Virus record (IMG/VR): IMGVR_UViG_3300021425_000084
Span: 1-37,498 of that record
DNA from: a virus
Strand: one strand, 5' to 3'
DNA: 37,498 nt
Part shown: positions 1 to 37,498 of the stretch, piece after piece
How positions within the stretch are numbered: position 1 is the first letter of the stretch
How the letters are laid out: each line of letters opens with the position of its first letter
The notes under the pieces: generated by a model
Databases searched by the model: none
Told to the model about the DNA's origin: nothing
What the model saw: the letters and a program-made list of their open reading frames with translations, nothing else
Position numbers and translations under genes: made by a program

Positions 1-141
1 AGCTGATTTATCTACATACCAGAATAGGAACTTAGCTCAAACTGGAACTGCTCGCCAAATGCTAATGGGTGAAGCAATACGCAATATAGGCCAAGGTCTA
101 TCAGCAAGAGAGCAACGAGATATTGAGCAGGCAAGCCGACA
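1..141. repeat. Left copy of the 141 bp terminal redundancy
   Basis: These bases recur at 37358-37498 with a single difference (T at 25, C at 37382), a silent third-position change in an Asn codon. The reading frame continues across the join, so the window is one full circular or circularly permuted genome plus a 141 bp overlap. The overlap may come from assembly of a circular contig or from a real terminal repeat; the sequence alone cannot tell which. Confidence 0.95.
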
Positions 142-787
142 AGCTGGAGCTGCAACAGGACGTATGCGTGATTTCGGGAGAGTGGTTGGAGAAGCCACAG
201 CAGTAACAGAAGGTAATCGCTTACGCCGACAACAGAACCTCGCACAAGCACAATCCATTCTTGGTTCTGAGATGGGCATGAAGGGACAGGAGATGGCAAT
301 GGGACTCCAGAGGTTAGGTGCAGAGCAATCGACCGCAGCAGACCCAATGATGGCGATTCTAGGCAGACCTAGTTCAGCAGCACCCGCAGCAGGTGGACTT
401 GCTCAAATGGGAATGCAGACACAACAGCAGTCAGGCCCACAATTCTTTAACCCAGAAGCAGGTCTGGGATACATACAGAACGCAGCTACCAACCAAGCCA
501 ATATTGCAGCGGCACAAGCTGGAGCACAGGGCAGTGCAATGAGCGGACTCTTCCAAGGACTCGGCACCGCAGCAGGTGGCATGATGATGTTGTGTTGGGT
601 GGCACGGGAAGTATATGGTTCAGATAATCCACGATGGATGCAGTTCCGCACATGGATGCTGACCGACTCTCCAAAGTGGTTACTCAATCTATATATCAAA
701 TATGGTGAGAGGTTTGCCAACTGGATTAGCAACAAGCCAACAATCAAGAGTATGATCCGTTACTGGATGGATACCCGTATCGCATAA
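2..787 (+). CDS. Internal virion (ejection) protein, C-terminal part; start lies at 36516
   Basis: This is the second half of the gene that begins at 36516. Codons run in frame from base 2, so the whole protein would be 542 residues. The visible part is Ala/Gln/Gly-rich and helical, as in phage internal virion or DNA-ejection proteins. It ends in a compact, Trp-rich, basic tail (about the last 65 residues, starting CWVAREVYG) that I recall as a shared C-terminal tail of unrelated phage virion proteins. A methionine at 59 is internal, not the start. The next gene follows after a strong Shine-Dalgarno (AAGGAGG, 785-791). The role is inferred from composition and position beside two other large virion proteins. 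Confidence 0.8.
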   Translation, partial: ADLSTYQNRNLAQTGTARQMLMGEAIRNIGQGLSAREQRDIEQASRQAGAATGRMRDFGRVVGEATAVTEGNRLRRQQNLAQAQSILGSEMGMKGQEMAMGLQRLGAEQSTAADPMMAILGRPSSAAPAAGGLAQMGMQTQQQSGPQFFNPEAGLGYIQNAATNQANIAAAQAGAQGSAMSGLFQGLGTAAGGMMMLCWVAREVYGSDNPRWMQFRTWMLTDSPKWLLNLYIKYGERFANWISNKPTIKSMIRYWMDTRIA

Positions 788-797
788 GGAGGACACA

Positions 798-2030
798 ATG
801 GCTAGACAAATGTTCACAGGGAATTACGGAGCACCACTTGCACAGGTGGACACCCGACCTATCCTGGCAGCAGGTCAGGCATGGGGTCAGGCGTTTCAGA
901 ATCTAGGTCAAGTGGCAAGCGATGTACTGGAGAAGCACAGGCAGAAGAAGGAGAAGCAGAAACAGCAACAGGATGTTGAGGACTTAGTTTCAAGAATACC
1001 CAATTTATTGAGCACTCTTGGTGCAAGTAACCAAGAGGAGGAAGATGCATTAAAGAAGCTACTTTCACAACGTCCTGAATATTTGGATATAGCATTCAAA
1101 GGAGCAGAGTTCACCCAACAGCAAGACGATAGACGGCGATTACTGGAACAGGAAAAACAACTGCAGGCCAAGCAGAAATTTACTTCTTTAGTGCAACAAT
1201 TTGGAACAGCATTAGGTCAATCCGACGATGGTAAACTAAACCTACCACCTGCTGTCGCCAAGAGAATGCAAGAAGAGTTTACATCTGCATCACAAGCGGT
1301 TGGAGTAATCCCCCAAGTCGGGGAGTCAATGATCCAAAAGATTGCACAAGATGTTCGTAGTGCCAGAGCGAAAGAGCGAAATGAAGCAAGACGCACTGAA
1401 GGATTGACTGAGTTGACCGAAGTGCAAACCAGTACCATGCAGGAATCCTTAGGTAAAGCCAAGTTCGAAAAGGGTGTTCAAAAACTCATACTTATGAAAC
1501 CAGTAGAGTTAAGAAATCCATTTGCTTTTGATGCTGGAGATGCGACACCAGAGCAGATTGCCGCCGCAAGACAGAAGGTGAAAGAGATGGATACAAAGCT
1601 GGCAGCGATGACAAATGATGCACGAATAAAAAGACGGAAGGAGATTAGTGAGCAGTTTGATATAGCATTCAAGAAACCAACTATTAAATTGCGTCAACCA
1701 CACAAAGAAATGGGAAGCACTGTTTCGGTTGAGGATTACGAAAAGTTAAATGCCAAAAACTCCAGAAAATATCCACTCGACGCAGAGGCATATATTGTTG
1801 CCCGTAATCGTGTAGATGAATTACTGGTGGAACAGGAGACACTCAACAGAAGCACGATGGTGAATGTAAATATCCCTGATGATTCGGAAGACTCTGAAGA
1901 AAAACCAGAAGAAACACTTCTACCTTATCAGATTTACGAAAAAGAACAAAAAGCAAAAAAGCGAGAGAAGTTTCTTAAAGCAATGAGTGATTTCCCTGAA
2001 GATTACCAAACATACGGGGAAGGAATGTAA
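798..2030 (+). CDS. Putative internal virion / structural protein, coiled-coil rich
   Basis: This 410-residue protein starts at an ATG preceded by AAGGAGG at good spacing, one of the best ribosome sites in the window. It is strongly charged and Gln/Glu/Lys-rich. A long coiled-coil-like stretch lies near residues 40-70 and further helical segments follow through residue 290; the C-terminal third is acidic, then basic. It has no catalytic motif, signal peptide or membrane segment. It overlaps the next gene by one base (TAATG), so the three large proteins around the genome join are translationally coupled. The position equals that of the ejection proteins of podoviruses (gp14/15/16-like), which is the basis for the call. 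Sequence similarity to a named family was not recognised. Confidence 0.75.
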   Translation: MARQMFTGNYGAPLAQVDTRPILAAGQAWGQAFQNLGQVASDVLEKHRQKKEKQKQQQDVEDLVSRIPNLLSTLGASNQEEEDALKKLLSQRPEYLDIAFKGAEFTQQQDDRRRLLEQEKQLQAKQKFTSLVQQFGTALGQSDDGKLNLPPAVAKRMQEEFTSASQAVGVIPQVGESMIQKIAQDVRSARAKERNEARRTEGLTELTEVQTSTMQESLGKAKFEKGVQKLILMKPVELRNPFAFDAGDATPEQIAAARQKVKEMDTKLAAMTNDARIKRRKEISEQFDIAFKKPTIKLRQPHKEMGSTVSVEDYEKLNAKNSRKYPLDAEAYIVARNRVDELLVEQETLNRSTMVNVNIPDDSEDSEEKPEETLLPYQIYEKEQKAKKREKFLKAMSDFPEDYQTYGEGM

Positions 2031-5000
2031 TGCCAGTACGACAAGTCACATTACAGGAGGCTCTTGAGAAGGGCTATGAGATCTTAGGCCCAGTAGAGGC
2101 GGGACGCACAGCACCACCTACTATCCTTGAGAATGCGGAGTTGATCGCAAAGGAAGTAGCACCTGCTATCCTTGGTGGTATTGTTGGTAGCTTTGGTGGC
2201 CCAGGCGGCACTCTCGCAGGTGGTGCAGCAGGATCAGCAGCAGGTAATCTTTGGGCACAACAAACCCGCATTGAGATGGGATTGTCTGATGACATTGGTG
2301 AGGGAGAGTTACTTGCAGCAACCGCAGCAGGCTTAGTACCATTCGGCAAACTTGCCAAGGCAGGATTCAAGACAAAAGTTGCTTTACGTGGTATGCAAGG
2401 TGCAGGCATTGCCACTGGTGAGACAGTAGCACGTACACTTATCGACGAGCAAAGAGCACCAACAGAGGACGAGATTAAGATGTCCTTGCTATTTGGGTTT
2501 GGAATCGGTGGCGGTATGGGTGCGGTCGAGGCAAAGTATTTCAATAAAGCAATCGAGCCAGAAGTGGGTGAAGGTGTAGAAGTTGCTAAGAAGGGAATGA
2601 CTCGCTATGAACTAATTGAAAGCATATCGAATAACAAGCAGGTAGGTATAGATGAAGCTGAAGACCTGCTAAGGCAAGTCGAAGAAGGTGGATACCAAGG
2701 CATGATTCGTTGGACATCTGATAATCCGCAGGGCGACCTTGCGAGATTAAACAAGTTTGCCCAATTGGATAAGCTTGGCGGTGATGACCAACTCAACCAA
2801 ATACTTGATTTTGAATTTGCCACTCCGCAAGAGAAGGCAAGAGATCCTGTAAAGTATCTTTCGTTTGAGAATGAGTTAGATGATGTTCAACGCAGCATTA
2901 AGGCAATACAGAGAGTTAAGCAAGGTGGTGATAAGTTTACCCCCGATATGCAAAACTATCTAGCTCGCCTTCTGGAGAGGGAAGCACAACTAAAACAAAC
3001 GCCAACAACCATCCAAGAACCAACAGTCTTTGCACCACAGCAGCAGCCACAAGTAGGCGAATTGGCTCGTTTAGGGCAAGTGTTGCGATCTGAGGAAGCA
3101 GGTGGTGCAGCAGGTGTCGCTCGTAGGGAGAATATAGAGCAAGCCGCACAGCAGCAGATTAAAAGGTCTTACCAAATGGATGAGGTCGCACCAGTGCAAC
3201 CAACAATCTTTGCACCACAACAACCTCCCGCTCCCAAGCCAGCTCCTGTAATACCTGCACAAGTTAATGCTAATATTATTGCTGACCTTAAAGCCAGCAT
3301 GACTGATCTTGGTACTGAGACTGTACTGGACACCAAAAAACTCAACGACATCCAGCAGCAAATTTCTGCGTTCACCAAACAGACTTCTCTCAAGAAACCA
3401 CAGAAGAGGCGTTTGAAGGCACTGCAAAAGCAGGAGCAGTATATGTTGGAGCAGATACCCCAAGACCAACTCCCTCTCGGCTACACGGAGCAATATAGAC
3501 GCATACGCACCCTTGAGGATAAACTGGACAATATCGAAGCACAGTTACCCAACGCACCAAGAGAGAGACGTGGCATGCTGGCTAAGGAACGTAGGGAGTT
3601 ACGCAAAGCACTTAATGAGGAACGCAACTACTTAACCAAAGAGGAGGCACAAGCTAAGGGACTGCTGAGTAATCGCAAGTTCCAGGAGTATTTAATGTCA
3701 GGTGGTCTTACATCTGGTGCAGGTCTGGCATATCTCATGTCGGATGAAGACGGAGAATTTAAGACTGCATCCGTAACAGAGTTACTTGGCATTGGGCTAA
3801 TGGTAGCCTTGGGCTTAGGTCTAAAGCAGAAGTTTTTACCACGTAGGCCAACGATCACTAAGACACCGAAAGGCCCAAAGATCAAAGAGGCTCCAATTGA
3901 GTTTCATGAGTCTAATGTGCAGCGGGTAATCAGCGACCAGATAGAACACGCACCACCTACACGGATGCAAAACATGTGGGCATCTGCAAAAGAGTTGGCG
4001 GCACACCTAGTTGAGCCAATGTCCCGCACACTCAAGACGATCAATCCACAACTTGCGTCTATCTTCCGTGGATTTGAAAACGACCTGTCAGTGTATCGTA
4101 AGCAAATTAAGGATAGGGCGTTGCCATTCTGGAATGAACTCTACAATAAGGTTGGTAAGAACAACACCGAAGTACTACGTCAACTCAAACGTGCGTACCT
4201 CAATAGCGACACGCAGGAGATTGAACGCATTGCCAAGAAGTATGGTGTAGATTTCTCAAAGCATGGAACTTACGCAAAGACCATGCGTGATATACGCACC
4301 AGAGCAGTTGAGCGAGCAGGTATGGAGATGGGTGAAATCTCTGGGTATAATCCACGCAAGCTTAAAGACCGATCATACGAGAACTTCCGTAAGGCTTTAC
4401 AAGCCAATGGTAGGGCATCTGACCTAAACAAGATTGATAAAGCCATTGAAGAGTATGCCAAGAAACACGGCATGGACATTGACTCTGTGTCCGATTGGGA
4501 GAAGGCATCAATCACATCAAAGATTCTTACACACGATGTAGATTTACCTCTCGGTGGTAAGGGTGACTTCACCAAACCACGGGCGATACAGGAGGTTGAG
4601 GATTGGATGCTTGAATTTTATGAAGATCCACTTACTGCAATAAATCGTTACGCTGACAATGTGGCATTTAAGATCAATGCACGGGAGTTCCTTGGTAAGC
4701 AACTGAAGTTTGCACCCGCAGATGGTAAGTCACTCAGTCAGAAGTTGGAGGGCTTTACAGGTGATGACTTGGGAGCACAGGTGAGCATTAGCGACACACT
4801 TGCTGGTAAGGTTGCTACTGCACTTGGTAAGGATATGGATCTGAGTGACGCACAAATTGCTAAGGTGCAGAAGATGATTCAGGCTAGGTTTAGTGGCGAA
4901 GGTGGCAACGAGTTCCTCGAAGGAATACGCAACCTCAACTACTTTTCAACCATCGGCAACTATGGAACCACCATCACTCAGTTGATGGACTTGGTGAATG

Positions 5001-5950
5001 TGGGTTGGTTTGCAGGATGGGACAATGCCACACAAGCACTACTTCGCAAAAACCGCAGAGACTTCTTTGACGAACTAGGATGGGATACACAGCAAGGTAT
5101 TGATTGGGCTAACACATCTGGCGGATTAAACAAAGCACTGGATTGGGTGCTGACACGGACAGGCTTTAATAAGCTGGACAAGTGGGCTAAGAACACAGCA
5201 CTCAATGCCACATACATCAAGTGGAAGAGGAAGGTTAAAGCTAATAAGGTTGCAGCCGAGACTGAGTTGACGGAGCGTTATGGTGCAGCAAAGGCGAAGG
5301 AGATTGCTGACCAGTTAGACACATGGGATGGTAGTATTGACGGAAAGCAACCTACTCCACCAGAAATACAATTGCTTCTTTTTGACCAGACCGCAGACTT
5401 TATTCCACAGAACAGACTGGAGATGCCAGTTGGTGCAGGTGGAAAGTTCGGCCCGATCATCTACCAACTCAAGTCCTACATGCTCAAGCAGTTGGATATT
5501 TACAGGGAGATCACTGGCAAGGACTTAGCTAAGGCAAATGAACTTTACGCAAAGGGTGACAAAGCTGGAGCTGCGAGATTAGGTGCTAAGGCAGCAGGCA
5601 ATCTGGCATTGTATGGTGGTATCCTTATGGCAGCAGGTGCATCTACTGACACCATCAAAGACTTTGTTTATGGCAGACCAGCCACACTGGATGAGCGTAT
5701 TGAAGATGGAATCTGGAGACTGGCACTACTGAATCGTTACCACAAGTATCAGGCACAACGTGATGGTATTGGCAAGATGCTGGTGTCCCAAATGCTACCA
5801 GCTACCACTGTGTTTGATAGGGCAGGTAAAGACATCATGGCATTTGGTTTAGGTGAAGAGGTGAAAGGTCACTCATTACAAGGCACAATTCTTGACCCGA
5901 TCTACTGGCACGTTGAGGGAATGGGTGGATACGAGAAAAAGAATAAATAA
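2030..5950 (+). CDS. Large internal virion protein (1306 aa)
   Basis: This is the largest gene of the genome. The N-terminus (about residues 45-75) is a Gly/Ala-rich hydrophobic stretch able to insert in membranes, and a second hydrophobic segment lies near residues 580-605. Between them is a Pro/Gln-rich linker with two near repeats of FAPQQ (about residues 325 and 395) and coiled-coil segments. The C-terminal 700 residues are helical and rich in Trp, Lys and Asp, with another hydrophobic segment near 1190-1205. This build matches the biggest ejection proteins of podoviruses, which enter the cell ahead of the DNA. I could not find a transglycosylase or protease motif with confidence. It overlaps the previous gene by one base. 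No terminator is visible after it. Confidence 0.8.
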   Translation: MPVRQVTLQEALEKGYEILGPVEAGRTAPPTILENAELIAKEVAPAILGGIVGSFGGPGGTLAGGAAGSAAGNLWAQQTRIEMGLSDDIGEGELLAATAAGLVPFGKLAKAGFKTKVALRGMQGAGIATGETVARTLIDEQRAPTEDEIKMSLLFGFGIGGGMGAVEAKYFNKAIEPEVGEGVEVAKKGMTRYELIESISNNKQVGIDEAEDLLRQVEEGGYQGMIRWTSDNPQGDLARLNKFAQLDKLGGDDQLNQILDFEFATPQEKARDPVKYLSFENELDDVQRSIKAIQRVKQGGDKFTPDMQNYLARLLEREAQLKQTPTTIQEPTVFAPQQQPQVGELARLGQVLRSEEAGGAAGVARRENIEQAAQQQIKRSYQMDEVAPVQPTIFAPQQPPAPKPAPVIPAQVNANIIADLKASMTDLGTETVLDTKKLNDIQQQISAFTKQTSLKKPQKRRLKALQKQEQYMLEQIPQDQLPLGYTEQYRRIRTLEDKLDNIEAQLPNAPRERRGMLAKERRELRKALNEERNYLTKEEAQAKGLLSNRKFQEYLMSGGLTSGAGLAYLMSDEDGEFKTASVTELLGIGLMVALGLGLKQKFLPRRPTITKTPKGPKIKEAPIEFHESNVQRVISDQIEHAPPTRMQNMWASAKELAAHLVEPMSRTLKTINPQLASIFRGFENDLSVYRKQIKDRALPFWNELYNKVGKNNTEVLRQLKRAYLNSDTQEIERIAKKYGVDFSKHGTYAKTMRDIRTRAVERAGMEMGEISGYNPRKLKDRSYENFRKALQANGRASDLNKIDKAIEEYAKKHGMDIDSVSDWEKASITSKILTHDVDLPLGGKGDFTKPRAIQEVEDWMLEFYEDPLTAINRYADNVAFKINAREFLGKQLKFAPADGKSLSQKLEGFTGDDLGAQVSISDTLAGKVATALGKDMDLSDAQIAKVQKMIQARFSGEGGNEFLEGIRNLNYFSTIGNYGTTITQLMDLVNVGWFAGWDNATQALLRKNRRDFFDELGWDTQQGIDWANTSGGLNKALDWVLTRTGFNKLDKWAKNTALNATYIKWKRKVKANKVAAETELTERYGAAKAKEIADQLDTWDGSIDGKQPTPPEIQLLLFDQTADFIPQNRLEMPVGAGGKFGPIIYQLKSYMLKQLDIYREITGKDLAKANELYAKGDKAGAARLGAKAAGNLALYGGILMAAGASTDTIKDFVYGRPATLDERIEDGIWRLALLNRYHKYQAQRDGIGKMLVSQMLPATTVFDRAGKDIMAFGLGEEVKGHSLQGTILDPIYWHVEGMGGYEKKNK

Positions 5951-5985
5951 TTGACATCACCAGATGGTTCCACATTTGTCGGGGT

Positions 5986-6168
5986 ATGAACATACTGGAC
6001 GATACCGAAGAAAACCAAGACTTTACATTTACAGATTTATGTAACCTACTAAAGTGTACATGTATGGAGCATGCCGATCATGCAGCAACGGCTATCACTG
6101 CATTAGAAATAGTGAAGAATCAATTAGTGAATGACATACTAGCAGTGAATCATGACAACTTGGTTTAG
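5986..6168 (+). CDS. Small hypothetical protein (60 aa)
   Basis: A short acidic protein with three cysteines, starting ATG at 5986 after a GGGG-containing leader. It overlaps the next gene by 17 bases. No family was recognised. It opens a group of four small rightward genes between the virion block and the convergent early block. Confidence 0.5.
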   Translation: MNILDDTEENQDFTFTDLCNLLKCTCMEHADHAATAITALEIVKNQLVNDILAVNHDNLV

Positions 6169-6397
6169 AACCCTACACGTCTTCTGGTGCGGCATTGAAT
6201 TCGGTGTTCGCAAATCAGATATGGACGCACTGGCAAACGGCACGATGTGGGATACTGCATACCTTGAGGTACGTGCAGTGTGTGAACATCGGCCAAAGCT
6301 GCACTATTGGACAAAAATGGTGCTTGGTTGCGAGAAGCATTATTTAAATTTAGGAATCTTTGCTGTGTGTTGGGGATCTGATATAGTGGAGGTTTGA
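6152..6397 (+). CDS. Small hypothetical protein (81 aa)
   Basis: This protein is rich in Trp, His and Cys and has no recognised family. Its last ten codons, ending CWGSDIVEV, are the interesting part: the same nine residues are encoded a second time at 6778-6804, just before the gene at 6808, as part of a 39-base direct repeat. It overlaps the upstream gene. Confidence 0.55.
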   Translation: MTTWFRTLHVFWCGIEFGVRKSDMDALANGTMWDTAYLEVRAVCEHRPKLHYWTKMVLGCEKHYLNLGIFAVCWGSDIVEV

Positions 6398-6404
6398 TAT
6401 GGAT
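6366..6404 (+). repeat. Direct repeat copy 1 (gene end + Shine-Dalgarno + ATG)
   Basis: Copy 1 of a 39-base repeat (copy 2 at 6775-6813, 37 of 39 bases identical). It covers the last codons and stop of the gene at 6152, the sequence GTGGAGG that serves as a ribosome site, and ATGGAT. In this copy the ATG at 6399 opens only a 13-codon ORF (6399-6440), so the junction has lost its original downstream gene. Confidence 0.9.
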
Positions 6405-6465
6405 AACCTACGGCTCAAGCAAAGGCTTGACACGATATGAATTAAAAAAGAAACTGGTGCATTAA

Positions 6466-6753
6466 ATGAGCAAGAAAGACTCAAGACTAAAAAAAGCAGG
6501 AGTGTCAGGTTTCAATAAACCTAAAAGAACTCCTAGCCATCCTAAGAAGTCACACGTTGTTGTAGCTAAACAAGGTGATCAGGTTAAGACTATTCGGTTT
6601 GGTGAGCAAGGTGCTAAGACTGCTGGTAAACCTAAAGCAGGTGAATCAGCACAAATGAAAGCCAAGAGACGTTCTTTTAAAGCGAGACACGCTAAGAACA
6701 TATCAAAAGGAAAAATGTCAGCAGCTTATTGGGCGGACAAAGTTAAGTGGTAA
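6466..6753 (+). CDS. Basic conserved phage protein, DUF6321-like (95 aa)
   Basis: A Lys/Arg-rich protein of 95 residues. The order GVSGFNKPKRTP, then KSHVVVAKQG, then KTIRFGEQG, then RRSFKARHAKN and a final AAYWADKVKW matches what I remember of the DUF6321 family, common in environmental phages and of unknown function. The charge suggests nucleic-acid or virion-DNA association, but that is inference. The gene lies between two 39-base direct repeats and so looks like a cassette inserted between the genes at 6152 and 6808. Confidence 0.75.
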   Translation: MSKKDSRLKKAGVSGFNKPKRTPSHPKKSHVVVAKQGDQVKTIRFGEQGAKTAGKPKAGESAQMKAKRRSFKARHAKNISKGKMSAAYWADKVKW

Positions 6754-6774
6754 ATGGCCGCTTAACCAAAACCA

Positions 6775-6813
6775 TGTGCTGGGGTTCTGATATAGTGGAG
6801 GTTTGATATGGAT
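6775..6813 (+). repeat. Direct repeat copy 2
   Basis: Second copy of the 39-base repeat. It re-encodes CWGSDIVEV and its stop, preceded by an ATG (6774), then supplies the ribosome site and ATG for the gene at 6808. The two differences from copy 1 are both synonymous (TGT/TGC and GGA/GGT) in the reading frame of the upstream gene. Confidence 0.9.
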
Positions 6814-7008
6814 GATAAGATACTAGCCACCTTCCACTGCTACGACCACGACGACATTGCTCTGTTTGCTAATGCGGCAGATATGCAAAGGGAACTGAGC
6901 GATTTTTACCATTGGTTACGCAACCAGCATAAGCACGGTGAGGACACAATCAGCACCGAGAAGGTGTGGGAGCAGTTCCATGAGTACATGGGTAAGTATT
7001 TGGATTAA
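6808..7008 (+). CDS. Small acidic hypothetical protein (66 aa)
   Basis: A His- and Asp-rich protein (HCYDHDD near residue 10), starting at an ATG with GGAGG six bases upstream. No family recognised. It ends only two bases from the stop codon of the convergent gene at 7011, with no hairpin terminator between them. Confidence 0.6.
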   Translation: MDDKILATFHCYDHDDIALFANAADMQRELSDFYHWLRNQHKHGEDTISTEKVWEQFHEYMGKYLD

Positions 7009-7010
7009 AT

Positions 7011-8144
7011 TCAAACATGCGAATAAAACTGCGAGATCTGCCCATGCGTCTTGGATAATTCAAACCCTTGCACGGCACGTTGACTTCCGATAAACCCGCT
7101 GTGACTGTGCCATGCGTCAGATGCAGCAAGCGATGATAAGTAAGTGATCTCAATCCCAGACTGCTCATTAACTACAACAGGAGCAATGGTCTTGCGATGA
7201 TGAAAGTGTCCTGCCCTGAAGTACCTATATCTTGTATCTCCCCACAACTTGGGCTGTTCAGCAGCAACCACCTTGGCAATATCTGCTGGTTTGATTCGGT
7301 CGCCATGAGCATATACCGAAAGGGAGTCTCCCCATTGTGCATACTTCCTGTATGTATCCTGGTCACACACATCTATCCTTGGCTCATCATGCCAGAAAGC
7401 TTTAAGGACTTCTTTAAGCCAATAACTAGAAACCTCATCATGGTTGCCAGGAATAACGTACAACTCCAGTTTAGGTGCATATTCCGACACTAAGCACACA
7501 ACATCCCAGACAGCAGCAATAAGTTTTTTCAAAACCAAGGAGTATCTGGTGTCAACGTCAAGCACATGACCACTCTGCTTGGTTGCGTTACTATTGTCAT
7601 CAAAGTGGCATTGATCTCCAAGCAGCACAATGCGTATCACACTTGGAGATGTAAACCTATACAGCAAGCTTTGCACTGCCTGCATAAGTCTTTTAGCCGC
7701 AATGTCTGTGTCATAATCCTCACCACCCGTTTCCTTAGCATAAGCTCGCATGCCCATGTGAAGGTCAGCTATGATTACTTCCGCACAAAGATCCTTAGTT
7801 GATAAAGGTGGAGACTTCCACTTGCTTAACTTCCCTTTACCTTCAACCCGTTTGACCAGACCTTCTACAAAGTCGGCACTGAATGCACGTTCTGGACTGT
7901 ACTTGTGCCAAGCAAGCTTTGCCTCACCATCAGCACCATACAGCACGGACTGTCCGTGCATTTGCATCTTGTCTGGAGTAATGGCATCGCCTGTAGACTT
8001 CCTCCAACCTTTGTCTCTTGCCTGATTGAGTTGACTTTGTACTGTTGCCCTGGTTACTCCGAGGAATGTGGCAGCTTTGTACTGGGAAAGACCAGCCTCA
8101 ATGAGTTGCACAACTTGCCTTTGCTTGAGGGTCAGGTCTTTCAT
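7011..8144 (-). CDS. HTH-linked calcineurin-like metallophosphoesterase (377 aa)
   Basis: The N-terminal 50 residues form a helix-turn-helix (LSQYKAATFLGVTRATVQ, about 19-36). From about residue 120 the five metallophosphatase motifs appear in order: ADLHMG with D127/H129, GDQ 176-178, GNHDE 233-237, HGD 280-282 and GHFHH 312-316. All metal ligands are present, so it should be an active two-metal phosphoesterase, most likely acting on DNA or nucleotides. The fusion of a DNA-binding head to this enzyme is recurrent in phages. It is the last gene of the leftward early block. No Shine-Dalgarno is evident before the ATG at 8144; TTGACA (complement of 8178-8183) lies upstream but without a good -10 box. 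Confidence 0.88.
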   Translation of the reverse strand: MKDLTLKQRQVVQLIEAGLSQYKAATFLGVTRATVQSQLNQARDKGWRKSTGDAITPDKMQMHGQSVLYGADGEAKLAWHKYSPERAFSADFVEGLVKRVEGKGKLSKWKSPPLSTKDLCAEVIIADLHMGMRAYAKETGGEDYDTDIAAKRLMQAVQSLLYRFTSPSVIRIVLLGDQCHFDDNSNATKQSGHVLDVDTRYSLVLKKLIAAVWDVVCLVSEYAPKLELYVIPGNHDEVSSYWLKEVLKAFWHDEPRIDVCDQDTYRKYAQWGDSLSVYAHGDRIKPADIAKVVAAEQPKLWGDTRYRYFRAGHFHHRKTIAPVVVNEQSGIEITYLSSLAASDAWHSHSGFIGSQRAVQGFELSKTHGQISQFYSHV

Positions 8145-8179
8145 AATGGAGGCTAATCTTGCATATGCACTACGCTATG

Positions 8180-8311
8180 TCAAGATTGGTGAAGTACCAA
8201 GATGGTAACAATCTCAGGATATGTTTCCACTAATCGTACCCATTTGAGATATGCCTGACACTCCCGTAAAGTTGGCTCACGTCCCAGAATCTTTGTTAGC
8301 GTCTCTCTCAT
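8180..8311 (-). CDS. Small hypothetical protein (43 aa)
   Basis: An ORF of 43 codons whose ATG overlaps the stop of the preceding zinc-ribbon gene (TAATG), a coupling seen repeatedly in this operon. The product starts MRETLTKILG and is amphipathic with a hydrophobic C-terminus. Family not recognised. The tight junction and absence of any other gene here support it. Confidence 0.55.
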   Translation of the reverse strand: MRETLTKILGREPTLRECQAYLKWVRLVETYPEIVTILVLHQS

Positions 8312-8526
8312 TATTCTCCGAAATCTCTACCATTCCAGAAAACATCGGAAGGACTTTCTGTGTCGCACATGATTTGCCCTTCTTCTCCACACTCTTTACA
8401 TCGTACAGCATCACCATCATAATGCCAACCATCAGGTGCGTCTGTGTAGGTTTCGCAGTTATCAGAACCGCAGTTACCGCATTCATCCCATCGCAGGGGT
8501 CGCCAGTGCTTTTTATCTTCACTCAT
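8311..8526 (-). CDS. Small zinc-ribbon protein (71 aa)
   Basis: Two Cys pairs, CGNCGS with a following Cys (residues 16-24) and CKECGE (about 43-48), make a zinc ribbon of the kind found in small phage proteins that bind nucleic acid or protein partners. It starts with ATGA overlap on the stop of the upstream gene. A longer ORF in another frame (8277-8522) covers the same bases but lacks any recognisable pattern. Confidence 0.65.
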   Translation of the reverse strand: MSEDKKHWRPLRWDECGNCGSDNCETYTDAPDGWHYDGDAVRCKECGEEGQIMCDTESPSDVFWNGRDFGE

Positions 8527-8858
8527 GTCCTGTGAATCCTGCGTTTGAGTCCTTGGACATAAAACCAGAGGTCTATCACTTCATCCTCAAGGTCAGCGAA
8601 CGTGGCACGATCCTCAAGATCATTACCGCCGTTGGGGTTATGCTCCCGAATGCCAGCATTAAACTTACTGGTAGCTTTCTCAGTAAAACGTGCGATTGCT
8701 TCATCCCGTAATGTCTCATCCTTACTTGGTTTAGGATCGCAATCTGCGAGCTTTGATAAATCTTCAGCGGCTTGCTGCTGCCGTTTAGAGAGAGGGTTGT
8801 CCTTTGTGTTGCCGTAACTGGCAAGTGCGTATTGTTGTTGTAGTTTGTCGTGGTTCAT
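8523..8858 (-). CDS. Hypothetical helical protein (111 aa)
   Basis: Charged, helical, without recognised domains. The C-terminal half (FADLEDEVIDLWFYVQGLKRRI) resembles the end of MazG-like or dUTPase-like phage helices, but that is too weak for a call. It overlaps both neighbours by four bases (ATGA), so it belongs to the same translationally coupled set. Confidence 0.6.
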   Translation of the reverse strand: MNHDKLQQQYALASYGNTKDNPLSKRQQQAAEDLSKLADCDPKPSKDETLRDEAIARFTEKATSKFNAGIREHNPNGGNDLEDRATFADLEDEVIDLWFYVQGLKRRIHRT

Positions 8859-9364
8859 TTGCTTACCCTCTGGCTTGCGGCGTATGGTGTGTAGCCTAAC
8901 TGTACCAACGCCTCTATTATTTCTGTTTTGTTAATGGTTTTGTAAGACTTCTTTTCCAAGTCCTGTTGAATGTGCTTTTCGTACAATGTGCTACCACTGT
9001 CATAACAATAATCCCACCAGACATAACATGTAATGCGATCCCGTATGCGTCTAGGTAGTTCCATGATTCGCTGATACCAGTCAACAGGGTGGCGATCTTT
9101 AAGTTGCTGATGAACCTTAGTCTCGTTGCGTAATATTTTGTTGTATTGTTCTGGCACTTCATAGACTAGAAGTTCCTCAGTCTTAGGTACGTGTTTCTTC
9201 TGGCCCCATTTCGCTTGCTGGTGCTGTTCACGTAGCTTCTTATTACGCTCCATGCGGCGTTTGTTTTCCTCACGTAGCGAAGTGTTCTGCTTCGTAATCT
9301 GGTAGCGTTGCTTCCGTGCCTCTCTGACAATGGCGGCTTGTGTTTCTATTTCTGTGATACTCAT
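8855..9364 (-). CDS. Hypothetical protein with coiled-coil N-terminus (169 aa)
   Basis: The start is set at 9364 because that ATG forms an ATGA overlap with the stop of the upstream methyltransferase-like gene; an in-frame start at 9397 would add 11 residues. Residues 1-60 form a strongly basic coiled coil, followed by a compact region with WDYCY and a final helical motif. No family recognised. Confidence 0.6.
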   Translation of the reverse strand: MSITEIETQAAIVREARKQRYQITKQNTSLREENKRRMERNKKLREQHQQAKWGQKKHVPKTEELLVYEVPEQYNKILRNETKVHQQLKDRHPVDWYQRIMELPRRIRDRITCYVWWDYCYDSGSTLYEKHIQQDLEKKSYKTINKTEIIEALVQLGYTPYAASQRVSK

Positions 9365-10146
9365 GGTTGTGTGTCTTGTCTTAGTAGTTGTCCCCATTGA
9401 TTTGCCATAGCGTCAGCAATTCCATGATAGGTTGTGCTGCGTAATTTCCAGCGATCTTCTGAAGGTGGAAGGTTATTTTGACCACTCGGAGTTTGGTTAG
9501 CCCAGACAGGTTTGGTTGGTGGATTGTCGAGAGTCGCAAACTCTACACCCTCAATTTTTTTGTATGTTGCTTCATCTTGTGTTGGCCCGATACATTGGCA
9601 ATCTGCGTAATGCTTATTGCAATCTTCACAAAATGGTTCTCCACAACATTCGCAAGCAACACAGTCCATTGCGTATTTAACAACAGACCAATTCCTAGGT
9701 GGTATAATTTGTGTTGGTACAAGAGGCGGTAGGTTCTTTAACCATAAGCATGTTTTCTTACTAGCATTCTCCCCAAACATCCAAGGCTGTATTAACTGGT
9801 CATACTTCCGAATGTGTGTGCTAATGCAACCTACTGGATTCTCTAAGGCTATTTGTTTGATATTCGCACTTAGTAACACATCAACAAATCTTAATGCCTC
9901 TTCAGTTTGTTCCTGTCTCCCTGGAGTGCGTTTATTCCAATGTAAGCCGCTTGAGCATAAATAGGTGCAAGGCGGATGTGCAATCATTAAGTCCCACGTT
10001 TCGTTAATTACATCAAAGACATCACCCTGGTAGTGTGGACCTGGCGAATCTGTTGGAAGTAGATCACAAGACATTGCATCATGCCCTTGCTTGATAAACG
10101 CATCCCTAACTACTCCGCTATATTCACATGCGACTAAGACTTTCAT
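9361..10146 (-). CDS. DNA cytosine methyltransferase-like protein with Cys-rich insert (261 aa)
   Basis: The N-terminus VLVACEYSGVVRDAF fits the AdoMet-binding start of the phage C5-methyltransferase superfamily. AHPPCTYL carries the catalytic Pro-Cys (C60) and ALENPVG the ENP motif (102-104). A cluster of eight cysteines at about 162-185 forms an inserted zinc-binding region not seen in minimal enzymes. It is shorter than typical DNA methyltransferases and has no clear target-recognition domain, so substrate and activity are open: host-restriction evasion by DNA methylation or base modification is inferred. ATGA overlaps link it to the genes on both sides. Confidence 0.75.
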   Translation of the reverse strand: MKVLVACEYSGVVRDAFIKQGHDAMSCDLLPTDSPGPHYQGDVFDVINETWDLMIAHPPCTYLCSSGLHWNKRTPGRQEQTEEALRFVDVLLSANIKQIALENPVGCISTHIRKYDQLIQPWMFGENASKKTCLWLKNLPPLVPTQIIPPRNWSVVKYAMDCVACECCGEPFCEDCNKHYADCQCIGPTQDEATYKKIEGVEFATLDNPPTKPVWANQTPSGQNNLPPSEDRWKLRSTTYHGIADAMANQWGQLLRQDTQP

Positions 10147-10313
10147 TCTACTTCTCCTCTCAAACGCATAAGCCGTGGGTGGTCATCGTCGATGTCATCT
10201 TCAGGATCGTACTCAGGCTCCTCTGTATAGCCTTCGTGCTGTTCTTGAAGCCAATCAAGATGGCGTTCGTATTCTTTGAGTTTGCTTAGGTATTCGTTAT
10301 CGTGTGAGTGCAT
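10143..10313 (-). CDS. Small acidic protein (56 aa)
   Basis: An ORF of 56 codons starting MHSHDNEYLSKL with an Asp/Glu-rich middle and a basic end. Its stop overlaps the start of the methyltransferase-like gene (ATGA). Upstream, within nine bases, lies the end of a repeat that duplicates the 3' end of the helicase gene. No family recognised. The reading frame is supported by the overlap and by lack of alternatives. Confidence 0.55.
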   Translation of the reverse strand: MHSHDNEYLSKLKEYERHLDWLQEQHEGYTEEPEYDPEDDIDDDHPRLMRLRGEVE

Positions 10314-10321
10314 GGTGGTTA

Positions 10322-10366
10322 TTGGTTGGTGGTGAATTTTGAGATTGGTTTATTAAAGTTCATTGT
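10322..10366 (-). repeat. Direct repeat copy of the helicase 3' end
   Basis: A 45-base sequence repeated at 10560-10604 (42 of 45 identical). On the minus strand it encodes MNFNKPISKFTTNQ and a stop, the same peptide as the helicase C-terminus plus one Gln. An AGGAG ribosome site inside the end of the upstream gene precedes its ATG, so this 14-codon mini-ORF could be translated and could couple to the gene at 10143-10313. Confidence 0.9.
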
Positions 10367-10367
10367 G

Positions 10368-10550
10368 TTATTCTCCTGTGTGTATTAGTTTGAGTTCTAT
10401 TTCAGGTACAGTTACGTAGGATGTGATGTGACTATTTTTAGTGTAAAACAGATTACGCACCATATTTTTTACGTCATCCATATCGTACCACTCTTGTGTG
10501 GTAATAGTTTCGCCATTGGTGTAATACTCGATAGTTGCTAATATTTTCAT
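10368..10550 (-). CDS. Small hypothetical protein (60 aa)
   Basis: A 60-residue acidic protein with a beta-rich pattern (MKILATIEYYTNGE...). Family not recognised. It lies exactly between the two copies of the helicase-tail repeat, so it looks like an inserted cassette gene. Only nine bases separate it from the helicase stop. Confidence 0.55.
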   Translation of the reverse strand: MKILATIEYYTNGETITTQEWYDMDDVKNMVRNLFYTKNSHITSYVTVPEIELKLIHTGE

Positions 10551-10559
10551 AGTCTATTG

Positions 10560-10604
10560 TTAGTTGGTGGTGAATTTTGATATTGGTTTGTTAAAGTTCA
10601 TTGT
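10560..10604 (-). repeat. Direct repeat copy at the true helicase 3' end
   Basis: Partner of 10322-10366. Of the three differences, two change only synonymous third positions in the helicase frame (Asn, Ile) and the third turns the stop into Gln followed by a stop in the other copy. Confidence 0.9.
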
Positions 10605-11813
10605 AAGCTTACCTTCACTACCATGACGGTTCTTGCCTAGCTTGACCTGCCCTTCGCCATAGATGAACATGACAGTGTCGGCATCCTGTTCTATCGCACC
10701 ACTCTCTCTGAGATCAGAAAGCTTAGGTTCAGCAGATTGGTCACTGTTGCGATTTAGCTGTGATAACACAATACCCTGGGTTTTTGTGTCTTTGAATAGA
10801 CATTTCAAGTCTCTACTCATGGTGCTAATCTGTTGTTCCCTGCTTAGTTTGCGGTCAGTGCTACGAATTAGTTGCAGGTAGTCAATGAAAAGCATACACT
10901 GACCATGCTTTGCGAGGTCACGCCTGTGTTGTGCAGCAATTCGATCCACTGTGACATGGCTTGCATCCGATATAAAGAGAGGTAACTTCGTCAATCGGTA
11001 GCGAGCCTGCTCCATTAGGTCAAACTCAGCTTCAGTAATTAGTCCATCTTTTGAGCGGTTCGGGTCAACCTCACTCAGATTGGCGATAAGCTTGGCAAGT
11101 AGTTGTTCTGCTGACATCTCCAGTGACCAGATGCGTACTGGTATCTGTTGGAAAAGGATATTGAGAGCAAGTTGTAGGGCTAGACTCGTCTTACCTGCAC
11201 CTGGTCTGCCTGCTAAGATATTCAGTGTCTCAGGTCTGTAGCCACCTAAGTAGTAATCCAAGAGCCGAAATCCTGTGGAGATACCGATAAACTTCACTTG
11301 CTTGCTGTTACGTTCACGTATGTCCTCAATAACCTTCCCTGATTCAGTAGATATGTCGGCATCAGAGAGAATATCCTGACCACTATCCTGTAGTGCTTGG
11401 CTAAGTTTCTCCTGTATCTCAGTTGGTTCCATTTCTTTACGCACTGAATCAACGCATTCTATTGCCGCTCTAAGGAGTTTTCGTCTCCTTTCGGTATCAA
11501 TACATGTCTTCACGTAGATCGACGTGCTGGTGGTGGTCTCAGCGGCTTTAGAGATTTGATTCACCACTGCCATTGGCTCGGCATAGTCGTAGCGATCATT
11601 CAACTCCTGAGCCACACCGACCTCATCGAAAACTGTGCCTTCAGCATAGTATTGCTTTACAATACGCCAGACATCTTGGTGTATGGATTTGTGGAATGTG
11701 TCTTCCGATACGCCACTGGCAATCAGGTCGCCAACTACTCGGTCATCGAGAAAGGTAGAGGCAAGGATGAACTCCTCTGCGTATTTGTTGTACGGTGTTG
11801 GTATATCGATCAT
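10560..11813 (-). CDS. dnaB: Replicative DNA helicase, DnaB family (417 aa)
   Basis: The protein has a DnaB N-terminal domain (residues 1-110), a linker and a RecA-like C-terminal ATPase. Walker A is GRPGAGKT (202-209), Walker B FIDYLQL (309-315), the sensor LSQLNR is at 350-355 and DLRESGAIEQDAD at 367-379. The length is slightly below the bacterial homologue. It would form a hexamer that unwinds the phage fork. The start at 11813 overlaps the stop of the upstream gene (ATGA) with AAGGAGG inside that gene's last codons. The gene two upstream (12288-13112) is a likely initiator/loader. No phage DNA polymerase was found, so host polymerase is the probable partner. Confidence 0.95.
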   Translation of the reverse strand: MIDIPTPYNKYAEEFILASTFLDDRVVGDLIASGVSEDTFHKSIHQDVWRIVKQYYAEGTVFDEVGVAQELNDRYDYAEPMAVVNQISKAAETTTSTSIYVKTCIDTERRRKLLRAAIECVDSVRKEMEPTEIQEKLSQALQDSGQDILSDADISTESGKVIEDIRERNSKQVKFIGISTGFRLLDYYLGGYRPETLNILAGRPGAGKTSLALQLALNILFQQIPVRIWSLEMSAEQLLAKLIANLSEVDPNRSKDGLITEAEFDLMEQARYRLTKLPLFISDASHVTVDRIAAQHRRDLAKHGQCMLFIDYLQLIRSTDRKLSREQQISTMSRDLKCLFKDTKTQGIVLSQLNRNSDQSAEPKLSDLRESGAIEQDADTVMFIYGEGQVKLGKNRHGSEGKLTMNFNKPISKFTTN

Positions 11814-12034
11814 GCTTCCTCCTTTATTGGCAGTTCCTGATCCAAATCTCTAGTGATTGTTATGCTTTCACACCTGACCCATGTTAGGTCGTTAGATCCT
11901 TGCACAACTCCATCGAGTCCAATCAACTGTTCATGGAAATCAACTCCCATAATTGAGTACTCATTTCCATTTTTGTGATATTTTGCAACCAGTGAAGGTG
12001 TCCATTGTTGTTTGTTAAACTCTTCTATGCTCAT
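11810..12034 (-). CDS. Small hypothetical protein (74 aa)
   Basis: A 74-residue protein with no recognised family. Its last residues, ELPIKEEA, closely copy the end of the upstream DUF551-like gene (ELPAKEEA), because both junctions carry the same repeat containing AAGGAGG and the ATGA overlap. It is thus bracketed by two copies of the junction. Confidence 0.6.
   Translation of the reverse strand: MSIEEFNKQQWTPSLVAKYHKNGNEYSIMGVDFHEQLIGLDGVVQGSNDLTWVRCESITITRDLDQELPIKEEA
11811..11836 (-). repeat. Junction repeat, copy at helicase start
   Basis: 26 bases, 23 identical to 12032-12057. On the minus strand it encodes the last codons of the gene at 11810, which also hold AAGGAGG, and the ATGA overlap that starts the helicase. 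Confidence 0.75.
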
Positions 12035-12291
12035 GCTTCCTCCTTTGCTGGTAGTTCTGGTAGTGGCATCCAGTGGGTCGGTTGATAGAATTGATCTATC
12101 TCAATATCTCCTGACCAATACACTCCATTATGCCAAAAGCTTCCGTAGGTGTTACCCCAGTACCACACTATGTCATCGCCAGAGTCGTCTTCTGCACGTC
12201 CACCAATCCAAGGGATATATGTGTTTGCGTTGTATAGCCAAACGATCTGGTCAATCTCAGGCAGTTCTTGTTCTATCGGTATCCAGTTCAT
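12031..12291 (-). CDS. DUF551-like small protein (86 aa)
   Basis: The pattern WIPIEQELPE, VWLYN, GGR, then YQPTHWMPLPELP matches the DUF551 family as I remember it: a small Trp-rich phage and prophage protein of unknown role. The start at 12291 is preferred because it overlaps the stop of the upstream gene as ATGA; an ATG four codons earlier also exists. Its C-terminus ends ELPAKEEA, encoded by the junction repeat shared with the next gene. Confidence 0.7.
   Translation of the reverse strand: MNWIPIEQELPEIDQIVWLYNANTYIPWIGGRAEDDSGDDIVWYWGNTYGSFWHNGVYWSGDIEIDQFYQPTHWMPLPELPAKEEA
12032..12057 (-). repeat. Junction repeat, copy at the 11810-12034 gene start
   Basis: Partner of 11811-11836. Three base differences: one is synonymous (Leu) and the other two change Ala to Ile. 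The ribosome site and overlapping stop/start are identical. Confidence 0.75.
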
Positions 12292-13112
12292 AGTTCTTTG
12301 CATTTCTCGGTTATCACTTGCTGCACATCAGGAGTCAACTCGCTCCAGGGTGTGTCCACTAAATCTGTGCGATTTGGGAACACCTTGAGGATTTCACTTC
12401 TGTTGGCAGGTTCAAAGTATTGTGGTTCAGGTTCGGTTGGTGTGACGTGTGCAGGTGTAGCTTCCAGTAGCTTCAGGAACTTATCCTCTTTTCCGTCACG
12501 AAGGATGTAGTCAATGTTAGCTTTCCACTTCCTGTCATTCTTGCCAGTCATAAAGTCATCCGCTTCTGTGTTTTTGAACACTTGGGCAAAGTCAGCAATG
12601 GTATAGCCTTGTTTTAGTCGCTGGCTTATCAGTTTCTTGCGTTGTTCGTTTAGGTTCCTGACTGGAGGTAAGGATGGACAGTGTTCATGGTACAGTTCCA
12701 GAATTTCAGTGTAAGGCATACCACCAGCCCCTTGAGGGGTTTGGGGTGTAGTAACAGTATCCTTATCTGTATCTGTATCCTTATCTGTATCTGTATCGGC
12801 TTTTTTGGGTTTGTTTGGGTTTCCCAAATAACCCACTGGGTTTTCTTGGGTTTTCTTGGGTCGTCCTCCCTTTCTTCCGTTTTCCCTATTCCGAATGACA
12901 GTATTGACATACGACTGGTGATCTCGCTCAAGTTGCATTCTTACTGGTTGAAACGCAACCATTGCCACAGGATCATCAAATTCAGGGTCACTCCCATTCA
13001 CGTAGGTTAAAATTGCTTTAAGTAGCTTTCCAGCTTGCTCATCCGTCATAACACCGACCACCCCTGCCATGTCATGGTAAAGCTGAAATACTTTTTTCCC
13101 ATTGATACTCAT
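12288..13112 (-). CDS. Replication initiator/loader-like protein with DUF6291-type N-terminus (274 aa)
   Basis: Residues 1-85 (HDMAGVVGVMTDEQAGKLLKAI...FQPVRMQLERD) resemble the DUF6291 domain found at the front of phage replication proteins. NRENGRKGGRPKK follows and then a low-complexity linker with repeated DTDTDKD. The C-terminal part contains FMTGKNDRKWKANIDYILRDGKEDKFLKLLE, split here as motifs FMTGKNDRKWKA and DYILRDG, which I associate with the C-terminal ends of phage replisome organisers. It lies two genes before DnaB in the same operon, which supports a role in helicase recruitment. A structured RNA lies 23 bases upstream of its start. Confidence 0.7.
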   Translation of the reverse strand: MSINGKKVFQLYHDMAGVVGVMTDEQAGKLLKAILTYVNGSDPEFDDPVAMVAFQPVRMQLERDHQSYVNTVIRNRENGRKGGRPKKTQENPVGYLGNPNKPKKADTDTDKDTDTDKDTVTTPQTPQGAGGMPYTEILELYHEHCPSLPPVRNLNEQRKKLISQRLKQGYTIADFAQVFKNTEADDFMTGKNDRKWKANIDYILRDGKEDKFLKLLEATPAHVTPTEPEPQYFEPANRSEILKVFPNRTDLVDTPWSELTPDVQQVITEKCKEL

Positions 13113-13134
13113 TATCTTAGTCCTCTAAAAAAAC

Positions 13135-13231
13135 ACCCAACCGAGGAGCGTGTGAGAAGCAGGCTGCAAATAGCCATCGCTCGACTCGGTTGGGTATGAT
13201 AAATATATTTTGCATTACAAGGGCTTCTCAC
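13135..13231 (-). ncRNA. Structured pseudoknot RNA element, copy A (5' leader)
   Basis: Minus-strand RNA with four helices. The outer stem of 11 pairs joins 13185-13195 to 13135-13145. A two-base bulge and an inner stem of 5 pairs (13178-13182 with 13146-13150) follow. A GGC/GCC hairpin (13162-13175) sits inside. A 9-pair pseudoknot joins GTGAGAAGC (minus strand, 13223-13231) to 13152-13160. A T7 run follows the outer stem, as in an intrinsic terminator, then the ribosome site and ATG of the gene at 13112. Copy B (14756-14849) has the same layout with compensatory helix changes. Function unknown: riboswitch-like leader, attenuator or ribozyme are possible. Confidence 0.75.
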
Positions 13232-13264
13232 GGCCAATTACAACACCTATAATGGTGCGGTATG

Positions 13265-13591
13265 CTACTTCGTCAAGACTACACCTTGCTCTTTCAAGTA
13301 TGCCAGCACGTCCACTCCAGTAACTTGCTGTATGTACCTTGCCTTTGCCGCCACATGGAGCATCTTCATCTTGTGCATGGAAAGCTTGATCTGCTGTTTC
13401 GTTGCGTTCTCTTTTGCTATGGTGCTTAGTGTCTTCATAAGTACTTCATTGCAACCTGCATCAGGTGCTCGTGGTTCGTGTGTATGGTTAGTATGATTGG
13501 TATTGTGTATATCATGGTAAAATTTAATAGCAGCAGGACTTAGGACTCTTCGGCTATTATGGGCCGTGTCTCGTTTCCGCACAACATCCAT
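13265..13591 (-). CDS. Hypothetical protein (108 aa)
   Basis: A basic, His-rich protein (NTNHTNHTH near residues 30-38) with a helical C-terminal half. No family recognised. It lies between the exonuclease and the initiator-like gene in the replication operon. Near its stop is TTGACG (complement of 13271-13276), which could be a -35 box for the RNA element that follows, though no firm -10 box is seen. Confidence 0.6.
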   Translation of the reverse strand: MDVVRKRDTAHNSRRVLSPAAIKFYHDIHNTNHTNHTHEPRAPDAGCNEVLMKTLSTIAKENATKQQIKLSMHKMKMLHVAAKARYIQQVTGVDVLAYLKEQGVVLTK

Positions 13592-13608
13592 ATCCTGCTG
13601 CTAAATTG

Positions 13609-14271
13609 TTAGAGGTTCAACATCCTCCGTGTGAGACTGTCAAGAATCTTCACATCGTTCAATGCGTAGTCGATTGCTTTCTCCCGTTCTTCAGGAGTTC
13701 CGTTAAAGAGCCGTGCGAAGTCGGCTCCAGTGACACCACTGGGTTTGCCAAAGCCGCACAGGAATCTGTTCACTGTGTCCATTTTGGTCATTTCCATGCG
13801 GTTGCCCATGTTCCAGAAGGTCATCAGGTCGATGATCTGACTGTGCGGATAACCTCTTTTGAGATCCCAGATATGTTGTGGCCAGGGTACACCAAGCATC
13901 ATTGCCCGTTTGAAGAGGAATGGGAAATCAAACTTAATGATATTCCAGCCAACAACGGGCCTTTGTGCCATTAACTGAACACTAATGCGGTCTAATGTCT
14001 CACTAATCAGACGCTTTTCAGATTCGTAGGTCAGCACCTCATGCACTGCTCCGTCAGTCAACCCGACTGCCAACACCTTCCCCGTAATTGGGGAAAGTGC
14101 AGCTTTGTCTAGGAATTCATCCTCTGCTTCAGCAAGCTTGGCCTCGATCTTGTTGGGATCTTTGAGGTTTCCAAGCTTTACTTCACTGCGAGAGAAGTAG
14201 GACAATGCGTTCTTGGTCGGCCCTGTTTCAATGTCCACGCCAAGGTATTTCGGTGTATGTGTGTTATTCAT
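13609..14271 (-). CDS. DEDDy 3'-5' exonuclease, DNA polymerase B proofreading-type (220 aa)
   Basis: Exo I is DIE (D13, E15), Exo II is GWNIIKFD (N110, D115) and Exo III is YALND (Y202, D206), the full DEDDy set of the RNase H-like exonuclease fold. The fold matches the PolB proofreading domain but stands alone without a polymerase, as in several phages. It should degrade DNA from 3' ends and probably acts with the ERF annealing protein in recombination or end processing. It overlaps the upstream HNH gene by four bases (ATGA), which would separate it from ERF if the HNH gene were a later insertion. Confidence 0.85.
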   Translation of the reverse strand: MNNTHTPKYLGVDIETGPTKNALSYFSRSEVKLGNLKDPNKIEAKLAEAEDEFLDKAALSPITGKVLAVGLTDGAVHEVLTYESEKRLISETLDRISVQLMAQRPVVGWNIIKFDFPFLFKRAMMLGVPWPQHIWDLKRGYPHSQIIDLMTFWNMGNRMEMTKMDTVNRFLCGFGKPSGVTGADFARLFNGTPEEREKAIDYALNDVKILDSLTRRMLNL

Positions 14272-14738
14272 AGTTTTTGTATTTGGTGGTTAGTATTATT
14301 GTCCATAATAAATTGATTCCTTGCTTCCAATGCAGCTTCTTTTGAAGGAAATCCCCATTTTTTTGTCCTCTTCCCGTTTACGGTAATGTCATAAAGCCAT
14401 GATGATCTTTGAAATCGCACTCCATTGATGCCAGAAGTGTTAGATTTTTGTTTACGTCTATTTTGTGACTGCACTGTGCGACTAACCCACCTACAATTCT
14501 CAGGACAATAGTTGCCTTCAACATTAAGGCGGTCTATCGTTAGTCTTTTTTTCCATCCATTATCCATAGCCCAATCATAAAACGCTTGAAATGATTCTAG
14601 CCATTCGTCACACATTGCAATACCTCTGCCTCCGTAGTATTGGTAATCATTTCGTCTTGGGTTAGTGCACCGTTGTTTCATGTTAAGCCAAGTTTTATAC
14701 AAAGGGTGATACCTAAGGCGGTGTAGTTCGTACTTCAT
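14268..14738 (-). CDS. HNH endonuclease with AP2-type DNA-binding domain (156 aa)
   Basis: Residues 1-95 hold the HNH nuclease pattern: RCTNPRRNDYQYYGGRGI, then LTIDRLNVEGNYCPENCRWV. This is the variant found in phage-encoded free-standing homing endonucleases. Residues 100-150 (SGINGVRFQRSSWLYDI...WGFPSKEAALEARNQFI) form an AP2 DNA-binding domain. The start at 14738 is chosen because GGAGGG lies just upstream; an upstream ATG falls inside the stem of RNA element B. The gene sits between ERF and the exonuclease and is probably mobile. Confidence 0.88.
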   Translation of the reverse strand: MKYELHRLRYHPLYKTWLNMKQRCTNPRRNDYQYYGGRGIAMCDEWLESFQAFYDWAMDNGWKKRLTIDRLNVEGNYCPENCRWVSRTVQSQNRRKQKSNTSGINGVRFQRSSWLYDITVNGKRTKKWGFPSKEAALEARNQFIMDNNTNHQIQKL

Positions 14739-14755
14739 TGGATTCCCTCCAAAAC

Positions 14756-14849
14756 CCATAAGCCCCGTAGAGAGGTGTCAGAACAGGCTTTACGCCATCC
14801 TCGATCTACAGGGCTTATGGAAAGTTGATAATTCATTTCGGGTTCTGAC
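14756..14849 (-). ncRNA. Structured pseudoknot RNA element, copy B (5' leader of the HNH gene)
   Basis: Same architecture as copy A. The outer stem of 16 pairs joins 14805-14820 to 14756-14771. It includes one U-G pair that exists only if the minus strand is the RNA; on the plus strand it would be an A-C mismatch. The inner stem is four pairs (14799-14802 with 14772-14775) after a two-base bulge. A GGC/GCC hairpin spans 14786-14796. An 8-pair pseudoknot joins GTCAGAAC (minus strand, 14842-14849) to 14777-14784. Unpaired joints match copy A. It ends 17 bases before the HNH start codon, with a run of four T before the ribosome site. Upstream, TTGACA overlaps the ERF stop codon (complement of 14886-14891). 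Confidence 0.75.
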
Positions 14850-14887
14850 TTCCGATAATTACTAGAATGCAGATAGGAAACCTAATG

Positions 14888-15493
14888 TCAAGATTTCTTC
14901 ACCTCCTTGGTGACTGTGTTCTTGGCAGCATACTCGTTAGCAGTTGCAATTAGCTTCTGTGGATCTCTGAGCCACGAAGACGGTAGTTCATGTACTCCCG
15001 CTATGATCGTACCCTTTGACGCTGCAAATGCGATTATGGCAGTCTCATGTGGCTTCAGGAGGTCAATGCGTCCTTGTAGCCCAGTGGCTGGATCTTGAGC
15101 AGGTTGAGTCTTGCTCGCCCCTTGTGAGGCACTGTTAGCGTCATCGTCTTCACCCGCAGGGCAAATGCCTGCCTTTAGTTGCCACAACCTACGTCTTGCG
15201 TAAGTCTCAGCACTCTTCTGCTGTTGTGGATTGCTTGGATCTTTACACACAAGGTCAATGATACATAGGTCGTCAACCTCTGCACTTTCAGCATGCAGGA
15301 GTTGTATTGAAACCGCTCCCTCTCTGCATCCTTCTTTTACGATGATGCCATGCTTTAGAAAGACTGGTTTTACCAAATCAATAATGTGATCCAGTGTTGC
15401 ATAGTCACTACGGAAGTGTCCGTTGACTGCGTTATTGCCTACGTTTGGCATCTCTTGATGCACTTTCAAAAGTGCTTTTGCTAGTTCTTTCAT
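14888..15493 (-). CDS. erf: ERF-family single-strand annealing protein (201 aa)
   Basis: The start MKELAKALLKVHQEM followed by NAVNGHFRSDYATLDHIIDLVKP is the ERF signature, and the block AETYARRRLWQLKAGICPAGEDDDAN matches the family's conserved centre (usually Y.RRY.L...LGI). The C-terminal 60 residues are less conserved. ERF proteins anneal complementary single strands for recombination, and here the SSB-like protein is next upstream, with exonuclease and RuvC nearby. It fits phage-directed recombination and genome circularisation. Confidence 0.9.
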   Translation of the reverse strand: MKELAKALLKVHQEMPNVGNNAVNGHFRSDYATLDHIIDLVKPVFLKHGIIVKEGCREGAVSIQLLHAESAEVDDLCIIDLVCKDPSNPQQQKSAETYARRRLWQLKAGICPAGEDDDANSASQGASKTQPAQDPATGLQGRIDLLKPHETAIIAFAASKGTIIAGVHELPSSWLRDPQKLIATANEYAAKNTVTKEVKKS

Positions 15494-15511
15494 AGTTTTC
15501 CTTTCGTGATA

Positions 15512-15856
15512 TCAGAATGGCACAGAATCTGAATCAAGTTCATTGTCAGAATATGGAGCAGGTTGCTGTTGCTGTACTGAGCCAGCCTGCCCTTGCACTT
15601 CTACTTTCCACGCAACTGCATCGGCGTAGTACTTACCATTCCATTCCCTCCCATTGTAATCCCAAGAGACTACGACACGATCCCCAACCTGTGCCTTGCA
15701 CATTTCGGCACGTTCCTTTAGTAGTGTGAAGGGTTGGGTTTTATCAAACTTATCATCCCTGGTCTTGATGACAAGTTGGCGTTTTGGCATGCCGTTACTT
15801 CCGACATGCTCGATTGGTGTAAGGGCAATCACCTCGCCCGTTGATTGATAACTCAT
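15512..15856 (-). CDS. Single-stranded DNA-binding-like protein (114 aa)
   Basis: The pattern STGEVIALTPIEHVG, then KRQLVIKTRD, then GDRVVVSWDYNGREWNGKYYADAVAWKVE fits a one-OB-fold DUF3127-type SSB. The end is Gln-rich and then acidic, finishing DSDSVPF, like the partner-binding tail of bacterial SSB. The start at 15856 gives MSYQSTGEV; an upstream in-frame start would add an unlikely 14 residues across the end of the small membrane ORF at 15861. It lies directly before ERF. Confidence 0.8.
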   Translation of the reverse strand: MSYQSTGEVIALTPIEHVGSNGMPKRQLVIKTRDDKFDKTQPFTLLKERAEMCKAQVGDRVVVSWDYNGREWNGKYYADAVAWKVEVQGQAGSVQQQQPAPYSDNELDSDSVPF

Positions 15857-15860
15857 AATG

Positions 15861-15953
15861 TTATTTATTCTGGTTACTGCGTAGCAAACACCACGCAAGA
15901 AGAGTCGTTGTAGCTACCCATGCGGCTACTACTGTTAGTATTGTTTCGATCAT
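15861..15953 (-). CDS. Tiny membrane peptide (30 aa)
   Basis: An ORF of 30 codons, MIETILTVVAAWVATTTLLAWC..., with one hydrophobic helix and a short polar tail. It fills the gap between the RuvC-like gene and the SSB-like gene. Its first codons (ATGATCGA) and the five bases upstream resemble those of another tiny membrane ORF at 16873-16956. It may be a small regulatory or holin-like peptide; function unknown. Confidence 0.45.
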   Translation of the reverse strand: MIETILTVVAAWVATTTLLAWCLLRSNQNK

Positions 15954-15957
15954 AGTT

Positions 15958-16446
15958 CTATTGGTTTGAGTTAATGTATCCGAGACGCATTGCCGACCAT
16001 CCTATGCAGATAGAATCAGCTTCGTCCTCAGATACGTCTAAATTGTAAAGTTGCTTCACCACTTGTTGAGCCAGTGCCTTCTGATCTTCTGACTTCTTTG
16101 GCCACGATACCCCAAGATGCTCTTTTATGGGCCTTCTCCACTCAGATGGGAGAATTTCCCTAGCTTGCACCTTATTGAAGTCACAAAGCCCCTCTATGTA
16201 GCCTCTGAGTTTCGCCTGAGCATTGACCACATTGGCTCTGGCACCCATGCCACGCTCCATCACTATGAACTCAGACCGAGCAATGATGTGAAGGATCGCA
16301 CTGCACTTGGAACGAACTACTTTGTCACCGTAGTAGTAAGCACCTTTATTGCCACGAGGTTTGACCAGTAAAGTCTCCTGCCTTGCTTGCCCCTTCCAAT
16401 GGGTCACGCCCATAAGGGTTCCAATGTCAATGCTAGTCCAGTCCAT
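15958..16446 (-). CDS. RuvC-like Holliday junction resolvase (162 aa)
   Basis: SIDIGT gives the first catalytic Asp (D7), VMERG gives the Glu (E64), and SEDEADSICIGWSAMRLG provides the two C-terminal Asp residues (D141, D144). This is the RNase H-fold set of RuvC. The length matches bacterial RuvC and its phage relatives. It would cleave recombination junctions or branched DNA before packaging. It lies in one operon with SSB, ERF and exonuclease. Confidence 0.85.
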   Translation of the reverse strand: MDWTSIDIGTLMGVTHWKGQARQETLLVKPRGNKGAYYYGDKVVRSKCSAILHIIARSEFIVMERGMGARANVVNAQAKLRGYIEGLCDFNKVQAREILPSEWRRPIKEHLGVSWPKKSEDQKALAQQVVKQLYNLDVSEDEADSICIGWSAMRLGYINSNQ

Positions 16447-16518
16447 AATATTTAAAGAAGAATGACGAGAAAAAGGGAAGATCCCCGCTTCGTCAAGAAT
16501 TATTTCGCAGCTTGCCCC

Positions 16519-16647
16519 TTATTCTTTGATACGCTGCTGTATATCACGCTTTGCGTTCCGTCTCTCTGCATGCCAGAAGACTTTTTTCCAGTCTCGCAGA
16601 TGCTTCCACCATTGCGGAGGCTTGGTTAGTTTACTTTTAGATGCCAT
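16519..16647 (-). CDS. Small basic Trp-rich protein (42 aa)
   Basis: An ORF of 42 codons, MASKSKLTKPPQWWKHLRDW..., strongly basic with a PPQWWKHLRDWK motif that I have the impression is recurrent in small phage proteins. It starts about 70 bases before the RuvC-like gene. Function unknown. The composition and the fit into an otherwise empty stretch support it. Confidence 0.6.
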   Translation of the reverse strand: MASKSKLTKPPQWWKHLRDWKKVFWHAERRNAKRDIQQRIKE

Positions 16648-16657
16648 TGCTAGTCCC

Positions 16658-16816
16658 TTATGCACTCCAAATAAGTGCGTTCCCAAGCTCCCACCTCCCC
16701 GCAGTGGCGATCCAATCCCAGCTTTCGCTGGTATGGTGACGACAAAGCCGCCTTAATTGGCAAACATGCAATGTTGCCATTCCAATATGTATATAGTTGA
16801 GGTCTAGTTTTTGCAT
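16658..16816 (-). CDS. Possible small protein (52 aa), overlapping a REP-like repeat
   Basis: An ORF of 52 codons. In favour: the sequence before its ATG resembles the leader of the gene at 17276-17470. Against: its second half is encoded by a sequence like a widespread bacterial intergenic palindrome (16711-16742), and the product shows no clear pattern. Treat as tentative. Confidence 0.35.
   Translation of the reverse strand: MQKLDLNYIHIGMATLHVCQLRRLCRHHTSESWDWIATAGRWELGNALIWSA
16711..16742. repeat. REP-like palindromic sequence
   Basis: The minus strand reads CGTCACCATACCAGCGAAAG and then CTGGGATTGGATCG. This resembles the common chromosomal repeat with the core CCNGCGAAAGCNGG followed by GGATC-type sequence. 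The core CCAGC-TTTC-GCTGG forms a small hairpin. One copy only in this window. Confidence 0.4.
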
Positions 16817-16824
16817 AGTATCAT

Positions 16825-16860
16825 TCTTTCGTTAAGGTAAAAGGTGTCCATCCCGCCCAC
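16825..16860 (-). other. Leader sequence similar to 17478-17514
   Basis: On the minus strand both begin GGTGG, then GGGATGG, then a CTTT-rich part and end AACGAAAG shortly before an ATG. About 28 of 36 positions agree. They lie before the ORFs at 16658-16816 and 17276-17470, so they look like duplicated 5' leaders. Confidence 0.5.
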
Positions 16861-16872
16861 CTTGCTTGTCCC

Positions 16873-16956
16873 TTATTTAAAGGCTATTGCAACCAACCAA
16901 ATGCCGATTGCTACATTGTAGGCTACAAATGCTGTATTCAAGATTAGATCGATCAT
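16873..16956 (-). CDS. Tiny membrane peptide (27 aa)
   Basis: An ORF of 27 codons, MIDLILNTAFVAYNVAIGIW..., almost entirely one hydrophobic helix with a Lys at the end. GAAGGGA lies upstream at ribosome-site distance. It starts 17 bases after the stop of the zinc-ribbon gene. The start region resembles that of the tiny membrane ORF at 15861. Confidence 0.45.
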   Translation of the reverse strand: MIDLILNTAFVAYNVAIGIWLVAIAFK

Positions 16957-16973
16957 TGCTCTATTTCCCTTCA

Positions 16974-17276
16974 TTAATAAGTACAACAACCACAGCATGG
17001 AGCGTCTTCGCATCGTCCCGCTGGATTGCGGAAACCCACAAAACCACTTGATGGTATGTAGAGAGTCCCAGGAACAGTACGGACCGCATGCATAGCAGCA
17101 GCATGGGCATCATCATTGCCAGTATAGCAATCAGGTTCTATTTCCTCCTGGCATGCATTGCATGTCACATAGAACCGCTTCCTACGGCCCGACTGGTAGG
17201 AGTGAAGATATCCACGCCCAGATTGAACTATTGTCCCGCAATTGGTGCAGCTTCCTTTGTATTTATTCTTTCTCAT
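16974..17276 (-). CDS. Cysteine-rich zinc-ribbon protein (100 aa)
   Basis: The N-terminal CTNCGT and CNACQE pairs (about residues 10-15 and 39-44) form a zinc ribbon. The C-terminus is again Cys-rich (CEDAPCCGCCTY). The middle is Gly/His/Ala-rich. The start overlaps the stop of the upstream gene by one base (TAATG). Small zinc-ribbon proteins of this type are common in phage early regions; the role is unknown. Confidence 0.65.
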   Translation of the reverse strand: MRKNKYKGSCTNCGTIVQSGRGYLHSYQSGRRKRFYVTCNACQEEIEPDCYTGNDDAHAAAMHAVRTVPGTLYIPSSGFVGFRNPAGRCEDAPCCGCCTY

Positions 17277-17470
17277 TACAGCTTTCCTTTCAACACGTTT
17301 AAAAAAGAGTCATCATTTCCCTCAAATTCGATTACTCCATTTGTGTAATCGATTAATGCCATATCTTGATCAATATCAATTCCCGCTGAATCTGCTGCTT
17401 GCAAAAAATAAGTAATGCAGCAGTCAATTTTAAGGACTAGTTTAGTCTTTCTATTAATTACTTTCGTCAT
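17276..17470 (-). CDS. Small hypothetical protein (64 aa)
   Basis: The start at 17470 (MTKVINRKTK) is chosen because the sequence before it repeats the leader at 16825-16860. An upstream in-frame start at 17512 would add 14 residues made of that leader. The rest is acidic, with a DYTNGVIEFEG beta-like motif. No family recognised. Confidence 0.55.
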   Translation of the reverse strand: MTKVINRKTKLVLKIDCCITYFLQAADSAGIDIDQDMALIDYTNGVIEFEGNDDSFLNVLKGKL

Positions 17471-17477
17471 TGTTCTA

Positions 17478-17514
17478 CTTTCGTTCAGGTTAAAGTTTCC
17501 CATCCCAACCACCG
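17478..17514 (-). other. Leader sequence similar to 16825-16860
   Basis: Second copy of the leader-like element described at 16825-16860. It lies between the Gp88-like gene and the 64-residue gene. Confidence 0.5.
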
Positions 17515-17519
17515 TTTTA

Positions 17520-18404
17520 TTAACCTTCGATCCAAGCTATAGCTTTTTTGAATCCGTCGAAGTCCAGCATGAACCCATCACGGATACCTTGTTGAGTGTT
17601 ACCAGTCTCTTTTATGGCAAGAATCCCATAGCTACCTTCGCCGTCCAGGAAGCGTAAATCTGAGCTATCCATCTCCAAAGTACTAGGCAAGGCTAGGATT
17701 CTATCCAAGTCAGCCTTAACCACTGGAAAGGCTACCTTTTGACCCCTTGCAATAGCTTGTTTGTAAAAGGGTAGCCTTCCTTTTGAGAAACTGTCCCAGC
17801 TGTAAGTCAGGTGATAATTATCCATGCTTTGGCGATTGGGGTCTTTTGTGTAGTCGTAAAACTGAACACTAGGGAAACTTGCAATGATACCCGAAAAATC
17901 CAAGTCGCTAGTACAATTCAGTCTTACACAAAAACTTACACCCTTCTTTTTAGCAAGTTTGGCTGCTTTCCGTATCTCGTGACAAATTGCCTTATTGAAA
18001 AGGTCCAACCTGAATTCGTGTAACCAGGTCTTAAGTAGCCTTGCTACTTGGATGGTAGATTTGCCACTTCTTTTCTCTAATAGAACATGACCGCTTTGGT
18101 CAAGACAAGGCGCTTTGCATGCACCGGCAAAAGTGCAAACATTACGGCCGCTTTTGCTTGCTGGCGCTAGGTAAAGACCGAGGGTAGCAAACTCATACTT
18201 CTTTCCCTTCACAAGCTTTGAACTAGAGTCGCAACTTGCAATGTAAGACAAACCAAGCTCTTTCAATAGCTTGCTATACGACAAGTTAGAATCGATTTGA
18301 TCCAACTTGTCCTGGACCCTTAAGCGAATCTTCAGTTTTTCCACAGGAAGCAAAGCATTTAGGAATTCTACCGCAAGGGTTTTATATGCATTCAGTTTTT
18401 TCAT
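17520..18404 (-). CDS. Gp88-family phage protein (294 aa)
   Basis: LGLYLAPASKSGRNVCTFAG followed by ACKAPCL (about residues 75-101) with three clustered cysteines, then a basic region, then RLNCTSDLDFSG and QFYDYTKDPNR, is the signature of the Gp88 family known from mycobacteriophages and many environmental phages. Function is unknown; the Cys set and RNase H- or radical-enzyme-like blocks suggest metal binding. It is the first gene of the main leftward operon and faces the 809 bp gene-free region, from which its promoter must come. TTGTCA and AATTAT (minus strand, near 18564-18592) with 17 bases between them are a possible promoter. Confidence 0.85.
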   Translation of the reverse strand: MKKLNAYKTLAVEFLNALLPVEKLKIRLRVQDKLDQIDSNLSYSKLLKELGLSYIASCDSSSKLVKGKKYEFATLGLYLAPASKSGRNVCTFAGACKAPCLDQSGHVLLEKRSGKSTIQVARLLKTWLHEFRLDLFNKAICHEIRKAAKLAKKKGVSFCVRLNCTSDLDFSGIIASFPSVQFYDYTKDPNRQSMDNYHLTYSWDSFSKGRLPFYKQAIARGQKVAFPVVKADLDRILALPSTLEMDSSDLRFLDGEGSYGILAIKETGNTQQGIRDGFMLDFDGFKKAIAWIEG

Positions 18405-18672
18405 AATATTTCAAGATTACTGGGTTGAATGGAATATCCGTACCACCACCAGTACTGTGGCACGAAATAATATTTAAGAATCCCAAAATTGAACAAAAAT
18501 CCAAAATACCGCAAGAACTTTTTTTTTACCCTATAGGGTACTTTTTCCAAACTACACTTCCGATAATTCACGTCTCGCCATTTTTTGACAATTTCCAGCA
18601 CCACCAGCCTCGTGTGCGCGTGTCTTATACTGCATGAGTGGTAGTTTGAGTGGTAAGGGTTGACGCAGTGAA

Positions 18673-18721
18673 GGACAGGACAGGACAGGACAGGACAGGA
18701 TAGAACAAAGGACAGGACAGG
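18673..18721. repeat. GGACA tandem repeat
   Basis: Five perfect tandem copies of GGACA (18673-18697), one degenerate GGATA, a seven-base spacer and two more GGACA copies. The last runs into the 12-base palindrome GACAGGCCTGTC (18716-18727). Strand asymmetry is complete (no C-T-rich counterpart nearby). Confidence 0.9.
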
Positions 18722-18784
18722 CCTGTCTACTACCACACAAGACAACCAGGCAACCTGCCCACAATCGGACAGGTTTCTCACAGC

Positions 18785-18897
18785 ATAAAGTTACGTCACA
18801 CCTAACACCATACCACCTGGGCATGCGTTATATAAGTTGCATGCACCTAACTTACTGGGCTGCGTGCGTGCGGTCTATAAGTTGCGTCACGCCTAGC
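18785..18897. repeat. Three iteron-like direct repeats
   Basis: Copies at 18785-18806, 18832-18851 and 18877-18897 share the consensus ATAAGTTRCGTCACRCCTAR. They are 47 and 45 bases apart, close to a whole number of helical turns, so a protein bound to each would lie on about the same face of the DNA. Copy 2 is flanked by GCATGC on both sides. Confidence 0.75.
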
Positions 18898-18977
18898 TTA
18901 TAGACGGGGGCGGGGGGGGTCGGAACGATCGCCGCTGCCTGTTGTTATGAGCCTAATACCCGTACCTTAAATAGGGT

Positions 18978-19035
18978 ACTGAAACTCACCACACTGAAAC
19001 ACACTGAACTGCAATCACTCTACTGAAACACACTG
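18978..19035. repeat. ACTGAAAC-type short repeats
   Basis: ACTGAAACACACTG occurs exactly at 18993-19006 and 19022-19035. A partial copy (ACTGAAACTCAC) lies at 18978-18989, with further ACTG units between. Confidence 0.8.
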
Positions 19036-19213
19036 CACTGTAACTGACTGTGTACCATCATGCCGTGAAGGAGCGTGTTACCTAGCGACTGAACAAGTGC
19101 TAACGTATAGTTGATGGCGTAGAGACAGTAGGAACGTAGACCATCCTATACCTTGTTGGGAACGGCCAAGGTTCCCAAAGTTTAACTAGGAAAATAATTC
19201 CGTCGAGTTTTTT

Positions 19214-19462
19214 CTACTCCCAATCCCACTGTGACCTGTGCTGTTCTACAATTTTGATGAGGGAGTCCCATTCATTCCAATCGAGAGTGATTTCACCTGG
19301 TTGTAGTCTTTCTCCTGTTTCATTGGTGAGTTTAATGCGAAGGAAGGAACCTGCTGCTTCGTCATCGGGGCCGACTTCAATGCAACTGAAGATGGGGTTA
19401 TTGAGGTATGGGGATTCGGTGTCGTCGTTAATGAGGGAGATTTTGGTAATTACTGGTTTCAT
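19214..19462 (-). CDS. Small hypothetical protein (82 aa)
   Basis: The start at 19462 (MKPVITKISL) forms ATGA with the upstream stop. The product is acidic and beta-like (GSFLRIKLTNETGERLQPGE, WNEWDSLIKIV). No family recognised. It is the last gene of a three-gene leftward group upstream of the gene-free region. Confidence 0.6.
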   Translation of the reverse strand: MKPVITKISLINDDTESPYLNNPIFSCIEVGPDDEAAGSFLRIKLTNETGERLQPGEITLDWNEWDSLIKIVEQHRSQWDWE

Positions 19463-19962
19463 GTTTGTATGTCTATGGATTGTGCTTTCTTTTCCTGTAC
19501 TTGGTCGAGTGCCCACTGCTTGATATCCTCGATACTCTTCTCACCGATCTTATCTGTTTGTGATGCAGAGATACTTGTGGGTCGTCCATCGAGTGTTAGG
19601 GATTGGTTGGTGAGTGCGACCATAGCTTTGACCAGGTCTTTAGTTGGGATGTCGTCCACTTCCTTATGGAGACGTTCTGCGATCTTGCGATTGATGTCAC
19701 GAGTGATGCGACCGAGGAAGTCATAGTATTCTTGTTCAGTCCAGCCGTAAGTGCGGCGTAGGAAGTCACGGCACTTAGCTTGGGACTCTCCACATTCACG
19801 GGATAGGAATCGTGCCTCATCTGTAATGGAGGCCCCACCTGCGATGCGTATGACGAGTCGGCGTAGGAAGTCGGGATCGGTGTTGGCAATAATGTTGTAA
19901 CCGAAGGGTTGTCGAAGTTCAATGGCTTGTTCTTCAGAGAGATCCTGTTTTTTCTTTGGCAT
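19459..19962 (-). CDS. HTH-like protein, possible small terminase (167 aa)
   Basis: A helix-turn-helix-like segment (GGASITDEARFLSRECGES, about residues 42-60) is followed by a central helical part and then IPTKDLVKAMVALTNQ with DGRPT, a pattern I associate with small terminase subunits and related phage DNA-binding proteins. No other small terminase was found in the genome. It lies on the strand opposite to the large terminase, which is unusual and lowers the odds. A regulator or ParB-like protein are alternatives. Confidence 0.5.
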   Translation of the reverse strand: MPKKKQDLSEEQAIELRQPFGYNIIANTDPDFLRRLVIRIAGGASITDEARFLSRECGESQAKCRDFLRRTYGWTEQEYYDFLGRITRDINRKIAERLHKEVDDIPTKDLVKAMVALTNQSLTLDGRPTSISASQTDKIGEKSIEDIKQWALDQVQEKKAQSIDIQT

Positions 19963-20248
19963 CGTTGAGTGTGTCTGCTGGTTCTAGGTGTGTGGATCGC
20001 AGGTATTTCTCAAAGACCAATGATCCTTTTATTCCGCCTTGGGTGGTTAGTACGCAGTGCATCCCGTGTTTTATAATGCTGATTGTATCCATTTGATAGA
20101 GGCTATTTCCTAAGTCGTCCTTATGAATTACAAGCATAGCACATGGAAACCCTAAGTCCATATCGGCGTATTGTTTAATATGTGGATCAATATCCCATAG
20201 GTCAAACTCAGTGACGTGCGTCAGTGGTATCGTGATGATGTGGTTCAT
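19934..20248 (-). CDS. Hypothetical protein (104 aa)
   Basis: Acidic, no recognised domain. It starts at an ATG with AAAAGGAAA upstream, 76 bases from the divergent regulator gene at 20325, and overlaps the next gene by 29 bases. It is the promoter-proximal gene of this leftward group. Confidence 0.6.
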   Translation of the reverse strand: MNHIITIPLTHVTEFDLWDIDPHIKQYADMDLGFPCAMLVIHKDDLGNSLYQMDTISIIKHGMHCVLTTQGGIKGSLVFEKYLRSTHLEPADTLNDAKEKTGSL

Positions 20249-20272
20249 ATTTCCTTTTCTTAATTAAAGGGC

Positions 20273-20301
20273 TTGACATGTATTGGTAATTCCGAATAAA
20301 T
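20273..20301 (+). promoter_or_regulatory. Possible promoter for the rightward regulator gene
   Basis: TTGACA (20273-20278), a 17-base spacer and ATAAAT (20296-20301), then AGGAAG and the ATG at 20325. The -35 box is perfect, the -10 box matches only in its last three bases. It lies in the divergent gap between 20248 and 20325. Confidence 0.35.
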
Positions 20302-20324
20302 GCAAGCCGAAAGGAAGAAACAGC

Positions 20325-20768
20325 ATGATACAAGGATTTAAGGAACGCTTTCAAAGCAGCCGTGTTACTCGCAAGGAGTTGGCAGAAGCGGCAGGAATCA
20401 AAGAGTCCACACTCAAGCAGTATATATTCGGGGATCGTGTATCTCAGCATGTACTGGATACCTTTGAGAAGTTGGACAATCCGCAAGAGACTTTACCCAC
20501 ACCTCCTATTAGTCCTCAAGAGGAGGAGGTCGTAACCAAATCTTCTGGGGAGAAGAAAGAAGATAAGTCAGTTATGATCTCCTCCACTGAGGTGATGGAT
20601 GCACAGGTGTGCCAGGTGATGCCTAATAAGAACTTCAGGAAAGTAAGGATACTAAAGACAGGAGAGGTGGTCGTGGCACGTTTAACGCCCCGTAGGAGGG
20701 GTGAGTATATGAATCGTGGTAAGCGGCTACGTGTGAAGCTTACAGACAGCACATGGTGGGTGCAGTAG
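20325..20768 (+). CDS. HTH transcriptional regulator (147 aa)
   Basis: Residues 8-45 (RVTRKELAEAAGIKESTLKQ, then YIFGDRVS) form an XRE-like helix-turn-helix. A Pro/Glu-rich linker and a basic C-terminal domain (KVRILKTGEVVVARLTPRRR, RVKLTDSTWWV) follow, the latter like an SH3-type or peptidase-less repressor end. The start at 20325 has AGGAAG at good spacing; an upstream TTG start is less likely. As first rightward gene before terminase, with a divergent promoter gap, it may switch early to late transcription. It could also take part in packaging as a small-terminase analogue. Confidence 0.7.
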   Translation: MIQGFKERFQSSRVTRKELAEAAGIKESTLKQYIFGDRVSQHVLDTFEKLDNPQETLPTPPISPQEEEVVTKSSGEKKEDKSVMISSTEVMDAQVCQVMPNKNFRKVRILKTGEVVVARLTPRRRGEYMNRGKRLRVKLTDSTWWVQ

Positions 20769-20833
20769 GATTTGTTTGGGTTGTTATACTACTGACATGA
20801 CTATGCTGACACTAGGTTCAAGGAGGTTTTTTT

Positions 20834-20908
20834 ATGATATTTCCCTCTAAAGGGATAACGGGATTGAGTTCCCCAAACCTGCTTAGTGCCAGCGAATCTT
20901 TATTATGA
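20834..20908 (+). CDS. 24-residue small protein with strong ribosome site
   Basis: AAGGAGG (20820-20826) lies seven bases before an ATG that opens a 24-codon ORF, MIFPSKGITGLSSPNLLSAS.... Its stop overlaps the next start (ATGA at 20905-20908). The next gene has no ribosome site of its own, so this ORF probably acts as a translational lead. The best Shine-Dalgarno of the late region serves this short ORF. Confidence 0.6.
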   Translation: MIFPSKGITGLSSPNLLSASESLL

Positions 20909-21138
20909 AAAAGGAAGAGGTGCTGTGCTACACCAATTATGGCACAATCACATTCAAGGGCAACCTTGTACCTGCTTTGAGAAAAAACCTTCAACAGTAC
21001 CACGAAGAGTCGAATAGCTTCTCATTGGTCAATCAACGAAAACTGGAGGGGTTGAGAGTTTATATTGATGAGTTAATTCCAATTTTCAGGGGACTCTGTG
21101 GTAGTATACCTGATATCACTATTACAATAGATGCCTAA
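20905..21138 (+). CDS. Small hypothetical protein upstream of terminase (77 aa)
   Basis: Mixed helical protein, no recognised family. Translation likely depends on coupling with the 24-residue ORF before it. Its end overlaps the terminase start by eight bases. Its position is that usually held by a small terminase, but the length is very short for one. Confidence 0.6.
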   Translation: MKKEEVLCYTNYGTITFKGNLVPALRKNLQQYHEESNSFSLVNQRKLEGLRVYIDELIPIFRGLCGSIPDITITIDA

Positions 21139-23743
21139 AGTAACCTATGCTGATGAAGTAATCCCTGACTTTGGGATACCTTTCCCCACTGGTAAGCTGC
21201 GAGTGGAAAAGGGAGAACTCAAACTGGCACTATCGCCAGAAGAGATACAGGCTACACCAGATGAGGAGTTGCAGACACTCTTTGACTTGATGGAGAAGCA
21301 GCCGATACTGGAGAAGCAAGATCCAGTAAAGTACGGGTGGACACTAGAGAGTTGGCGTAGGGTAATGGAGAATTGGAAGGATACCAAGATACACATCATC
21401 CTTGGTGGAAATCGGTGTATTACAGGTGATACGCCCATCTTATGTGCAAAAACGGGGGTAGAACGCCCTGTGAGTTCCATAAAGGGGGAGCATGAGGTGC
21501 TTTCTATGTATCGTGGCGATGTTGCTATCGCAAAAGCTGGAGAACCTTTTCGCAAGGGAGTGTTGCCAATTTTGCGTGTAACATTGGAAGATGGATCAAG
21601 TTTTCGATCTTCTTTTTGGCATATGGTTTGGGATTCAAATGGGATTTGGCGACCCGCACATTCCTTGCGTGTTGGAGACGGGCTTTCCCTTCACCCGTCC
21701 ATGATGGGCATTTCCCTGAAATCGTGGCGGAAAGATGTGCCGCATTCGTTTCAAACACTTGAAGATTTGATGGATGATTGTTTTGAACATTCCCATCTAT
21801 GTGATGAACTACTTCATGCTGCTTTAGAGTCCTGCCTAGTTGCTTTTCAGCGACGATACGATGCTCCCATACATAGCACTGCTTTCGATAATATCCCCCT
21901 TCTGATTTCTGCTCTCGCTTCTTATTCTCGTTTCGGCACGAAGGGTGGTCAGGCATATACACTTTCACATAGCCAGAGCCAGAGACTACTTTCCCACCTT
22001 GCCAATTTGGATGCAGCTTCCCAGATCTGGGGCCAGTTCTTTGACATTTTATCCCGTGCTTCTTGCAGACCTTGTAAATCAGCTTCGGGGTCACTCTCGG
22101 ATCGAGGTGTTTGGAAAGATGATCTGCAATCCATTGTTGAGTGCGTCCTTGATTTATCCAGTCACGGATCTGCGAAACTGGATAGTTTATACAATTATGT
22201 TTTGGCATATGAAAGAAATTGGGCGGCAATTAGTAGTTTGTCAAATACTATTACCTCCATAGAGCGTGTAGGTAAAGAGGAAGTGTGGGATATGGAAGTT
22301 GAATACTCGCATAATTACTACGCCCAAGGTTGCTTCCATCACAACAGCACGAAGAGTACGTTCGCCAATAGGTTGCTGGTGGATATGGCACAGAAGATTG
22401 ATGAGGCTAAGATTTATCATTGGCACGATAACGAGGAACGTTCTGTAGTAGACGCACAAGCCACGATCTTTAACAGCTTGCCATTTGATCTACGTGAGAA
22501 GGGACAGAAGCGTGGAGGACAGAATTATAGCGTTACGTATAACCAGAAGACAGGATTTGTCGGAAGGCTACCCACATGTATCTTGCCACCACGAGATGGT
22601 ATCGACAGGGGTAGTAGCATTTTCTTCAAGTATTATACGCAGTATTTGCAGAACCAGCAGGTAGCAGAGGGATTCAATGCACACATCATAGAGATGGATG
22701 AAGAATGTCCTTTGAAGTTATTTCAGACAATGATTCCCCGTACAGTGGACTTTCATGGTAGGATCATCCTGACCTTTACCACATTGCAGGGGTGGACTCC
22801 ACTAATTGCAGAACTACTCAAGGGTGCAGAGACAGTGGCGACTCGGTACGCTCCGACAGAAGGCAGGGAGTTACCAGTGGAGCAGATATGTCATGCTTGG
22901 CCATCAGCTCGCATTTACTACTGGTGGACACAAGACAATCCGTTTATCGACTCACACCACTTGGTTGAACAGTACGTCAATCAACCTGTAGAAGAGAGGT
23001 TAGCTAGGTTGTATGGTATTCCTACAAAGACACAGCAAGGCAAGTTTCCGAAGTTTAACAAGGATGTAAATGTCGTACCGCACGGAGAGATACCATTTAT
23101 CAAACACCCAGACAAATACCCAGTCACTCGATATTTTATCACTGATCCAGCAGGCACTAAGCCTTGGGTTGCAGTATGGATTGGAGTTATAAGAGATGGT
23201 CGGGTGTATGTGTATCGTGAATCACCAACAGAAGAATGGTGTCAACCACATGTCAATAATGCTGGCACACCAGTAGGTAAGCCGAGTGTAGGACAGAAAC
23301 CCAACGGATGGGGCTATTTACAGTGGAAGGAACACTTTATCGGCTTGGAGCAGGATGAAGAAATTATTCAGCGTATCTGTGACCCAGGGTTCGGAACTCA
23401 GAAGGTAACAAAAACTGATGGACAGACAGACCTGTTCTCAGAAATGGCAGCATTAGACTTCCATATGGTTCCAGTGTATCGTGGTGACGTAGAGGCAGGG
23501 GTGGCAAAGATCAATGATCTCTTAGCATGGAATGATCGCAAGCCGATGTCTGTGATAAACAGACCACAACTGTATGTAAGTGACCAGTGCCAGAATACAA
23601 TTAACTCAATGCTGGAATACACAGGGTGCAGCAAGGAAGAACATTTTAAGGATTTTGTGGATACGATTAGATATGGCGTAACTAACGGACTGCACTACTG
23701 TGAAGAAGGTGGTCTTGAAGCTACAGGCGGAGGTGGTTATTGA
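21131..23743 (+). CDS. terL: Terminase large subunit with intein in Walker A (870 aa; 560 aa after splicing)
   Basis: The spliced protein (residues 1-95 + 406-870) reads HIILGGNR joined to STKSTF: the Walker A motif GGNRSTKST is restored only by removal of the insert. Walker B is IIEMDEECP, the coupling motif LTFTTLQGWTP follows, and the nuclease half has ITDPAGTKPW, RICDPGFG and FKDFVDTIRYG with the three catalytic Asp residues. It is the ATP-driven DNA packaging motor and nuclease. The length after splicing is typical. The insert (96-405) is described separately. The start at 21131 overlaps the upstream gene. Without splicing the ATPase would be inactive. Confidence 0.95.
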   Translation: MPKVTYADEVIPDFGIPFPTGKLRVEKGELKLALSPEEIQATPDEELQTLFDLMEKQPILEKQDPVKYGWTLESWRRVMENWKDTKIHIILGGNRCITGDTPILCAKTGVERPVSSIKGEHEVLSMYRGDVAIAKAGEPFRKGVLPILRVTLEDGSSFRSSFWHMVWDSNGIWRPAHSLRVGDGLSLHPSMMGISLKSWRKDVPHSFQTLEDLMDDCFEHSHLCDELLHAALESCLVAFQRRYDAPIHSTAFDNIPLLISALASYSRFGTKGGQAYTLSHSQSQRLLSHLANLDAASQIWGQFFDILSRASCRPCKSASGSLSDRGVWKDDLQSIVECVLDLSSHGSAKLDSLYNYVLAYERNWAAISSLSNTITSIERVGKEEVWDMEVEYSHNYYAQGCFHHNSTKSTFANRLLVDMAQKIDEAKIYHWHDNEERSVVDAQATIFNSLPFDLREKGQKRGGQNYSVTYNQKTGFVGRLPTCILPPRDGIDRGSSIFFKYYTQYLQNQQVAEGFNAHIIEMDEECPLKLFQTMIPRTVDFHGRIILTFTTLQGWTPLIAELLKGAETVATRYAPTEGRELPVEQICHAWPSARIYYWWTQDNPFIDSHHLVEQYVNQPVEERLARLYGIPTKTQQGKFPKFNKDVNVVPHGEIPFIKHPDKYPVTRYFITDPAGTKPWVAVWIGVIRDGRVYVYRESPTEEWCQPHVNNAGTPVGKPSVGQKPNGWGYLQWKEHFIGLEQDEEIIQRICDPGFGTQKVTKTDGQTDLFSEMAALDFHMVPVYRGDVEAGVAKINDLLAWNDRKPMSVINRPQLYVSDQCQNTINSMLEYTGCSKEEHFKDFVDTIRYGVTNGLHYCEEGGLEATGGGGY
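21416..22345 (+). other. Intein in terminase large subunit (310 aa), Cys1...His-Asn/Ser+1
   Basis: Block A is CITGDTPILC (C96 is Cys1). Block B is SSFWHMVW (H164, with Ser in place of the usual Thr). Block F is VWDMEVEYSHNYYAQG and block G is CFHHN with N405, followed by Ser+1 (S406). All residues needed for a class 1 splicing reaction are present: Cys1, block B His, penultimate His, Asn and a Ser nucleophile. No LAGLIDADG (DOD) or forward-frame HNH endonuclease is visible in residues 190-360; that part is the antisense of an HNH gene on the other strand. Inteins often sit in active-site motifs, as here. Confidence 0.93.
21525..22208 (-). CDS. HNH endonuclease encoded antisense within the intein (227 aa)
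   Basis: Read on the minus strand, the intein interior encodes an uninterrupted HNH protein. Residues 1-55 are helical with IADHLSKHLDPRVTPKLIYK, a recognition-helix type region. Residues 62-85 hold HPNWQGGKVVSGSGYVKVY. The nuclease core is YVWEHRIVAEKQLGRTL, then EVVHHIDGNVQNNHPSNL with H135-H136, D138, N143/N148 and H158. The start is ATG at 22208; a TTG at 22229 is in frame. No Shine-Dalgarno is seen. It covers forward codons 132-360, including the antisense of block B. It is a likely homing endonuclease for the intein site, but expression is unproven. Confidence 0.88.
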   Translation of the reverse strand: MPKHNCINYPVSQIRDWINQGRTQQWIADHLSKHLDPRVTPKLIYKVCKKHGIKCQRTGPRSGKLHPNWQGGKVVSGSGYVKVYMPDHPSCRNENKKREQKSEGGYYRKQCYVWEHRIVAEKQLGRTLKQHEVVHHIDGNVQNNHPSNLQVFETNAAHLSATISGKCPSWTGEGKARLQHARNVRVAKSHLNPKPYAKKKIENLIHLPMLHAKLATLPCEKVLQLLR

Positions 23744-23744
23744 T

Positions 23745-23773
23745 TTGACTAGATATTACTTAGAGTGTATAGG
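23745..23773 (+). promoter_or_regulatory. Possible promoter before the portal gene
   Basis: TTGACT (23745-23750), exactly 17 bases, TATAGG (23768-23773). Transcription would start near 23780, the portal ATG, so the message would be leaderless or nearly so. Five of six and four of six bases match the sigma-70 consensus. Confidence 0.35.
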
Positions 23774-23779
23774 TCTCAC

Positions 23780-25861
23780 ATGGATTTGATTACAGACGAA
23801 AATATGACAGATGTTCCCAAAAGCGGGGAACCAGATATACCTTTTTTACAAGAGGCGTACAGTCGCACAGTGCATGACCTCCAAGAATGGGTTGACCAGC
23901 GAGAGCGGGATTACTACACACGAAACTGCAAGTGGAACGGCAAGAGTGAAGACTTTAAGAAGCACAACCGCAATGCAGAGACTGGGGAGGTATTCCCGTG
24001 GGATGGAGCAAGTGACCATGAGAGTCGTGAGGTGGATGACCTCATCAATACTAAGAAGGCTCAGTGTATCAACGCCATCAAGAAAGCGTACATCAATGCC
24101 ATTCCTGTAGAGTCGAATGATATTCAACGTGCTGCGGTAATCTCTAACTTCATGCGTTGGCTCATCAATGCAAAGATGGAGGAGTTCTATGAGCAGATAG
24201 ACTTAGGTATAGATCATTTGTTAGAGAAGTCGATCATGGTACACTCAGTAGAGTGGGACTATTGCAAGCAGCAGATTCAACAGGAACTTACACTTGAAGA
24301 TGCCATAGCAATGGTGGTAAACTCTGGTGGAGATCAGGAACAATTTATGACAGGTGAGTTGGATGACCAGTACATTCCAATGCTCACTGAGGGTTCAGGA
24401 GTTAGTGAGAAGAAAGCTAAGGCGATGCTCACGGAACTGCGAACCACTGGTAAGACGACAGTACCTCTGGACAAGTCGATACGCAACCAACCAGTCATTA
24501 AGGCACTGCCACCCGACGAAGACTTCTTTATGCCATCATGGACGATTGAGCCACAGAAGGTTCCGTATTGTTTCCATGTGATTCACATGACCCCACAGGA
24601 GTTACGTGCCAAGATTAACGAGGACGATTGGGATGAAGAGTTTGTAGAGGAAGCCATTCAAACAGCAGGACAGCAACATGATCCTGCACTGATAGAGGAA
24701 TGGCATCGCAATAACTTTACTGATGGTCGATATGACGAGACTGTGCGGATTATTTACACCTACCAGCGTTTACTGGATGAGGACAATGTGCAGGGAATTT
24801 ATAGGACAATTATGTGCTATGGTGTGGATGCCTATGCCAAGCATGAGTTATTGGATTACCAGCACGGGCAGTATCCATTTATCGTAACGCCATTGGAGCG
24901 TACCAGCAAAAGACTCTACTCTGCCAGGAGTTTGCCAGAGTTGGCAGAGTCATACCAGCAAGTTATCAAAGCCGAGACGGACGCAAGTATTGATAGACAG
25001 TCCTTAGCGACTATGCCACCACTGAAACATACAGTGGGACGCAAACCAACCAAGTACGGGCCAGCAGTACGGGTTCCAGTACTAAGGATGGATGAGATCC
25101 AGTGGGATCAACCACCAAGATTTGACCAAGGCAGTTATGTACTACGTGAGTATATTGAGACGAACCTGAATAGATACTGGGGACGTAATGCCCAAGGCGT
25201 TGACCCTATTGAGGCACAGGTAAAGCAGCAATACCTTGTGGATATTGTACTGGGTCATATCAGGAAGATATTTAATCAAGTGTACTCTCTGTATCAGCAG
25301 TTCGGCCCTGATGAAGAATACTTTAGAGTTGTCGGTGTGGTAGACCAACAGAAGTACACTAAGGGTAAGGCAGGTGAACGCTACGACTTCTGGATAGACT
25401 TTGATATTGGTACGCAAGATCCTGCACAAGTGTTGGAACGTGCTAAAGCTACAGCCGAGCTAGGGCAGATGCTTGATAGATCAGGCACACTGGACACTCA
25501 GCAGTTATTGCAGATTGTTGTAGGACAACTCTGGCCAGGAGCCGCAGACAGAATGATCCAACCCGTTGAGCAAGCACAAGAGAAGGCAGTAGCCGAGGAA
25601 CGCCAAACCATTGCTGAGTTGGTTGCAGGTGTACCACCGAATGTAAGACAGGACGATGCACACCAAATCAAGATGCAAGTCTTTGAGCAGTGGGCAGCAC
25701 AACCTGACATCCAGCAGAAAATGCAACAAGATCCAGCATTAGCGGAACGTGCAATGCAGTACCAGAAGCAGAGACAATTCCAAATTCAACAACAACAGAA
25801 TGCCCAGATCGGTCGGACAGGTACAGCACCTACGGCATACGGGCAGACAGCACAACAGTAA
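23780..25861 (+). CDS. Portal protein, P22-like (693 aa)
   Basis: Large helical protein beginning with coils, with the block VRIIYTYQRLL, then QYPFIVTPLERTSKRLYSAR and LPELAESYQQVIKAETDASI, features of podovirus portal proteins in which a wing domain and a long crown helix follow. The C-terminal 120 residues are Gln-rich and helical (QQKMQQDP, QIQQQQN), like the P22 portal barrel. It directly follows terminase, the common order. The start at 23780 is chosen over a GTG five codons earlier. It ends TAATG with the next gene. Confidence 0.88.
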   Translation: MDLITDENMTDVPKSGEPDIPFLQEAYSRTVHDLQEWVDQRERDYYTRNCKWNGKSEDFKKHNRNAETGEVFPWDGASDHESREVDDLINTKKAQCINAIKKAYINAIPVESNDIQRAAVISNFMRWLINAKMEEFYEQIDLGIDHLLEKSIMVHSVEWDYCKQQIQQELTLEDAIAMVVNSGGDQEQFMTGELDDQYIPMLTEGSGVSEKKAKAMLTELRTTGKTTVPLDKSIRNQPVIKALPPDEDFFMPSWTIEPQKVPYCFHVIHMTPQELRAKINEDDWDEEFVEEAIQTAGQQHDPALIEEWHRNNFTDGRYDETVRIIYTYQRLLDEDNVQGIYRTIMCYGVDAYAKHELLDYQHGQYPFIVTPLERTSKRLYSARSLPELAESYQQVIKAETDASIDRQSLATMPPLKHTVGRKPTKYGPAVRVPVLRMDEIQWDQPPRFDQGSYVLREYIETNLNRYWGRNAQGVDPIEAQVKQQYLVDIVLGHIRKIFNQVYSLYQQFGPDEEYFRVVGVVDQQKYTKGKAGERYDFWIDFDIGTQDPAQVLERAKATAELGQMLDRSGTLDTQQLLQIVVGQLWPGAADRMIQPVEQAQEKAVAEERQTIAELVAGVPPNVRQDDAHQIKMQVFEQWAAQPDIQQKMQQDPALAERAMQYQKQRQFQIQQQQNAQIGRTGTAPTAYGQTAQQ

Positions 25862-26079
25862 TGGCAGAACGAACCGCAGAGAACCGCAACCAAGGCCCAC
25901 TGTGTAAGAGTCTACTCACTAAGACAGGACTCAAGCACAAGACACCTGTTTACGACTTAATAGACACTAAGCAGTTAAAGAAGGAAGTAGATGCTGGTGC
26001 GGAGTATTTCTGGAGTCAACCACACAGGGAAGGCATTAAGCCAATCAAGATAGACTCGAATGACTTTTTATTCAAATGA
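25861..26079 (+). CDS. Small hypothetical protein (72 aa)
   Basis: Basic, no recognised family. It starts in the TAATG overlap with the portal stop and overlaps the next gene by four bases. Such short ORFs between portal and scaffold are frequent in this type of genome. Confidence 0.6.
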   Translation: MAERTAENRNQGPLCKSLLTKTGLKHKTPVYDLIDTKQLKKEVDAGAEYFWSQPHREGIKPIKIDSNDFLFK

Positions 26080-26330
26080 ACGAGCAAGACAAAAGGAAGA
26101 ACCTCCTTCTTGCAATAAATGCATTACGGGATAACCCACACTTTGTATTATTGCGGGAGGAAATTGAGCAGCACTACGAGGTGGCAAAGGCAGCAACGCT
26201 GGAACCTCCTCGCAAAACAGATGGCGATGTGGCTACTGGAGTGCATTTGCACAACACAGGAGTAATGTTGGCATACGAGAATCTTTTAGACTTGATTGAT
26301 AGACCAGAGGATGTAATCTCGGTCGAATAA
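26076..26330 (+). CDS. Small hypothetical protein (84 aa)
   Basis: Helical and charged, with HLHNTGVMLAYENLLDLI near the end. No recognised family. It is the last gene before two consecutive terminators and ends the packaging/portal transcription unit. Confidence 0.6.
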   Translation: MNEQDKRKNLLLAINALRDNPHFVLLREEIEQHYEVAKAATLEPPRKTDGDVATGVHLHNTGVMLAYENLLDLIDRPEDVISVE

Positions 26331-26370
26331 TTTCATATCGTTATTGTTATTGTTCTTAATCATAGGTATG

Positions 26371-26413
26371 GGGTCACGTCTTTTTTTGGTTTTTCAGGCG
26401 TGACCCTTTTTTT
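26371..26413 (+). terminator. Rho-independent terminator
   Basis: GGGTCACG (26371-26378) pairs perfectly with CGTGACCC (26399-26406) across a 20-base T-rich loop; a run of seven T follows. It ends the terminase-portal unit. Confidence 0.85.
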
Positions 26414-26440
26414 ATTTACCACCAACGTATATCGTTGATA

Positions 26441-26469
26441 AGGTGGCTCCACATAGGGGCTGCCTTTTT
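26441..26469 (+). terminator. Second Rho-independent terminator, directly before an ORF
   Basis: Stem AGGTGGCTCC (26441-26450) with GGGGCTGCCT (26456-26465): ten pairs, three of them G-U type, loop ACATA, then five T. The next start codon (26474) lies only four bases after the T run. A 15-base palindrome (26423-26437) precedes the stem. Confidence 0.75.
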
Positions 26470-26473
26470 ATTT

Positions 26474-26680
26474 ATGGACAACGAACACAAATCAGTAAAT
26501 TACCGAGCGGTAACAGATCCCATCAAAGAGGGTAATTGCTATGAGTGCTTTTACCGCTCGGTAAATCCTATGACGGAGTTAGAGCAGCATTGGGCTTGCG
26601 GACTCCTTGTATCAATGGGATCAGCAGAGTCAGTATCCACAGGATATACCTGCGATAAGTTTAAGAAAAATATCTCTTGA
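26474..26680 (+). CDS. Small Cys-containing hypothetical protein (68 aa)
   Basis: The ATG at 26474 is chosen because an in-frame upstream TTG (26435) would put the coding region through a terminator. The product (MDNEHKSVNYRAVTDP...) holds CYECFY and two further cysteines, a possible metal site. No Shine-Dalgarno is present. Two copies of a palindrome lie inside the gene (26500-26513 and 26551-26564). Confidence 0.55.
   Translation: MDNEHKSVNYRAVTDPIKEGNCYECFYRSVNPMTELEQHWACGLLVSMGSAESVSTGYTCDKFKKNIS
26500..26564. repeat. Pair of near-palindromes in inverted orientation
   Basis: TTACCGAGCGGTAA (26500-26513) and TTACCGCTCGGTAA (26551-26564) are exact reverse complements of each other. Each is also a palindrome around a two-base centre. 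They could be two binding sites for a dimeric protein or the arms of an RNA hairpin with a 37-base loop. Confidence 0.8.
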
Positions 26681-26735
26681 CTTAGAAATCCATCACTCAA
26701 TGTGTTGAGTTCTACTGCGAATACTTCGCTGGAAA

Positions 26736-27809
26736 ATGAATACACAAGATGGGGCTACGATTGCCACCCCAAATGAGGCAACGGATGAAAAGTCCGTACT
26801 CTCTCTTGATGACCTAGCCAGCAAGTTGTTGGCTGCGGATACTCAGGAAGATACGGAAGATACCGAAACCACGGAAGAAGCGACCGAGACTGTTGAATCT
26901 GAAGAATTTACTGAAGAGACAGAAGAGGAAGAGGATACCGAGGATTCTACTGCTACGCAAACGGAGGACTCTGATGAGGAGGAAGAAGTTGCTGAAGAGC
27001 AGTCTGATGTTCTTTCTAAGTACGAAATACCCCTGGACGAAATGTCCGAAGATGAACTCAAGGAGTTAAATAAGCGAATTGGCGGTAAGTCCCATAAACG
27101 GATAAACCAACTAACAGCTCAGAAGAAACAACTTGAGGAAGAATTGGCGAGGGCGAAACAGGAGCAACCTGCACAGCAGCAAACTACTGGCACACTCAAA
27201 GCTACCTCTATCAAAGAATTGGAGACGGAAGCGGAGACATACCAGCAGTTAGCAGATTGGGCAGATGAAGCACTGGATAACGAACCTGAGTACGATGATG
27301 ACGGCAATGAATATCTTGCAGAAGCTAATGGTAATAAATACACCAAAGCCGACCTCAAGAATATCAAAAAGCAGGCTCAATCTTTAATAAGGAAAGAGAT
27401 CCCGCAACGCCGCAACTTCATTGATGCTAAGGAGAAATCCGACAAGCTGGCAGAGGAACGCTTTGAGTTCCACACCAATGCGGAGCACGAACTGCATGAC
27501 ACTTACTTGCAGATGGCGAGCGACCCAATATTCCAGCAAGTCGAGAAGATTCTACCCAACGCCAAGTATGTTTTATCGGCGGCTATTGTTGGAGAGCAAT
27601 ATATCATGGGAAGTAGGAAACAAACACCCAGGAAGGTTGCCACTACCAATAAGCCAAAGACAAAGCCAACACCAACAGGTGCGGCACAGCCAAGGAGTAC
27701 AAGTACAAAGAAGAAACAGCAGGCACTTGCCAGCAAGCAGAACCGACTCAAGGCCGAAGGGAGCGTAGATGCACTTTCCAGCATGATGGAAGATATTTTA
27801 TTTAACTAA
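26736..27809 (+). CDS. Capsid scaffold protein (357 aa)
   Basis: The N-terminal 110 residues are extremely acidic (long Glu/Asp/Thr runs), followed by a helical coiled-coil middle (about residues 115-270). A basic C-terminal third is rich in Thr/Lys/Pro. Acidic coiled coil followed by a basic helix-loop end is the build of phage scaffolding proteins, and the gene lies directly before the major capsid gene. No protease motif is present. Confidence 0.85.
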   Translation: MNTQDGATIATPNEATDEKSVLSLDDLASKLLAADTQEDTEDTETTEEATETVESEEFTEETEEEEDTEDSTATQTEDSDEEEEVAEEQSDVLSKYEIPLDEMSEDELKELNKRIGGKSHKRINQLTAQKKQLEEELARAKQEQPAQQQTTGTLKATSIKELETEAETYQQLADWADEALDNEPEYDDDGNEYLAEANGNKYTKADLKNIKKQAQSLIRKEIPQRRNFIDAKEKSDKLAEERFEFHTNAEHELHDTYLQMASDPIFQQVEKILPNAKYVLSAAIVGEQYIMGSRKQTPRKVATTNKPKTKPTPTGAAQPRSTSTKKKQQALASKQNRLKAEGSVDALSSMMEDILFN

Positions 27810-27821
27810 CCCCTATATATA

Positions 27822-28811
27822 ATGGCTAAAGCTACTACCCTTAATGTGACAGGTAATCGGGAACAACTTCTCGATTGGATGTCTCTCGTTGAGCCTGAGA
27901 TGAAACCAGTTTTCACAAGGGCCAAAAAGAAAAAAGCGACTTCAACTTTCCCTGAATGGCAGGTTGACAGCATGGAGGAACCCTCCTTTGACGGAGTTGA
28001 TGAAGGTACTGACGTAACTTCTTTCGACAACAAACGTGCCAACTCTGCCCGACTTGGTAACTACATCCAACACTTCCGCAGAAGCTATCAGGTTTCCAAT
28101 ATTCAGGAACTCGTTGATACCGCAGGTGTTAAATCTGAGTTTGCATACGGAGCTGCTAAAGCAGTACGTGAACTTGGACGTGATGTTGAGTCTGCGATCT
28201 GTTCAAGCAATGATCGTCAACAACAAGCAGGTGCAGGAACTCCATACAAGATGCGTGGTTTCTTCCGCTGGTTAGGCTATAACGGCACAGCAGGTAACAA
28301 CTATCCTTCTGATATTCCAGCCGATCAGCAACTCGGAGCAAGTGGCAACTATGTTGATTCAGGTGGCACTCTTACTGAGGATAACCTTAATACAGTCATG
28401 CAGAACCTTTACGAAGCTAATGGTGCTCCACAAGGTAACTACATGTTCGTTGGTAATCCTAAAGTACGTGGTCAGGTTTCTGACTTCGGGCGTTCTACTT
28501 CCGAGATGTACCAACGCAACGAGGATGCCACATCCAAGAAGATGACCAGCACCATCACTCTCTACGAAGGTGATTTTGGTGTCGTCGAAGTTGTTCCAGC
28601 TTCCGTGTTCGTTGATCGTACTAGCGGTAGTGCCACTCTCAATGATGATAGTGCATTACTTCTGGATACAGGTTCTTACTGCTTGTTCACACTTCAAGCT
28701 GATAACCGCACTGAGTTGGAAAACCAAGGCGGCGGACGCAGAGGTTTTTGTGAGATGATCTGCTCCCTCGGAGTTGAGTCCATCAAATCACATGGTTTCT
28801 TCTACAACTAA
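27822..28811 (+). CDS. Major capsid protein, SU10/DUF5309 type (329 aa)
   Basis: A conserved core with RANSARLGNYIQHFRRSYQVS, then KAVRELGRDVESAI, then a Gly/Asn-rich loop, then MTSTITLYEGDFGVVEVVPA and the end KSHGFFYN matches the SU10-type HK97-fold capsid proteins as I recall them. The length is typical. The start ATG follows a leader (CCCTATATATA) without any Shine-Dalgarno, which is notable for the most abundant virion protein. The scaffold gene ends 12 bases before it. Confidence 0.85.
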   Translation: MAKATTLNVTGNREQLLDWMSLVEPEMKPVFTRAKKKKATSTFPEWQVDSMEEPSFDGVDEGTDVTSFDNKRANSARLGNYIQHFRRSYQVSNIQELVDTAGVKSEFAYGAAKAVRELGRDVESAICSSNDRQQQAGAGTPYKMRGFFRWLGYNGTAGNNYPSDIPADQQLGASGNYVDSGGTLTEDNLNTVMQNLYEANGAPQGNYMFVGNPKVRGQVSDFGRSTSEMYQRNEDATSKKMTSTITLYEGDFGVVEVVPASVFVDRTSGSATLNDDSALLLDTGSYCLFTLQADNRTELENQGGGRRGFCEMICSLGVESIKSHGFFYN

Positions 28812-28836
28812 TCCTTAACAGAGGAGACTTAATAAC

Positions 28837-29331
28837 ATGGCTAACACAGATGTAACTCTCGGAGGTGCGTCCACTGAACTTCTTACAGTTCAGGAACGCA
28901 CCAACGGATTCACACACAAGTTTGAAATCGACCACACCGACATTGATGAAGGTACAGGCACAACCGACACTGTCACAGTGACACTCGGTAGCCTGCCTAC
29001 CAACTTTGTTGTAACTAAGTGCTTTCTTTATGTAAAAGAAGCGTTTGATTATAGTGGCGGTGAAGCAGGCACACTTACTGTACAGGTAGGCACAGATGGA
29101 GATCCAAACAACTTTGCAGCAGCAGCAAGCTTAATCACTACTGGCACACCTGTTGCAGCAGGTACAGTAGTTGGTGCAGCAAGTGGAGTAATCCCAACTG
29201 CCGCAGGAAGTGCAGGCGAATCTGGTGACGCTCTTGAGGCGTTGTTTACTAATTCTGCCGCAGGTTCCCCTTCCCTACTAAACGTAGGCAAACTGGTTAT
29301 CCTTATGGAGATCGGAGAGGATCTACTCTAA
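28837..29331 (+). CDS. Putative head decoration protein (164 aa)
   Basis: Beta-rich, Thr/Gly/Ala-rich protein without a recognised domain, preceded by GAGGAG and located directly after the capsid gene. The end (LVILMEIGEDLL) and overall plan resemble the product of 29417-29950 (ending IIADVIFGNLL), so the two may be diverged paralogues. Position and composition suggest a decoration or head-stabilising protein. A strong terminator follows. Confidence 0.6.
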   Translation: MANTDVTLGGASTELLTVQERTNGFTHKFEIDHTDIDEGTGTTDTVTVTLGSLPTNFVVTKCFLYVKEAFDYSGGEAGTLTVQVGTDGDPNNFAAAASLITTGTPVAAGTVVGAASGVIPTAAGSAGESGDALEALFTNSAAGSPSLLNVGKLVILMEIGEDLL

Positions 29332-29359
29332 TAAGGATTAAGTACACTTACCCCTAACC

Positions 29360-29410
29360 AGCCCGTAGTCATAAGTCTTTTTTCCTTTCGCTTGTGGCTA
29401 CGGGCTTTTT
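29360..29410 (+). terminator. Rho-independent terminator
   Basis: A 16-pair stem (29360-29375 with 29391-29406, two G-U pairs) with a T-rich loop and a following T run. It lies between two structural genes and only seven bases before the next ATG. Confidence 0.9.
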
Positions 29411-29416
29411 CTTAAC

Positions 29417-29950
29417 ATGGCAGATACAGAGATTAACTTAAATTTAACACCACCTGCGGAGAATGAAAAAGCCGTAAGTGTAGTCATTGACTGGAAGCAG
29501 TTGGTGAATAACGCTCCAGCAGGAGAATCTAATGGAGACACACAGACATATAAGCTGTTTCCATTAAAGACAGGAACCATTGTGCGAAATGTATTTACGG
29601 TGGTTGAAGAAAATTTTACAGGAACCACAAGTCCAGTATTTAGTATAGGGGATGATGATGACCTTGACGGTTATATGACTGCCAAAGTGCTTGATCCCTT
29701 ATTGGCAGCACGGGCTAGTGCATCAAACGGAGATTATTTTGATGCAACAGACACAACAAGTTCAGCAGGTGAAACTGATGACGTGACCGTTACATTAGTA
29801 TCTTCGGCAAACAGTAAGATATATTCCTATGATGATACATCCACAACTAAGCATTTAATAGTCCGCTTTCTAGCCAACGACAAACTAGGTGCATCAACAG
29901 CAGGTAGATTGCGAATTATTGCAGATGTAATCTTTGGAAACTTACTATAA
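29417..29950 (+). CDS. Putative head decoration protein (177 aa)
   Basis: Beta-rich, acidic, with no recognised domain. Architecture resembles the product of 28837-29331. The start codon lies seven bases after the terminator stem without a Shine-Dalgarno, so translation depends on read-through messages or an unusual initiation. It overlaps the next gene by one base (TAATG). Confidence 0.6.
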   Translation: MADTEINLNLTPPAENEKAVSVVIDWKQLVNNAPAGESNGDTQTYKLFPLKTGTIVRNVFTVVEENFTGTTSPVFSIGDDDDLDGYMTAKVLDPLLAARASASNGDYFDATDTTSSAGETDDVTVTLVSSANSKIYSYDDTSTTKHLIVRFLANDKLGASTAGRLRIIADVIFGNLL

Positions 29951-30276
29951 TGAACCAAATCTACGCACCAAACTGGAGCACCCTTGCTAAACAAAAGGGT
30001 CAAAGCTACGACACCTTCATGCGTGACCTTGAGCGTTATGTCAGATATGACGTAAACATGAAGCAGCACCAGGAGACTGAACGGGCAATGAAATCCCGCT
30101 GGGTTGCCCGTAACCTTGGCAAGCAGGTTGTTGAAGGTCTTGGTCAAGCGATTGCACACATACCCATTACAGACTGGGCAAATGCAATCAACGCATGTGG
30201 CGAAGGATGTTGGGAAGACAAACAGTTTCGGAAAGAATGGCTGCGTGACAACGAAAGCCACAGAGCACAATCATGA
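29950..30276 (+). CDS. Hypothetical neck-region protein (108 aa)
   Basis: Helical, basic protein with a Trp-rich start (IYAPNWSTLAKQKG) and C-terminal Cys pair. No recognised family. Coupled on both sides by TAATG and ATGA overlaps. It lies between decoration-like and adaptor-like genes, so a head-completion role is plausible. Confidence 0.6.
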   Translation: MNQIYAPNWSTLAKQKGQSYDTFMRDLERYVRYDVNMKQHQETERAMKSRWVARNLGKQVVEGLGQAIAHIPITDWANAINACGEGCWEDKQFRKEWLRDNESHRAQS

Positions 30277-31175
30277 GGAATGTTGCTGTAGGTGATAGTG
30301 TAACAGCCCCGACATTAGGGTTGTTGTACCGATTCATGCACACGATTGGTGCATCCTCTTTAAACTCTGATGAGGGCAATGCGGCAGTCGCAAGTTTCAA
30401 CAAATACGCTCGTCTTGCGAGAGAACGGGCGAGGTGGCCACACACTGTTAAGACGGATCAATTCATCCCTGATGTCCGAGTACGCAGTGTAAGTGTGGGG
30501 GCAGGTGGTACGGGATATGCCTCTGCCCCTACAGTGACCATAGCAGCACCAGCAAGCGGAGGCACACAAGCCACAGGTGTAGCAACGATAAATGCCAATG
30601 GTGAGGTCAACGGCGTATCAATTACCAATGAGGGTAGTGGATATGCAGAAGTACCAACAGTTACGTTTTCAGGAGGTGGAGGATCTGGAGCATCTGCCAC
30701 CGCAACTATTGTTGCCTACATCGCACATGGGTCTGATGACTCTGACTCCCCTTCTGGAGTTTTCACCTCCACTATTGCCGAGATGCTACGGGTAACGGAG
30801 ACAGATCCATACACACAGGATGCAGCTCCGATAGAAGTGCCATTCAGGGTGCTCTATGAATCGAGCGACTTTGGGCAATCATTGCTCATCAACCGCAGCA
30901 GCACCAGCCCAGTATGGTGTACTTACAGATTCCCACAGAATGACTACGCAGTTGGAGATACAGACTTCCCTTATGTCTGGGCAGAATATGTCTTGCAGGG
31001 AGCACTGGCAGACTGGTATCGTGCCAACGGACAAGCCGATAAGGGCGGCATGGCAGACAGACAGGCAGAGCAGATACTCCTACTGGAACTCGATAAGCTG
31101 GAACGTCAGCAAGGCCAGGACATTTACACACACTTTTCAACACACCACACAGTACACGCATTTAATCAAAGGTAA
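30273..31175 (+). CDS. Head-tail adaptor/neck protein with inserted beta domain (300 aa)
   Basis: The N-terminal 60 and the C-terminal 130 residues are helical and resemble tail-tubular or adaptor proteins (AEYVLQGALADWYRANGQADKG near residue 235). Between about 70 and 155 sits a Gly-rich insert with two GxGY repeats (GAGGTGYASAPTVTI and NEGSGYAEVPTVTF followed by GGGGSGASATA), a module known from diverse phage structural proteins. The insert may project from the neck. ATGA overlap with the upstream gene. Confidence 0.7.
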   Translation: MRNVAVGDSVTAPTLGLLYRFMHTIGASSLNSDEGNAAVASFNKYARLARERARWPHTVKTDQFIPDVRVRSVSVGAGGTGYASAPTVTIAAPASGGTQATGVATINANGEVNGVSITNEGSGYAEVPTVTFSGGGGSGASATATIVAYIAHGSDDSDSPSGVFTSTIAEMLRVTETDPYTQDAAPIEVPFRVLYESSDFGQSLLINRSSTSPVWCTYRFPQNDYAVGDTDFPYVWAEYVLQGALADWYRANGQADKGGMADRQAEQILLLELDKLERQQGQDIYTHFSTHHTVHAFNQR

Positions 31176-31178
31176 GAT

Positions 31179-31433
31179 ATGGCAACACCAGTAATAGTAC
31201 GTAACGGAGAGAACGGAGCAAACTACATCAACGACACAGGAGATAATACAGGCGAATGGAATGCCGTGTATTGCTGTGAGGATACAGTTTTTGCTGCGAA
31301 CTGCGTTAATAACATTTCCAACTTTTCGGCACTCGTAACCGATGCCACAGTCTTCGCACAAGGTCAGACGATTTACGCTAGATGGACAACCATCGACCTC
31401 GCTAGTGGAGCAGTGATCGCCTACAAGAAGTAA
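31179..31433 (+). CDS. Small structural-region protein (84 aa)
   Basis: Beta-rich with three cysteines, no recognised family. The next gene starts in a TAATG overlap. It probably belongs to the virion, judging only by position. Confidence 0.55.
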   Translation: MATPVIVRNGENGANYINDTGDNTGEWNAVYCCEDTVFAANCVNNISNFSALVTDATVFAQGQTIYARWTTIDLASGAVIAYKK

Positions 31434-32170
31434 TGCCTTACCTCGGTAATAGTTTGAGTGTCGGAAGTAGTGCTGTAACTGCATCAGCATCAGCATTGGC
31501 TTCATTTAACACTTACTCCGTAGACTTCGACGGCACGGATGATTATGCAGATTGCGGCGATGTCACTACCTTTAACTCCGCATCAGCGTTTACATTTAGT
31601 GGATGGGTAAAATTCCCAAACACAACAGATGTCGCTCACTGCATGTCTAAGTACTTAAATGCAAGCAATCGCATTCATATAGCAGTTGTTAGTAACGTCT
31701 TATATTTTAACATCTCAAATGGAGGTTCGCAATATGGGCAAGTTGCTTTTACTAACACAGATTGGTGTCACATAGCGATGATTTATGATGGATCGTTGTC
31801 AGGTAACTCAAATAGGCTTAAGGCATATATCAATAATGTACAGCAATCATTAACCTTTACAGGCACAATACAAGCCACAACACCTAATTTAAGTGGGCAA
31901 TCACTTCGATTCTGGAATCAGGGTTCGACTTATGGAGCGGCATTGTGTGACGAGTATGCGTTATTCAACTCTGCTTTGACGACTGAGCAACTTACTACTA
32001 TTTACAACGGTGGTACGCCAACTGACTTAACATCTCTTAATCCTGTTGGATGGTGGCGTATGGGCGACAACGATGGCGGGAATGGAACAACGATTACTGA
32101 CCAAGGAAGCGGCGGTAATAATGCCACCCTTACCAATGGCCCAAGCTTTTCAACTAACGTACCCACATAA
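31433..32170 (+). CDS. LamG / concanavalin A-like domain protein (245 aa)
   Basis: From about residue 25, SVDFDGTDDYADCGD, then AFTFSGWVKF, then WCHIAMIYDG, KAYINNVQQ and LCDEYALFNSALTTEQLTTIYN followed by WWRMGDN form the pattern of LamG/laminin-G-like jelly-roll domains that bind glycans. It is probably a virion protein for cell-surface binding, though it is shorter than a full tail fibre. The N-terminal 25 residues are Ser/Ala-rich and may be the attachment part. Confidence 0.8.
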   Translation: MPYLGNSLSVGSSAVTASASALASFNTYSVDFDGTDDYADCGDVTTFNSASAFTFSGWVKFPNTTDVAHCMSKYLNASNRIHIAVVSNVLYFNISNGGSQYGQVAFTNTDWCHIAMIYDGSLSGNSNRLKAYINNVQQSLTFTGTIQATTPNLSGQSLRFWNQGSTYGAALCDEYALFNSALTTEQLTTIYNGGTPTDLTSLNPVGWWRMGDNDGGNGTTITDQGSGGNNATLTNGPSFSTNVPT

Positions 32171-32173
32171 ATT

Positions 32174-32431
32174 ATGAGCGAAGATCAAAGATATTGCACC
32201 GTCCCTGTAGCGGAATACGATAACATCAACATGGAGCAAGTTGCTGCCACTTATGGGCGTGAGGTTGTCCTGAACCCTCCTATTGTCGCAAACGGCACTG
32301 AACGACTCATTGGATTCTGTGGCAATAAGCCTACGACTCTGTACGGATACACCACTTACACGGACACACAATGGCAAGCTGAAGTTAGTAACCCTGAATC
32401 AGCTTACTACATAGACCCTGACATCCTATAA
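32174..32431 (+). CDS. Small hypothetical protein (85 aa)
   Basis: Acidic, Tyr-rich, without recognised domain. It lies between the lectin-like gene and the lysis-region genes and ends in a one-base overlap (TAATG). Confidence 0.55.
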   Translation: MSEDQRYCTVPVAEYDNINMEQVAATYGREVVLNPPIVANGTERLIGFCGNKPTTLYGYTTYTDTQWQAEVSNPESAYYIDPDIL

Positions 32432-32751
32432 TGGAGATTGACGCAAATGTAGTATTCGCTGGAATCGGTGCTTGTGCGGTAGTCGGAGGAGCGATTATGG
32501 CGTATGGCGAACTCAAGACAAAGGTTGTCGGATTAATGCAACGTGCAGACTCAGCCCAAAAAGCCAGAGAGAAACTATTCGATAAGGTTAGTGTAGTGGA
32601 AGAAGAGACTAAGGTGCAGCGGGTACAAATCGACGACATACGCCAGAATAACAACAAGCTATTTGAGTTAGTTGAGGGACAATCAAGGACACTTGGTGAG
32701 ATAAAGCAGGAGTTAGCTGTCATTATATCCAAACTAAAGAGTCATGGCTAA
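32431..32751 (+). CDS. Membrane protein with coiled coil, spanin- or holin-like (106 aa)
   Basis: One hydrophobic segment (about residues 7-26, VVFAGIGACAVVGGAIMAYG) is followed by a charged coiled coil (28-104). This is the build of inner-membrane spanins and of some holin partners. The lipoprotein gene at 33219 would be the outer-membrane partner. It overlaps the DUF1353 gene by eight bases. Confidence 0.55.
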   Translation: MEIDANVVFAGIGACAVVGGAIMAYGELKTKVVGLMQRADSAQKAREKLFDKVSVVEEETKVQRVQIDDIRQNNNKLFELVEGQSRTLGEIKQELAVIISKLKSHG

Positions 32752-33217
32752 ATTTTTGGATAGTCCTAGTATTGTGGAGTTGGCAGGTAGTGATTGGCAG
32801 ATATTGCTGGAGCCTGTGCGGTTCCAGTATTGCGATGACCCTGCAACGATCTGGACTGTACCAGCGGGGAAGCTGACTGATGGGCCGAGTGTACCAATGT
32901 ATTTGAGGTGGTTGATTAACCCTGCGAAGTTTCCATTGTCTGGTTACCTACATGATGATTTAAGAGTACGGTGGACAACTGGCAATGCTGCAACTGATGG
33001 CATGCTCAGGGACGCTGTAATGGCCGAGGGACACATGAAGTCATGGCAGGCATACCTTGTATACCTTGGGGTACGTGTGGGTACACATACAGGCTTTAAG
33101 AGCATTGTACCTACAGATGTACTGGATCAGGCGATTAGCGAATATGCGAGACGAAAGAAGGTTCCAGCGAGTCGGATTGAATTTGACGAGAAGCACAGTG
33201 AATTGATAATAGTATAA
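32744..33217 (+). CDS. DUF1353-family protein, possible lysis enzyme (157 aa)
   Basis: WTVPAGKLTDGPSVPMYLRW, then GYLHDDLRVRW, then a helical C-terminus, fits the DUF1353 family of phages and prophages. The conserved VPxGxxTDGxSVP loop and the LHDD motif are in place. No standard endolysin (muramidase, amidase, endopeptidase) was found in the genome. This gene lies between a spanin-like membrane gene and a lipoprotein gene, so it is the best candidate for the missing lysis enzyme. That is inference; the family's activity is not known to me. Confidence 0.65.
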   Translation: MAKFLDSPSIVELAGSDWQILLEPVRFQYCDDPATIWTVPAGKLTDGPSVPMYLRWLINPAKFPLSGYLHDDLRVRWTTGNAATDGMLRDAVMAEGHMKSWQAYLVYLGVRVGTHTGFKSIVPTDVLDQAISEYARRKKVPASRIEFDEKHSELIIV

Positions 33218-33218
33218 T

Positions 33219-33521
33219 ATGAAAAAGAAACTCTTATGCCTGACCTTATTTGCATTCACTGGATGCTCTACACTTAATAATGCGATCAACACTCTGCCAG
33301 GATATGAGTTTGAGCAGTTTGACTATTCCCGCACAGGGAACATTACCAGCACGTCTCTCTCGGCAAGTAACGCCAAAATTGAGAACAACATGCTGATCGT
33401 GGAAAAAGCACACGTCACCCACAGCAATCCATTGTTTGGTGTGAACATTAGTGTGCAGGGATTGAAACGACCAGCAGCCGCATCAACGACAGGAGGTGTT
33501 GCACCTCATGGAAATGACTGA
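33219..33521 (+). CDS. Lipoprotein, possible outer-membrane spanin (100 aa)
   Basis: MKKKLLCLTLFAFTGCSTLN is a textbook lipoprotein signal with lipobox FTGC (Cys at 16). The mature part is beta-like and Ser/Thr/Asn-rich. Spanin o-subunits are small lipoproteins next to a membrane/coiled-coil partner, as at 32431-32751. Alternatives are a superinfection-exclusion lipoprotein. It implies a Gram-negative host. Confidence 0.65.
   Translation: MKKKLLCLTLFAFTGCSTLNNAINTLPGYEFEQFDYSRTGNITSTSLSASNAKIENNMLIVEKAHVTHSNPLFGVNISVQGLKRPAAASTTGGVAPHGND
33493..33507 (+). promoter_or_regulatory. Hairpin covering the ribosome site of the 36-residue membrane gene
   Basis: GAGGTG (33493-33498) pairs with CACCTC (33502-33507) across a TTG loop. 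The Shine-Dalgarno AGGAGG (33491-33496) lies within the stem and the ATG follows at once (33508). Translation of the overlapping lipoprotein gene would open the stem, which suggests coupled expression. Confidence 0.6.
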
Positions 33522-33618
33522 GATAGAGTCGGTAATATGGGTACTTGGCAATATGTTTTGGATCTCATTAATTGGTGCGGGATTACTTTGGATTATTGGA
33601 AGGTATTGGTTTAAGTGA
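33508..33618 (+). CDS. Small membrane protein (36 aa)
   Basis: MEMTEIESVIWVLGNMFWIS... has an acidic start, one hydrophobic helix and a basic end (GRYWFK). It overlaps the lipoprotein gene on one side and the tail-nozzle gene on the other (GTGA). Size and topology suit a holin-like or spanin-related peptide in the lysis group. A possible internal start lies at 33514. Confidence 0.6.
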   Translation: MEMTEIESVIWVLGNMFWISLIGAGLLWIIGRYWFK

Positions 33619-35540
33619 GTGAGTTCCGAACATACGGAGAGATGGATGACCCTATCGTAAGAGATGGGGACAGAAGCTTCGTGGGTATCAATAGCTACCT
33701 TGAGCCAGAGACTTTAAGTGAGGGGTATGTTCAGGACGCACAGGACATGCGTATGGACGGAGAGCGAGCCAAGGTCAGGGGCGGTTGGGATTTTCAAGCA
33801 GGACTCACAGGTATTTCTCCATCATATACGTATAGTGCAGGCACAGACCAAGTATGGGGGACGGGAGTTTATAGTGACCCAGATGACGGGAATAAGGAAT
33901 GGGTGGTAAACGCCACAAGGGATAAGGTAATCCTTTGGAACCAGACCGAGCAGTTGTATGTTAATTACTACTCAGTAGGCATTGCTGACTCTGACGTAAG
34001 CACAGCCAACGATACATTCACAGAAAGTAGCAACCATAGCTTACAGACTGGAAGTGCTGTGCGGGTAACAACAGACGACACATTACCATCTCCTCTTGCG
34101 GTGGATACCACGTACTATGTCATCAAGGACTCAGATACTGTGTTTAAGTTGGCAGAAAGCTATGCCAATGCGATAGCAGGTACACAGATCGACATTACCA
34201 CAACTGGCACAGGCAACCACACTTTTAACGAGACAGTAGACAGCACGGCAAATCCTACGATCGTGCAGGGATTTAATCAGGTGTTCATCCTCAGATATAA
34301 AGCAAGACCTTTGGTATGGGATGGAACGATTGCTGCGACAGGAGATGTGGTGGATAGTCAGTTTGTTAGTCTCAGCAACACAGCAACTTTACAAGCAGGA
34401 GGTGCAGGAACAGGCGATGCGTTCCCTTCAACAGATTATGGCATTCACTTTCGTGATCGGCTATGGGGCATACAACCTCCTGATGTGGTCACTCCGACAC
34501 AAGCAGTCAAGGGAGCACAAACAGTCATAGGTTCAGATTTACTGGAACCAAACAACGTCACGCCTACTGAATCTGAGTTCTACATGAATCAGGGGTCAGC
34601 AGACTGGACAGTTGGATTCAGCACATACCAAGAGAATAGCCTGATCGTCTTTAATCGCAGGAGCATACGAATGCTCACCAATGTTCATGCCACTTCGATT
34701 AGTGAGAACTATCCGATTACCACAAGGTATGGTTGTGCAGCAAGACGCTCAATAGCCCAAGGAGGCGGTTATATCTTCTTTTTGAGTGACGAGGGTGTGA
34801 TGACCTTATCGTCTGCACAGGATAGCGTAACGGGAATGGGTCTAACTGTCAGTAAGTTACAAGGCGGAACAGAGCCACTGAGTAAATCTATTCAGGAGCA
34901 GGTCAATAATATCGACTACACTGAATCGTTAGTGAAGTCAGCATGTGGAGTGATCCATGATAATAAGTATTACCTGGCAGTGCGTCTGACAACTGACAGC
35001 AGCAATACAACAGTCTTTGTTTACGACATCATCAATCAGGCATGGGTCAGTAAAGACACGTACCCTAGTGGGATTGAAAACTTCCAGAAGATTATCTACA
35101 ACCAGAAGATTCGACTCTTTGCCACACTACCGACAGGGTGGTATTTGATGGAGGAGAATGCTGGGCTGGATGATACCAATCGGACTGTTGGCAGTGATTC
35201 GGAGACAGATACAGTAGCTATTACTGCAAAGTTAAAGACAAGGAATTACACATTTGGAACCAATGCAATTAAGCACTTTCAGCGAGTTAAGCTTGGAGTC
35301 AATGTTGTGTCTGGTGATGCTTTTACCGTCAAGTGCAACAGCACAGACCCAGACATTACAAAGACTGTTGGATCATATACAGCAACAGGAACAGAAGACC
35401 TTGCGTTAAATTACGGATCAAGACAACGTGGATACAGTTGCAATATTGAGGTGGACGTAACGGCAGGCAGTCCAGAGTTTAGGTACGTAAGTCTATCGGG
35501 AACACAACAGGAACAATTAGGACGCAGGGAGGTCAGTTAA
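33615..35540 (+). CDS. Tail nozzle / stabilisation protein, P22 gp10-like (641 aa)
   Basis: Starts at GTG in a four-base overlap. Beta-rich throughout with repeated propeller-like blades (GGWDFQAGL, YSAGTDQVWGTG, NGYIFFLSDEGVMTLS-type). An inserted domain (about 120-205) holds TTYYVIKDSDTVFKLAESYA, known as a small Ig-like module in phage tails. The C-terminal part is again beta-rich. Length and order after the neck proteins suit the tail nozzle of podoviruses. No enzymatic motif. Confidence 0.75.
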   Translation: MSEFRTYGEMDDPIVRDGDRSFVGINSYLEPETLSEGYVQDAQDMRMDGERAKVRGGWDFQAGLTGISPSYTYSAGTDQVWGTGVYSDPDDGNKEWVVNATRDKVILWNQTEQLYVNYYSVGIADSDVSTANDTFTESSNHSLQTGSAVRVTTDDTLPSPLAVDTTYYVIKDSDTVFKLAESYANAIAGTQIDITTTGTGNHTFNETVDSTANPTIVQGFNQVFILRYKARPLVWDGTIAATGDVVDSQFVSLSNTATLQAGGAGTGDAFPSTDYGIHFRDRLWGIQPPDVVTPTQAVKGAQTVIGSDLLEPNNVTPTESEFYMNQGSADWTVGFSTYQENSLIVFNRRSIRMLTNVHATSISENYPITTRYGCAARRSIAQGGGYIFFLSDEGVMTLSSAQDSVTGMGLTVSKLQGGTEPLSKSIQEQVNNIDYTESLVKSACGVIHDNKYYLAVRLTTDSSNTTVFVYDIINQAWVSKDTYPSGIENFQKIIYNQKIRLFATLPTGWYLMEENAGLDDTNRTVGSDSETDTVAITAKLKTRNYTFGTNAIKHFQRVKLGVNVVSGDAFTVKCNSTDPDITKTVGSYTATGTEDLALNYGSRQRGYSCNIEVDVTAGSPEFRYVSLSGTQQEQLGRREVS

Positions 35541-35541
35541 G

Positions 35542-36168
35542 ATGCCATTACCAGTAGGTGCTCCATTGGACCCAAGCACATTTGGGGGTCTTTCTACTAA
35601 GGACACCATAGATAATACTGACTGGTCAGGGGTAGATTTGTCTATCGTCAATGGGGGAACAGGAGCAAGCACCGCAGCAGGAGCGAGGACAAACTTGGGA
35701 CTAGGGGATTTAGCCATACAGAACACTGTAAGTAACGAAGATTGGGATGGTGCAGATTTAGCAGTTTCTAACGGAGGAACAGGATCAAGTACAGCAAGTG
35801 GAGCGAGGACAAACTTAGGTTTGGGAGATTTAGCTACCCAAAACACTGTGAATAACGGGGATTGGAATGGCGCGGATTTAGCCATCTCTAATGGAGGCAC
35901 AGGATCAAGTACAGCAAGTGGAGCAAGAACCAATTTGGGCTTGGGTAGTGTAGCGACACAGAACTCTAATAATATTTCTATTACTGGTGGATCAATAACA
36001 GGCACAGAGGTTACCTTAGAGACTTTCACTGTAGCAGGAGCACCATCAGGCAGTGTAGGGAGAATAGGGTACTGCACAGATGGAGACGCAGGGTCTGCGT
36101 GTTTTGTGGTGCATGATGGGACAGATTGGAAAGTCTTATCACTGGGGGCAACAATATCATCTACTTAA
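35542..36168 (+). CDS. Tail fibre protein with collagen-like 40-residue repeats (208 aa)
   Basis: Three repeats of the tail-fibre unit NGGTGxSTAxGARTNLGLG with GDLA/GSVA start at residues 38, 78 and 118, 40 residues apart. A C-terminal domain (about 145-208, with GRIGYCTDGDAGSACFVVHDG) follows. The GGTG...GARTNLGLG unit is common in trimeric phage fibres. GGAGG lies 11 bases before the start. The C-terminal part may attach to a receptor or a further fibre protein. Confidence 0.85.
   Translation: MPLPVGAPLDPSTFGGLSTKDTIDNTDWSGVDLSIVNGGTGASTAAGARTNLGLGDLAIQNTVSNEDWDGADLAVSNGGTGSSTASGARTNLGLGDLATQNTVNNGDWNGADLAISNGGTGSSTASGARTNLGLGSVATQNSNNISITGGSITGTEVTLETFTVAGAPSGSVGRIGYCTDGDAGSACFVVHDGTDWKVLSLGATISST
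35598..35957 (+). repeat. Three 120 bp tandem repeats in the fibre gene
   Basis: The DNA repeats exactly every 120 bases (GGNGG-A/C-ACAGG at 35653, 35773 and 35893). Units 2 and 3 are most alike. Such repeats are prone to recombination and length change. Confidence 0.9.
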
Positions 36169-36172
36169 CCAA

Positions 36173-36514
36173 GTGACCATATTTGAACAGGCGAAACAAT
36201 ACTACGAGCAAGTTGGTATTGACATACACCTAGACATCGCCAATTATGCAATGCACGAAGGATATGTATTCCTCACTCCCGACTTCATGTTGTGGGGCAA
36301 ACCCGTAAGACGGGATGGAGGACTTCCTGACGCACAGTGGAAAGTAGCGGAACCAGACGCTTTTTATGTGCGGTTCGCAGTAGGGAAGGGATGCCTTGAT
36401 AAATTCTTGAGCCTCACTCCTTTATGTAGGTTGCCATATATTGGTTGGAGTCGCTACGCAAAGAACAAACCTTTACGTTATTACAAGACAGAACAACTAT
36501 TAAGAGGAATTTAA
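36173..36514 (+). CDS. Hypothetical tail-region protein (113 aa)
   Basis: The start GTG at 36173 lies just after the fibre stop; an earlier in-frame ATG (36080) would overlap the fibre gene by nearly 90 bases. The product has NYAMHEGYVFLTPDFMLWG and a basic Tyr-rich end. I recall similar small proteins next to fibre genes in phages, possibly for host-surface or chaperone roles, but no family name. Confidence 0.6.
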   Translation: MTIFEQAKQYYEQVGIDIHLDIANYAMHEGYVFLTPDFMLWGKPVRRDGGLPDAQWKVAEPDAFYVRFAVGKGCLDKFLSLTPLCRLPYIGWSRYAKNKPLRYYKTEQLLRGI

Positions 36515-36515
36515 T

Positions 36516-37498
36516 ATGGGCCCAGACATAGATTACCCTGCACAACCTAGCTACGGCGAGGGATTGGCAGATGCAATGCGAGCACAAGCAAGCATGGCAA
36601 CAGGAGCAAAGATTGGTGAAGAGTCTGCTGGTGCAGACCTGCTGGCAGCATTGCAAGAGTCGGGATTGATTCAAGAGGGTCAGTTACTTGGCGAAGCGAT
36701 TGCTGATATTGATAAGAGGATTCGCTCCAAATATGGACAGAGTGAAGTTGATCTTATTGGGCAGAGATTACTTGGGGATATTGAGCGGTTTGATGAGAAG
36801 GGCGAGATCCGTGAGACAGTATATGATCCATATGATGATGCTGAACTAGGTGGTTACTACTACGCCAAGGGTGAAGATGTTGGCACGTTTGCTGGTAAGC
36901 AATACGAGAACTACCTTATGAAGGACGGCAAGATTGTTGCTGGCACTGACCAAGATACATCCACTGGAAGTTTATTACAGTACATTGATGAGGGCGATGA
37001 CCCAGAAGCAATTAAAGCTGCATTTCAGAAACGCATTGATGAACCAAGGGGCGTTGCAAGAGAGGAAGTAAGGACTGGCGAGGCAGGCACCATTGCCTCA
37101 AGGTCTGGTGGACTCCTTGATCTATATGGTGGCAATACAAAGGTACGGCAAGTAGACCCAGAGACAGGTGAGGTCACATACGGCACAGCAGGATTCGACC
37201 CAGAGAGTGGGGAATTCCAAGGGTTAATTCCCATGCAGCAACAGGCACAGGCATACCTTGCATCTCAGCAACGGGAGTCTGACATTGCCGATGTTGAAAA
37301 GTTTGGCACACGGGCAACAGAAGCAATCCGTGAGCAGGGAGACATTCGTGGTGCATTAGCTGATTTATCTACATACCAGAACAGGAACTTAGCTCAAACT
37401 GGAACTGCTCGCCAAATGCTAATGGGTGAAGCAATACGCAATATAGGCCAAGGTCTATCAGCAAGAGAGCAACGAGATATTGAGCAGGCAAGCCGACA
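36516..37498 (+). CDS. Internal virion (ejection) protein, N-terminal part; continues at 2-787
   Basis: Starts at an ATG with AGAGGAA upstream and runs off the window end. It continues in frame into the left copy, total length 542 residues. The N-terminal part is Ala/Glu/Gly-rich and helical, with a middle rich in Asp/Gly/Tyr. See the left-end entry. Confidence 0.8.
   Translation, partial: MGPDIDYPAQPSYGEGLADAMRAQASMATGAKIGEESAGADLLAALQESGLIQEGQLLGEAIADIDKRIRSKYGQSEVDLIGQRLLGDIERFDEKGEIRETVYDPYDDAELGGYYYAKGEDVGTFAGKQYENYLMKDGKIVAGTDQDTSTGSLLQYIDEGDDPEAIKAAFQKRIDEPRGVAREEVRTGEAGTIASRSGGLLDLYGGNTKVRQVDPETGEVTYGTAGFDPESGEFQGLIPMQQQAQAYLASQQRESDIADVEKFGTRATEAIREQGDIRGALADLSTYQNRNLAQTGTARQMLMGEAIRNIGQGLSAREQRDIEQASR
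37358..37498. repeat. Right copy of the 141 bp terminal redundancy
   Basis: Identical to 1-141 except C at 37382 (T at 25). This shows the window is a complete genome of 37,357 bp plus overlap. Confidence 0.95.

Follow-up and report, generated by a model that had tools for sequence, protein, structure and literature searches.

Among described systems, those closest to the locus studied here fall into four groups. HDV-like (drz) and theta ribozymes follow the order P1-P2-P3-P1′-P2′ with a short P3 and a G starting P1, occur in phages and include minimal forms without P4; HDV-like ribozymes are defined by P1.1 and by J4/2, with its catalytic cytosine, between P1′ and P2′ (PMC10879173). The T4 gene 32 operator is a simple pseudoknot of roughly 28 nt before the SSB gene itself, followed by UUAAA/UAAA repeats and the ribosome-binding site (RBS), and its structure stays while its sequence diverges (PMC535899). 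Leaders of mobile homing endonuclease genes of phages (I-TevI, segB, mobE and seg43(25)) also hold stable structures, which are simple hairpins that mostly lie over the RBS, with the stem of seg43(25) immediately upstream of the RBS and not covering it (PMC2988022). Intrinsic terminators and attenuators place a GC-rich stem with a short loop (3-8 nt) directly before a U-run. In the literature searched, we found no description of a pseudoknotted leader of phage endonucleases.

We analysed a viral DNA of 37,498 nucleotides (IMG/VR record IMGVR_UViG_3300021425_000084, here called the window), for which an earlier note had claimed a two-copy pseudoknotted RNA with compensatory changes. All strands, joints and coordinates given for its two elements, A and B, could be located (Table 1), both on the minus strand, which is the gene strand. 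In A, a linker joins the P1 5′ strand to P2a, an AT joint lies between P2b and P3, a single T between P3 and P1′ (minus strand) and one A between P1′ and P2b′ (CGCTC), and TG separates P2a′ from the T-run; B has the same strand order. As had also been noted, the elements stand just upstream of the start codons at 13112 and 14738 (the HNH frame has a further ATG at 14759; the SD-preceded start is 14738), with T7 after the stem of A and only T4 after that of B.

Table 1 Features of the two elements and their genes in the window, and the related contigs
Feature	Position	Strand	Basis or remark
Replication-initiation gene behind A (DUF6291 / O-like, DnaD-like)	12288..13112	-	Annotation
A, putative RNA, predicted +1 to T7 end	13127..13241	-	Block identical between window and L221; R1 match
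A T7 run past stem	13127..13133	-	Sequence; start-region run comparison
A P2b′ CGCTC and P2a′ CTCGGTTGGG (P2a′ 13145-13136)	13136..13150	-	Sequence and A-D alignment
A P1′, P1 3′ pseudoknot strand GCTTCTCAC	13152..13160	-	Sequence and A-D alignment
A P3 hairpin, GGC-8 nt-GCC	13162..13175	-	Sequence and A-D alignment
A P2b 5′ strand GAGCG	13178..13182	-	Sequence and A-D alignment
A TC bulge, 5′ of P2b	13183-13184	-	Sequence
A P2a 5′ strand CCCAACCGAG	13185..13194	-	Sequence and A-D alignment
A P1 5′ pseudoknot strand GTGAGAAGC	13223..13231	-	Sequence and A-D alignment
CTTGAC box, -35-like, unit A	13272..13277	-	Fixed distance to P1
HNH endonuclease gene behind B, mobile cassette	14268..14738	-	phrog_374, 1.3e-51
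B, putative RNA, predicted +1 to T4	14751..14856	-	One pair-preserving change against L221; R1 match
B P2b′ and P2a′ 3′ strands	14756..14775	-	Sequence and A-D alignment
B P1′, P1 3′ pseudoknot strand GTTCTGAC	14777..14784	-	Sequence and A-D alignment
B P3 hairpin, GGC-5 nt-GCC	14786..14796	-	Sequence and A-D alignment
B P2b 5′ strand GAGG, 4 bp	14799..14802	-	Sequence and A-D alignment
B TC bulge, 5′ of P2b	14803-14804	-	Sequence
B P2a 5′ strand, 16 bp, one U-G	14805..14820	-	Sequence and wobble check
B P1 5′ pseudoknot strand GTCAGAAC	14842..14849	-	Sequence and A-D alignment
CTTGAC box, unit B, 5′ edge of inserted HNH cassette	14887..14892	-	Empty site in L220 and L221
Related contig 3300022187_000156 (L220)			Carries C and D
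Related contig 3300025653_000333			Carries C and D; same phage as L220
Related contig 3300005611_000258 (L221)			Carries A and B

Folded without the pseudoknot, A and B are each 3 standard deviations better than shuffles, which is true of either strand. The RNA model R1 matches A at 13136-13200 (43.8 bits) and B at 14762-14818 (27.3 bits), and a terminator scan placed a terminator-like site at the 3′ end of A (13151-13133). The descriptor gives extension scores of 9 for A and 12 for B, both within one window; when it was run on 60 dinucleotide shuffles of the window as a chance control, a score of at least 9 arose in one of them (best 10), so that one shuffle equalled A and none equalled B. 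Two other candidates were rejected: a conserved small ORF across the RNA, which on inspection is open in A and D and closed in B and C, and an HNH-linked guide RNA of the omega-RNA type, as the HNH protein has only 156 amino acids and A is not adjacent to HNH.

Protein searches with the replication-initiation (rep), exonuclease and SSB genes led to three related contigs, each of which carries exactly two elements (3/3, model R1 and a descriptor script). Two of them hold further versions, C and D, which are identical between the two contigs together with their flanks. C sits at the place of A, ahead of a related rep gene, and D stands ahead of another HNH gene. The outer stems of C and D have almost nothing in common in sequence with those of A and B, and their P1, P2 and P3 strands were found by a descriptor free of sequence constraints. 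This confirms the two-copy RNA and adds to it two divergent versions from a related phage.

To compare the four versions we used an ungapped alignment, in which N letters pad length differences and were placed by hand to suit the fold. Its 27 pairs amount to 103 scorable cells, all of which (103/103) hold standard pairs, which bears out the claim that the outer stems differ and still pair. Both-sided changes occur in 16 of the 27 pairs, against 6.8 expected by shuffling (P1 5/9, P2 10/15, P3 1/3; none of these values was reached by shuffles). Sliding the strands by 1-3 columns lowers pairing to 37-54%, a contrast that is inflated because the alignment was fitted to the structure. The U-G pair of B had been said to exist only on the gene strand, and the wobbles there are indeed all G-U (one in B, two in B of L221, two in C and one in D), with no A-C. 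Since shape is kept while sequence changes, the element is almost certainly a real control element.

The conserved unpaired positions of A-D are a U-Y bulge, AU before P3 and U after it; GAG/CUC is kept at the foot of P2b, and an A (U in C) after P1′. P1 starts with G-U-S-A, preceded by GG and followed by CC. This concentration at helix junctions suggests a specific tertiary fold, whereas the scarcity of invariant unpaired bases argues against a large ligand pocket; none is evident, which is a point against the attenuator favoured below. The P1 helices have energies of -13.5 (A), -10.2 (B), -10.9 (C) and -7.3 (D) kcal/mol and their strands are orthogonal, with self pairing at -7 to -13.5 kcal/mol and cross pairing mostly at -1 to -5. 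GG and CC flank the P1 5′ strand in all four versions and could close a hairpin around it, plausibly in B and C and weakly in A and D. Both copies in a given phage share the letters of the two-base bulge, which are TC in two phages and TT in the third (C and D, L220), as if the bulge tracked the phage.

The strand order, the short P3 and a P1 that begins with G in all versions recall a self-cleaving ribozyme of HDV-like topology that would cut ahead of P1; the earlier note had likened the strand order to an HDV-like fold. The order stands and the rest does not: a single nucleotide (A, A, U and A in A-D) separates P1′ from P2b′, leaving no space for P1.1 or for J4/2 with its catalytic cytosine, P4 is absent, and an extra P2b with its two-base bulge lies between P2a and P3. 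Unlike these ribozymes, the elements stand before start codons and not beside tRNAs (the whole window holds no tRNA), and no HDV-like match in Rfam appears up to E 10. We reject this reading on anatomy, and self-cleavage seems highly improbable.

The RNA is preserved more strictly than its surroundings. A is identical between the window and L221 and a single change, which preserves its pair, sets the two copies of B apart, whereas the promoter regions and downstream genes around both have diverged and other matching stretches are mostly 5-27% different. The identical block of A runs from TAATTGG to the T-run between diverged flanks, and the conserved block of B ends at the SD. The blocks would fit tight constraint on the entire RNA as well as a recent exchange of it. 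As the relatives are few and closely related, the four versions may stem from few independent events.

Each unit consists of a CTTGAC box, about 40 nt, the pseudoknot RNA, a U-run and a start codon. In 6/6 contexts, P1 is preceded by TTGAC at a distance of 42-46 nt, and the genes that end there differ; the background frequencies in a 5-position window are 0.0057 (TTGAC) and 0.0014 (CTTGAC), and matches to a -10 or TATAAT-like box are weak (2-4/6 at spacings 14-19). Counting 36 nt from TTGAC puts the predicted +1 at ~13241 and ~14856, which coincides with the start of the window-L221 identical block in both A and B. An identical block between diverged flanks, together with a mobile cassette, is what exchange would leave if the element acted as DNA, either as a folded single strand or as a boundary sequence for recombination between phages. 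That is very unlikely, however, because the one-strand G-U pairs, the fixed place before start codons, the U-run and the block start at the predicted +1 favour RNA, and a pseudoknot is of no advantage in duplex DNA. The same unit of promoter-like box, compact RNA and U-run would also make a complete small-RNA gene (promoter, structured RNA of 115 nt and terminator) whose product acts in trans, with the downstream gene merely its neighbour. We consider this improbable, as every context has the element on the strand of its gene and just ahead of the start codon, which is at most about 25 nt from the U-run even though the genes differ, an arrangement that a free-standing RNA gene does not need.

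The window's minus-strand DNA-metabolism operon encodes a RuvC-like resolvase, a DUF3127 SSB-like protein, an ERF annealing protein, the HNH endonuclease, an exonuclease, the replication-initiation protein and a DnaB helicase. There are two element contexts, with A and C ahead of the replication-initiation gene and B and D ahead of the HNH gene. Whereas A and C remain at the rep locus, where the genes behind A in L221 are unrelated to those of the window, the HNH cassette and its leader lie between ERF and exonuclease in the window (14268-14892), between the resolvase region and SSB in L221 (7390-8000) and at a third place in L220 (13300-14060). The HNH proteins behind B in the window and L221 are only 48% identical. 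Since in L220 and L221 the ERF stop overlaps the exonuclease start at this position, forming an empty site, the window by this comparison carries an insertion of the HNH cassette with its 5′ edge at CTTGAC. In L221, the cassette truncates a small ORF. At the rep locus, the genes that follow leader A are unrelated (13112 in the window; 10480 onwards in L221), a module having been cleanly exchanged immediately past the U-run. Within the rep gene, 12749-12892 holds short direct repeats (an 18-bp unit GTATCCTTATCTGTATCT and 10-bp units), and at the nucleotide level this region matches Vibrio, Aeromonas, Pseudoalteromonas and gut phages at 74-87%, although the proteins are <50% identical. The repeats may mark an origin inside the gene or may be no more than low-complexity coding sequence.

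An RNA carried by mobile cassettes, with P1 at its predicted 5′ end and little conservation of unpaired bases, could insulate by its structure or stabilise the 5′ end, and so free the expression of an inserted cassette from its surroundings without regulating it. Such a role seems unlikely, as it rarely requires a sequence-identical block that includes the linker, or conserved joints in four divergent versions. We instead favour, tentatively and with somewhat less than even confidence, a 5′ leader RNA that acts in cis on the genes of phage cassettes and is most probably an attenuator organised by the pseudoknot. The cis-leader reading draws on the compensatory changes in all helices including P1, on strand and position before the start codon in every context, on TTGAC at its fixed distance with +1 at the block start, on a preserved RNA ahead of unrelated rep genes (A) and diverged HNH proteins (B), and on the HNH cassette and leader at three sites that are empty in relatives. 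Attenuation of transcription is pointed to by a stem that adjoins a U-run before a start codon in four versions. The T-runs directly after P2 (7/8 in A, 4 in B, 6 in C and 6 in D) are longer than most in the start regions of this phage, where runs are mostly 1-3 and those of at least 6 are rare, which favours the attenuator. One other start codon, at 17276 (minus strand), is preceded by T6 and shows no match to the RNA model.

In the proposed cassette, a promoter-like box, a pseudoknotted leader of ~115 nt, a U-run, an RBS and the gene follow one another, and transcription would begin 7-11 nt ahead of P1. P3 would fold first and then P1, and because P1′ is made before P2′, the pseudoknot could form first and hold the loop compact. 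P1 formation would draw together the strands of the long stem P2, which would close directly ahead of the U-run as an attenuator and limit readthrough into the gene; P1 held open, by a bound factor or, in B, by the U-run competing for its 5′ strand, would raise expression. Like intrinsic terminators, the element places a GC-rich stem directly before a U-run ahead of a gene. Unlike in them, P2 encloses a loop of 30-45 nt with the P3 hairpin and the P1′ strand, which counts against attenuation, as do the B U-run of only 4 and the weak -10 box. Nor is any antiterminator pairing common to all versions: the P1 5′ strand pairs with the region starting GGGUUUU strongly in B (-14.7 kcal/mol), moderately in A (-10.5) and weakly in D (-6.7), and such pairing is absent in C, where the best alternative is no better than in shuffled sequence. 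It reaches the RBS in B only.

Translational control, either gp32-like or by structure beside the RBS as in seg43(25), is the main and a serious rival to attenuation. The pseudoknot might be bound by a protein of the phage, such as its SSB, or of the host, which would spread over the U-rich region and SD and repress the gene, as T4 gp32 does on its own mRNA. The layout would suit this, with a phage pseudoknot at the 5′ side of the leader and then a less structured stretch with U-rich sequence, SD and AUG (compare PMC535899). The operon encodes a DUF3127/SSB-like protein, gp32 operators likewise hold structure as sequence diverges (PMC535899), and the bulge (TC in A and B, TT in C and D) differs by phage, as it could if a binder had co-evolved with it, although this pattern rests on only two phage groups. 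However, gp32 acts on its own gene whereas the genes here are rep and HNH, the element is a compound fold of 100 nt, and a U-run and SD follow it with no UUAAA repeats. We regard such an operator as rather doubtful. As in homing endonuclease leaders, a stable structure precedes a mobile endonuclease gene, and its position resembles that of seg43(25) (PMC2988022), but it is a pseudoknot shared with a replication gene; RBS occlusion of the I-TevI type does not apply, since the SD lies 3′ of P2 and outside it.

No named family had been recognised before, and Rfam 15 gives 0 matches at the gathering score over the window and only chance-level matches for 12900-15000. The pattern TCGAG-GATGGC-GCCTG returned only chance matches among the matches listed, and GAGCGATGGC-GCC-ACACGCTC with the TCGAG and TTGAG forms gave, beyond the three known contigs, chance matches without stems. 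A pattern scan of genome contigs had no match, 80 HNH loci from viral contigs (the known ones included) and 16 from genomes held no further element, and blastn of the elements against phages and plasmids found nothing or one short chance match. R1 on 1480 genomes of four phyla yielded one weak 36-nt match (21.7 bits) that we judge to be chance; the large genome searches used strict filters, at which weak matches are lost. The earlier note would have been weakened by a model search without further homologues; in the contigs and genomes covered here homologues exist, confined to close relatives of this phage, and by these searches the RNA family is new and narrow, in a group of marine-type phages.

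In each phage, two unrelated genes have as their leader a compound pseudoknot fold from one RNA family, which covaries strongly and is absent from Rfam. It is possible, though doubtful, that these phages hold a portable RNA control module of a new class, in which a pseudoknot leader with its own promoter sits on unrelated genes including a mobile endonuclease and would switch them as the pseudoknot competes with an alternative pairing of the P1 5′ strand to the U-run and SD, sensed by a phage or host factor. The family makes testable how mobile endonuclease cassettes and phage replication genes carry their own expression control, and its four natural versions with orthogonal pseudoknot strands are ready-made compensatory mutants.
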